From: Butyrivibrio sp.
GTDB taxonomy: Bacteria; Bacillota_A; Clostridia; Lachnospirales; Lachnospiraceae
NCBI RefSeq assembly: GCF_024699075.1
Contig: NZ_JAILQF010000340.1
Coordinates: 1-41,836 of the forward strand
Direction of reading: 5' to 3'
Length of the DNA: 41,836 nucleotides
Shown: positions 1 through 41,836 of the stretch, in pieces
How positions within the stretch are numbered: position 1 is the first letter of the stretch
How the letters are laid out: each line of letters starts with the position of its first letter
Position numbers and translations under genes: made by a program
Notes under the pieces: model-generated
Databases searched by the model: none
Told to the model about the DNA's origin: nothing
Seen by the model: only the letters and a program-made list of their open reading frames with translations

Positions 1-516
1 AAGGAGAATGTCAATCTGACAACTCTTGGATTTGATTCAGAAGAGTCTGATCGCTATCAGGCAATCATTACACCTATTGATATTGCTGGTGAGAGACTCG
101 GAACATTGTTCATATACAAGATGGCAGAGACATACGAAATAGATGATATTATCCTGTGTGAGTATGGAACTACAGTCGTAGGTCTTGAAATGCTTCGTGC
201 GGTTAATGAAGAGAGCGCAGAAGAGAATCGTAAGATTGCGGTTGTTAAGTCTGCGATAAGTACGTTATCTTTTTCAGAAATGGAAGCTATTGTTCATATA
301 TTTGATGAGCTTAATGGTATGGAGGGGGTTCTTGTTGCCAGCAAGATTGCGGATAGAGATGGCATAACACGCTCTGTTATTGTGAATGCACTTCGTAAAT
401 TTGAAAGCGCAGGTGTTATAGAATCCAGAAGTTCTGGAATGAAAGGAACTTATATAAAAGTTCTTAATGACGTTGTATTTGATGAAGTCAAAAAACTAAA
501 AAAAGAGTCTAAATAA
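1..516 (+). CDS. codY: CodY, GTP/branched-chain amino acid responsive repressor (5' end missing)
   Basis: The reading frame is open from base 1 to the TAA at 514-516, giving 171 residues, so only the C-terminal two thirds of the ~260-residue protein is in the window. The end carries the CodY winged helix-turn-helix, including the near-invariant block [19 protein letters not shown] and the following [10 protein letters not shown] wing. The part before it is the end of the GAF-like ligand domain and the linking helix. CodY represses many stationary-phase genes when GTP and branched-chain amino acids are plentiful; in B. subtilis it represses the fla/che operon and lies directly upstream of flgB, as here. 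The family is recognised with high certainty; the upstream start cannot be seen. Confidence 0.95.
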
Positions 517-555
517 ATTGAGCCTTGATAAAGTGAAATATCAAGACTTCACATT

Positions 556-720
556 GCAAGAATTCGAATTAAAATGTAGCAGGTAATGTAAAATACTTAA
601 ACATTATTCTGCAGGAATTCGAATTAAAATGTAGCAGCTAATGTAAAATACTCAAACATTATTCTGCAGGAATTTAACTTAAAATACATCAGGCAATATG
701 CAAAAGCTAAACTTTACGCT
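556..720. repeat. 55-bp tandem repeat, three copies
   Basis: Copies begin at 556, 611 and 666 with the word GCARGAAT. Copies one and two differ at only a few positions; copy three is much diverged. There are no unique spacers between copies, so this is a direct tandem duplication and not a CRISPR array. No coding frame is kept (55 is not a multiple of 3). Confidence 0.85.
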
Positions 721-803
721 GATTAATACCGAAATATAGGTAACAGCGTAAATCTTACCGGAATTAAATTTAATAAGACCGGTTTATAGTACATCAAAGA
801 ATT

Positions 804-842
804 AAGGATTTATCGCTGTTTGACGGTGATAGATCCTTTTTA
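804..842 (+). terminator. probable rho-independent terminator after codY
   Basis: AAGGATTTATCGC pairs with the downstream GGTGATAGATCCTT arm through a short loop and runs directly into a T tract. The stem has a wobble and one imperfect position. It is about 290 bases past the codY stop, so it would end a long codY trailer just before the fla promoter. Confidence 0.6.
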
Positions 843-877
843 AATGGCTAATATTGTCGCAAATACGTCAACATTAC

Positions 878-906
878 TTGCAATTTACAGATAAAACCTT
901 TATCAT
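878..906 (+). promoter_or_regulatory. candidate sigma-A promoter of the fla/che operon
   Basis: A TTGCAA (-35) at 878-883 is followed after exactly 17 bases by TATCAT (-10) at 901-906. It lies after the codY terminator and ~137 bases ahead of flgB, where the B. subtilis operon also has its sigma-A promoter. Motif match only; no start site data. Confidence 0.5.
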
Positions 907-914
907 AAATATTG

Positions 915-929
915 AATAATCAGATATTT
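915..929. promoter_or_regulatory. candidate CodY-binding box
   Basis: AATAATCAGATATTT matches 11 of 15 positions of the published CodY consensus AATTTTCWGAAAATT, including the central TCAGA. It begins 8 bases after the proposed -10 box, so bound CodY would cover the transcription start. Matches with this many mismatches occur by chance in AT-rich DNA, so the position is the main support. Confidence 0.4.
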
Positions 930-1042
930 TTTTACTCTAAATTGTCCACGGATGGGAGAAACGCAAACTGATAAGCAATAGCGGTATGTTGCAGGTTTAA
1001 TCGTTTTTAGGCCGCAGAATAAGCGGAGTAAAAGGGGTAAGC

Positions 1043-1441
1043 ATGATTAATTCCAACGCTTTCGATTATATAAATGTTCTTGATGCTACGGCAGATGCGG
1101 CATGGACCAGAAATGAGATCATAGCCAATAATATTGCCAATGCAACAACTCCCGGTTATAAAAGAGAAGATATAGATTTTGAAAATGAGCTAAGACGTGC
1201 TCTTGGCTATATGAAATATAAATCACTTGATGAAAAGGTTGAAAATCTTCGAGGAAGTGAGCTAAAAGGCAGGACTTATAAAGACAGTATCAATTATTCT
1301 TACAGACTTGATGAGAACAATGTAGATATTGAGCAGGAGAACATTGAACTTGTATCCAATCAGCTCAAGTATCAGGGCGTTATAGCAAGTCTTACATCAG
1401 AATTCCAGAACCTTTCAACAGCAATGAGATCTTCATCATAA
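1043..1441 (+). CDS. flgB: FlgB, flagellar proximal rod protein
   Basis: This 132-residue protein has the usual FlgB length. FlgB is a rod subunit at the base of the axle that joins the MS ring to the hook. The N-terminal rod motif is clear: NEIIANNIANATTPGYKRED at about 24-43, the ANNIANxxTPGYK signature of axial proteins. The C-terminal helix (NQLKYQGVIASLTSEF) is the matching coiled partner. The ATG follows an AAGGGG ribosome site. It is the first gene of the operon, with flgC 32 bases downstream. Confidence 0.95.
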   Translation: MINSNAFDYINVLDATADAAWTRNEIIANNIANATTPGYKREDIDFENELRRALGYMKYKSLDEKVENLRGSELKGRTYKDSINYSYRLDENNVDIEQENIELVSNQLKYQGVIASLTSEFQNLSTAMRSSS

Positions 1442-1473
1442 TTTCTGGTCATCAGGACAGAAAGGAATAAGAT

Positions 1474-1923
1474 ATGAGTTTATTTACATCGTTTGATATC
1501 AATGGATCAGGTCTTACAGCTCAGAGGTTCCGTATGGATATTATCTCTGAGAATATAGCCAATGCAAACACGACTCGTGATGAAGACGGCGATCCTTATG
1601 TGCGTAAGGTTGTAACTTTTTCTGAAAAAGGTACGCAGACTCCTTTTTCAAAAATCCTTAATCAAAGACTTGATAACTACTCGGGTAAGGGTGTTAAAGT
1701 CACTACTGTTCAGGAAGATACGAAGACTCAGATGAACATCGTGTATGATCCTTCTCATCCTGATGCAGACGAAGACGGATATGTTACATATCCTAACGTA
1801 AATATAGTTACAGAGATGACTAATCTTATCGACGCAAGTAATGCTTACCAGGCTAATGCTACAGCTTTTAATGCGAGCAAGCAGATTGCACAGATGGGAC
1901 TTACAATGGGACAGGGAGGCTGA
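1474..1923 (+). CDS. flgC: FlgC, flagellar proximal rod protein
   Basis: The protein has 149 residues, the typical FlgC size. It forms part of the proximal rod with FlgB and FlgF/G-type proteins. The N-terminus shows the axial-protein motif MDIISENIANANT at about 22-34, and the C-terminus has the conserved YPNVNIVTEMTNLIDASNAY helix found in rod and hook proteins. A GAAAGGAA ribosome site precedes the ATG. It lies between flgB and fliE in the standard order. About 137 bases follow before fliE, holding only a weak small hairpin near 1934-1946. Confidence 0.95.
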   Translation: MSLFTSFDINGSGLTAQRFRMDIISENIANANTTRDEDGDPYVRKVVTFSEKGTQTPFSKILNQRLDNYSGKGVKVTTVQEDTKTQMNIVYDPSHPDADEDGYVTYPNVNIVTEMTNLIDASNAYQANATAFNASKQIAQMGLTMGQGG

Positions 1924-2060
1924 TAAGCTTTTAGCTTTGATGCAAAGTTTTATCAAGAATGTCGCGGCATTTTTGATCGGGTTTTATTTCGGGTAAAAAA
2001 AACTATTGTTCGGGGCAGTGCATGGGAAAAGGCTGTTTTTTCCCAAAAAGGAGAGGGCTG

Positions 2061-2393
2061 ATGGCTGATATTTCTACTCTTACCAATGTTTCTTCGGGTG
2101 CGATAAGGAATGCCGAAAAGGCAACGAGTAATGTTACGAACCCGGTGGGCAAAGTCGACGAACGTAATACTTTTTCTAAAATACTATCTTCCACAATTGA
2201 TAACATCAATACTACCAATGCTTATCTTTCTGATGCTGAAAATGCAGAGATAGAGTGGGCGCTTGGCCAGTCTGATAATACTCATGATCTGACGATAGCA
2301 CTAAACAAGGCTCAGACAGCACTTCAATATACTGTTGCTATAAGGGACAGAGTCCTAACAGCTTACAACCAGCTTATGCAGATGCAGTTCTAA
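2061..2393 (+). CDS. fliE: FliE, hook-basal body adapter protein
   Basis: FliE joins the MS ring (FliF) to the rod and is an early export substrate. The ATG at 2061 is chosen because AAAAAGGAGAGG sits just upstream, giving 110 residues, normal for FliE; an upstream in-frame ATG at 2022 lacks such a site. The conserved C-terminal half is visible: NTHDLTIALNKAQTALQYTV and the final AYNQLMQMQF. The last two codons and the stop (CAGTTCTAA) also form the start of a 41-bp repeat that is then copied three more times downstream. Confidence 0.93.
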   Translation: MADISTLTNVSSGAIRNAEKATSNVTNPVGKVDERNTFSKILSSTIDNINTTNAYLSDAENAEIEWALGQSDNTHDLTIALNKAQTALQYTVAIRDRVLTAYNQLMQMQF

Positions 2394-2548
2394 TACAATC
2401 TGACTACACTGGATATTTACAAAGACAGTTCTAGTACATTCAGACTACATAGGATATTTACAAAGACAGTTCTAAAATATTCAGACTACACAGGATATTT
2501 ACAAAGACAGTTCTAATACATTCAGACTACACCGGATATTTATAAAAT
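2385..2548. repeat. 41-bp tandem repeat, four copies, beginning inside fliE
   Basis: Copies start at 2385, 2426, 2467 and 2508, each opening with CAGTTCTA and continuing with a shared GACTACA-GGATATTTA core. The first copy contains the final Gln-Phe codons and stop of fliE; the other three lie in the spacer. Copies differ at a handful of sites. No intervening spacers, so not CRISPR. Confidence 0.9.
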
Positions 2549-2725
2549 TACAATTCACGGCTTATGGGAGCCTGTGCATACAATAGGATAAAAAGTAAGG
2601 ATTCTTATGTAAATTGCAGAAGTACGTATTGAACTAGTATATGCGTAGACTATAAGTGGTTTACTTTTGGGACAAAGAATCTTTTTGCAGAACTTTTTAT
2701 CTCTATACTCAGAGGGGAGGTAAGT
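2394..2725. other. fliE-fliF spacer
   Basis: Half of this 332-base spacer is the 41-bp repeat. After it comes a short hairpin (CACGGCT...AGCCTGTG with one bulged base, 2556-2576) with no T run, then AT-rich sequence and the fliF ribosome site. I see no gene and no convincing promoter. Confidence 0.6.
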
Positions 2726-4354
2726 ATGCAGGAAAGATTGAAAGCTATTCTCGACAGGATCAAAGAGTGGTGGAACCGTTTTACCACCAAGCAAAAGACG
2801 ATGATTGTTGCTGTAAGTGCTGGCGCGCTTGTCACACTTGCAATTCTTATAATGGTCTTCTCGCAGCCTAAATACGTGATACTTGTCACGGCGGATGATA
2901 CTGCTCAGGCTGCAGAGATAAGAGATCTTCTTGAGGAAAATTCTGTAAATTATCAGTTGTCAGAAGATGCTCTTGTATTCAGGGTTCGTGAAGCGGACCA
3001 GCAGAATGCGAGACTTCTTCTTGCTGCTAACGGAGTTCAGGCTGACGACTATACAATTGATAATGTTACTGATTCAAGCTTTACCACCACAGAATCTGAC
3101 AAGCAGAAGAAATATGTAACCTATATGGAAAAAAAGCTTGAGAAAGATCTGGCATCCATCGAGACCATAAACTGGGCAAGAGTTACTCTTCATGTGCCTG
3201 AAGACGATGGAACGCTTCTTGCTTCTCAGGAATCATCCACTGCAAGTATTCTTGTGGAATTAGAGGACCCTGAGAATTTTACGGAAGACAATGCGGCTTT
3301 TATAGCCAAGATCATAGCTGCGGCCCTTGGTAATGAGAATACAGAAGGAATTGTTATCATAGACAGCCTTGGAAACATGCTTTATGCAGGTGAGGATCAG
3401 ACAAGCATCGGTATTGCATCTTCACAGCTTACACTTAAGCAAAAAGCTGAAGCGTCTGTAAGAGGAGCTGTAAGAAGTGTAATACTCGGAACCAATCTCT
3501 ATGACAATGTTGAAGTTGGAACTAATCTTGCAATGGATTTTTCTACAATAGATGATACCGTTCATACCTATACACCTGTAGATGGCGGTTCTCAAGGTGT
3601 TCTCAGTTCACAAAGGACGTATTCATCAGAATCAAGTGGCGGAGAAACCGGAGTTCCCGGAACAGATACTAACGATGATACAACTTATGTAACAGAGGAT
3701 ACCGAGAATTACTCACAGTCAGTATCGGAAGAAGAGTTCAATTATCTTCCAAATGAGAGGATCACTACTACAAATACTCCACCTGGATCAATTGATTATG
3801 AAAATTCATCAGTTTCTGTATCAGCTATTAATTACGTAGTCATGAACGAAGATGACTATAAGGCAGAAGATCATGATGGTATGACCTGGAATGAATATAA
3901 GCTTGCAAACACTTCTCCAGTAGATGTCACAGAGACAATAGATGCAGCTACTCTTGCAAGACTTCAGAATCTTGTAGCCAATGCAACGGGTATTGATACT
4001 GAAAATATCACAGTAGGACTTTTTGAACAGAACGTATATTTTGACAGCGAAGGATTTAATGTAAGTCTTACAGACCTCCTTCAGATAATCCTGATCCTTG
4101 TGATACTCGCTCTTCTTGCATTCGTTATTATCAGAAGCCTTCGCTCTGAGCGTCAGGAAGAGGTTGAAGATGAGCCTGAAGAACTTTCGGTTGAACAGCT
4201 TCTTGAATCACAGCCCGAAGAAGCAGAAGCTCTTGAGAATATCGAAATGGATGAGGGATCTGAAACCAAGCATCTTATCGAAGAATTCGTCGAGCAGAAT
4301 CCTGAAGCAGCTGCAAACCTTCTTCGTAACTGGCTAAATGATGATTATGCTTGA
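2726..4354 (+). CDS. fliF: FliF, flagellar MS-ring protein
   Basis: FliF builds the membrane-embedded MS ring that houses the export gate and carries the rod and C-ring. The 542-residue protein has a first membrane helix at about 26-45, then the YscJ/FliF ring-building domain (RBM1 starts KYVILVTADDTAQAAEIRDL at ~49). A long Ser/Thr/Asp-rich stretch (~285-350) matches the beta-collar insertion. A second membrane helix lies at ~450-470, and the C-terminal tail (~505-542, ending AAANLLRNWLNDDY) is the FliG-binding segment. A strong AGGGGAGG ribosome site precedes the ATG. Confidence 0.96.
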   Translation: MQERLKAILDRIKEWWNRFTTKQKTMIVAVSAGALVTLAILIMVFSQPKYVILVTADDTAQAAEIRDLLEENSVNYQLSEDALVFRVREADQQNARLLLAANGVQADDYTIDNVTDSSFTTTESDKQKKYVTYMEKKLEKDLASIETINWARVTLHVPEDDGTLLASQESSTASILVELEDPENFTEDNAAFIAKIIAAALGNENTEGIVIIDSLGNMLYAGEDQTSIGIASSQLTLKQKAEASVRGAVRSVILGTNLYDNVEVGTNLAMDFSTIDDTVHTYTPVDGGSQGVLSSQRTYSSESSGGETGVPGTDTNDDTTYVTEDTENYSQSVSEEEFNYLPNERITTTNTPPGSIDYENSSVSVSAINYVVMNEDDYKAEDHDGMTWNEYKLANTSPVDVTETIDAATLARLQNLVANATGIDTENITVGLFEQNVYFDSEGFNVSLTDLLQIILILVILALLAFVIIRSLRSERQEEVEDEPEELSVEQLLESQPEEAEALENIEMDEGSETKHLIEEFVEQNPEAAANLLRNWLNDDYA

Positions 4355-4417
4355 TGTAATGGCATGAAAACATTTATTAACTGCCTATGGTAATCAAATT
4401 GCTAGGGAAGGGACTTG

Positions 4418-4440
4418 GTTACATGTGCGAAGTCTGTAAC
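4418..4440. other. small hairpin in fliF-fliG spacer
   Basis: GTTACA and TGTAAC are separated by 11 bases and followed within 10 bases by a run of six T. It resembles a weak terminator or RNA stem ahead of fliG. The same GTTACA/TGTAAC arms recur in the cheC leader, perhaps by chance. Confidence 0.3.
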
Positions 4441-4478
4441 ATAAATATTTTTTGACAAAAAATAATGGGAGAATACTT

Positions 4479-5531
4479 ATGGCTGAAGAAGATGAAGTAA
4501 TGTCTGGACCACCACCGGCGGTGAATCTAACAGAGAATCTGACAGGAACGCAAAAGGCAGCAATTCTTCTTATTGCACTTGGGCCTGAGAAGTCGTCGCT
4601 TATTTTTAAATACCTGAAGGAAGAGGAGATTGAGGAGCTCACTCTTGAAATTGCAAATACAAGGTCTGTAAGTTCTGAGATCAAAGAGGCTGTTATCAAT
4701 GATTTCTATGGCGTATGTCTTGCCCAGCAGTACATTGCTGAAGGCGGTATCACATATGCTAAGGAACTTCTTGAAAAAGCCCTTGGTGAAGACAAGGCTA
4801 TGGATGTTATCAGTAAGTTGACAGCTTCCCTGCAGGTTAAGCCTTTTGAATTTATCAGAAAGACGGATCCTTCACAGATACTTACGTTTATACAGGATGA
4901 GCATCCCCAGACTATAGCACTTATTTTGTCCTATATGTCTCCTGCACAAAGCTCTCAGATCCTGGGCGCTCTTACACCTGACAGACAGGCTGATGTAGCC
5001 AAGAGGATAGCTACTATGGATAGAACAAGTCCTGATACTATTAAAGATGTCGAAAAAGTACTGGAGACCAAGCTTTCATCGCTTGTTAACCAGGATTACA
5101 CTATCATCGGCGGTGTCGATGCTGTTGTTGAGATCCTCAATACAGTTGATCGTCAGACAGAAAAGCATATCATGGAGACTCTGGAAATCGAAGAGCCCGA
5201 GCTTGCTGATGAAATCCGTAAGAAGATGTTCGTATTCGAAGATATCCTTATGCTGGATGATCGTTCCATTCAGAGAGTTCTTCGAGATGTTGATAACTCT
5301 GATCTGTCCCTTGCTTGTAAGGGTGCTAATGAACAGGTTCAGACTGCAATATTCAACAACCTTTCAAAGCGTCTTGCTGTCATGATCAAGGAAGATATGG
5401 ACTTTATGGGACCTGTTCGTATGAAGGATGTTGAAGAAGCACAGCAGAAGATCGTTAACATTATCAGAAAACTTGAGGATTCTGGCGAAATTGTAATCTC
5501 CAGAGGCGGAGGTGATGAGATAGTTGTCTAA
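4479..5531 (+). CDS. fliG: FliG, flagellar motor switch protein
   Basis: FliG forms the upper C-ring, binds FliF through its N-terminus and receives torque from MotA through its C-terminus. From the ATG at 4479 (GGGAGA seven bases upstream) it has 350 residues, a normal length; a TTG nine codons earlier is less likely. The EHPQ motif is at 141-144 within the armadillo-like middle domain. The C-terminal torque helix with charged residues lies around FVFEDILMLDDRSIQRVLR. The 3' end overlaps fliH by 8 bases, indicating coupled translation. Confidence 0.96.
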   Translation: MAEEDEVMSGPPPAVNLTENLTGTQKAAILLIALGPEKSSLIFKYLKEEEIEELTLEIANTRSVSSEIKEAVINDFYGVCLAQQYIAEGGITYAKELLEKALGEDKAMDVISKLTASLQVKPFEFIRKTDPSQILTFIQDEHPQTIALILSYMSPAQSSQILGALTPDRQADVAKRIATMDRTSPDTIKDVEKVLETKLSSLVNQDYTIIGGVDAVVEILNTVDRQTEKHIMETLEIEEPELADEIRKKMFVFEDILMLDDRSIQRVLRDVDNSDLSLACKGANEQVQTAIFNNLSKRLAVMIKEDMDFMGPVRMKDVEEAQQKIVNIIRKLEDSGEIVISRGGGDEIVV

Positions 5532-6495
5532 TCTTGTAAAAGGCATGTGGGTTACTCTTGATAGTGAAGATACAAGAGTGATCGATAATAATGAGCTATC
5601 AGATCTGAAGATCCAGGAATCTTATGAAGAGGAAATGAGGCGTCGTGCCAGACTGAATGCCCAGATGCAGGAAGAAAACAGCGCAGACGAAATGTATGAG
5701 CCTCAGTTCAACGAAGGACTGGATGCAGAACAGCTTGACAGACTTATGGAAGATCAGGAGGGCATGGATGGCATGCCCTCTGAGATGAGTTTGTCTGATT
5801 TTGACACAAATGAAGGAATGATGCAGGATCAGGCTTCTATGAATCAGATGCAGGGAGGCGCAGGTTATAATGACCCTGGCGCTATTCCTGCCAGTGTTCA
5901 AAAGGATGTTGATCAGATCCTTGATGATGCCCAGATCCAGGCCAATCAGATAGTTGCGGATGCAAGAGCCCAGGCTGAGCAGATCATCAATGAGGCAAGA
6001 GATGAAGGTCACAGGCAAGGCTATGATGAAGGTTATCAGGAAGGCCTTAGTAAGTCCGAAGACAAGGTTCAAAAGACTATCAAGAAAAAAGAAAAAGAGC
6101 TTGATACAAGGTACGAGCGCATGGTTCAGTCAATAGAGCCTGAAATGGTAGATACACTGACAAGAATCTATGAGCATGTTTTTAACGTATCCTTTAAGGA
6201 TGATAAAGAGATAATTCTTCACCTTTTACAGACATCACTATCAAGAATTGAATCAAGCGGAAGTCTTCTTATACACATATCACCGGATGATTATGACATG
6301 ATAACAGATGCCAAGGATCAGCTGATGCAAAATGTCGTAAGTCCTGATACGGCGCTTGAACTTGTAGAAGATCCTACACTTAAGGAAAATGAGTGTATTA
6401 TCGAAACAGATGGTGGCATCTTTGACTGCAGCGTTGGTGTAGAACTGGAAGAACTTGGAAGAAAGATTAAATTATTATCTTTTGACAGAAGATAA
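5524..6495 (+). CDS. fliH: FliH, regulator of the flagellar export ATPase
   Basis: FliH binds FliI and docks it to the C-ring, controlling the export ATPase. I chose the TTG at 5524: GGAGGTG lies nine bases upstream, and the resulting start MSNLVKG resembles other Firmicute FliH proteins. It has 323 residues, longer than usual because of an acidic, Gln/Met-rich N-terminal region (~35-125). Diagnostic features are Ala/Gln-rich coiled coil at ~125-160 followed by a GxxxGxxxGxxxG run at ~162-174. The C-terminal half matches the FliH/HrpE fold in general character. It overlaps fliG by 8 bases. Confidence 0.88.
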   Translation: MSNLVKGMWVTLDSEDTRVIDNNELSDLKIQESYEEEMRRRARLNAQMQEENSADEMYEPQFNEGLDAEQLDRLMEDQEGMDGMPSEMSLSDFDTNEGMMQDQASMNQMQGGAGYNDPGAIPASVQKDVDQILDDAQIQANQIVADARAQAEQIINEARDEGHRQGYDEGYQEGLSKSEDKVQKTIKKKEKELDTRYERMVQSIEPEMVDTLTRIYEHVFNVSFKDDKEIILHLLQTSLSRIESSGSLLIHISPDDYDMITDAKDQLMQNVVSPDTALELVEDPTLKENECIIETDGGIFDCSVGVELEELGRKIKLLSFDRR

Positions 6496-6526
6496 TTATG
6501 CATATATCGGTTCTGGCTGCAATTAT

Positions 6527-6583
6527 ATCCTGTAATAATCCTGCAATGATAATCTTGTAATAATGATCTTGTAATAATGATCC
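6527..6583. repeat. 11-14 bp tandem micro-repeats before fliI
   Basis: The words ATCCTGTAATA, ATCCTGCAATGATA, ATCTTGTAATAATG and ATCTTGTAATAATG follow each other directly, the last two being identical 14-mers. They fill much of the 107-base fliH-fliI spacer just before the ribosome site. Confidence 0.75.
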
Positions 6584-6602
6584 GGTCTGTTGGAGATGAC
6601 TT

Positions 6603-7973
6603 ATGGCGAGTGGACTTATAGATTATAGCAGATACAAGAAACTTGAGACTCAGACCTTTTACAGAACAAGAGGAAAGGTCATAAATATCGTCGGTCTTAC
6701 AATCGAGTCTGCGGGACCCGATGCGAAGATGGGCGATATTTGTTACATATATCCTAAGCAAAAAGGTGATGAGTCACCTGTTAAATATTCAGGAAAGCCT
6801 ACTATGGCGGAAGTTGTAGGCTTTGCAAATGGAAGAGTCCAGCTCATGCCCTATGAGAATACAAGTGGCATAGGAAGCGGATCGATTGTGGAAAATACTG
6901 AGTCGCCCCTTAGAGTAAATGTTGGAGACGGCCTTCTTGGGCAGACTCTGGACGGACTTGGAAGGATTGATGGAACAAGCTATGGCCAGGGACATGTTCT
7001 TGAAAACGGTATTTCGTATTCTGTTGAGAATCAGCCTCCGGATCCCATGTCCAGAGACCCGATATCAGACGTTCTTCCTCTTGGAGTCAAGGCAGTTGAC
7101 GGACTTCTTACAGTAGGAAAGGGACAGCGTATTGGAATATTTGCAGGTTCCGGTGTCGGAAAATCTACTCTTCTTGGTATGTTTGCCCGTAATACTAAAG
7201 CCGATATAAATGTAATAGCACTTATAGGAGAGCGAGGAAGAGAGGTTCGAGAATTCATAGAAAGAGACCTTGGAGAAGAAGGTGTTCAAAGGTCTGTAGT
7301 TATAGTTGCAACATCTGATAAGCCTGCTCTTGAAAGAGTCAAGGCTGCAAAAACAGCTACATCCATAGCTGAATATTTCAGGGACCAGGGTAAAGATGTG
7401 CTTCTTATGATGGATTCACTGACACGTTTTTCAATGGCACAAAGAGAAATAGGTCTTGCAAGCGGTGAGCCGCCTGTATCAAGAGGTTATCCGCCGTCCG
7501 TATATGCAGAAATGCCAAAGCTCTTAGAGCGTGCAGGAAGATCTTCAAAAGGCTCTATAACAGGGCTTTATACAGTTCTTGTAGATGGTGATGATTTTAA
7601 TGAGCCTATTACTGATACGGCCAGATCTATTCTTGACGGACATATAGTACTTAACAGAAAGCTTGCGCAGAAGAATCATTATCCGGCGATTGATGTACTT
7701 CAGAGTATCTCCAGATGTATGTCTGCTATAGCATCTCCTGAGCAGAAGCGCTCTGCAGGACGATTCAAGAATGTCATGGCAACCTATAATGATGCTGAAG
7801 ACCTGATTAATATAGGTGCTTACAGGAAAGGTGCCAACAAAAATATTGATTATGCTATTGATAAAATAGATGCGGTCAATGCCTTTTTACTTCAATCAAC
7901 GGAAGAGAAGTTCACCTTTGAGGAAATAATTGAGCAGCTTGAAGAACTTTTTCCTGATGAACCCAAGAAATAA
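6603..7973 (+). CDS. fliI: FliI, flagellar type III export ATPase
   Basis: FliI hydrolyses ATP at the cytoplasmic entrance of the export gate to help unfold and deliver substrates. The 456-residue length is typical. The Walker A loop GSGVGKST is at 182-189, and the Walker B region DVLLMMDSLTRF is near 265-276. The following ATPase signature PPSVYAEMPKLLERAG is also present. The F1-beta-like fold continues to the end, and the C-terminal helices look complete. GGAGATGA precedes the ATG. fliJ follows after 53 bases. Confidence 0.97.
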   Translation: MASGLIDYSRYKKLETQTFYRTRGKVINIVGLTIESAGPDAKMGDICYIYPKQKGDESPVKYSGKPTMAEVVGFANGRVQLMPYENTSGIGSGSIVENTESPLRVNVGDGLLGQTLDGLGRIDGTSYGQGHVLENGISYSVENQPPDPMSRDPISDVLPLGVKAVDGLLTVGKGQRIGIFAGSGVGKSTLLGMFARNTKADINVIALIGERGREVREFIERDLGEEGVQRSVVIVATSDKPALERVKAAKTATSIAEYFRDQGKDVLLMMDSLTRFSMAQREIGLASGEPPVSRGYPPSVYAEMPKLLERAGRSSKGSITGLYTVLVDGDDFNEPITDTARSILDGHIVLNRKLAQKNHYPAIDVLQSISRCMSAIASPEQKRSAGRFKNVMATYNDAEDLINIGAYRKGANKNIDYAIDKIDAVNAFLLQSTEEKFTFEEIIEQLEELFPDEPKK

Positions 7974-8026
7974 CTTCTAAGCCTAAGTGTACTTGAGTAA
8001 AGCAAAGAAATGATCAGGAGGCGCTA

Positions 8027-8485
8027 TTGGCTAAGTTTGTATATAGGATGCAGAGTGTCCTCAATTTAAAGATCAAAACTGAAAATCAGTCCAAGATGGA
8101 GTTTGGAACTGCCCAGATGCATCTCAATGAAGAGCTTGATAAGCTAGATCTTTTGAAAAAACGTCTTGAGGATTATCTAAGAGAAGGCGAGGAACTTCAA
8201 AAAAGTAAGCTTAATGTAAACGAGATTCTCTTTAATGGCAATGCCGTAGAAAATGTAAAGGCGCAGATAGAAGATCAGAAAGTAAATGTTGAGAAAGCTG
8301 AAAAGGTTGTAGACGAAGCAAGGTTAAAACTCTCCAAAGATATGCAGGAACGTAAGATGCAGGAAACTCTTCGCGACAGGGCTTTCCAGGAATATATTCA
8401 GGAGGAAAAAGACGCTGAGTTTAAGGAAAGCGATCAAAGGACCAGCTTTACATACGGCCAGCGTATAAACCAGAACAGGCAATAA
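8027..8485 (+). CDS. fliJ: FliJ, export apparatus chaperone/stalk
   Basis: The 152-residue protein is almost all charged coiled coil, the hallmark of FliJ, which inserts like a gamma-subunit stalk into the FliI ring and links it to FlhA. The N-terminus AKFVYRMQSVLNLKIKTENQ matches FliJ proteins of Firmicutes (F-x-Y-R-x-x-x-V-L-x-x-K). Translation starts at TTG 8027 behind AGGAGG six bases upstream. Sequence conservation is low in this family, so the position immediately after fliI is part of the argument. Confidence 0.88.
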   Translation: MAKFVYRMQSVLNLKIKTENQSKMEFGTAQMHLNEELDKLDLLKKRLEDYLREGEELQKSKLNVNEILFNGNAVENVKAQIEDQKVNVEKAEKVVDEARLKLSKDMQERKMQETLRDRAFQEYIQEEKDAEFKESDQRTSFTYGQRINQNRQ

Positions 8486-8564
8486 AGTTATATTAGTTGA
8501 ATTGTTAACCGGATATGTTTAGATATAGCATCTAACAGAGCTATAAGAATAAAAGAGGGATTTT

Positions 8565-9485
8565 ATGGCTACTAAGAAAAAAGAACAAGAACCCGAAAGA
8601 CCAGCATACACATTGCCGGATGACCCTAAAGAGGCAATGAAACAACTTAAAGCAGACAGGAAACAGCTGCGTACTGATCAAAAGGCGGCTGCCAAGGAAG
8701 CAAGACTTCGTGCAAGAGAGATGGAGGAAGCAGAGGCAGAGCTTACAGGAGATGTACATGGCGGCCTTGGATCTTTTCTTCTGATCCTTCTTATAATACT
8801 TGTCTGGCTCCTTCTTATGGCGATCATGATCAAGTTCAATATATTCGGGCTTGGTGATACGCTGACGCCTGCGCTTAAGGATATTCCATATATCCAAAAC
8901 CTTCTTCCGGGAGCTACGGTAAAAACTGAAAGTGAAAGTGAAGAAGTGACAGAAACTGTATCAGATAATTCTGAATATGTCGCTTCTCTTGAAAGGGAGC
9001 TTTCAGAGCAGCTTGCAAGAAATGCCTCACTTTCAGCAACTATTGATGTTTTAAATGCTGAAGTTGAGAGGCTTGAGCCATTCGAAGCTGAACAGGCTGA
9101 GCTTCAGCAGGAAAAGGAACAGTTCTATAACGATATAATCTACAATGACAATGCTCCTGATGCAAGCGCCTATGCTTCTTATTATGCGATGATAGATCCT
9201 GAAGAAGCAGCTAAGATATATGAAGAGGTCGCTGCCAATGAAGTTTCAGATGAGGAAGTTGAAGTATATGCTGCAACCTTCTCTGCTATGAAACCTAAGG
9301 AAGCTGCTGAGATCTTCAACAACATGTCCAACATAACGCTTGTTGCAAGAATCTTAAAGCAAATGGGTAGTGATGACAGAGGTAAGATAATGGCCAAACT
9401 CGACACGGATGTGGCAGAAAAAGTCACGGAACTCTTAGAGCCTGAAGGACTTCCTGAACTTTCAGATAATAGCGGCACAAGCTAA
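8565..9485 (+). CDS. MotE/YlxF-like flagellar membrane protein with MgtE_N-type domain
   Basis: This 306-residue protein sits between fliJ and fliK, the place of ylxF in B. subtilis. It has a charged cytoplasmic N-terminus, one membrane helix at ~66-88 (GSFLLILLIILVWLLLMAIM), a coiled coil at ~123-190, and a C-terminal helical domain (~205-300) with paired motifs (YAATFSAMKPKEAAEIFNNM; ILKQMGSDDRGKIMAKLD) like the MgtE N-domain. This is the architecture of MotE/FlbB-type proteins that help assemble the stator scaffold. Exact role here is inferred from architecture and position. A strong terminator follows directly. Confidence 0.75.
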   Translation: MATKKKEQEPERPAYTLPDDPKEAMKQLKADRKQLRTDQKAAAKEARLRAREMEEAEAELTGDVHGGLGSFLLILLIILVWLLLMAIMIKFNIFGLGDTLTPALKDIPYIQNLLPGATVKTESESEEVTETVSDNSEYVASLERELSEQLARNASLSATIDVLNAEVERLEPFEAEQAELQQEKEQFYNDIIYNDNAPDASAYASYYAMIDPEEAAKIYEEVAANEVSDEEVEVYAATFSAMKPKEAAEIFNNMSNITLVARILKQMGSDDRGKIMAKLDTDVAEKVTELLEPEGLPELSDNSGTS

Positions 9486-9490
9486 ACATG

Positions 9491-9536
9491 GTTCCCACTG
9501 CGAATGAATTTTGCAGTGGGAGCTTTTTATTTTTTA
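9491..9536 (+). terminator. strong rho-independent terminator inside the fla operon
   Basis: An 11-bp stem (GTTCCCACTGC with GCAGTGGGAGC, one G-U pair) at 9491-9501 and 9513-9523 has an 11-base loop and is followed by a T-rich tail TTTTTATTTTTT. This is the best terminator in the window and it lies between the MotE-like gene and fliK. Confidence 0.88.
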
Positions 9537-9683
9537 TCAGAAAAGGTTATGGGTTTTGCAATATACTCCGATATATGTGATGACAGTTAATATATGCGCA
9601 GGGAAGCGCTTCTATATTTAGTTCTAAATGCAGGATCCCATGACAAGGACGTCACAGATGCAGCAGGAAAGGAGTGCCAGTAC

Positions 9684-11183
9684 ATGCCAGGAAACACTAT
9701 GGGCGATGTCGGAGCACTGGCGCTGATGCCACAGGTGGCGGTTACAGCTACAAGGGTAGTAAGTAAAGTGCAGTCGACAAATGGCGGTGATTTTGGCAGT
9801 GTCATTGAAAACGCAAGGTTATCGAACATAGCAGATTCGAACCAGACATTTAAGACAGAAAGTACACTACAAAATACCGGACAGGACAACTCACAAAGAA
9901 ATGTGAACACTAATGAACGGCCAAAGCTACAGGATAACAAAGGCAGCATAAAAGATTCAGCTAACAACAATCCTAAAGATGAACCTGAAAAGATCGACAG
10001 CAAGTTTAAAACAACAGATACAAGTGGAGATAACAAGGTAAGTGATCTTGAAAGCAAGGTAGATGAGATCAGTGAAGATTTGGAAGAAGCAGGTAATGAG
10101 CTGGTTTCACAGATCGCCGATGAACTTGATGTAACAGATGAAGAAGTATTGGAAATATTAGCATCACTTGGAATGACAGTTACAGATCTTTTTAATCCTG
10201 AAAATCTGACACAAGTGGTAATGGAAGTCACCGGCGTTGATGATGTGGCAGAGATACTGATGGATGAAGATCTTACATCTTCATTACAGGAACTTTTAAA
10301 AAGTGCACGTGATATGATCGAGGACATAGCTTCAGATTACGACACTTCGCCGCATGAAGTAGACAAGATGCTTGAAACCCTGAAGGAACTTGAGCAAAAA
10401 GACAATCCGCTTAAGGAAGAGACAGTATTAAAAGATCCTAAAGCTTTGGATAAGCAGTCCTTGGAAGACAAGATCAAGATCGAGTTTGAACAAAAAAATA
10501 ATCCTTCAAATGAACAGGTGCAGGAAGGCAGGCATGAGGGAAAGAGTGATGGACAAGGACAGGATTTTAAGGGCGAAGGACAAAATCTTTTTTCACAAAA
10601 TGAAGAAATAAAGACTCCTGAAATGAATCCTTATCAGCAGATGGTCAATGACTTAAAGAGTGCATTTAATGAAGCAGTAAATGAAGCGGCAAGACCCCAG
10701 CATACAGCAGCTGATCCTTCTGACGTTATAAACCAGATAACCGAATACATGAAAGTTAACGTCAAAGCGGATACAACATCGATGGAGATACAGCTTCATC
10801 CCGCAAGTCTTGGAACAGTCAAAGTCATGATAGAGCAGGCACAGGACGGCGGCGTAAGCGCTAAATTCACAGCATCTACAGAAGAAGCCAAGACAGTACT
10901 TCAGACACAGCTAATGCAGCTTCAGCAAAAGCTTGATGAGCAGGGAATTAAAGTAAATGCTGTTGAAGTAGCAGTTGATGCACATGCATTTGAACAAAAT
11001 CTTGAAAAAGGTAATCAGGAGAATGCTTCAGAACAGGAAGAAAAACGTCAGAGCAGAATAAGGAGAATAAACCTTGGTGATCCGGACCTATTGCAGGAGG
11101 GTACCTTGGAGCTCGACGAAGAAACAAGACTCGCAGCCGAGATGATGGCAGCAAACGGACAGACTGTTGATTATACAGCTTAA
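9684..11183 (+). CDS. fliK: FliK, hook-length control protein
   Basis: FliK is secreted as a molecular ruler and switches the export gate from hook to filament substrates. From the ATG at 9684 (AAAGGAG nine bases upstream) it has 499 residues; an in-frame ATG at 9594 has no comparable ribosome site. The N-terminal ~340 residues are low-complexity, Asp/Glu/Lys/Ser-rich, as expected for the ruler. The conserved C-terminal hook domain (Flg_hook type) is at ~350-450, containing MEIQLHPASLGTVKVMIE and the QLQQKLDEQGIKV helix. It is followed by flgD, the standard order. Confidence 0.9.
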   Translation: MPGNTMGDVGALALMPQVAVTATRVVSKVQSTNGGDFGSVIENARLSNIADSNQTFKTESTLQNTGQDNSQRNVNTNERPKLQDNKGSIKDSANNNPKDEPEKIDSKFKTTDTSGDNKVSDLESKVDEISEDLEEAGNELVSQIADELDVTDEEVLEILASLGMTVTDLFNPENLTQVVMEVTGVDDVAEILMDEDLTSSLQELLKSARDMIEDIASDYDTSPHEVDKMLETLKELEQKDNPLKEETVLKDPKALDKQSLEDKIKIEFEQKNNPSNEQVQEGRHEGKSDGQGQDFKGEGQNLFSQNEEIKTPEMNPYQQMVNDLKSAFNEAVNEAARPQHTAADPSDVINQITEYMKVNVKADTTSMEIQLHPASLGTVKVMIEQAQDGGVSAKFTASTEEAKTVLQTQLMQLQQKLDEQGIKVNAVEVAVDAHAFEQNLEKGNQENASEQEEKRQSRIRRINLGDPDLLQEGTLELDEETRLAAEMMAANGQTVDYTA

Positions 11184-11235
11184 ATAATATGAACTTATAA
11201 GTTTGCTTATGACGAGTCTGGAATGAGGTGACAAA

Positions 11236-11946
11236 ATGGCAGTAGATGCAATAGTAAAAGATGGTGTAATCGTAAATAACGGAAAAGCTGCTTCTGAAAC
11301 TACCGAAACTACTTCAAATGACAAGCTTGGCGAATACAAAGAGCAGTTCATGCAGCTTCTGTGTGCGCAGATGAAATATCAGGATCCACTGGAGCCCACA
11401 TCTAATACAGAATATATTTCTCAGTACGCTCAGTTCACACAGGTTGAGCAGATGCAGAATATGGCTCAGAATATGGCGCTTAACAGGGCATCTGATATGG
11501 TTGGTAAGACGGTTCAGATAACTGAAGTAGATGAATCAACGGGTGAGACAACCTCAGTCGTTGAAGGCGTAGTAGATTATGTATCATATTCAAATGGTGA
11601 TGCATATGTAAGCGTAAACGGTAGTAAATACAGTCTTGATGACGTAACAGCAGTTGTTGACAGCACATACTACAGTGATACAAAGCTCGTCGATACGGTA
11701 AATGAACTTCTTGAAGAGCTTCCAGGTGTTGATTATGTAACACTTTATTCTGATCAGAGTAATCTTGAAAAGATGCTAAGCGCTTATGAATCTATATCAG
11801 GAGATGTATCATCTTACTTTACAACAACAGAGCTTTCAAAGATTTCACAGTATGCTCTTAAGTATGCAGAACTTGTCGAGAAGGCATCACAGACATCAGA
11901 GGAAAGTACGGATACTACAAGTACTACTGAAGTAGAAGAAACTTAA
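11236..11946 (+). CDS. flgD: FlgD, hook cap / hook assembly scaffold protein
   Basis: FlgD caps the growing hook and guides FlgE polymerisation. The N-terminal signature is plain at about 35-75: FMQLLCAQMKYQDPLEPTSN followed by a QYAQFTQVEQMQNM helix. The 236-residue length fits. The middle has the small beta domain (DMVGKTVQITEVDESTGETT...), and the end is a Ser/Thr/Glu-rich tail. GAGGTGA precedes the ATG. A 28-bp repeat cluster and a perfect hairpin separate it from the next gene. Confidence 0.94.
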   Translation: MAVDAIVKDGVIVNNGKAASETTETTSNDKLGEYKEQFMQLLCAQMKYQDPLEPTSNTEYISQYAQFTQVEQMQNMAQNMALNRASDMVGKTVQITEVDESTGETTSVVEGVVDYVSYSNGDAYVSVNGSKYSLDDVTAVVDSTYYSDTKLVDTVNELLEELPGVDYVTLYSDQSNLEKMLSAYESISGDVSSYFTTTELSKISQYALKYAELVEKASQTSEESTDTTSTTEVEET

Positions 11947-11960
11947 AGAGTAAGACATAA

Positions 11961-12069
11961 AGATCAAAACTTAACAATCAAGCTTTAAAGATCAAAACTT
12001 AACGAACAAGCTTTAAAGATCAAATTTTAAAGAACAAAGATTAAGTTTTAAAGATCAAGGTTTAGAATT
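11961..12069. repeat. 28-bp tandem repeats after flgD
   Basis: Units opening with AGATCAAA begin at 11961, 11989 and 12017, with a partial fourth at 12052. The first two units are 28 bases and nearly identical; the third is stretched to 35 bases. All end in a variant of AAGCTTTAA. Confidence 0.8.
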
Positions 12070-12085
12070 AATGATTTTGGTAACA

Positions 12086-12115
12086 GGAGATTAAAGCATA
12101 AAAACTTTAATCTCC
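12086..12115 (+). other. perfect 11-bp hairpin before the next ribosome site
   Basis: GGAGATTAAAG pairs perfectly with CTTTAATCTCC around an 8-base loop. There is no T run after it, so it is not a standard terminator. It ends 10 bases before the AAAGGAGAAG ribosome site of the gene at 12141, so it could shield mRNA or set translation. Confidence 0.7.
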
Positions 12116-12140
12116 GGATATGAAAGGAGAAGATTAACAA

Positions 12141-12554
12141 ATGAATAGCTTTAATCCATCCTTTCTTTCCATAGATCAAGTTCAGGGTCAGTACCTGAAT
12201 AAAGAAAAGATTACAAAACCGGTATCAGGGGTTAAAGAAGCTCAAGAATCTTTTTCATCTATACTGGACAAAGCTCAGGAACAGGCCCGAAATAGTGAGC
12301 CGCTTAAATTCTCAAAACATGCAGCAGCAAGGCTCAGCGACAGAAATATTGAAATATCAAGTGAACAACTTGAACGCCTGAATCAGGGAAAGATACAGGC
12401 AGGAGAGAAAGGAATCAGCGAATCACTTATACTTGTCGATTCTCTGGCTTTCATCGTAAACGTACCTAACAATACGGTAGTTACAGCAATGAACCAGGAA
12501 GACAGCAGTGATAGCAAAGTATTTACAAATATAGACGGAGCAGTAATAGCATAA
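12141..12554 (+). CDS. conserved flagellar operon protein (TIGR02530-type)
   Basis: The 137-residue protein resembles the family of uncharacterised flagellar-operon proteins found between flgD and flgE in clostridia and bacilli. The conserved core is LKFSKHAAARLSDRNIEIS (~55-73), then LNQGKIQAGEKGISESLIL and VDSLAFIVNVPNNTVVTAM. It has no signal peptide or membrane helix and is probably cytoplasmic. Its position suggests a role in hook assembly or its control, but no activity can be read from the sequence. A strong AAAGGAGAAG site precedes the ATG. Confidence 0.8.
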   Translation: MNSFNPSFLSIDQVQGQYLNKEKITKPVSGVKEAQESFSSILDKAQEQARNSEPLKFSKHAAARLSDRNIEISSEQLERLNQGKIQAGEKGISESLILVDSLAFIVNVPNNTVVTAMNQEDSSDSKVFTNIDGAVIA

Positions 12555-12763
12555 GGCCGGACTTAAGAAAAAAGATTTTTCTACAAAGAGGTCTATAAAA
12601 TCCCGACTGACAGAAGGATTTTAAATATATATTCTGCTCCTGCAGATGCCCGTTATTAAATGTTAAAAGATCAGATCTATAAAGGTACTTTTATATAAGT
12701 GCAGTTACTTATCCGGCGATCTTAGTAAAACATTATGGCATCGTTTAGTAGGAGGTTTTATCT

Positions 12764-15679
12764 ATGTTAAGATCAATGTACTCAGGTGTTGCAGGCTTAA
12801 AGACTCATCAGACCAAAATGGACGTTATTGGTAACAATATCGCTAATGTTAACACCACATCTTTTAAATCTCAGAACATCAGCTTCTCAGATCTTATGTA
12901 TCAGACAACTCAGAATGCATCCGGCGCTACCGAGACAACCGGTGGTGTTAATGCCCGTCAGATAGGTCTTGGTGCCCAGTCTGCAGCTATAGCAACAGCT
13001 ATTGAAACTCAGGGCGCAACACAGACGACCAATAACCCATACGATCTTATGATATCCGGAAATGCTTTCTTTATCGTAAATGATGGAACTCAGAATGTAT
13101 ATACACGTGATGGTTCATTCTATGTTGATGGACAAGGTAATCTTGCAACTCAGTCAGACGGTTACTATGTCATGGGATGGATGGCAGTTACAGATGAAGA
13201 TACCGGCGTAACTTCAATAAATACAAATGGCGGCCTTTCAAGTCTTCAGATCATGAGCGATGAGACCAATACATTCCCTCCTGAAGGAACATCACAGGCT
13301 GTTATAAGCGGTAATATTGACGCCAAGGATTCTAATATTACTTCATCAGCAGGTAAGACAATCGCCCTTGAATTCTATGATAATCTTGGTTATCTCTATA
13401 CTGCAGAATTCACTATTAAGGACGTTGATGATGAGCTTAATACCTATACCATGACTCTTACTGACATCATGGATTCTGACGGAAATTCAGTAGGAGCTGA
13501 GCAGCTTGCAATGGTTCATCTTGGAAATGATACTCAGGCAGGTGTTACAACTCAGGTTCCTGGCGTTCTTGCTGCAGGATATTATGTATCAAGTTATTCA
13601 GCATCAAAGGGAACAGCAGATTTTTCATATTCTGACAGTGACACAACGACTACGGATACAGTTCTTTACTCAGGAGTACCTACAAGCGGATCATTATCTG
13701 ACCTTGATGATGCTGGTGTATTATATGATCTTTATAAGATAACCATTGATGATGAAACATTCTTTGATGAAGATACTTATACAATGGATGAACTTGGAAA
13801 TCTTACTATTTCTCATATAAGCACAACATCTACAACTACTACAAAAAGCGTAGTAGATGATACAACTACAACATCATATGCTGTAACAGTAAATGGCACT
13901 ACAGCAACAGTTTCATATACAACTACAACAGGAACACTTACCTCAGATAGTGATGGCGGTAAATATACAGCTATAGCTTCAGCGCTTAAAACTGCCTATA
14001 GCATTCCTACTGGGCTTTCATCATCAACTACATATCATACAACTGATGGAAGTACAGTTATTCTTACAGTTCCATCTTCAACAACTGCATCAACAAAAAG
14101 TGACTATACAGTTAGTGTAACAAGTGGAACTGCTACAATAACATATGGAACAGCTACTACAGCTACAGCTTCTGTAAGTGGTAATTATTCTAAGCTTTCA
14201 GAAACAGAAACAGTACTTGGTTATTATGGTCTTACGGCTGATACAAGCTCATCTGATACATATGTTATTTCATCAAATGGAATTACTGTAACAAGTACAG
14301 TTACAGGAACGCTTCAAAGTGGCTATACTTATGATAGTTCTGAAGAAACTATAACTGATGGTACAAATACTTACGAGGACGTTGAAGCTTCAGGTACAAT
14401 GACTGATGATATTGCTGCGGCATTTGGTATATCATCAGATGATTATGATGAAGATGATACATATACGATAACAGAAAGTGATGATGGTACAGTAACGATA
14501 AGTATTGCGCATACTGTAACAACTAAATTACAGGATTCCACTAATGTTTCTGCTAATGTAGGTTCATCAACAGTTACATATACAGATAGTACAAATGTAA
14601 AAACATATACAATTGATTCAACAGGTGATCTTGAAGATCTGGAAAGTGATACAAATGCATCAGCAATTTTGGCAGCTTTTGGACTTACCAGTGTTGACGA
14701 TTATGAGTCTGATTCTGATTATAGTGAATCAACATATGTAATATCATCAAGTGGCCTTTCGATTACTACATATAAAGATACTACTTATACACTTGATACT
14801 GATTCGGGTTATTCGGCTTCTACATCAGGTACTACAGTTACTGTATCTCTTACTTCTTCAGAAACACTTGATACTGAAGGCCAGATGACAGAGCTTTCAT
14901 CTACAGTTAAGAACGCATTTGGAATATCAAGTTCTGACTATGACACAAGTGAACCTTATGATACCTATACTATAGAAGTTGATAGTAGTGGTAATGCAAC
15001 ACTTACGATCACAGATAATTCATATGAAACTGTAGCAACAGAATACAACCGCAACGAGATGACTCTTAATTATGATCATGCTACAGGCGCATATACAGGA
15101 GCAACCTTCAAGCAGGCTGATACCACTGAGAATGGTATTACTTATACTGACATAACTACTGACAAGATAATCCTTAACTTTAACCCTGATATGGATGATT
15201 CAGTTAACCCATGGACAGATGTATATCTTGATCTGTCTACAACTACTAACTATAACTCATCAGGAACATCTACACTTCAGGCATCAAAGGGAGATCTTGC
15301 AGGTAACAATACTGGACGTATGATGGGTAAGATGACAGGTATATCCATTTCCAAGGATGGTAAGATATCAGCTTCCTATTCAAATGGTCAGACACTTCTT
15401 CTTGCACAGATAGCATCTGCAACCTTTGCTAATGCATCAGGTCTTGAGAAGGCTGGTAATAACCTCTATACAGCAACACTTAACTCAGGAGATCCTGTAG
15501 TTGCTGATATTACAGTTGGCGGTGGATCCATTTCAACCGGTGTTCTTGAAATGAGTAATGTAGACCTTTCCAATGAGTTCACCAACATGATCACAGCACA
15601 GCGTGGTTTCCAGGCTAACTCACGTATCATCACAGTTTCAGATACACTTCTTGAAGAGCTTACAAATCTGAAGAGATGA
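12764..15679 (+). CDS. flgE: FlgE, flagellar hook protein with large repeat insertion
   Basis: FlgE polymerises into the flexible hook. The N-terminus (MLRSMYSGVAGLKTHQTKMD, then NNIANVNTTSFK) and C-terminus (NVDLSNEFTNMITAQRGFQA...) are standard hook ends. At 971 residues it is about double the common 400-500. The excess is a Thr/Ser/Asp-rich insertion holding six degenerate repeats at about 277-352, 372-436, 448-513, 521-581, 596-670 and 675-749. Each contains beta-like strands, a hydrophobic helix-like element (AFGISS/AFGLTS in later copies) and a closing TYxI...GxxTITI strand. The frame is intact throughout. AGGAGG precedes the ATG. Confidence 0.93.
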   Translation: MLRSMYSGVAGLKTHQTKMDVIGNNIANVNTTSFKSQNISFSDLMYQTTQNASGATETTGGVNARQIGLGAQSAAIATAIETQGATQTTNNPYDLMISGNAFFIVNDGTQNVYTRDGSFYVDGQGNLATQSDGYYVMGWMAVTDEDTGVTSINTNGGLSSLQIMSDETNTFPPEGTSQAVISGNIDAKDSNITSSAGKTIALEFYDNLGYLYTAEFTIKDVDDELNTYTMTLTDIMDSDGNSVGAEQLAMVHLGNDTQAGVTTQVPGVLAAGYYVSSYSASKGTADFSYSDSDTTTTDTVLYSGVPTSGSLSDLDDAGVLYDLYKITIDDETFFDEDTYTMDELGNLTISHISTTSTTTTKSVVDDTTTTSYAVTVNGTTATVSYTTTTGTLTSDSDGGKYTAIASALKTAYSIPTGLSSSTTYHTTDGSTVILTVPSSTTASTKSDYTVSVTSGTATITYGTATTATASVSGNYSKLSETETVLGYYGLTADTSSSDTYVISSNGITVTSTVTGTLQSGYTYDSSEETITDGTNTYEDVEASGTMTDDIAAAFGISSDDYDEDDTYTITESDDGTVTISIAHTVTTKLQDSTNVSANVGSSTVTYTDSTNVKTYTIDSTGDLEDLESDTNASAILAAFGLTSVDDYESDSDYSESTYVISSSGLSITTYKDTTYTLDTDSGYSASTSGTTVTVSLTSSETLDTEGQMTELSSTVKNAFGISSSDYDTSEPYDTYTIEVDSSGNATLTITDNSYETVATEYNRNEMTLNYDHATGAYTGATFKQADTTENGITYTDITTDKIILNFNPDMDDSVNPWTDVYLDLSTTTNYNSSGTSTLQASKGDLAGNNTGRMMGKMTGISISKDGKISASYSNGQTLLLAQIASATFANASGLEKAGNNLYTATLNSGDPVVADITVGGGSISTGVLEMSNVDLSNEFTNMITAQRGFQANSRIITVSDTLLEELTNLKR

Positions 15680-16042
15680 TAAAGGCTTATAGCTATTAAC
15701 CATTAGTAACTGTATCAAATACATATGGTTATATAAAAATATTCAAATAGTAATAAAACGAATGGCATAGGGAGAAAGAGTGTCTAAGGCATTTTTTCTC
15801 CCAAGCCTGTATCAGGAATTTTAGGATCAGCATCTGTGGTTGACATAACTGGTTTTATCTAACAATTTTTACCAAAAATTGCAAAAAAATTTGTATCTTT
15901 AGTATAAAATTGACAGACAAGTACAATATTTCGTGATATAATATTTTTTATAAAATACAAAAATCACAAAATGTTTGCACGAACCAATGTCTATCTATTG
16001 TTGTCTTCTCATTCTTAATGTCGTGAACAAAGGAGATTTAAC
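15680..16042. other. flgE-motA spacer
   Basis: No gene is seen in these 363 bases; in particular there is no ORF for FlbD, which often sits here. It holds a hairpin (15770-15777 GGGAGAAA with 15795-15802 TTTCTCCC plus an inner AGTG/CATT pair) and two candidate sigma-A promoters further down: TTGCAA-N18-TATAAA at 15879-15908 and the extended -10 promoter listed next. Confidence 0.6.
15914..15942 (+). promoter_or_regulatory. candidate extended -10 promoter for motA-motB-fliL
   Basis: TGATATAAT (TG at 15934, perfect TATAAT at 15937-15942) is an extended -10 element. CAGACA lies 17 bases upstream and matches 4 of 6 of the -35 consensus. It is 100 bases before the motA start in the largest spacer within the flagellar cluster. 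Confidence 0.5.
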
Positions 16043-16837
16043 GTGGATATAGCTACATTAGCAGCGCTTGGTGGCGGCGTACTTATTATTCTAATAGGAA
16101 TTGCTACAGCCGGTGGTCTTCAGACAATTCCAAGTTACATTGACATACCGTCGGTTGTTATCACAATCGGTGGTTCTCTGCTTGCAACATTTGGTACCAA
16201 TACGATTCCCGGTGCTATAACAGCTCTTAAAACAGTTGGAATTGTTATAAAAATGCCAAGTTTTGATATGTCAGGACTTGTCAAACAGATTGTTGATCTG
16301 TCTAATACCGCAAGAAAAGAAGGACTTCTGGCTCTTGAAGAAGCAGCTAATGGTATTGAAGATCCTCTTCTTAAAAAGGGACTTTTGCTTACTGCAGATG
16401 GTACTGAGCCGGAGCTTGTAAGAGCGATCCTTGAAGCGGAAATTGACTCAATAGATGCAAGACATAAAGTTAATATCAAGTTCTTCGAGGACTGGGCCAG
16501 CCAGGGTCCTTCCTGGGGTATGATCGGTACTCTTATAGGACTTGTTAACATGCTTAATAACATGTCAGATGCATCTTCACTTGGACCTAATATGGCGGTT
16601 GCCCTTATCACAACATTCTACGGATCGGCGATCGCTAACTGGATTTGTTTCCCTGTTGCAGAAAAACTCAAATTCGATAATGATCAGGAGCTTACATATA
16701 AAGGCGTAATGATAGAGGGTATCCTGTCCATACAGGCAGGTGAAAACCCCAGAGTAACCGAAGAAAAGCTTAAGGCATTTATGAATCCTGCTGAAAGAGA
16801 AGCTTACGACGCAGCTAACGGTGGCGGAGGTGAGTAG
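16043..16837 (+). CDS. motA: MotA, flagellar stator proton channel subunit
   Basis: MotA surrounds MotB and converts ion flow into torque on FliG. The 264-residue protein starts at GTG behind AGGAG seven bases upstream. It has four membrane helices (about 5-22, 33-50, and two in 155-208) with a large cytoplasmic loop. The loop carries RKEGLLALEE at 91-100, holding the charged residues that contact FliG. The conserved WGMIGTLIGLVNML and LGPNMAVALITTFYG segments, with the channel proline, are visible. motB follows after 2 bases. Confidence 0.95.
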   Translation: MDIATLAALGGGVLIILIGIATAGGLQTIPSYIDIPSVVITIGGSLLATFGTNTIPGAITALKTVGIVIKMPSFDMSGLVKQIVDLSNTARKEGLLALEEAANGIEDPLLKKGLLLTADGTEPELVRAILEAEIDSIDARHKVNIKFFEDWASQGPSWGMIGTLIGLVNMLNNMSDASSLGPNMAVALITTFYGSAIANWICFPVAEKLKFDNDQELTYKGVMIEGILSIQAGENPRVTEEKLKAFMNPAEREAYDAANGGGGE

Positions 16838-16839
16838 TA

Positions 16840-17733
16840 ATGGCTAAAGCAAAAAAAGAAGCCCCGCCTAAAAAAGGATGTCCTGCCTGGCAGGGAACCT
16901 TTGGCGATCTTATGAATCTGCTTCTGTGTTTCTTCGTGCTTCTTTTCTCGATGTCAACTTTGGATGCAGCAAAGTACGAGGAAGTTGCAGCATCTTTTAG
17001 TGCGGCTTTTGGTCTTTTCTCAGGTGGTCAGAATGCACTTGGTGATGGCGCACTTGTGGGTGATGGCGTATCTCAGCTTAGCTCACTTTCTGCATATACT
17101 ACTTCTATGGGCGCATCTTCTTCGGGAGAGGCTGAAGATATCACAGATTCAACATCAGGAGAGGAGACTTCTGAAGGAGCTTCATCTGATGTATCTGAAG
17201 CAGAAGCAACTCTTGAAGCAGCGCAGCTTGAAGCATCCGAAGAACTTGCCAAAGAGGTCACCGAGGCCCTTCAGGAGGGCATGTCTGAGGAAGAACTTGC
17301 AGAGCTTACAGAAGAGGAAGTTATATCAGATGTAATCCTGAATTATACGAGCCAGTATGTTCAGCTGACTATAAGTGGTTCATTACTATTTGCTTCTGGT
17401 AGTTCGCAGGTTCAGGAAAGTGCTTATCCTGTCCTTAACAAGGTTGGCGCAGTACTTGAAAGCTATGCCGGCGGAACTATTGAAATTGAAGGTCATACAG
17501 ATAACGTGCCGATCAGCAATTCACAGTTTGCTAATAATGATGAGCTTTCAGATGCTCGTGCACTATCTGTTTTCTATTATATTCTTGATGTGACGGATCT
17601 GGATCCTGCTAACATCAAGCACTCAGGAAGAGGAGAATATCAGCCGGTAGCTGATAATACTACAGCTGAAGGCAGAGCTAAGAACAGACGTGTTGAGATA
17701 AGGATCTATAACCCTCTCAGTGCGCAGTACTGA
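16840..17733 (+). CDS. motB: MotB, flagellar stator peptidoglycan anchor
   Basis: MotB anchors the stator to the cell wall. The 297-residue protein has a basic N-terminus, one membrane helix at ~21-40 and the ion-carrying Asp at 23 in GTFGDLMNLLLCFF. An acidic Ser/Glu linker (~85-160) leads to the OmpA-like domain (~185-290) with EGHTDNVPI and AKNRRVEIRI, which bind peptidoglycan. Nothing visible proves proton versus sodium use. The start lies 2 bases after motA; its ribosome site is inside the motA end. Confidence 0.95.
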   Translation: MAKAKKEAPPKKGCPAWQGTFGDLMNLLLCFFVLLFSMSTLDAAKYEEVAASFSAAFGLFSGGQNALGDGALVGDGVSQLSSLSAYTTSMGASSSGEAEDITDSTSGEETSEGASSDVSEAEATLEAAQLEASEELAKEVTEALQEGMSEEELAELTEEEVISDVILNYTSQYVQLTISGSLLFASGSSQVQESAYPVLNKVGAVLESYAGGTIEIEGHTDNVPISNSQFANNDELSDARALSVFYYILDVTDLDPANIKHSGRGEYQPVADNTTAEGRAKNRRVEIRIYNPLSAQY

Positions 17734-17842
17734 TCATAGTATAAGAATAATTTATATTTTATAAATATACAGCATTTGTAGCAGAGACTAAAACGGCTTT
17801 GATGATTTTGATAAAAGCATAAGGCCTACCAGGAGGAAGTTT

Positions 17843-18382
17843 ATGAAAAGGAACATGCTGGCTATTATCATTCTGGCTCTTCTTGTTATCAATACGGTTC
17901 TTACAGGAATAGTAATGCTGTCTGTCATGCAGACCAACCAAAAGACAGCTACCGTAATATCTGATATAGCATCTGCACTTGAACTTGAGGCAGGAGGCGG
18001 TTCGGGTACAAGTTCAGGATTTGCAAGGCAGGCTTCGGATATAACTGCTGCAGAAACTGCCAACTATGAAATAACCGACATTCAGATATCACTTGCCAAG
18101 ACAGAAAGCGGTCAGTCAGCTATTTTGCAGTGCTCACTTAATATTTCAATGGATACTGTAAATTCTGATTATGCAACACTTGGATCAAGTGACAGCTTAT
18201 CAGGTGCTACCTCTAAGATCAAATCAATTGTCAATGAGGTTGTATCTCCTTACAATTACGACAATGTAGCTGAAAATCAGGCAGCTATCGAGAAAGAGAT
18301 CCTCGAAAAGGTTCAGGATTATTTCGGATCTGCTTTTATCTATGACATAAGCTTCAGTTCATTCTTGCCTGTTAAGATGTAA
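17843..18382 (+). CDS. fliL: FliL-family basal body associated protein
   Basis: FliL forms a ring around MotB and supports stator function. This 179-residue protein has an N-terminal membrane helix at ~6-27 and an outer domain at ~70-179 ending in FIYDISFSSFLPVKM, which fits the FliL pattern of a short conserved C-terminal strand. A Gly/Ser linker lies at ~50-57. Similarity is weak in this family; the location between motB and fliM is strong support. An AGGAGG site precedes the ATG, and fliM follows after 27 bases. Confidence 0.8.
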   Translation: MKRNMLAIIILALLVINTVLTGIVMLSVMQTNQKTATVISDIASALELEAGGGSGTSSGFARQASDITAAETANYEITDIQISLAKTESGQSAILQCSLNISMDTVNSDYATLGSSDSLSGATSKIKSIVNEVVSPYNYDNVAENQAAIEKEILEKVQDYFGSAFIYDISFSSFLPVKM

Positions 18383-18409
18383 TCAAGGGCCTATGGGAGA
18401 GAAGGAAGT

Positions 18410-19390
18410 ATGAGTGATGTCTTAAGCCAAAATGAGATAGATAACCTACTGGCGGCGCTGTCAACAGGTGAGCTTGATGTCGAAGAGATGTCCAAGGCCG
18501 ATGAGAAAAAGGTCAAGGACTATGATTTCAGACGCCCGGCGAAGTTCTCTAAAGAGCATCTAAGGACACTTGAGATCATATTTGAGCATTATGGCAGACT
18601 TCTTGCTACGACTATGCCCCTTTATCTTAGAAAAAATGTTCAGATCACTGTAGAAAACTCCGAAACAGTTACGTTCTCAGAGTTTTCCAATGCTCTTTCC
18701 AACCCTGTAATACTTGGAATAGTAAACCTCAATCCTCTTCAGGGACAGATAATAGTAGAAGTTCAGTCTAATATTGGCTTTGCTTTTATAGACAGAATGC
18801 TGGGCGGTGAAGGAACAGCTCTTGATAAGCCAAGACCTTTTACCGACATAGAGATGCCTCTTATAGAGAAGATGGTCACAATATGTGTTCAGCAGATGGT
18901 AGAACCTTGGGAAAATGTTGTAAACATTGATCCTATTCTTGACAGAATTGAGACCAATCCTCAGTTTGCCCAGGTCATATCACCTACAGATATGATCGCT
19001 ATCGTCACACTTAATATGAAGATAGGTGATGTAGAAGGACTTATGAACTTCTGTCTTCCATTCTTTACACTCGAAAGTGTAATGGACAGACTCAATACCA
19101 AGTACTGGTTCTCGAGTATGCAAAGGCATAACGAAGAGAACGATTCGGAATTTCTTGAATCTCTTGTCAGGAGGATCGAGGTTCCTGTCAAAGCTGTACT
19201 TGGAAAGTGCCAGGTATCTGTCAGCGATTTCGTACAGCTGCAGCTTGGAGATATTATAAGGCTTGATTCTAAGGTGACACAGGAAATGCATGTATATGTG
19301 GGAGATATTGATAAATTCACAGCGCTTCCTGGAACATCGGATAAGAAGTACGCGGTAAGGGTTACGTCGGTGATAAGAGAGGAGGAATAA
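18410..19390 (+). CDS. fliM: FliM, flagellar motor switch protein
   Basis: FliM is the middle C-ring component that binds phosphorylated CheY. The 326-residue length is typical. The N-terminal CheY-binding peptide is LSQNEIDNLLAAL at ~4-16. The CheC-like middle domain includes the GGEGTALDKPRPFTDIEMPL segment at ~138-157. A C-terminal SpoA/FliN-like domain occupies ~255-325 (VSVSDFVQLQLGDIIRLDSK). fliY starts 3 bases after the stop. Confidence 0.96.
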   Translation: MSDVLSQNEIDNLLAALSTGELDVEEMSKADEKKVKDYDFRRPAKFSKEHLRTLEIIFEHYGRLLATTMPLYLRKNVQITVENSETVTFSEFSNALSNPVILGIVNLNPLQGQIIVEVQSNIGFAFIDRMLGGEGTALDKPRPFTDIEMPLIEKMVTICVQQMVEPWENVVNIDPILDRIETNPQFAQVISPTDMIAIVTLNMKIGDVEGLMNFCLPFFTLESVMDRLNTKYWFSSMQRHNEENDSEFLESLVRRIEVPVKAVLGKCQVSVSDFVQLQLGDIIRLDSKVTQEMHVYVGDIDKFTALPGTSDKKYAVRVTSVIREEE

Positions 19391-19393
19391 AAG

Positions 19394-20602
19394 ATGGACG
19401 GAACACTCTCTCAGGATGAAATTAATGCCCTCCTGGAAGGAATGGATACATCTGGCGGTGCAGATTCCGGCGATTCTGCATCTGGCGGTGGTGGTGCTAT
19501 GAGCAGTGAAATTGATGAATCCCTTCTTACAGATGTTGAGAAAGACGCGGTAGGTGAAGTAGCCAATATCAGTATGGGTTCTTCTGCGACAACTCTTTTC
19601 TCACTCGTAAATCAGAAGGTTAATATCACAACGCCCAGAGTTACGCTTTGTAACTGGGATACCTTGATGGCAGATTACGAAAGACCTTGTGTATTTGTTC
19701 AGATCAAATACACGATAGGTCTTGACGGTAGTAACATCATGATCCTCAAAGAACATGATGTTATGGTCATCACTGATCTTATGATGGGCGGCGATGGTAC
19801 CAATATTCAGGATGGTGAGATAGGAGAACTTCAGCTTTCTGCTATCTCTGAAGCAATGAACCAGATGATGGGTGCTGCTGCGACAGCTCTCTCATCAATG
19901 ATCGATCAAAAAGTTGATATTTCGCCGCCTCAGGCTACGCTCCTTGCGGCTATGGATACTGATCCCGGTGAAATAGCAGAATTTCTTCGCGGAACATTTG
20001 TAAGGATCACATTTAAGATGCAGATTGGTGATCTTGTAGATTCTTCAATCATGCAATTGTATCCTGTTGACTTTGCGAAGAGTTTGTATGATACTTTTAT
20101 TACAAGCACTAAAGAGGATCAACTTCCTCCACCTCAAGAACCTGCTCCTGCACCAGAGCAGCCTGCACCTTCGATGGATGCCGGAATGCCGGCTATGGAC
20201 CAGTCACAGATGCAGCAACAGCCGATGATGCAGCAGCCAATGATGCAGCAACAGCCAATGATGCAGCCGCAGATGATGATGCAGCCGCAGATGATGCCAA
20301 TGCAGAATATGAATGTTCAGCCGGCATCATTCCAGAACTTCAGTCCTGATGGCCAGCTCATAGCAGGTGGAGAGAATATCACACTTATCAAAGATGTTCC
20401 TCTTGAAGTAACTGTAGAGCTTGGGCGTACGCACAAGCCGATTTCCGACATTCTTGATTTTGCACCCGGGACGATCATAGAACTTGATAAGGTAGCAGGT
20501 GAACCTGTAGATGTACTTGTAAATGGCAAGTACGTAGCCAAGGGAGAAGTAGTAGTAATCGACGAAAGTTTTGGTGTCAGAGTAACTGAAATTATTAAGT
20601 AA
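19394..20602 (+). CDS. fliY: FliY, switch protein with CheY-P phosphatase and FliN domains
   Basis: In Firmicutes FliY joins a CheC-like phosphatase to a FliN C-ring domain. This 402-residue protein has a CheY-binding N-terminus (LSQDEINALLEGM). The CheC domain carries both active-site motifs, D51/E55/N58 and S149/E153/N156, so both sites look intact. A Pro-rich then Met/Gln-rich linker occupies ~244-322, followed by the SpoA/FliN domain at ~328-402 (LEVTVELGRTHKPISDIL). The linker has repeated QQPMM-type words. The stop codon overlaps the -35 of a candidate sigma-D promoter. Confidence 0.95.
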   Translation: MDGTLSQDEINALLEGMDTSGGADSGDSASGGGGAMSSEIDESLLTDVEKDAVGEVANISMGSSATTLFSLVNQKVNITTPRVTLCNWDTLMADYERPCVFVQIKYTIGLDGSNIMILKEHDVMVITDLMMGGDGTNIQDGEIGELQLSAISEAMNQMMGAAATALSSMIDQKVDISPPQATLLAAMDTDPGEIAEFLRGTFVRITFKMQIGDLVDSSIMQLYPVDFAKSLYDTFITSTKEDQLPPPQEPAPAPEQPAPSMDAGMPAMDQSQMQQQPMMQQPMMQQQPMMQPQMMMQPQMMPMQNMNVQPASFQNFSPDGQLIAGGENITLIKDVPLEVTVELGRTHKPISDILDFAPGTIIELDKVAGEPVDVLVNGKYVAKGEVVVIDESFGVRVTEIIK

Positions 20603-20627
20603 AGTAATCCGCATATCTGTCCGATAT
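20600..20627 (+). promoter_or_regulatory. candidate sigma-D (sigma-28) promoter before cheY
   Basis: TAAA at 20600-20603 is followed after 16 bases by TCCGATAT at 20620-20627, close to the SigD consensus TAAA-N15-GCCGATAT (11 of 12 positions, one extra spacer base). The TAAA overlaps the fliY stop codon. It is ~80 bases before cheY and would give SigD, encoded downstream, a feed-forward input to cheY and following genes. Confidence 0.5.
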
Positions 20628-20706
20628 ATTTTACGCAGATTGCGATTAGCATTTCATAACTTATTAACAGACAACTAAGATTACGTAAAGAAATGGAGAA
20701 TGAGCG

Positions 20707-21069
20707 ATGGCAAAAAATGTGTTAGTTTGTGATGACGCAGCATTTATGAGAATGATGATCAAGGATATTCTTACGAAAAATGGCTACAATGTCGCAGGCG
20801 AAGCAGAGAATGGAGCAAAAGCCGTAGAAAAATACAACGAGCTTCATCCGGATCTTGTGCTTATGGATATCACTATGCCTGAAATGGATGGAATCCAGGC
20901 TTTAAAGAAAATTAAGGAAGGTGATCCTAAAGCTATAGTTATTATGTGTTCAGCAATGGGTCAGCAGGCCATGGTTGTTGAAGCTATACAGTCAGGCGCT
21001 CGTGACTTTATCGTTAAACCTTTCCAGGCAGACCGTGTTCTCGAGGCTGTAAAGAAGGTTATAGGATAA
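20707..21069 (+). CDS. cheY: CheY, chemotaxis response regulator
   Basis: CheY carries the signal from CheA to the FliM/FliY switch. It is a stand-alone 120-residue receiver domain. Acidic pocket D9/D10, phosphorylated D54 (VLMDITMPEMDG), conserved S82 and K104-P105 are all present. CheA-type phosphodonor and CheC/FliY phosphatases are in the same cluster. The ATG follows GGAG. The gene sits between fliY and fliO, as in B. subtilis. Confidence 0.96.
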   Translation: MAKNVLVCDDAAFMRMMIKDILTKNGYNVAGEAENGAKAVEKYNELHPDLVLMDITMPEMDGIQALKKIKEGDPKAIVIMCSAMGQQAMVVEAIQSGARDFIVKPFQADRVLEAVKKVIG

Positions 21070-21070
21070 T

Positions 21071-21412
21071 TTGGACGTTACAGCGATAGCTCAGTTTTTG
21101 ACTGTGATATTTTTATTCATAGTTATTCTGGCGCTTACATATATCACAACCAGATTTATTGCTGGGTATCAGAAAAACAGTTCTGCTAATACCAACATTG
21201 AATCTGTTGAAGTCATGCGCCTTAGTCAGAGCCAATACGTACAGATAATACGTATTGGCACTAAGTATGTGGCAATAGCTGTGAGCAAGGATTCCGTAGA
21301 AAAGCTCTGTGAGCTTTCATCCGAGGACGTGAAAGCTGTAGCATCTGAGCCTTCTTCAGCGAATTCATTTAAAGATATCATGGATAAAATTAAACAGGGT
21401 TTGCAGCGCTAA
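21071..21412 (+). CDS. fliO: FliO/FliZ, flagellar export gate assembly protein
   Basis: FliO helps assemble the FliP ring. This 113-residue protein has one membrane helix at ~8-30 (FLTVIFLFIVILALTYITTRF), then the short conserved FliO domain (VEVMRLSQSQYVQIIRIGTKYVAIAVS) and a Lys-rich tail. Translation starts at TTG 21071, one base after the cheY stop, with only a weak AGGA site, so it probably depends on cheY translation. The family is poorly conserved; gene order supports the call. Confidence 0.85.
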   Translation: MDVTAIAQFLTVIFLFIVILALTYITTRFIAGYQKNSSANTNIESVEVMRLSQSQYVQIIRIGTKYVAIAVSKDSVEKLCELSSEDVKAVASEPSSANSFKDIMDKIKQGLQR

Positions 21413-21419
21413 CAGAATT

Positions 21420-21439
21420 AAAACCCATAACCGGGTTTT
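21420..21439 (+). other. hairpin between fliO and fliP
   Basis: AAAACCC pairs perfectly with GGGTTTT around a 6-base loop. Only a weak T-rich stretch (GATTTCTT) follows, so it may be an attenuator or mRNA-stabilising stem. It ends 41 bases before the preferred fliP start. Confidence 0.45.
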
Positions 21440-21479
21440 GATTTCTTAATTTAGCCTAATGCGGGGGATCAAGCGGAAT

Positions 21480-22421
21480 ATGAAAAATCCTAAGGGAAAG
21501 GACAGCATACGCCGGTTGCTTCTAAGAGCTGTCATCAGCACTGCGGCATCCGCGGTTATGGTGGCCTTTCTTTCTTTTGCAATTCCTTTGGTATCAACTG
21601 CGACCGAGGCCGGAACAGTTTATGTTGACGACACCACGGATACTGACCCAACTGTAGAACCGGATTACCATCTTACTGGTACGGATGATGAGCGTACCAA
21701 TATTACGGACCCCGGTAGCGCCGAAACGGCAGAAGACCTTTCGGAACTTAATATAGCCAACTATGTTACTGTTACTTATGACAATGGTAATGGTGACATT
21801 AATGGTGCACTGCGTATTTTCATTACACTTACTCTTATAGCGCTTGCACCTTCTATTATCATTATGATGACCTCATTTACGAGGATCATCCTGGTTCTTC
21901 ACTTTACCCGAACAGCACTTAATACTCAGACAGCCCCTCCTAACATGGTAATGATAGGTCTGGCTTTGTTTCTGACCTTTTATATCATGCAGCCCACTAT
22001 ACTTCGTGTATACAACGAGGCTTACGTTCCGTTTAATAACGGCGAGATAACCCAGCAGGAGCTCTTGGACAAGGCAATGGTTCCTATAAGAGAGTTCATG
22101 TATCCTCAGACTCAGCGCAAGGACGTTGTTATGTTCATGGAGATAAGCGGTGATGAGTGGGATGGAACCCTGGATGATATTCCTACAACAGTTCTTGTTC
22201 CTTCATTTATGATAAGTGAACTAAGGACAGGATTCATCATAGGATTCCTTATCTATATTCCGTTTATTGTAATTGATATGGTTGTTGCATCAGTACTTAT
22301 GTCAATGGGTATGATGATGCTGCCGCCTACGACTATATCCATGCCGTTTAAGATTCTTTTATTCGTTCTTGCAGATGGCTGGAATCTTATTATTGGAAGT
22401 CTTGTTAAGACTTTTTATTAG
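21480..22421 (+). CDS. fliP: FliP, flagellar export gate protein
   Basis: FliP forms the core of the FliP-FliQ-FliR export gate in the MS ring. From the ATG at 21480 it has 313 residues; an ATG at 21459 is in frame and cannot be excluded, since the G-rich site lies ~11 bases before 21480. An N-terminal signal-like helix (~18-40) and an acidic stretch (~48-90) precede the gate domain. The FliP signature FTRIILVLHFTRTALNTQTA and PPNMVMIGLALFLTFYIM is clear, followed by further membrane helices near the end. Confidence 0.94.
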   Translation: MKNPKGKDSIRRLLLRAVISTAASAVMVAFLSFAIPLVSTATEAGTVYVDDTTDTDPTVEPDYHLTGTDDERTNITDPGSAETAEDLSELNIANYVTVTYDNGNGDINGALRIFITLTLIALAPSIIIMMTSFTRIILVLHFTRTALNTQTAPPNMVMIGLALFLTFYIMQPTILRVYNEAYVPFNNGEITQQELLDKAMVPIREFMYPQTQRKDVVMFMEISGDEWDGTLDDIPTTVLVPSFMISELRTGFIIGFLIYIPFIVIDMVVASVLMSMGMMMLPPTTISMPFKILLFVLADGWNLIIGSLVKTFY

Positions 22422-22496
22422 CAAATGTATAATAAGTGTTAAATATAAATTTCAGGTGATTTTTAGTAAAAGAAGCTGCGAAAGGAGGTCCTCTTT

Positions 22497-22766
22497 ATGG
22501 ATGCCGGTGTTGTTAATCAGATAATAAGAGATGCACTGTTTCTGGTAATAAAGGTTGGAGGACCTATGCTCCTTGCTTCTCTTGTAATGGGTCTTGTGAT
22601 CTCTATTTTCCAGACTGTCACTTCAATTCAGGAACAGACACTTACCTTTGTACCAAAGCTTTTGGTTGCATTTTTATGTCTTATTCTTCTTGGCAACTAT
22701 ATGGGGACGCAGATTTCTGATTTTATGACTAAGCTCTGGTCGGATTTTTCACTTTATATTCACTGA
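22497..22766 (+). CDS. fliQ: FliQ, flagellar export gate protein
   Basis: FliQ is a small two-helix gate subunit. The 89-residue length is exactly typical. Helices lie at ~13-38 and ~52-72, with the conserved PMLLASLVMGLVISIFQTVT and QEQTLTFVPK motifs. A very strong AAAGGAGG site precedes the ATG, in keeping with FliQ being needed in several copies. It lies between fliP and fliR. Confidence 0.96.
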   Translation: MDAGVVNQIIRDALFLVIKVGGPMLLASLVMGLVISIFQTVTSIQEQTLTFVPKLLVAFLCLILLGNYMGTQISDFMTKLWSDFSLYIH

Positions 22767-22828
22767 TCTGAAGTTTACACCTTGTATCGGGAATATGAAG
22801 GATCAAAAGGGTTCTGAGGGCTAATACA

Positions 22829-23611
22829 ATGATTGATATATCTTTTACCTATGGAGATCTTGAATATTTTCTTCTGATACTGGTGAGAATATCTGCCTTT
22901 GTATTTGTTGCGCCCTTTTTCTCTGTAAAAGGAATCCCGAGAAGGTATAAGGTCGGATTTTCCTTGTTTCTGGCTATGGTAATGTTCGATGTGGCTCCAA
23001 GGGCGGCTCTTTCTTATTCAACTGTATACGGCTATGCGTTCATAGTTTTAAGAGAGCTTGCTACAGGAATCATACTTGGCTTTTCTTCGCTTATCTGCAT
23101 GCAGATCGGAGCTTTTGCAGGTCAGATCATCGATATGATGACAGGTCTTTCCATGGTATCTATCATGGACCCTTCAACTAATATCAATGTAACTATAACG
23201 GGTGCATTATATCAGCAGATGCTTATGGTAATGCTTATTATAAGCGGGATGTACAGATATCTTATCAAAGCCCTGGCAGATTCATTTACTCTTATTCCTG
23301 TAAATGGAGCCATGTTCCAGACACATTTCCTTCTTCAGGCAATGCTTGAATTTATGAAGGACTATATGGTTATAGGATTTAGGATAACACTTCCTGTTTT
23401 TATAGTATCTTTTACCATGAATATTGTTCTTGGTATACTTGCAAAGGTTTCTCCTCAGCTTAATATGTTTGCTGTAGGTATGCAGCTTAAGATACTTGTT
23501 GGACTTGGGATTTTGTTTATTACAAGTTCGCTTATGTCAGTTGCTTCAGAATTTATCTTTGATCAGATGAAAATATTACTCCAGGAGTTTGCGTATGGAA
23601 TTGCGCCTTAG
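22829..23611 (+). CDS. fliR: FliR, flagellar export gate protein
   Basis: FliR completes the export gate with FliP and FliQ and templates the rod. The 260-residue protein is almost all membrane helices. Typical segments are VRISAFVFVAPFFSVKGIPR (~17-36), LRELATGIILGFSSLICMQI (~72-91) and the GLSMVSIMDPSTN loop. The stop codon lies inside the start of flhB (17-base overlap), so the two are probably translationally coupled. Confidence 0.96.
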   Translation: MIDISFTYGDLEYFLLILVRISAFVFVAPFFSVKGIPRRYKVGFSLFLAMVMFDVAPRAALSYSTVYGYAFIVLRELATGIILGFSSLICMQIGAFAGQIIDMMTGLSMVSIMDPSTNINVTITGALYQQMLMVMLIISGMYRYLIKALADSFTLIPVNGAMFQTHFLLQAMLEFMKDYMVIGFRITLPVFIVSFTMNIVLGILAKVSPQLNMFAVGMQLKILVGLGILFITSSLMSVASEFIFDQMKILLQEFAYGIAP

Positions 23612-24713
23612 GTATGATCTTCAGTTCTTCGCCAAGGAAGGCCCTGGCGGTGAGAAGACTGAAGAGGCAACCGGTAAAAGATTAAATGATGCAAGAAAAA
23701 AAGGTCAGGTGGCTAAGAGTCAGGAAATAACTGTGGCTGCGGATCTTTTTGCGTTTTTTATAATCCTTAATGTTTATAAAGAATATCTTGGAGAATATTT
23801 TGTATTTCTTTTTAGAGATACTTATGAGAATATTCCGGATACTATAGTCATGGTGGATGGCTATATTCCTTCATCTACTATTTATTCCCTTTTTGTTAAA
23901 ATATTACTTATAGTACTTTTGGCAGTACTGCCATATCTTCTTGCAGGCTTTGCCCTTGCTTTTATCTGTAATATCGCTCAGTTTGGTTTTAAGATAACTA
24001 CTGAACCCATGAAGCCTAAATTCAATAAGCTCAATCCTTTGAGCGGTATTAAGCGTATTTTTTCAGTTCAGTCTCTTTTTAATCTTTTAAAGTCTCTTTT
24101 GAAGATAGGTCTTATTTCTATTGTCGTAGTTATGACGCTTACGGGCAGGCAGGAGTCTCTTTTTCTTTTATATGATATGCCTCTTAAACAGGGGATTGCT
24201 CTTATGGGCGATATTATAATCGATGTCGGGATCAGATGTTCTGCGGTTTATATACTGATAGCGGCAATAGATTTCATATATCAGAAGCATAAGTTTCGTG
24301 AAGACATGAAGATGACTAAGCAGGAAGTTAAAGATGAATATAAGGATACTGAAGGTGATCCTCAGATTAAGTCCAAACAGAAACAGAAGATGAGAGAAGC
24401 TTCCCAGCGCCGTATGATGCAGGAACTTCCTAAAGCGGACGTTGTTATCACAAACCCTACGCACTATGCTGTAGCACTTATCTACAATCAGGACGAGGAT
24501 CCTGCTCCTAAAGTTATAGCCAAGGGTGCTGACTTTATGGCTCAAAGGATTAAGGATGCAGCTAAAGAGAATCATATAGAGATCGTAGAAGATAAGCCTC
24601 TTGCAAGAATGCTTTACGCCAATGTCGAAATTGGTGAATTCATACCTCCTGAGCTTTATAAAGCTGTAGCAGAGGTTCTTGCATATGTATATAAGCTTCA
24701 GGGCAAGATCTGA
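23595..24713 (+). CDS. flhB: FlhB, export gate substrate-specificity switch
   Basis: FlhB controls the change from hook to filament export. The ATG at 23595 is chosen because AGGAG lies seven bases upstream and the N-terminus MELRLRYDLQFFAKEGPGGE fits Firmicute FlhB; the TTG two codons earlier is too close to the site. The protein has 372 residues, four membrane helices in ~30-220, and the self-cleaving NPTH motif at 287-290 (VVITNPTHYAVAL). It overlaps fliR by 17 bases. FliK, its partner in switching, is in the same cluster. Confidence 0.96.
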   Translation: MELRLRYDLQFFAKEGPGGEKTEEATGKRLNDARKKGQVAKSQEITVAADLFAFFIILNVYKEYLGEYFVFLFRDTYENIPDTIVMVDGYIPSSTIYSLFVKILLIVLLAVLPYLLAGFALAFICNIAQFGFKITTEPMKPKFNKLNPLSGIKRIFSVQSLFNLLKSLLKIGLISIVVVMTLTGRQESLFLLYDMPLKQGIALMGDIIIDVGIRCSAVYILIAAIDFIYQKHKFREDMKMTKQEVKDEYKDTEGDPQIKSKQKQKMREASQRRMMQELPKADVVITNPTHYAVALIYNQDEDPAPKVIAKGADFMAQRIKDAAKENHIEIVEDKPLARMLYANVEIGEFIPPELYKAVAEVLAYVYKLQGKI

Positions 24714-24793
24714 TCTATAGAGAGGTTTTGTTTTTTACAGCAGAGGTGTTCGTTATAGGGTCATTTAGTCAAAAATAATCAAAAAACCGACAT

Positions 24794-24839
24794 ATTTTTT
24801 ATAAAAAATGATGAAATTGCGGTATTTTTTTGATAAAAT
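24794..24839 (+). promoter_or_regulatory. AT-rich palindrome and candidate promoter before flhA
   Basis: In the 267-base flhB-flhA spacer, 24794-24809 is a perfect 16-base AT palindrome. Just after it, ATGAAA (24811-24816) lies 17 bases before an extended -10 TGATAAAAT (24831-24839). Together they suggest a sigma-A promoter for flhA onwards. AT-richness makes chance matches likely. Confidence 0.35.
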
Positions 24840-24980
24840 ATCATTAAGGTGTTAGGGTTAGTACATTTTTCGATCATTCTATGATACAAAGAGTAATAAA
24901 ACTTTACGGGTAAACTATACTCTCTTGTAGTAAATATCCGGCTTTGGCCGTTATAGAAGGATTGAGAAAGGGGGATGCTT

Positions 24981-27038
24981 ATGAATCGTAAGAAGATTAC
25001 TGAGCTTGTTTTTGATTACGGTGTAGCGCTGTATGTAGTTGCTGCGCTTATTATGCTCATCATCCCTATCCCGGCATTTTTAATGGATATACTTCTTGCA
25101 TTTGACCTTTCTATGGCTTTTGCAATTTTGTTTAACGCAATGTATGTTAAGGAAGCTCTGGATATGAGCTTTTATCCTACAATGCTTCTATGTACCACAG
25201 TTTTTAGAATCGCTCTCAACGTTTCATCTACAAGACTTATTCTTACAACAGGTGATCCTGGTAAGGTTATTGAGGTATTTGGTGAATTCGTTGGTGGCGG
25301 TGACCTTATTATCGGTATTATCGTATATATTATCCTTGTAATAGTTCAGTTCGTTGTAATCAACAAAGGTTCTGAACGTGTATCTGAAGTAACTGCAAGA
25401 TTTACACTTGATGCTATGCCTGGTAAGCAGATGGCTATTGATGCCGATCTTAATACCGGTGTAATAGATGATAAAGAAGCCAAAAACAGACGTGATCATA
25501 TTCAGAAGGAAGCCACATTCTTTGGTAACATGGATGGTGCTTCCAAGTATGTAAAGGGAGATGCCACAGCCGGTCTTATTATCACAGTCGTAAATATTGT
25601 TGGTGGTATTATGATGGGTGTCCTTCGTCAAAGCCTTGCTCTTAATGAAGCTGTTGATAAGTACACTATCCTTACAATTGGTGATGGCCTTGTATCTTCA
25701 ATTCCTTCACTTTGTACGTCACTTGCAACAGGTGTTCTTGTAACTAAGGGCGCCGGCGAATCTGACTTTGGTCATACTCTTATCAATCAGGTATTTGGCC
25801 TTCCCAAGGTTATGTATCTGGTTGGCGCAGTTATTGCTTTCCTAGGACTCTTTTCACCACTTCCGCCTGTTATATATGTTGCAATTGGCGCTTTGTATAT
25901 AGTTGGCGGCAGAATGATGCAGCAAAGAGTAGAAGAAGCAGCTACTGAAGAAACTGTTGAAGAAGCAGAAGAAGCTCAGGCTGAAGAGATAAGACAGCCT
26001 GAAAATGTTAATTCACTTCTTCAGGTTGATCCTATAGAGCTTGAGTTTGGATATGGAATAATCCCCCTTGCTGATATCAATCAGGGAGGTGACCTTCTTG
26101 ACCGAGTTGTTATGATTAGGCGTCAGATAGCACTTGAACTTGGTACGGTTGTTCCTATTATACGTCTTCGTGATAATATCCAGCTCAATCCTAATCAGTA
26201 TATTATTAAAATAAAAGGTATACAGATCAGTGAAGGCGAGATTCTTTTTGACCATTATATGGCCATGAATCCGGGACATGTTGAGGAAGAGATCACAGGT
26301 ATTCCTACATTTGAGCCTTCCTTCCACCTGCCCGCTATATGGATAACCGAAAGTCAGAGAGAACGCGCGGAGTCTATGGGCTATACAGTTGTTGATCCGC
26401 CTTCCATAATAGCAACTCATTTGACAGAGGTTATAAGAGAGCATATAGCTGAACTTCTTACAAGACAGGATGTTCAGAACCTTGTTAACAATCTTAAGGA
26501 AAACAATGCTGCTCTTGTAGATGAGCTTGTTCCCAAGCTTATGAGTCTTGGTGAGATTGAAAAGGTTCTTCAGAATCTTTTGTCAGAGGGTATATCAATA
26601 AGAGATCTTGTTACTATATTTGAAACTCTTGCGGATTATGCGCCTAGTACGCATGATACGGATATACTGACTGAATATGTAAGGCAGAGCCTTAAGCGCG
26701 CTATATCCAACAAGTACTTTATATCCGGAGAGACGACGAGCGTTGTTACGCTTGATCCTAAGGTGGAGCAGGAGATCATGGGTTCTGTCAAGCAGACTGA
26801 GACCGGTGCTTATCTTACTCTTGATCCTGAAAGGACCAGAGCTATCTTAAAGAGTGTTGTCACTCAGGCCAAAAAGCTTGAAGACAACGGCAGAAGTCCT
26901 ATAGTAATGACTTCTCCAATTGTAAGAATGTATTTTAAGAAAATGACAGAAGAGACCTACAAAGACCTGATTGTTATTTCCTACAATGAAGTGGAAAGCG
27001 ACGTTGAGCTTCAATCGGTTGGCATGGTTACGGCATAA
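24981..27038 (+). CDS. flhA: FlhA, flagellar export gate receptor
   Basis: FlhA forms the nonameric ring below the gate, receiving chaperone-substrate complexes. ATG 24981 lies six bases after AAGGGGG; the ATG at 24975 would leave no spacing. The 685-residue length is typical. The N-terminal ~320 residues hold eight membrane helices. The conserved FHIPEP loop includes RFTLDAMPGKQMAIDADL. An acidic linker at ~318-340 leads to the cytoplasmic domain with IPLADINQGG and the ISIRDLVTIFETLADYAP helix region. Confidence 0.97.
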   Translation: MNRKKITELVFDYGVALYVVAALIMLIIPIPAFLMDILLAFDLSMAFAILFNAMYVKEALDMSFYPTMLLCTTVFRIALNVSSTRLILTTGDPGKVIEVFGEFVGGGDLIIGIIVYIILVIVQFVVINKGSERVSEVTARFTLDAMPGKQMAIDADLNTGVIDDKEAKNRRDHIQKEATFFGNMDGASKYVKGDATAGLIITVVNIVGGIMMGVLRQSLALNEAVDKYTILTIGDGLVSSIPSLCTSLATGVLVTKGAGESDFGHTLINQVFGLPKVMYLVGAVIAFLGLFSPLPPVIYVAIGALYIVGGRMMQQRVEEAATEETVEEAEEAQAEEIRQPENVNSLLQVDPIELEFGYGIIPLADINQGGDLLDRVVMIRRQIALELGTVVPIIRLRDNIQLNPNQYIIKIKGIQISEGEILFDHYMAMNPGHVEEEITGIPTFEPSFHLPAIWITESQRERAESMGYTVVDPPSIIATHLTEVIREHIAELLTRQDVQNLVNNLKENNAALVDELVPKLMSLGEIEKVLQNLLSEGISIRDLVTIFETLADYAPSTHDTDILTEYVRQSLKRAISNKYFISGETTSVVTLDPKVEQEIMGSVKQTETGAYLTLDPERTRAILKSVVTQAKKLEDNGRSPIVMTSPIVRMYFKKMTEETYKDLIVISYNEVESDVELQSVGMVTA

Positions 27039-27115
27039 CTTGAATTTAAGAACTAAAGGCAGGTTGATTTATAAAAAAATCCTTCAATAAGAATTTAGTA
27101 TTGGAAAGAAGGCCT

Positions 27116-28492
27116 ATGATAATTAAGAAGTTTGTCGGTAAAACAGAAGAAGATGCCACAGAGCAGGCTAGAGAAGAGCTCGGCATGGGCATTGTCGTGA
27201 TGAATGTAAGACCTGTACGCAAGGTTGGCTTTTGGTCTTTCCTTCAAAAACCAAAGACAGAGGTGACGGTAGCTTTAGAAGAAGAGCCTGATCTTTCTGA
27301 TAAGATCGTGCGCCCTAAAAAGAGTCTTTCACCTTCTGAACAGGACAATGATAATAAGAAAGCTGATGAAGCTTCTGATCTTGGCAAGAAGCTTATCAAG
27401 GCGTCCCAGTCAGGAGTGCTTCCACCTTTGAAGGTATCCGCCGGTTCGTCCGGGAAGCTTTCTGCTACTAATGCTGTAGCTGCAGAGAATGCTACGGCTT
27501 CTTCGGTTGTTCTTGAAAGGCCGGGTGTCACAGTCCCTTCTTCTAATTCTGTTATCGAAGAAAAGCTGGATTCTCTTCATTCTCTTCTTGAAAAAAATAT
27601 TGTGCGTCCGCAAAAAGATGAGCAAGCTCCAAAAGCTTCTGCTGATTCCAAAAATGATTCAGAAATCCGCGCAAAGGACGATACAATTCCGGAAGAGACT
27701 TTATCTTTTATCAAACTCCTATATAACACAATGATAGAAAACGAAGTAGACGAGCGCTATGTCAATGAGCTGACTGATGAAGTCGAGAGATTTGCAAAGC
27801 CGGGTATACCTCTTGAATACTTTCTTAGTAATGTGTATCAGAAGATGATCCTCAAATTCGGTAAGTCCGAAGAGATAACACCTTCTGAAAATGGTGTAAA
27901 AGCTGAAATATTCATAGGACCTACAGGCGTTGGTAAGACAACTACTATTGCAAAGCTTGCTTCCAATCTTTCTGTAGTTCAGCACAAAAAGGTTGCGCTT
28001 ATAACAGTTGATACTTACAGGATCGCTGCAGCTGAGCAGCTTAGAACTTATGCTTCAATTCTTGAGATACCTTTCAGGGTTATCTATTCTGTGGAAGATA
28101 TCAAGAAGGCGGCAGATGATTTTGAAGATATGGATTATATCATGGTAGATACTGCCGGTCATTCTATTCACAATGAGGAACAAAAGGATGAAGTCGGCAA
28201 ATACGTAGAGACTTTAAAGGAAAAAATGGATACGGATACTTTCCTTGTTATGAGTGCATCTACCAAATACAGAGATCTTCTTGAGATAGTGGACAATTAT
28301 AAGGAAGATTTTGACTACAAGCTTATTTTCACCAAGATGGATGAAACTAATGCGGTCGGCAATCTTTATAATATAAAGCTTCATACCGGTGCTCCGATGT
28401 CTTACATTACTAATGGCCAGAATGTTCCGGATGATATCGCCGTATTTGATGCGCAGAGGGTAGTCAAGAACCTTCTGGGAGGAAAAAAATAA
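27116..28492 (+). CDS. flhF: FlhF, SRP-type GTPase for flagellar placement
   Basis: FlhF is an SRP-family GTPase that sets flagellar position. I take the ATG at 27116, since FlhF proteins begin MIIKKF; a TTG five codons earlier is in frame. The protein has 458 residues: a basic N-domain with the EEDATEQAREELG segment, a variable linker (~60-190), then the NG GTPase with P-loop GPTGVGKTTT near 268-277, DTYRIAAAEQL, and DTAGHS where most SRP GTPases have DTAGR. The adjacent flhG product is its regulator. Confidence 0.95.
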   Translation: MIIKKFVGKTEEDATEQAREELGMGIVVMNVRPVRKVGFWSFLQKPKTEVTVALEEEPDLSDKIVRPKKSLSPSEQDNDNKKADEASDLGKKLIKASQSGVLPPLKVSAGSSGKLSATNAVAAENATASSVVLERPGVTVPSSNSVIEEKLDSLHSLLEKNIVRPQKDEQAPKASADSKNDSEIRAKDDTIPEETLSFIKLLYNTMIENEVDERYVNELTDEVERFAKPGIPLEYFLSNVYQKMILKFGKSEEITPSENGVKAEIFIGPTGVGKTTTIAKLASNLSVVQHKKVALITVDTYRIAAAEQLRTYASILEIPFRVIYSVEDIKKAADDFEDMDYIMVDTAGHSIHNEEQKDEVGKYVETLKEKMDTDTFLVMSASTKYRDLLEIVDNYKEDFDYKLIFTKMDETNAVGNLYNIKLHTGAPMSYITNGQNVPDDIAVFDAQRVVKNLLGGKK

Positions 28493-28554
28493 TTGCTTAA
28501 TGTTTGATGAAGGACTTATTGATAAGGCCGAAAGCAGTAGCCGGGGGATAATGT

Positions 28555-29487
28555 ATGCAGGATCAGGCAACTCAGCTTAGAAATATTATTAAGAATGCGA
28601 ATTCTTCAAGGCCCAACAGACCTCTTGCAAGAGTTATTACTGTTACAAGCGGTAAGGGCGGTGTTGGTAAGAGCAATGTAGCTATAAATCTGGCGATACA
28701 GTTTCGTAAGATGGGCCAGAGGGTCATAATCCTTGATGCCGACTTCGGACTTGCCAATATTGAGATCATGTTTGGTACAGTTCCCAAACATAATCTGTGC
28801 GATCTTATATATCAGGGCAAAAATATTAAAGAAGTTATTACCTGGGGACCTATGGGCGTAGGCTTTATTTCTGGCGGTTCCGGCATTTCCGGCATGTATA
28901 ATCTTTCGAGAGATTATCTTGTTTATATAATTGTTAATCTTGCGGAACTCGATGCAATAGCCGATACAATAATTGTGGATACAGGAGCGGGTATTTCGGA
29001 TGCCGTTTTGGAATTTCTTGTAGCAAGTGGCGAGATCATACTTGTGACAACGCCTGAACCGACTTCGATAACTGATTCTTATTCACTTCTTAAAGCGCTT
29101 AATCATCATCCCAGATTTAGCAGGGAAGATACTGTAATTAAAACAGTCTCGAACAGAGTAAGTTCCGATGCGGAAGGCGAACAGCTGTATCATAAGCTCA
29201 GCGCTGTTTCTACAAGATATTTAAAGCTACCTCTTACTTATCTTGGCTCGATTCCGCAGGATCAGCAGCTATCTAATGCTGTAATGCAGCAATCGCCGGT
29301 GTCGATTGCTTTTCCGAATGCTAAATCGGTCAGATCGTTTGAGAGCATTGCTAGAAAACTTACAGGCGAACAAGGTGGTGAGCCAGAGATACAGCCAAGA
29401 GGAATGGCAGCTTTTTTCTCGCATATTATTAAGAGCAGAAAATTAGAATCTACCACAGCTGAGGCCGTAGGCGGCACGAAAGGATGA
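28555..29487 (+). CDS. flhG: FlhG (YlxH/FleN), MinD-like ATPase controlling flagellar number
   Basis: FlhG stimulates FlhF GTPase activity and limits flagellar number; it may also deliver FliM/FliY to the C-ring. The 310-residue protein starts with a Gln-rich activator-like helix (QDQATQLRNIIKNA), then the deviant Walker A SGKGGVGKSN (~32-41), ILDADFGLANIE, and VDTGAGIS. The ATG follows GGGGGAT. It overlaps nothing, and the next gene begins 1 base after its stop. Confidence 0.95.
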   Translation: MQDQATQLRNIIKNANSSRPNRPLARVITVTSGKGGVGKSNVAINLAIQFRKMGQRVIILDADFGLANIEIMFGTVPKHNLCDLIYQGKNIKEVITWGPMGVGFISGGSGISGMYNLSRDYLVYIIVNLAELDAIADTIIVDTGAGISDAVLEFLVASGEIILVTTPEPTSITDSYSLLKALNHHPRFSREDTVIKTVSNRVSSDAEGEQLYHKLSAVSTRYLKLPLTYLGSIPQDQQLSNAVMQQSPVSIAFPNAKSVRSFESIARKLTGEQGGEPEIQPRGMAAFFSHIIKSRKLESTTAEAVGGTKG

Positions 29488-29488
29488 C

Positions 29489-30202
29489 ATGCTATCTGAT
29501 TACATAATACCTGGAAACAGAATAGAACTGCAGCCTTTTTCGACAGGGTATATAAATAGTGGTGACAGGAAATCGTATGCAAGCAAGATATACGACATCC
29601 TGTCTGAAGAAAAGATCGATGTGATGATGCCGATGGAAAAAGGGCAGCTTCAGCTCCTTCCTGTAGATGGCACTTATAACATAGTCTTTTATTCTGATAA
29701 GGGCTTGTTCCAAAGTAGCGGAAGAGTCGCTGACAGATACCGGTCCAACAATATGTATATTCTTACTATTGAGCTTACAAGTCCCCTTTCAAAGCTGCAG
29801 AGAAGAGAATATTACAGATTTAGCTGTGCTATCAGTTTTAAATTCAGAAATCTTACTGAGGATGAAGAATTAACAATAAGAGATAATCCTTTCTTTGCAC
29901 TTGATTATGATGAACCGATGAATAAAGGGACGATAGTCGATATAAGCGGAGGCGGTATAAGATTCATAGCTCCTTTAAGACTTGATGAAAATTCCAGGAT
30001 ATATATCTACTATAAGCTTCCTCAAAGAGGAAATCTTAAGGAATACAGGATCATCGGGCAGATACTTAAGACAAGAGAACTTGAAGCCAAGCAGGGAAGC
30101 TTTGAACACCGCGTTAAGTATACCAATATAGATGAAGATGACCGCGAAGATATAATCCACTATATCTTTGAAGAAGAAAGGAAAATGATGCGAAGAACTT
30201 GA
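29489..30202 (+). CDS. YcgR-like PilZ c-di-GMP effector
   Basis: The 237-residue protein has an N-terminal YcgR-like beta domain (~10-105) and a C-terminal PilZ domain (~107-225). Both c-di-GMP binding motifs are intact: RxxxR in QRREYYRF (~108-115) and DxSxxG in DISGGGIRF (~150-158). YcgR/MotI-type proteins slow or unclutch the motor when c-di-GMP is high. Starting 1 base after flhG in the motility operon, it most likely links c-di-GMP to flagellar function. It has no membrane helix. The precise target is not visible. Confidence 0.88.
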   Translation: MLSDYIIPGNRIELQPFSTGYINSGDRKSYASKIYDILSEEKIDVMMPMEKGQLQLLPVDGTYNIVFYSDKGLFQSSGRVADRYRSNNMYILTIELTSPLSKLQRREYYRFSCAISFKFRNLTEDEELTIRDNPFFALDYDEPMNKGTIVDISGGGIRFIAPLRLDENSRIYIYYKLPQRGNLKEYRIIGQILKTRELEAKQGSFEHRVKYTNIDEDDREDIIHYIFEEERKMMRRT

Positions 30203-30284
30203 ACTTAAATACAGTTAACCAAAGATATTATAAGGAACAGACACTATAGTATAAACGATAATAAGATAGAAAGTAGGCGTAAAT

Positions 30285-31376
30285 ATGAAAAAAATTTTCT
30301 TGGTTGATGACTCTGCACTTATGAGAAGCGTACTCAGTGATATCATTAATTCAGATTCAAAGTTTCATGTGGAAGCTACTGCCAGAGATGGCGCTGAAGC
30401 ACTTGAAATGCTGAAGAAGTCCAATTCATATGATGTCATGGTTCTTGATGTTAACATGCCTAAGATGAATGGTATAGAGCTTCTTCAGAAATTGAACGAA
30501 GAAAAGATCAGAATACGCACTATGATGGCCAGCACAGATACAGTTGAAGGTGCTAAGGTCACACTGGACTCTCTGGATCTTGGAGCTATAGACTTCGTTC
30601 ACAAACCTGACAGAGCATCTGCCTGCAAAGGCGAGGATTTTACCAAGGAATTCCTTACAACTCTTTGGAGTGTCAGCATTTCAAAGCTTCCTACAATTGT
30701 AAGTGTTAATAAAACTGAAAAACCCGCCGATAAAAAGATTGATAAGCAGATAATACAGGCTGTTCAGAAAAGTACAGCCAGCATTACCGGCAACAAGATC
30801 GTCGCTATTGCTTCATCTACTGGCGGTCCCAGAGCTCTTCAGGCGGTAATACCAAAGCTTCCAAAAAATCTCAAAGCACCTGTTGTACTGGTGCAGCATA
30901 TGCCGGTCGGTTTCACAGCATCACTTGCAACCCGTCTTGATTCTCTTTCAGAGATTCATGTCAAGGAAGCAGCAGAGGGTGATGAACTTACAAGAGGAAC
31001 CGTTTATATCGCTAAAGGCGGTATACATATGCATATTGAGAAAAATCCTTCCGGTAAATTTGTCATCCATTTTAAAGACGGACCGACAAGAGAAGGTGTT
31101 AAGCCAAGTGCCAACTTCATGTACGAATCGCTTGCCAATTCATCCTATGATGAAGTTGTATGCGTCGTAATGACAGGCATGGGAGCTGATGGAACTGAAG
31201 GAATCAAGAACCTTAAAGCAAGTAAAAAAGTGCATGTTATCTCCCAGGATGAAGAATCCTGTACAGTTTATGGAATGCCAAGAGCTGTAGCAACTGCCGG
31301 ATTGTCCAATCAGGTAGTATCGCTGGATAAGATTGCACAGGAAATAGTAATGAATGTAGGTGTATCCGGGGTATAA
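30285..31376 (+). CDS. cheB: CheB, receptor methylesterase/deamidase response regulator
   Basis: CheB removes methyl groups from chemoreceptors to reset sensitivity. The 363-residue protein has a receiver domain (~1-115; D8/D9, phosphorylated D55 in VMVLDVNMP) and a C-terminal methylesterase domain (~170-360). The catalytic triad appears as S178 (ASSTGGPRALQ), H205 (VQHMPVGF) and D302 (MTGMGADG). Its usual partner cheR is not in the window. The 82 bases before it hold no clear promoter. Confidence 0.96.
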   Translation: MKKIFLVDDSALMRSVLSDIINSDSKFHVEATARDGAEALEMLKKSNSYDVMVLDVNMPKMNGIELLQKLNEEKIRIRTMMASTDTVEGAKVTLDSLDLGAIDFVHKPDRASACKGEDFTKEFLTTLWSVSISKLPTIVSVNKTEKPADKKIDKQIIQAVQKSTASITGNKIVAIASSTGGPRALQAVIPKLPKNLKAPVVLVQHMPVGFTASLATRLDSLSEIHVKEAAEGDELTRGTVYIAKGGIHMHIEKNPSGKFVIHFKDGPTREGVKPSANFMYESLANSSYDEVVCVVMTGMGADGTEGIKNLKASKKVHVISQDEESCTVYGMPRAVATAGLSNQVVSLDKIAQEIVMNVGVSGV

Positions 31377-31435
31377 ATGTCACAAGAAACGGCGCCTTCA
31401 TTCATGGGTTAACTCTTCAAGGAGGGTAAAATAAA

Positions 31436-33577
31436 ATGGATACTTCCCAATATCTAGGCGTGTTTCTTGATGAAGCTAAGGAACATATCCAGACTCTGAA
31501 CGACGCTATTATGACTCTGGAAGATGATCCTACAAACGAGGACTGTGTCAACGAGATATTCCGTGCGGCGCATTCCATGAAGGGTATGGCAGGCACCATG
31601 GGCTATAAGCGCATGCAGCAGCTTACTCACGACATGGAAGACGTATTTTCTGATGTGCGTAATGGCACATTAAAAGTTGATACCCATATGACAGATACTT
31701 TGTTTAAGTGTCTGGATGCGGTTCAGGAATATGTTGATAATATCGAGTCTTCACAGGATGAAGGTACAGAAGAAAATGCAGACCTTATACAGGCTCTTGC
31801 AGATATTCGTGCCGGAAAAGCTGGTGGAAGTGCAGAAGCAGCACCTGCTGCTCAGCCCGCAGCGGCAGAAGCAGCACCTGCACAGGAAGCTAAAGCTGAT
31901 GCTGTTCCTCATGGCGACTGGCATTTGATCCCTATGGATGATGCTACTAAAGATACTATCAAAAAAGGTATTGCAGATAGCCGTAAGGCATTTGGCCTTA
32001 CAGTTAAGATACAGGATACTTGTCTTTTAAAGGCTGCCAGAGCTTTTCTTGTTGTAAAAGGTCTGGAAGATATAGGTGAAGTTGTTGCTTCAGATCCAAG
32101 CAATCAGGATATAGAGGATGAAAAGTTCGATTTTACATTCTCTTTGATCGTACTTACTGATACTGATGATGCAGAGAAGGTTGCAGAGATAGCCAAGAAT
32201 GTATCTGAGATAGAATCAGTAGAGATTGGCGAATATGATCCTGATGCTCCTGTAGCAACACCCGCTCAGCCTGCAGCTGAAGCAGCACCGGCTCCTGCAC
32301 CTGCTCCTGCAGCACCTGCACCGGCTCCTGCAAAAGCAGCAGCTCCAGCACCCGCTCCTGCAAAAGCAGCACCAGCTCCTGCTAAAGCTGCAGATGCCAA
32401 GAAACCGGCAGGAAAGCCTGTTGTATCAAGAACAATCCGTGTTGATACAGAAAAACTTGATTCACTTATGAACCAGGTATCAGAGCTTATCATCGCTAAG
32501 AATTCGCTGATATCAGCTACTGAATCAGCCGGAATACAAAATAGTAATGTTACTGAACAGATAGAATATCTTGAATCAGTAACAACCAATCTTCACGAAT
32601 CAGTCATGAAAGTACGAATGGTTCCTATTGAATCAGTACTTCAGAAATTCCCTCGTATGATCAGAGATCTTACAAAGTCTCTTGGCAAGAAGATGGAACT
32701 TACAATGACTGGTGAAGAGACAGAAATGGACCGTACCGTTGTTGATGAGATCGGTGATCCTTTGATGCATCTGTTAAGAAACAGTGCTGATCACGGTATC
32801 GAAGATTCTGAGACAAGACTTTCACGTGGTAAGGATGAGACAGGACAGATTTTCCTTCATGCTTATCAGGATGGTAACTCAGTTGTCATCGAGGTTGGTG
32901 ATGATGGTAACGGTATTGATGCTAACATAGTCAGAAATAAGGCTGTAGAAAAGGGCATCATGACAAGAGAAGAAGCTGACGTTCTTACAGAACAGCAGGC
33001 TGTAGAACTTCTTTTCCATCCTGGATTCTCAACTGCTAAGCAGGTATCTGAAATCTCAGGAAGAGGCGTTGGTCTTGATGTTGTTAAGAGTAAGGTTGAA
33101 TCCCTTTCAGGTACTGTTACAGTTAATACAAAGCTTGGCGAAGGATCTACATGGATCATAAGACTTCCTCTGACTCTTGCTATTATTCAGGGTCTCATGG
33201 TTGAAGTCGGCGGTGAGAAATATGCTATTCCGCTTGATTCCATTCAGTCCATTGAAAATGTTCCTGTATCGGATATCAAGTTTGTATCCAATAAAGAGGT
33301 TATCAATCTTCGTGGCAGCGTAACAAGACTTATCAGAATGAACGAAGTTCTTGAAAATAAGTCAACCAATGATCCTAACGAGGACATGATCGTTGTTATA
33401 ACCAAACGTGGCGATCAGCAGGTTGGTCTTGTTATCGACAAACTTGAAGGTCAGCTGGAAATCGTTATCAAGCCTCTTGGTAAATATATGACGAAGTGCA
33501 AATTCATCAGTGGCGCTACAATCCTTGGTGATGGAGAAATTGCACTCATTCTTGATACCAATCAGATTGGAGGATAA
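31436..33577 (+). CDS. cheA: CheA, chemotaxis histidine kinase
   Basis: CheA phosphorylates CheY and CheB. The 713-residue protein has an HPt domain (phosphorylated H46 in FRAAHSMKGMAG) and a regulator-binding P2-like region (~160-275). A Pro/Ala/Lys low-complexity linker (~285-325) precedes the dimerisation domain (~335-395), then the ATP-binding domain with N-box HLLRNSADHGIE and the GRGVGLDVVKSKVE G2 region, and a CheW-like C-terminus (~575-713). AGGAGG precedes the ATG, and cheW follows after 5 bases. Confidence 0.97.
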   Translation: MDTSQYLGVFLDEAKEHIQTLNDAIMTLEDDPTNEDCVNEIFRAAHSMKGMAGTMGYKRMQQLTHDMEDVFSDVRNGTLKVDTHMTDTLFKCLDAVQEYVDNIESSQDEGTEENADLIQALADIRAGKAGGSAEAAPAAQPAAAEAAPAQEAKADAVPHGDWHLIPMDDATKDTIKKGIADSRKAFGLTVKIQDTCLLKAARAFLVVKGLEDIGEVVASDPSNQDIEDEKFDFTFSLIVLTDTDDAEKVAEIAKNVSEIESVEIGEYDPDAPVATPAQPAAEAAPAPAPAPAAPAPAPAKAAAPAPAPAKAAPAPAKAADAKKPAGKPVVSRTIRVDTEKLDSLMNQVSELIIAKNSLISATESAGIQNSNVTEQIEYLESVTTNLHESVMKVRMVPIESVLQKFPRMIRDLTKSLGKKMELTMTGEETEMDRTVVDEIGDPLMHLLRNSADHGIEDSETRLSRGKDETGQIFLHAYQDGNSVVIEVGDDGNGIDANIVRNKAVEKGIMTREEADVLTEQQAVELLFHPGFSTAKQVSEISGRGVGLDVVKSKVESLSGTVTVNTKLGEGSTWIIRLPLTLAIIQGLMVEVGGEKYAIPLDSIQSIENVPVSDIKFVSNKEVINLRGSVTRLIRMNEVLENKSTNDPNEDMIVVITKRGDQQVGLVIDKLEGQLEIVIKPLGKYMTKCKFISGATILGDGEIALILDTNQIGG

Positions 33578-33582
33578 TAATA

Positions 33583-34068
33583 ATGGATGCACTCAGAGAT
33601 ACACAGGATATTGGAGAAATAATTCAATATATTATCATCAAGCTTGCTGACGAGCAGTATGGAATCGATATCAAGTATATCGATAATATTGTAAGGATGC
33701 AGAATATCACAAGAGTTCCTAAGGTTGATGACTATTTTAAGGGCGTTTTGAATATTCGAGGCGTTATCGTTCCTGTAATGAGCATTCGTGTTCTTATGGG
33801 AATGGAAGAGGATGTCATCACCAACAAGAGCCGTATCATTATCCTTAAGATCGGCGATGAAGGTGAACTTCTTGGAATTATTGTAGATCAGGTCAATCAG
33901 GTACTTAATATTGGTGCCGCTAATATTGATAAGCTCTCCTTTGATGAAAAGACAAAGAAGAGCAACGGCAAGTTTATATCAGGCGTTGGTAAGTATGAGG
34001 GCGGACTCGTATCAATACTTGACCTTACAGCACTTGATCCTGAAACTGCAAAAGAAAAGAAAGAATAA
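33583..34068 (+). CDS. cheW: CheW, chemotaxis coupling protein
   Basis: CheW links CheA to receptors. The 161-residue protein is a single CheW domain with the expected YGIDIKYIDNIVRMQNITRV start, VDDYFKGVLNIRGVIVPVM core and DEGELLGIIVDQVNQVL segment. The ribosome site GGAGG lies within the last cheA codons. A GA-rich hairpin and a duplicated palindromic element follow it. Confidence 0.96.
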   Translation: MDALRDTQDIGEIIQYIIIKLADEQYGIDIKYIDNIVRMQNITRVPKVDDYFKGVLNIRGVIVPVMSIRVLMGMEEDVITNKSRIIILKIGDEGELLGIIVDQVNQVLNIGAANIDKLSFDEKTKKSNGKFISGVGKYEGGLVSILDLTALDPETAKEKKE

Positions 34069-34108
34069 CGATATAATATTAAAATTAAATTGAAAATGTG
34101 ATACTATT

Positions 34109-34140
34109 AAAGAGAGAAAGTTTTAACACCTTCTCTCTTT
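34109..34140 (+). terminator. hairpin after cheW, possible terminator
   Basis: AAAGAGAGAA pairs perfectly with TTCTCTCTTT (10 bp) around a 12-base loop, 40 bases after the cheW stop. The 3' arm itself ends in TTT, with A-rich sequence before it. GC content is low, so it may act as a weak terminator or RNA end-protecting stem. Confidence 0.5.
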
Positions 34141-34144
34141 AGTA

Positions 34145-34258
34145 GTACATGGAATTACATCCATGTAATTCCAAACATGTACGGTTACATCCTGTAACCG
34201 CGTACATAGAAATACATCCATGTATTTCTAAACATGTACAGTTACATCCTGTAACTGA
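34145..34258 (+). repeat. duplicated 57-bp element of covarying hairpins in the cheC leader
   Basis: Two tandem 57-base units (34145-34201 and 34202-34258) each encode two hairpins: a ~9-10 bp stem (unit positions 7-16 with 19-28) and a 7-bp stem (39-45 with 49-55). The units differ at seven sites; six of these are three compensated base pairs (7-28, 11-24, 39-55). Alternating GTACAT and ATGTAC words flank each stem and can pair with either neighbour. It lies between cheW and the cheC ribosome site. Confidence 0.9.
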
Positions 34259-34323
34259 GTACTTGTACAAAGAGTCGCTTTTTTGTTCCTTTCAGGGATT
34301 GTTTCAGATCAGGAGGATATGAT

Positions 34324-34956
34324 TTGGCGGATTTAAGTCTGGATGCTCTTTCCGAGCAGTATTATGATGTACTAAAGGAACTTGGTAATATCGGAGCAGG
34401 TAATGCTACTACAGCACTTGCACAGATGCTTGGTGCTAAGGTTGATATGTCAGTTCCCAGTGTAAGACTCCTTGAATTTAAGGATGTTGGCGATTGTATG
34501 GGTGGTGCGGATCAGATCATGGCCGGCATTTATCTTCGTATGGAAGGAGATGTTGACGGTTCTATCATGTTCCTTACCGGCCAGAAAGAAGCCAGGTATC
34601 TTGCTAATAAGCTTATAATGCAGGATAAACCTGAAGATGCAGAGTTTGATGAAATGGAACTTTCTGCATTAAAAGAAATTGGTAATATCATTACCGGTTC
34701 TTATCTTAATTCTCTTGCAACAATGACTAATTTGAAGATGATCCCTTCAGTTCCATACGTTGCTGTTGATATGGCAGGAGCAATCCTTTCCGTTCCGGCA
34801 ATTGAATTCGGTCTTATGGGCGATAAACTTCTTCTGATAGAGAATCGTTTTACTGACGATGTTCAGATAAGCGGTTATTTTATTCTTTTACCTGATATTG
34901 AAGGTTATAAGAAGATTCTCGGCTCCCTTGGTATTGATGTCTCTATGTTTGACTGA
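34324..34956 (+). CDS. cheC: CheC, CheY-P phosphatase
   Basis: CheC dephosphorylates CheY-P and is stimulated by CheD. The 210-residue protein starts at TTG 34324 behind AGGAGG seven bases upstream. Both phosphatase motifs are present: D15/E19/N22 (DVLKELGNIGAGNATTAL) and S114/E118/N121 (SALKEIGNIITGSYLNSL). The FliY CheC domain carries the same motifs, so this organism has two CheY-P phosphatases and no CheZ here. It is preceded by the duplicated hairpin element, which is part of its likely 5' leader if transcribed from cheW. Confidence 0.95.
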   Translation: MADLSLDALSEQYYDVLKELGNIGAGNATTALAQMLGAKVDMSVPSVRLLEFKDVGDCMGGADQIMAGIYLRMEGDVDGSIMFLTGQKEARYLANKLIMQDKPEDAEFDEMELSALKEIGNIITGSYLNSLATMTNLKMIPSVPYVAVDMAGAILSVPAIEFGLMGDKLLLIENRFTDDVQISGYFILLPDIEGYKKILGSLGIDVSMFD

Positions 34957-35008
34957 TAAATTTTTTGTCTCGTTTGTTTTTATATTTTACAGCTGATGAG
35001 GATAATTC

Positions 35009-35494
35009 ATGTCTGAAATTATAAAAGTAGGGATGGCAGATTTAAATACCTGCAAGGCCCCGGATGGGATTACTACACTTGGTCTAGGCTCTTGTTGCGG
35101 TATAGCAATAAGAGATCCTGTAACCAAGATAGGAGGTCTTGCTCATATAATGCTCCCGGATTCTACAGAGATCAGGAATAATAATAACATTCCTAAATTT
35201 GCAGATACCGGAATTAGAGAGCTTGTAAAGCGCATGGAAGCTCTTGGCGCATCTAAAAGCAGGATGGTAGCCAAGATTGCTGGCGGCGCTACTATGTTTG
35301 CATTCCAGTCGTCAAGTCCCAGTATGCGTGTTGGCGATCGTAATGTTGAGGCTTCTCTAAAAGCTCTTAAGGAACTTAATATCAAAGTACTTTCTCAGGA
35401 TACGGGCCTTAATTTCGGACGAACTGTTATTTTTTATCCTGAGACGGGAGATTATGTTATCAAAGCTGTAGGCAAGCCGGAGAAAATCATATGA
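35009..35494 (+). CDS. cheD: CheD, chemoreceptor glutamine deamidase
   Basis: CheD deamidates receptor glutamines and binds CheC. The 161-residue protein has the CheD active site: T23, C29 (LGLGSCCGIAI) and H46 (GGLAHIMLPDS). A second Cys follows C29 directly. The glycine-rich AKIAGGATMFAF motif and LNFGRTVIFYPETG are also conserved. It overlaps the next gene by 4 bases (ATGA), so the two are translationally coupled. Confidence 0.95.
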   Translation: MSEIIKVGMADLNTCKAPDGITTLGLGSCCGIAIRDPVTKIGGLAHIMLPDSTEIRNNNNIPKFADTGIRELVKRMEALGASKSRMVAKIAGGATMFAFQSSSPSMRVGDRNVEASLKALKELNIKVLSQDTGLNFGRTVIFYPETGDYVIKAVGKPEKII

Positions 35495-36000
35495 GCGATG
35501 ATGATAACATGGAAGTTCAGGATGAAGAGAATTTAGAAAATGCTTCTGACAAGGAAGAAAACGATGTTCATCCCGAAATGTGGAAAGATCCCCGGGTTGA
35601 AAACATTGTCAGAGCCATCCGTAAAAATGAAAAAGCAAAAAATAAAAATGAGATCATAAAAGTTAATTACAAGGTTTTGATTGATCCTAAAACAAAGCTT
35701 ATTGCACCATTTGTGACTCTACTTGGAACGGCTGTCATTGCTGTTTTTACTTATTTTGACGGTATGCCGACCAGCAGATGGTTTATTGTAGTATGTACGA
35801 CTACAGTTCTTTTCCTTTTGTTTGGGTCCATTCTTCAAAATATGATAGAAAAATATGAAGAAGAGGCCGTTAAGCAGTGGATTGATAAAAGGCTTGAACA
35901 GGAACGTCTTTTGGATGAGGAGAAAGCAAGACGTGAGGCTGAAGAGCTTATTGCTCAGGCAAAAGCTGCTGCAAAGCAAGAAGAGGATTTGTTTTTCTAG
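35491..36000 (+). CDS. two-helix membrane protein of unknown function between cheD and sigD
   Basis: I do not recognise this 169-residue protein. It has an acidic N-terminal segment (~1-35), a Lys/Asn-rich patch (~45-60), two membrane helices at ~70-88 (LIAPFVTLLGTAVIAVFTYF) and ~95-114 (WFIVVCTTTVLFLLFGSIL), and a charged coiled-coil tail (~115-165) rich in Glu, Arg and Ala. Both ends are probably cytoplasmic. Its ATG overlaps the cheD stop (ATGA), so it is made with the chemotaxis proteins; B. subtilis has no gene at this point. A role at the membrane near receptors or motor is a guess. Confidence 0.8.
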   Translation: MSDDDNMEVQDEENLENASDKEENDVHPEMWKDPRVENIVRAIRKNEKAKNKNEIIKVNYKVLIDPKTKLIAPFVTLLGTAVIAVFTYFDGMPTSRWFIVVCTTTVLFLLFGSILQNMIEKYEEEAVKQWIDKRLEQERLLDEEKARREAEELIAQAKAAAKQEEDLFF

Positions 36001-36078
36001 TATATTTTCTATAGAAATATTTCTTTTTACATATATAATCGAGTGCTTTAAATACTAGAACATGGGGGTAAGCTCTAC

Positions 36079-36849
36079 ATGGATGAAGCAGCAAGAATCA
36101 AGTTATGGAAAGAATATGAAAACTCTAAACTTCCCGAGATAAGAGAAAAACTGATACTGGAATACGCTCCGCTTGTAAAGCTTGTTGCAGGCAGACTTTC
36201 TATGTATCTGGGTTTTAATGTCGAATATGACGACCTTGTTGGATATGGCATCTTCGGTCTTATTGATGCGATAGACAAGTTCGATACACTTAAGGATGTC
36301 AAATTTGAGACCTATGCATCACTTCGTATACGTGGCGCCATCCTTGACCAGATAAGGAAGATGGACTGGATTCCGCGTACTATTCGTGATCGCCAGAAGA
36401 AGATCGATATTGCGATCAAGGAAGTCGAGGCTGAAAGTGGTCATGTTGCCACAGATGCCGAGATCGCGAAGAAGATGAATATCTCCGAGGAAGAGTATCT
36501 TAACTGGCAGAGCCAGATGAAGGTTACGGGTGTCATCTCTTTAAATGAGTTTATGGAGCAGGGATCTGATGTGCCGGAAGACCGAAATCATGGTGCCAGA
36601 TTTGAAAAGCCTGAAGAGGTTATAGAGAAGGCTGAGCTTAAGAAGATGCTTGGAGAAGCCCTTGAACTTCTTACAGAAAAAGAGCGCAAGGTAATACTTT
36701 TGTATTACTATGAGGAGCTTACCTTAAAAGAAATCAGTAATATCTTAGAGGTTTCGGAATCACGTGTATCCCAGCTTCATACAAGAGCGCTCCAAAAGAT
36801 GCGCGGTAAGATGGGCAAATACATGGGTATTCTCACAGACAGAGTATAG
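36079..36849 (+). CDS. sigD: SigD/FliA/WhiG family motility sigma factor (sigma-28)
   Basis: This sigma factor directs transcription of late motility genes such as flagellin. The 256-residue protein has region 2 (~20-100) with YDDLVGYGIFGLIDAIDKFD and FETYASLRIRGAILDQIRK. It has region 3 (AESGHVATDAEIAKKMNI) and region 4 (~185-250) with LTEKERKVILLYYYEELTLK and a helix-turn-helix LKEISNILEVSESRVSQLHT. This is the WhiG/FliA pattern. A GGGGGT site precedes the ATG. No flgM anti-sigma gene is seen. Confidence 0.96.
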   Translation: MDEAARIKLWKEYENSKLPEIREKLILEYAPLVKLVAGRLSMYLGFNVEYDDLVGYGIFGLIDAIDKFDTLKDVKFETYASLRIRGAILDQIRKMDWIPRTIRDRQKKIDIAIKEVEAESGHVATDAEIAKKMNISEEEYLNWQSQMKVTGVISLNEFMEQGSDVPEDRNHGARFEKPEEVIEKAELKKMLGEALELLTEKERKVILLYYYEELTLKEISNILEVSESRVSQLHTRALQKMRGKMGKYMGILTDRV

Positions 36850-36902
36850 ATACCTATTCATGTTACAGTCAGAGCATAAATACGGGTAATGATGGAGCGA
36901 AA

Positions 36903-38507
36903 ATGAACGGATATTTTCAGCTTGTTATTGGAAAAGCCGGAACAGCTGTTAAGGTATTTGAAGCTACAGATGGAGATCCTGATATCACCACCGGCGAAAT
37001 AACTGAATATCTTGATAGGAACAGAATCGGCTATGACATTATTGCTGTTAATGAAGCAGTGAAAAAGATGGGCGGTGAGCCTGTCTATTTCACTCAGAAC
37101 AAGGCTAATCCTGTAAGGGAACAGTATTTAATGACTATAGCTGATGATCAGATGTCCGTATCGCTTCGTTTTTTTCCTCCTTCTGAGAACATCGCTGGCG
37201 GAGAAAACGGTCAGCTTACTGATTCCAAGGAAGTTGTAGGAGACCTGGTGCTTAAAAAGATCAGGTTTGGCGTTGACAAGGATATTATTGATAGTTTTTT
37301 TGCCAAAAGAGAATATTGTAAAGACATCGTAATTGCCAGGGGAAAGCTTCCAAGAGATGGCAGCGATGCTGTTATAGATTATAAATTCGGAGTCAGCAAA
37401 AGACCTCATCCTACTCTTAATGCTGACGGGTCAGTTGATTATCATAACCTGAATATCATAAATCACTGCACAGAGGGAGACCTTCTTGCTGTACTTACAC
37501 CTGCTGATATGGGTGATTATGGAACAAGTGTTTATGGCAATCAGGTTAAACCGAAGGCTGTAAAGGTTAAGAGCCTTCATTATGGCAAAAATGTAAAGAT
37601 TTCTGAAGATAAGCTTACGCTTACTGCCGAAACATCAGGGCATGTGTCTCTTCAGGAAGGTAAGGTTGTTGTATCCAATGTTTTGAATCTTAAGAATATT
37701 GACGTTGCTACAGGTAATATTGATTATGAAGGAAGTATTGCTGTGGCCGGTAATATAGCTTCCGGATTTAGTGCAAAAGCCGGAGGAAATATAGAGGTTA
37801 AAGGCACTATTGAAGGTGCGGTGCTTGAAGCAGGCGCTGACATAATCATGGAAAGAGGTGTTAACGGAGCTGGCGGAGGTCTTATAAAAGCCGGCGGTAA
37901 TATAGTCACCAAATTCATAGAAAATGCTCAGGTTGTTGCCGGAGGAAGCGTTAATGCTGAATCTATCCTGCATTCTAATGTGCAGGCGGGTACGGAAGTT
38001 AATGTTACAGGTAATAAGGGCTTTATAGTTGGCGGGCACGTTGTTGCGGGCGAGAAAGTATGCGTTATTACTATTGGCGGTGAAATGGGAACCACCACAA
38101 GAGTTGACGTTGGAGTTGATCCCACGCTTAAAGCAAGGATCCGCGACCTTATGAAGAGCATTGGCGAAGCCAATAAGAGTCTTCAGCAGATAAAGCCTAC
38201 AGTTGAGGGAATTGTCAAAAAGCTTAAGGCAGGCATTCAGCTTTCAGCAGATCAGGCAGCCTATGCCAAGAAGCTTATGGCTATGAAAGCTCAGCTGGAA
38301 AATGATATTAATGATAAATCAGAAAATCTGATGGAACTTCAGGATAAATTATCTGATACGCATGATGCATATGTAAGTGTTAATGGCATATGCAATGCAG
38401 GAACTGTTATTACAATTGGGGAATTGTCAATGACAGTAAGTAAACCGGTCAAATTTAGTAAATTTATAGAAAAAGAGGGAGACGTAAGGGTCGCTCCTTT
38501 GGACTGA
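36903..38507 (+). CDS. FapA-domain (DUF342) polymer-like protein
   Basis: The 534-residue protein has an N-terminal alpha/beta domain (~1-180) and a middle glycine-rich region (~235-400) of short repeats such as GNIDYEGSIAVAGNI and AGGNIEVKGTIEGA, typical of the FapA right-handed beta-solenoid. A helical segment (~405-480) and a small beta tail follow. FapA/DUF342 proteins often sit next to sigD in clostridial motility operons, but their role is not established; a scaffold or filament function is inferred from the fold. No signal peptide is seen. Confidence 0.85.
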   Translation: MNGYFQLVIGKAGTAVKVFEATDGDPDITTGEITEYLDRNRIGYDIIAVNEAVKKMGGEPVYFTQNKANPVREQYLMTIADDQMSVSLRFFPPSENIAGGENGQLTDSKEVVGDLVLKKIRFGVDKDIIDSFFAKREYCKDIVIARGKLPRDGSDAVIDYKFGVSKRPHPTLNADGSVDYHNLNIINHCTEGDLLAVLTPADMGDYGTSVYGNQVKPKAVKVKSLHYGKNVKISEDKLTLTAETSGHVSLQEGKVVVSNVLNLKNIDVATGNIDYEGSIAVAGNIASGFSAKAGGNIEVKGTIEGAVLEAGADIIMERGVNGAGGGLIKAGGNIVTKFIENAQVVAGGSVNAESILHSNVQAGTEVNVTGNKGFIVGGHVVAGEKVCVITIGGEMGTTTRVDVGVDPTLKARIRDLMKSIGEANKSLQQIKPTVEGIVKKLKAGIQLSADQAAYAKKLMAMKAQLENDINDKSENLMELQDKLSDTHDAYVSVNGICNAGTVITIGELSMTVSKPVKFSKFIEKEGDVRVAPLD

Positions 38508-38588
38508 TAAGTATTTATCTGCATCATGGATTTATTAACGACTTGGGTTATGCCTTTGTGTATCCATAAACAAAGGTAAGGAGGACTG

Positions 38589-39749
38589 ATGGGAATAGGT
38601 GTTGTTATATTACTCATTTTTGGTGTAGTTGCAATAGTTCTGGGCTTTGTCCTGCCGGTTGGCAAAGACCTTGAGAAAGATGACAAAAAAGCTATGGAAT
38701 CGGCCGTTTCGCAGGCTGTCCACAAATCTATCGAGAAATCTCACGATAAAATTCAGCAGGAAATTGATGATAAGATCGAGGAATCTCTTTTGAAAACAGA
38801 AAGAGGGCTTGATCGTATTACTAATGAAAAAATGAGTGCCATAAGTGAGTATGCTGATACTGTCATGAATGATATCCATAAAAATCATGATGAAGTAATG
38901 TTCATGTATGACATGCTCAATGATAAGCACAAAAATCTTACGTCTACAGTATCTGAGGCTGCCAAAACAGAAGCACAGGCAAGACAGACTGTTATTGACG
39001 CAGAACTTACTGCTAAGCAGGCAAGAGAAGCTGCTACCAAAGTCAGCATGATGGCTCATGGTATAAATCCCGGTTCTGCCAATATGGCTCCGCCGGATTC
39101 TAACTCTCCGGCAGGTTTTTATGATGCAGCTACACCTCCTGTTTCATTTCATAATGCAGCAGCATCAAACTTTTTTGAAAATCTCGGAATTGATGGTTAT
39201 GAGCTTGACGGTACGGTTAGCGGTATCCAGCAGGCCAAGGCAGCTACTGATAAAAACAACAAAAAGGGCCAGAACTCAGTATTTGGAGATATAAGAGCCG
39301 GTAAATCAGCTCCCGGAGCTGATCAGAATATATTCGGAGATTTAGACAGCCGCGAATCCGAATTTGCGCCCCTTGGAGCAGCTGAACATCTGTCAAGTGA
39401 AGACCTTGATCAGCAGTTTGCAAGAGTATTTGGAAGCACAGACAATAATGAAGAGGATTACAGCGCTCTTACAGATGAAATGGAGGCTGTACGTGCTATT
39501 GCAGCTGCAGCATCTAATTCTGTATCCGATTCAGCTTCTGATAAGGTGATTCCTATCGCTGATGCTCAGAGATCTGTAAGAGAAGAAGAAAGTTCAAATG
39601 ATCAGACGCGCCAGAACAATAAGATAATGGAGATGCATGAATCCGGTAAATCCAATATTGCGATTGCAAGAGAGCTTGGTCTTGGCGTAGGAGAGGTTGG
39701 ACTTGTAATAGAACTTTCCCAGAAGAACCGTAGAAAAAGACAGATCTGA
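38589..39749 (+). CDS. SwrB-like membrane protein with C-terminal HTH-like motif
   Basis: The 386-residue protein has an N-terminal membrane helix (~2-21), a coiled coil (~30-150), a long low-complexity region (~160-330), and a C-terminal helical motif (~343-380) with MHESGKSNIAIARELGLGVG followed by EVGLVIELS. The anchor, coiled coil and C-terminal motif, together with its place after sigD and before rpsB, recall SwrB, which promotes flagellar export activation in B. subtilis. It is more than twice SwrB's length. This is an architecture-and-position call, not proven homology. AAGGAGG precedes the ATG. Confidence 0.65.
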   Translation: MGIGVVILLIFGVVAIVLGFVLPVGKDLEKDDKKAMESAVSQAVHKSIEKSHDKIQQEIDDKIEESLLKTERGLDRITNEKMSAISEYADTVMNDIHKNHDEVMFMYDMLNDKHKNLTSTVSEAAKTEAQARQTVIDAELTAKQAREAATKVSMMAHGINPGSANMAPPDSNSPAGFYDAATPPVSFHNAAASNFFENLGIDGYELDGTVSGIQQAKAATDKNNKKGQNSVFGDIRAGKSAPGADQNIFGDLDSRESEFAPLGAAEHLSSEDLDQQFARVFGSTDNNEEDYSALTDEMEAVRAIAAAASNSVSDSASDKVIPIADAQRSVREEESSNDQTRQNNKIMEMHESGKSNIAIARELGLGVGEVGLVIELSQKNRRKRQI

Positions 39750-39825
39750 TCTTACAGACATTTAAAGTTTATGACCTTAGCCTTTTTTATCCAGAAAGAT
39801 ATGTAGAAGGCGTGAAAGGGGGAGC

Positions 39826-40659
39826 ATGAAACTAAAATTATATTTGCGAGGACTTGGCGTAGGATTACTTATAGGAGCTATTGCGCTTCTTATATTCGGA
39901 GGCGTTGATGTTGGAAGCAAGTCTGATTCTGCTTCAGACAGCTCAGCTGTCGGACTTATAACGCCTGTGGAGGAAACTGATGAAAGTGAAGAAAACGAAG
40001 TCACGTTATATGCTACTGCGTACCCTTTGGAAGATGTTTCCACTTCGGAGGAGAGCAGCGAAGTATCTGACGAAGGAGAAGAAGCACTTACGACGATCGA
40101 CGAAGAACTCACTTCGACAAGTGACAGCATTTCGGAAACAGATGACGAAACTCAGGAAGCGATATCACAGGTACTTGCAAAAACCAGTGATGCGCAGAGT
40201 GGGTCAAAGCAAAGTCAGGATGCCTCAACAAATGAGAGCACCGAGATCGAAGTCGAAGATGGTGAAGCATTTGTAGTATCTGATGATGCTGATACAACAG
40301 ATACATCCAAAACAAGTACATCCAAATCAAGTACATCTGGTACAGATACAAATTCTGAATCTGAAAGTACGAATGCCAATACTGATACGGATACAGCTTC
40401 TGATGAGTCAGATACAGAAGATACAACTGAAACAACTACAACAACCACAGGCAATTCTGTTGTGGTACAGATACCCGGAGGAAGCGATTCAGCTACTGTC
40501 TGCAAGGTTTTACAAAATGCAGGGGCTATAGAAAGTGCATCCGATTTTGATGCTTATCTTGTATCAAGAGGCATAGACCGTTATATAAGATCCGGAACCT
40601 ACTATATAACAGCAGGTTCTACATATGAGGAAATTGCAAAGCTCATCACCGGAAGGTGA
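39826..40659 (+). CDS. MltG/YceG-like membrane protein lacking a catalytic domain
   Basis: The 277-residue protein has an N-terminal membrane helix (~10-27) and a very long Ser/Thr/Asp/Glu-rich stretch (~35-205). A C-terminal ~65-residue domain (VVVQIPGGSDSATVCKVLQN, then ASDFDAYLVSRGIDRYIRSG and TYYITAGSTYEEIAKLITG) resembles the LysM-like subdomain of endolytic transglycosylase MltG. The catalytic part of MltG is absent and the gene ends normally, so it is more likely a wall-binding protein than an enzyme. Its final codons and stop form the 5' arm and loop of a terminator. Role in motility is unknown. Confidence 0.75.
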   Translation: MKLKLYLRGLGVGLLIGAIALLIFGGVDVGSKSDSASDSSAVGLITPVEETDESEENEVTLYATAYPLEDVSTSEESSEVSDEGEEALTTIDEELTSTSDSISETDDETQEAISQVLAKTSDAQSGSKQSQDASTNESTEIEVEDGEAFVVSDDADTTDTSKTSTSKSSTSGTDTNSESESTNANTDTDTASDESDTEDTTETTTTTTGNSVVVQIPGGSDSATVCKVLQNAGAIESASDFDAYLVSRGIDRYIRSGTYYITAGSTYEEIAKLITGR

Positions 40660-40669
40660 TGGGCTTTTT
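40640..40669 (+). terminator. rho-independent terminator ending the fla/che cluster
   Basis: AGCTCATCACC (40640-40650) pairs with GGTGATGGGCT (40655-40665), one G-U pair, around a GGAA tetraloop, followed by TTTTT. The hairpin lies across the last codons and stop (40657-40659) of the upstream gene. Confidence 0.85.
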
Positions 40670-40727
40670 CTGGCGCGCCTTTTGCGCACGTTTCTATTGT
40701 ATTTACTGGGATTTTCTTAAAAAAACC

Positions 40728-40756
40728 TTGCATACACATTATCTTTGTGTTATTCT
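40728..40756 (+). promoter_or_regulatory. sigma-A promoter for rpsB-tsf
   Basis: TTGCAT (40728-40733) and TATTCT (40751-40756) are separated by exactly 17 bases, after an A-rich tract. It is placed between the cluster terminator and rpsB, as expected for a strong ribosomal promoter. Confidence 0.65.
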
Positions 40757-40946
40757 AGTAGGGCTGTGGAAATTCTATGGGATATTTATGCCTGCAGATA
40801 TTTCTGCAAATACAAATCAATCACGTATATCTGTTCTTTTTTCGGGTGCTGCATTGCAGTTGGAAATTGATCTCGCCGGGGTGCTAACGCCGCCTTGGAT
40901 TTATGAGTAAGGATATACGGAAGAATAACCAAATGGAGGTAATATC
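40757..40946 (+). promoter_or_regulatory. long 5' leader of rpsB, possibly structured
   Basis: About 180 bases separate the promoter from the rpsB start. A TGCAGA/TCTGCA stem lies near 40791-40806, and GC-rich sequence near 40876-40894 (CCGGGGTGCTAACGCCGCC) could pair. Ribosomal protein leaders often bind their product for feedback control, but I cannot match this one to a known class. Confidence 0.35.
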
Positions 40947-41681
40947 ATGAGCGTTGTTACAATGAAACAGTTACTTGAAGCAGGTGTACACTTCGGACAC
41001 CAGACAAGAAGATGGAACCCTAAAATGGCTCCTTACATCTTCACAGAGAGAAATAATATCCACATTATCGATCTTCAGAAGTCAGTTGGTAAGGTTGATG
41101 AAGCTTACAAGGCTATCTTCGAGATCGCTGAGCAGGGTGGTACAGTTCTTTTCGTAGGAACTAAGAAGCAGGCTCAGGATGCTGTTAAGGAAGAAGCTCT
41201 TCGTTGCGGTATGTACTATGTTAACGAGAGATGGCTTGGCGGTATGCTTACAAACTTCACAACAATCCAGTCAAGAATCCAGCGCATGAAAGATATCGAA
41301 AGAATGCAGGCTGATGGAACATTCGAACTTCTTCCTAAGAAGGAAGTTGCTGGTCTTAAGAAGGAACTTGATAAGCTTCAGAGAAATATCGGCGGTATCC
41401 GCGATATGAAGAGAATTCCTGATGCTATCTTCGTAGTAGATCCTAAGAAGGAACACATCTGTATCCAGGAAGCTCACGCACTTGGAATCACACTTGTTGG
41501 TATCTGTGATACAAACTGCGATCCTGAAGAGCTTGATTACATCATCCCTGGTAACGATGATGCTATCCGTGCAGTTAAACTTCTTGTTGGTAAGATGGCA
41601 GATGCTGTTATCGAAGCTAACCAGGGTGCTGAGAACGAAGTTGAGGCAGCTGAGGAAGTTTCTGAGCAGGACGCTGAATAA
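40947..41681 (+). CDS. rpsB: 30S ribosomal protein S2
   Basis: S2 is a late-assembling protein of the small subunit. The 244-residue protein shows the S2 signature [20 protein letters not shown] at the start, [28 protein letters not shown] and [14 protein letters not shown]. The C-terminus has the acidic tail usual in Firmicutes. Codon use is strongly biased (AAG, CTT, GTT, ATC), as for a highly expressed gene, unlike the flagellar genes. AAATGGAGG precedes the ATG; tsf follows after 33 bases. Confidence 0.98.
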
Positions 41682-41714
41682 TATTTCATTATCTGAGAGA
41701 AGGAGAATAAAACA

Positions 41715-41836
41715 ATGGCAGCTATTACAGCAGCAATGGTAAAAGAATTACGTGAATCAACAGGCGCAGGAATGATGGAGTGCAAAAAGGCTCTTTCTGC
41801 TTCTGATGGAGATATGGATGCAGCAGTTGAATTCCT
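41715..41836 (+). CDS. tsf: elongation factor Ts (3' end missing)
   Basis: Only the first 40 codons are in the window. They read [20 protein letters not shown] and [19 protein letters not shown] after the start Met, the N-terminal UBA-like domain of EF-Ts, which recycles EF-Tu by nucleotide exchange. The ATG follows AGAAGGAGAA, and the gene is paired with rpsB as in nearly all bacteria. The frame is open to the window end. Confidence 0.95.

What the first reader, a model, noticed from the sequence alone, without database searches (positions are those of the whole stretch)
34145..34268. Twice-repeated 57-bp element with compensated base-pair changes before cheC
Two adjacent 57-base units each form two hairpins. 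They differ at seven positions, and six of those form three exact compensations: unit positions 7/28 (G-C to A-T), 11/24 (T-A to A-T) and 39/55 (G-C to A-T); the seventh is in a bulge. Chance alone rarely gives this, so base pairing has probably been kept under selection or copied by a process that preserves palindromes. GTACAT/ATGTAC words at 34145, 34177, 34202, 34234 (and GTACTT at 34259) alternate, so each can pair left or right, giving mutually exclusive folds in the cheC leader. Possible roles: an RNA switch or stabiliser lowering or timing CheC/CheD relative to CheA/CheW, a repeated protein-binding site, or a palindromic mobile repeat. I cannot tell which from one locus.
Basis: seen in the sequence. 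Interest (0 to 1): 0.85.

Follow-up and report, generated by a model that had tools for sequence, protein, structure and literature searches.

The report
Stop-codon-hugging palindromic DNA repeat
The doubled 57-base hairpin in front of cheC is one copy of a short palindromic DNA repeat scattered through the genomes of a few Butyrivibrio, often just behind a gene's stop codon, whose paired arms change together in a way that points to DNA copying rather than to a cheC control RNA.

Summary
In detail: two adjacent 57-nt units (34145-34258) differ at 7 positions, 6 of them forming three Watson-Crick compensations. It is not a cheC element but a dispersed repeat: 4 of 79 genomes of the genus carry it, 69-73 matches each, and 75 show none. 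Four relatives lack intact units at the cheW-cheC site. Across 179 distinct units the stems covary strongly, yet G-T wobbles do not exceed A-C mismatches (10 v 26 in 19 core pairs, 44 v 59 in all 22; tRNA control 17 v 1), so pairing seems kept at DNA level. Three of 135 arrays bear marks of palindrome copying. [quoted passage not shown] Closest known kind: REP elements, but without a GTAG tag or a RAYT gene found. Likely a new REP-like family; its mover is unknown.

The parts
34145..34201 (+). unit 1 (57 nt): foot GTACAT, hairpin H1, foot complement ATGTAC, hairpin H2
   Evidence: CM R1 68.2 bits; R1 was built with this unit among 59
34202..34258 (+). unit 2 (57 nt), same layout, three compensated pairs different
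   Evidence: (CM R1 77.6 bits; also in the model)
34145..34150 (+). foot X of unit 1 (GTACAT), complementary to 34177-34182
   Evidence: columns 1-6/33-38
34151..34172 (+). hairpin H1 of unit 1, loop in CATCCATG
   Evidence: columns 7-15/20-28
34177..34182 (+). foot complement X' of unit 1 (ATGTAC); can pair left or right
34183..34199 (+). hairpin H2 of unit 1, loop TCC
   Evidence: columns 41-47/51-57
34202..34207 (+). foot X of unit 2 (GTACAT)
34208..34229 (+). hairpin H1 of unit 2
34234..34239 (+). foot complement X' of unit 2 (ATGTAC)
34240..34256 (+). hairpin H2 of unit 2
34259..34264 (+). partial foot GTACTT at the 3' end of the array (many arrays end in a partial further unit)
34102..34147 (+). 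neighbouring hairpin AAAGAGAGAA..TTCTCTCTTT of the cheW-cheC gap, seen in all five orthologous gaps; not part of the repeat
   Evidence: by eye

Best explanation
The finding is a two-unit array of a dispersed, REP-like palindromic DNA repeat found in high copy in a few Butyrivibrio genomes. Shown: many copies per carrier genome, tandem arrays, filled and empty orthologous sites, strong stem covariation, orientation with transcription, clustering at stop codons, no wobble excess. Inferred: the unit acts as single-stranded DNA hairpins; the compensated differences arise mainly because one arm is re-copied from the other (template switching in the hairpin), or because only perfectly paired copies spread, not because an RNA helix is selected. 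Any effect on cheC is incidental. By the E. coli REP precedent, copies within 15 nt of a stop codon may lower translation of the upstream gene; this copy, 76 nt from the cheW stop, should not.
For: Multi-copy: at E <= 1, 67 blast matches in G001 and 25 in G002, some of them opposite-strand shadows; CM: 4 of 79 genus genomes with 73, 73, 69 and 69 matches, only 70 candidates per genome being scored. Filled/empty sites in orthologous regions of five genomes, G001 covering only part (gene names by Pfam): cheW-cheC intact units only in the window; flhA-flhF only in G001; fliA 3' in G047, with a relic in G001. Covariation in 59 units: 93.5% of cells paired, 167 double-change cells, score 0.334 v shuffled 0.109, 0 of 500 shuffles reaching it; the weakest measure, further pair types, was reached by 12 of 500. 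DNA level: 179 units, 19 core pairs: 3144 WC, 10 GT/TG, 26 AC/CA, 45 other; all 22 pairs: 3435, 44, 59, 77, with 22 of the 44 G-T at the loop-closing pair 46/50. 13 tRNAs from the fetched loci: GU 17, AC 1 (Fisher p 4.8e-6 for core pairs, 4.5e-5 for all pairs). Copying marks: H2 loop TCC inverted to GGA in L170 against its orthologue L070; two L157 units with the right arm an exact 15-nt reverse complement of the left and no AAAC linker; L142 with the linker mirrored onto the left arm. Orientation 68 v 12 (p 1.2e-10), 60 v 11 after merging arrays with a shared upstream gene; 32 of 63 arrays between co-directional genes within 15 nt of the stop v 10.7 expected from uniform placement.
Against: No mobilising enzyme identified: Y1_Tnp genes occur in 60 of 79 genomes; of the 18 in the four carriers 9 were inspected, and a unit lies near only one, about 1.1 kb away. 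Clear copying marks are few (3 of 135 arrays). Adjacent units in arrays (63 pairs) also show single changes: 48 WC-to-WC doubles, 2 other doubles, 56 singles in 22 pairs; 49 doubles v 37 singles in core pairs. Strand bias cannot be split from replication direction: 58 of 76 arrays lie on the leading-sense strand, and only 7 usable arrays adjoin lagging-strand genes. In G002 stop-codon clustering is not distinguishable from uniform (2 of 6 v 1.2). Oriented stop-codon clustering hints at a transcript- or translation-level cause that a pure DNA model does not explain. The tRNA control is small, one tRNA fits badly (it holds 5 of the 17 GU and the single AC), and its register was chosen to maximise pairs.
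Confidence: 0.72

Rival explanations
1. A structured 3'-UTR/intercistronic RNA selected for its fold, placed behind stop codons to stall terminating ribosomes or protect mRNA ends; covariation reflects RNA selection.
For: Oriented with transcription 68 v 12; 52 of 96 within -9..+15 nt of the stop; strong covariation. REPs fewer than 16 nt from a stop codon downregulate translation in E. coli (as reported in PMC12306157, passages read).
Against: No wobble excess (10 GT/TG v 26 AC/CA core, 44 v 59 all pairs). Absent or broken at orthologous sites. 75 of 79 congeners show no match.
Confidence: 0.2
2. A minimal single-strand transposable unit of IS200/IS605 style, moved in trans: X' is a guide word that base-pairs with the target/cleavage word X, so each copy matches its target.
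For: At the 3' end of the PilZ gene the foot X overlaps the local last codons and stop (GCACCT in G001, TGACAT in G002, GTGAAT in G066), each with its complementary X'; the G001 flhA insert has TGAC on both sides where the empty G047 allele has one TGAC. One link between foot and H2 letters exceeds all shuffles (X2-H2_42). 58 of 76 arrays have the CATCC strand on the leading-sense strand, which I read as the lagging-strand template. Guide pairing in IS608 and TnpA-REP is described in PMC8266576 (passages).
Against: Only 1 of 10 comparisons between foot and H1/H2 letters exceeds the shuffles, whereas an inherited guide should travel with the rest. No dedicated transposase found.
Confidence: 0.3
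3. A cheC-specific riboswitch-like leader with mutually exclusive folds, as first suggested.
For: Alternating GTACAT/ATGTAC words allow left or right pairing.
Against: Many copies elsewhere in relatives' genomes; at this site the relatives have no intact unit: remnants in G066 and G047, nothing recognisable in G001 and G002 (by eye; no HMM match there). No Rfam match.
Confidence: 0.03
4. A CsrA-binding decoy: the complementary strand reads ACA-(U)GGA-UGU in both loops, like the CsrA consensus (recalled, Dubey 2005; not looked up).
For: Loop letters: TCC in nearly all plus-strand loops, hence GGA on the minus strand.
Against: Arrays are mostly oriented so that mRNAs carry UCC, not GGA; antisense transcripts would be needed.
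Confidence: 0.04

Closest known systems
REP / BIME elements (E. coli and other bacteria; GTAG- and CGTC-tagged superfamilies)
   Same: Short palindromes in dozens of copies or more per genome, mostly extragenic; some lie just behind stop codons and some supply a TAG stop to the ORF (PMC3733652, one passage read; PMC12306157, abstract and passages read).
   Different: 57-nt two-hairpin unit with a shared foot word, CATCC in both loops, no invariant GTAG or CGTC tag; foot letters vary and overlap host sequence at the sites compared; no RAYT-sized Y1 gene in the carriers (size criterion recalled).
REPINs with RAYT transposases (PMC3116915, PMC2817692; seen in search listing only)
   Same: Non-autonomous repeat populations within a genome.
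   Different: Units stand head to tail in arrays rather than as inverted REP pairs; the 18 Y1 matches of the four carriers have frames of 84-188 aa, and none of 9 inspected is flanked directly by units.
IS200/IS605 ends (guide-sequence targeting; PMC8266576 passages)
   Same: Single-strand hairpins plus a short complementary word next to a hairpin; strand bias.
   Different: No gene inside; left ends of the five resident copies looked at carry other hairpins (by eye; right ends not seen).
Template-switch hairpins (Monttinen & Loytynoja 2022, PMC8794818; abstract and start of introduction read)
   Same: Compensated, multi-base arm changes in one step; perfect stems made by copying the other arm.
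   Different: That work concerns RNA genes; here the process would act across a dispersed repeat family.

Membership tests
REP (repetitive extragenic palindromic) superfamily | High copy number of a short palindrome in one genome | tested here: met
   69-73 CM matches in each of 4 genomes, 70 candidates scored per genome
REP (repetitive extragenic palindromic) superfamily | Extragenic location | tested here: met
   Greedy ORF calls: 20 of 135 arrays lie inside a called ORF, 8 of 135 inside one of 300 nt or more; the window's own is flagged by a 174-nt ORF
REP (repetitive extragenic palindromic) superfamily | Invariant GTAG or CGTC tag at one end | tested here: not met
   Foot words vary: GTACAT 61, -GACAT 32, GGACAT 15, GTACCT 9 and others of 179 distinct units
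REP (repetitive extragenic palindromic) superfamily | Cognate RAYT (Y1 transposase) gene flanked by copies | tested here: not met
   18 Y1 matches in the four carriers, frames 84-188 aa; 9 of 18 inspected, none directly flanked by units, one unit about 1.1 kb away. The other 9 were not inspected; carriers' assemblies may be incomplete
REP (repetitive extragenic palindromic) superfamily | Mobilisation by a transposase shown | not testable with these tools
   needs experiment
IS200/IS605-derived MITE | Ends homologous to a resident IS | tested here: inconclusive
   Left ends of five resident copies carry other hairpins by eye; right ends not seen; no unit at 8 of 9 Y1 loci inspected
IS200/IS605-derived MITE | Insertion next to a fixed target word | tested here: inconclusive
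   Foot word overlaps local host sequence at the sites compared but differs between sites
Regulatory RNA family (Rfam) | Match to a described family | tested here: not met
   0 matches in the window at gathering score; no match to units in 13 loci at E <= 0.1
Regulatory RNA family (Rfam) | RNA-type covariation including G-U pairs | tested here: not met
   10 GT/TG v 26 AC/CA among 3225 core cells, 44 v 59 among 3615 cells of all 22 pairs; control 17 v 1
Regulatory RNA family (Rfam) | Conserved next to the same gene in relatives | tested here: not met
   0 of 4 relatives keep an intact unit before cheC

The most novel reading that the evidence does not exclude
A self-templating mobile palindrome: at insertion the element rewrites one of its own arms to match the host sequence at the site, re-copies its stems during replication, and enters chromosomes at stop codons in step with transcription or translation, without a RAYT-type partner. 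Covariation, often taken as the best proof of functional RNA, would then be produced here by the mutation process itself.
Probability: 0.2. Interest if true: 0.82.

Novelty: new variant of a known kind. Interest (0 to 1): 0.57.

Why it matters
Covariation is treated as leading evidence for a functional RNA structure. This repeat family gives about 200 natural replicates (199 units) in which covariation is strong but lacks the wobble excess expected of RNA, together with a few orthologous copies showing loop inversion and arm re-copying. It could be a test bed for telling mutation-made covariation from selection-made covariation. It is also a candidate new REP-like family, with an unusual stop-codon address, in a rumen genus, and its mover is unknown.

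Tried and rejected
cheC-specific RNA switch: rejected by multi-copy distribution and broken or missing orthologous copies. RAYT/REPIN membership: Y1_Tnp genes are widespread in the genus (60 of 79) and not visibly tied to units at 9 of 18 loci inspected. Relation to resident IS605-type left ends: none seen (right ends not reached). Rfam: nothing for the units. Phage origin: no match in phage records; no exact pattern match in viral contigs; CheC found no relative in viral contigs. Plasmids: one record, B. fibrisolvens NZ_CP146964.1, whose length equals G047 contig C2. Literature: searches 'Butyrivibrio + palindromic repeat' (39 papers; one listed, judged from titles and abstract starts only), 'Lachnospiraceae + REP element' (0) and 'Butyrivibrio + extragenic palindromic' (1, a tetracycline-resistance paper) showed no description of this repeat; most subscription papers are not held. 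A first DNA search of 61 genus genomes found 2 carriers and missed the two others because the sample did not include them. CsrA decoy: kept as an unlikely rival. Failed analyses that were replaced: the tRNA control used a wrong register (redone; one search gave nothing); the palindrome scan had a regex fault (redone). Rows dropped: pairs 1/38, 40/56 and 46/50 from the 'core' counts (all-pair counts); 10 of 69 regex units were left out of alignment A1: not units, partial copies, or near-duplicates.

Full report
Observation. The two 57-nt units at 34145-34201 and 34202-34258 are real. Their seven differences include three exact Watson-Crick compensations; a simulation gives about 2e-5 for this by chance (7 of 400,000). 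Each unit is foot X (GTACAT), hairpin H1 (loop within CATCCATG), linker AAAC, foot complement X' (ATGTAC), hairpin H2 (loop TCC). The next unit begins with X again, so X' can pair left or right.

Setting. The window is a flagellar/chemotaxis region; fliF, fliP, flhA, flhF, a PilZ/YcgR gene, cheB, cheA, cheW (33583-34068), cheC (34324-34956), cheD and a sigma factor (called fliA here) were checked by Pfam. No whole genome is held for it. CheC relatives led to an uncultured Butyrivibrio MAG (95%) and Butyrivibrio sp. MC2013 (85%); the other 13 of 15 loci were 60-66%.

Dispersed repeat. Searching the array by DNA at E <= 1 gave 67 matches in G001 (the MAG) and 25 in G002 (MC2013), some of them opposite-strand shadows, none in G003 and G004 and one weak in G005. 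A covariance model R1 from 59 units found it in 4 of 79 genomes of the genus (G001, G002, G047, G066), 69-73 matches each with 70 candidates scored per genome and strict filters; the other 75 gave none at E <= 0.001. Whether the four form one clade was not tested; their CheC proteins are 85-97% identical to the window's. G047 contig C2 has the length of a B. fibrisolvens plasmid record with a match at the same place. In two 400-kb stretches, chosen because they were known to hold copies, 15 units (E <= 0.0011) were found in G047 and 9 (E <= 2.3e-11) in G066. Of 348 genomes of the family, G001 and three others matched; the three have 1-3 distant relatives of the same architecture with other foot and stem letters, and one of these (L216) begins just behind a stop codon by eye. 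Only 15 candidates per genome were scored there, so weak relatives can be missed.

Empty and filled sites. Orthologous regions of the four genomes were laid beside the window; the G001 contig covers only part of it. cheW-cheC: intact units only in the window; by eye G066 has half a unit (ACATGGAAGTACATCC), G047 a rearranged remnant, G001 and G002 nothing recognisable. flhA-flhF: filled only in G001. fliA 3' end: filled in G047, relic in G001. fliP 3' end: filled in G047 only. PilZ-gene 3' end: filled in G001, G002 and G066, empty in the window and G047. At this last site the foot X overlaps the local last codons or stop in each species, and X' is complementary to it each time. In G001 the element's own TAG serves as the stop codon. 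At flhA the G001 insert is bounded by TGAC on both sides, where the empty G047 allele has one TGAC.

Position and orientation. 135 arrays (79 single, 40 double, 16 triple by nhmmer; G001 42, G002 12, G047 56, G066 24, window 1) were placed among greedy ORFs; 20 lie inside a called ORF, 8 inside one of 300 nt or more. Of 100 arrays with ORFs of 300 nt or more on both sides, 68 lie sense between co-directional genes, 12 antisense, 14 between convergent and 6 between divergent genes. Of 96 with a sense upstream gene, 52 begin -9..+15 nt from its stop (peak 1-3 nt), against 3 of 33 in the converse orientation; uniform placement would give 10.7 of 63 where 32 were seen. Merging arrays that share an upstream gene leaves 60 v 11, 44 of 85 and 2 of 31. 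By genome the excess is clear in G001, G047 and G066 (6 arrays) but not in G002 (2 of 6 v 1.2). If closeness to stops merely reflected harmlessness, antisense arrays should show it too. Replication direction is confounded: 58 of 76 arrays lie on the leading-sense strand, and for lagging-strand neighbours the counts are too small (5 sense, 2 antisense). The window's own array is 76 nt from the cheW stop, so it is not a stop-adjacent copy.

How the stems change. In 59 units, 93.5% of cells pair, 13 of 22 pairs show double changes, and the covariation score is 0.334 against 0.109 in shuffles; the number of further pair types was reached by 12 of 500 shuffles. Over 179 distinct units, core pairs (leaving out 1/38, 40/56 and 46/50, which behave as ends) are 3144 WC, 10 GT/TG, 26 AC/CA and 45 other; in X and H1 alone 2384, 7, 10 and 15. 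With all 22 pairs: 3435, 44, 59 and 77, half of the G-T lying at the loop-closing pair 46/50. An RNA helix tolerates G-U well; 13 tRNAs from the fetched loci have 17 G-U to 1 A-C (one ill-fitted tRNA holds 5 of the 17 and the A-C; Fisher p 4.8e-6 core, 4.5e-5 all pairs). So single mismatches in the repeat look like neutral decay, while the double changes come from something Watson-Crick-exact. Linkage tests are mixed: letters are linked in 2 of 5 within-stem comparisons (11 with 13 in H1; 41 with 42 in H2) and in 1 of 16 between stems (foot position 2 with H2 position 42); 140 different combinations of foot, H1 and H2 letters occur in 199 units, so the copies are not a few clonal subfamilies. 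Between adjacent units (63 pairs) 49 core-pair differences are double and 37 single; over all 22 pairs 48 are WC-to-WC doubles, 2 other doubles and 56 single.

Copying marks. Arrays L070 (G001) and L170 (G047), which share their upstream gene, differ by inversion of the H2 loop, TCC to GGA, with that stem unchanged. L157 has two units whose right arm is an exact 15-nt reverse complement of the left, without the usual AAAC linker; L142 has the linker mirrored onto the left arm. L177 unit 2 joins the left arm type of unit 1 to the right arm type of unit 3 (by eye). Many arrays end in a partial unit, and some join an H1 left arm to an H2 right arm at the shared CATCC; 46 of 133 arrays have a direct repeat of 8 nt or more between their two ends, against 0 of 133 in a control window 137-177 nt past the array. 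Template switching is known to make and maintain hairpins (PMC8794818, abstract and start of introduction read).

What it works like. The best-supported reading is a REP-like dispersed palindrome that behaves as DNA hairpins and evolves by arm copying. E. coli REPs also occur close behind stop codons (446 of 4072 predicted REPs within 15 nt; an earlier study proposed that 260 of 496 act in translational regulation; both as reported in PMC12306157, passages read), and REPs can supply TAG stops (PMC3733652, passage read). It is not filed as a REP: the GTAG/CGTC tag is absent and no RAYT was found. How it moves, and why it sits at stops in sense orientation, remain open.

Limits. ORF calls are greedy, not curated. 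Copy counts are rough. Loci were fetched because they held matches. Transcription was not observable.

Noticed in passing
window 34102-34147: A strong hairpin (AAAGAGAGAA..TTCTCTCTTT) in the cheW-cheC gap is seen in all five orthologous gaps with variable loops and, by eye, paired foot changes; it is a better candidate for a cheC leader element than the repeat.
   Followed up: partly
L138:1920-2240; similar stretches in L044, L045, L139, L140, L144, L146, L158, L160, L166: A separate, roughly 320-bp long-inverted-repeat element recurs in G001 and G047 and carries the 57-nt unit inside one or both arms.
   Followed up: partly
L181:1122-1285 (-): Clostridiales-1 RNA (RF01699), 67.9 bits, in a G066 locus that also holds an array.
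   Followed up: no
L216, L217, L218, L220, L222: Low-copy relatives of the unit in three other genomes of the family, with different foot and stem letters but the same layout.
   Followed up: partly
H1 and H2 loops of the units, minus strand: The complementary strand reads ACA-UGGA-UGU / ACA-GGA-UGU, close to the recalled CsrA binding consensus; orientation makes it antisense to most neighbouring genes.
   Followed up: partly
L020, L168, L070: Truncated units joining the H1 left arm to the H2 right arm at the shared CATCC, apparently short-homology deletions.
   Followed up: no
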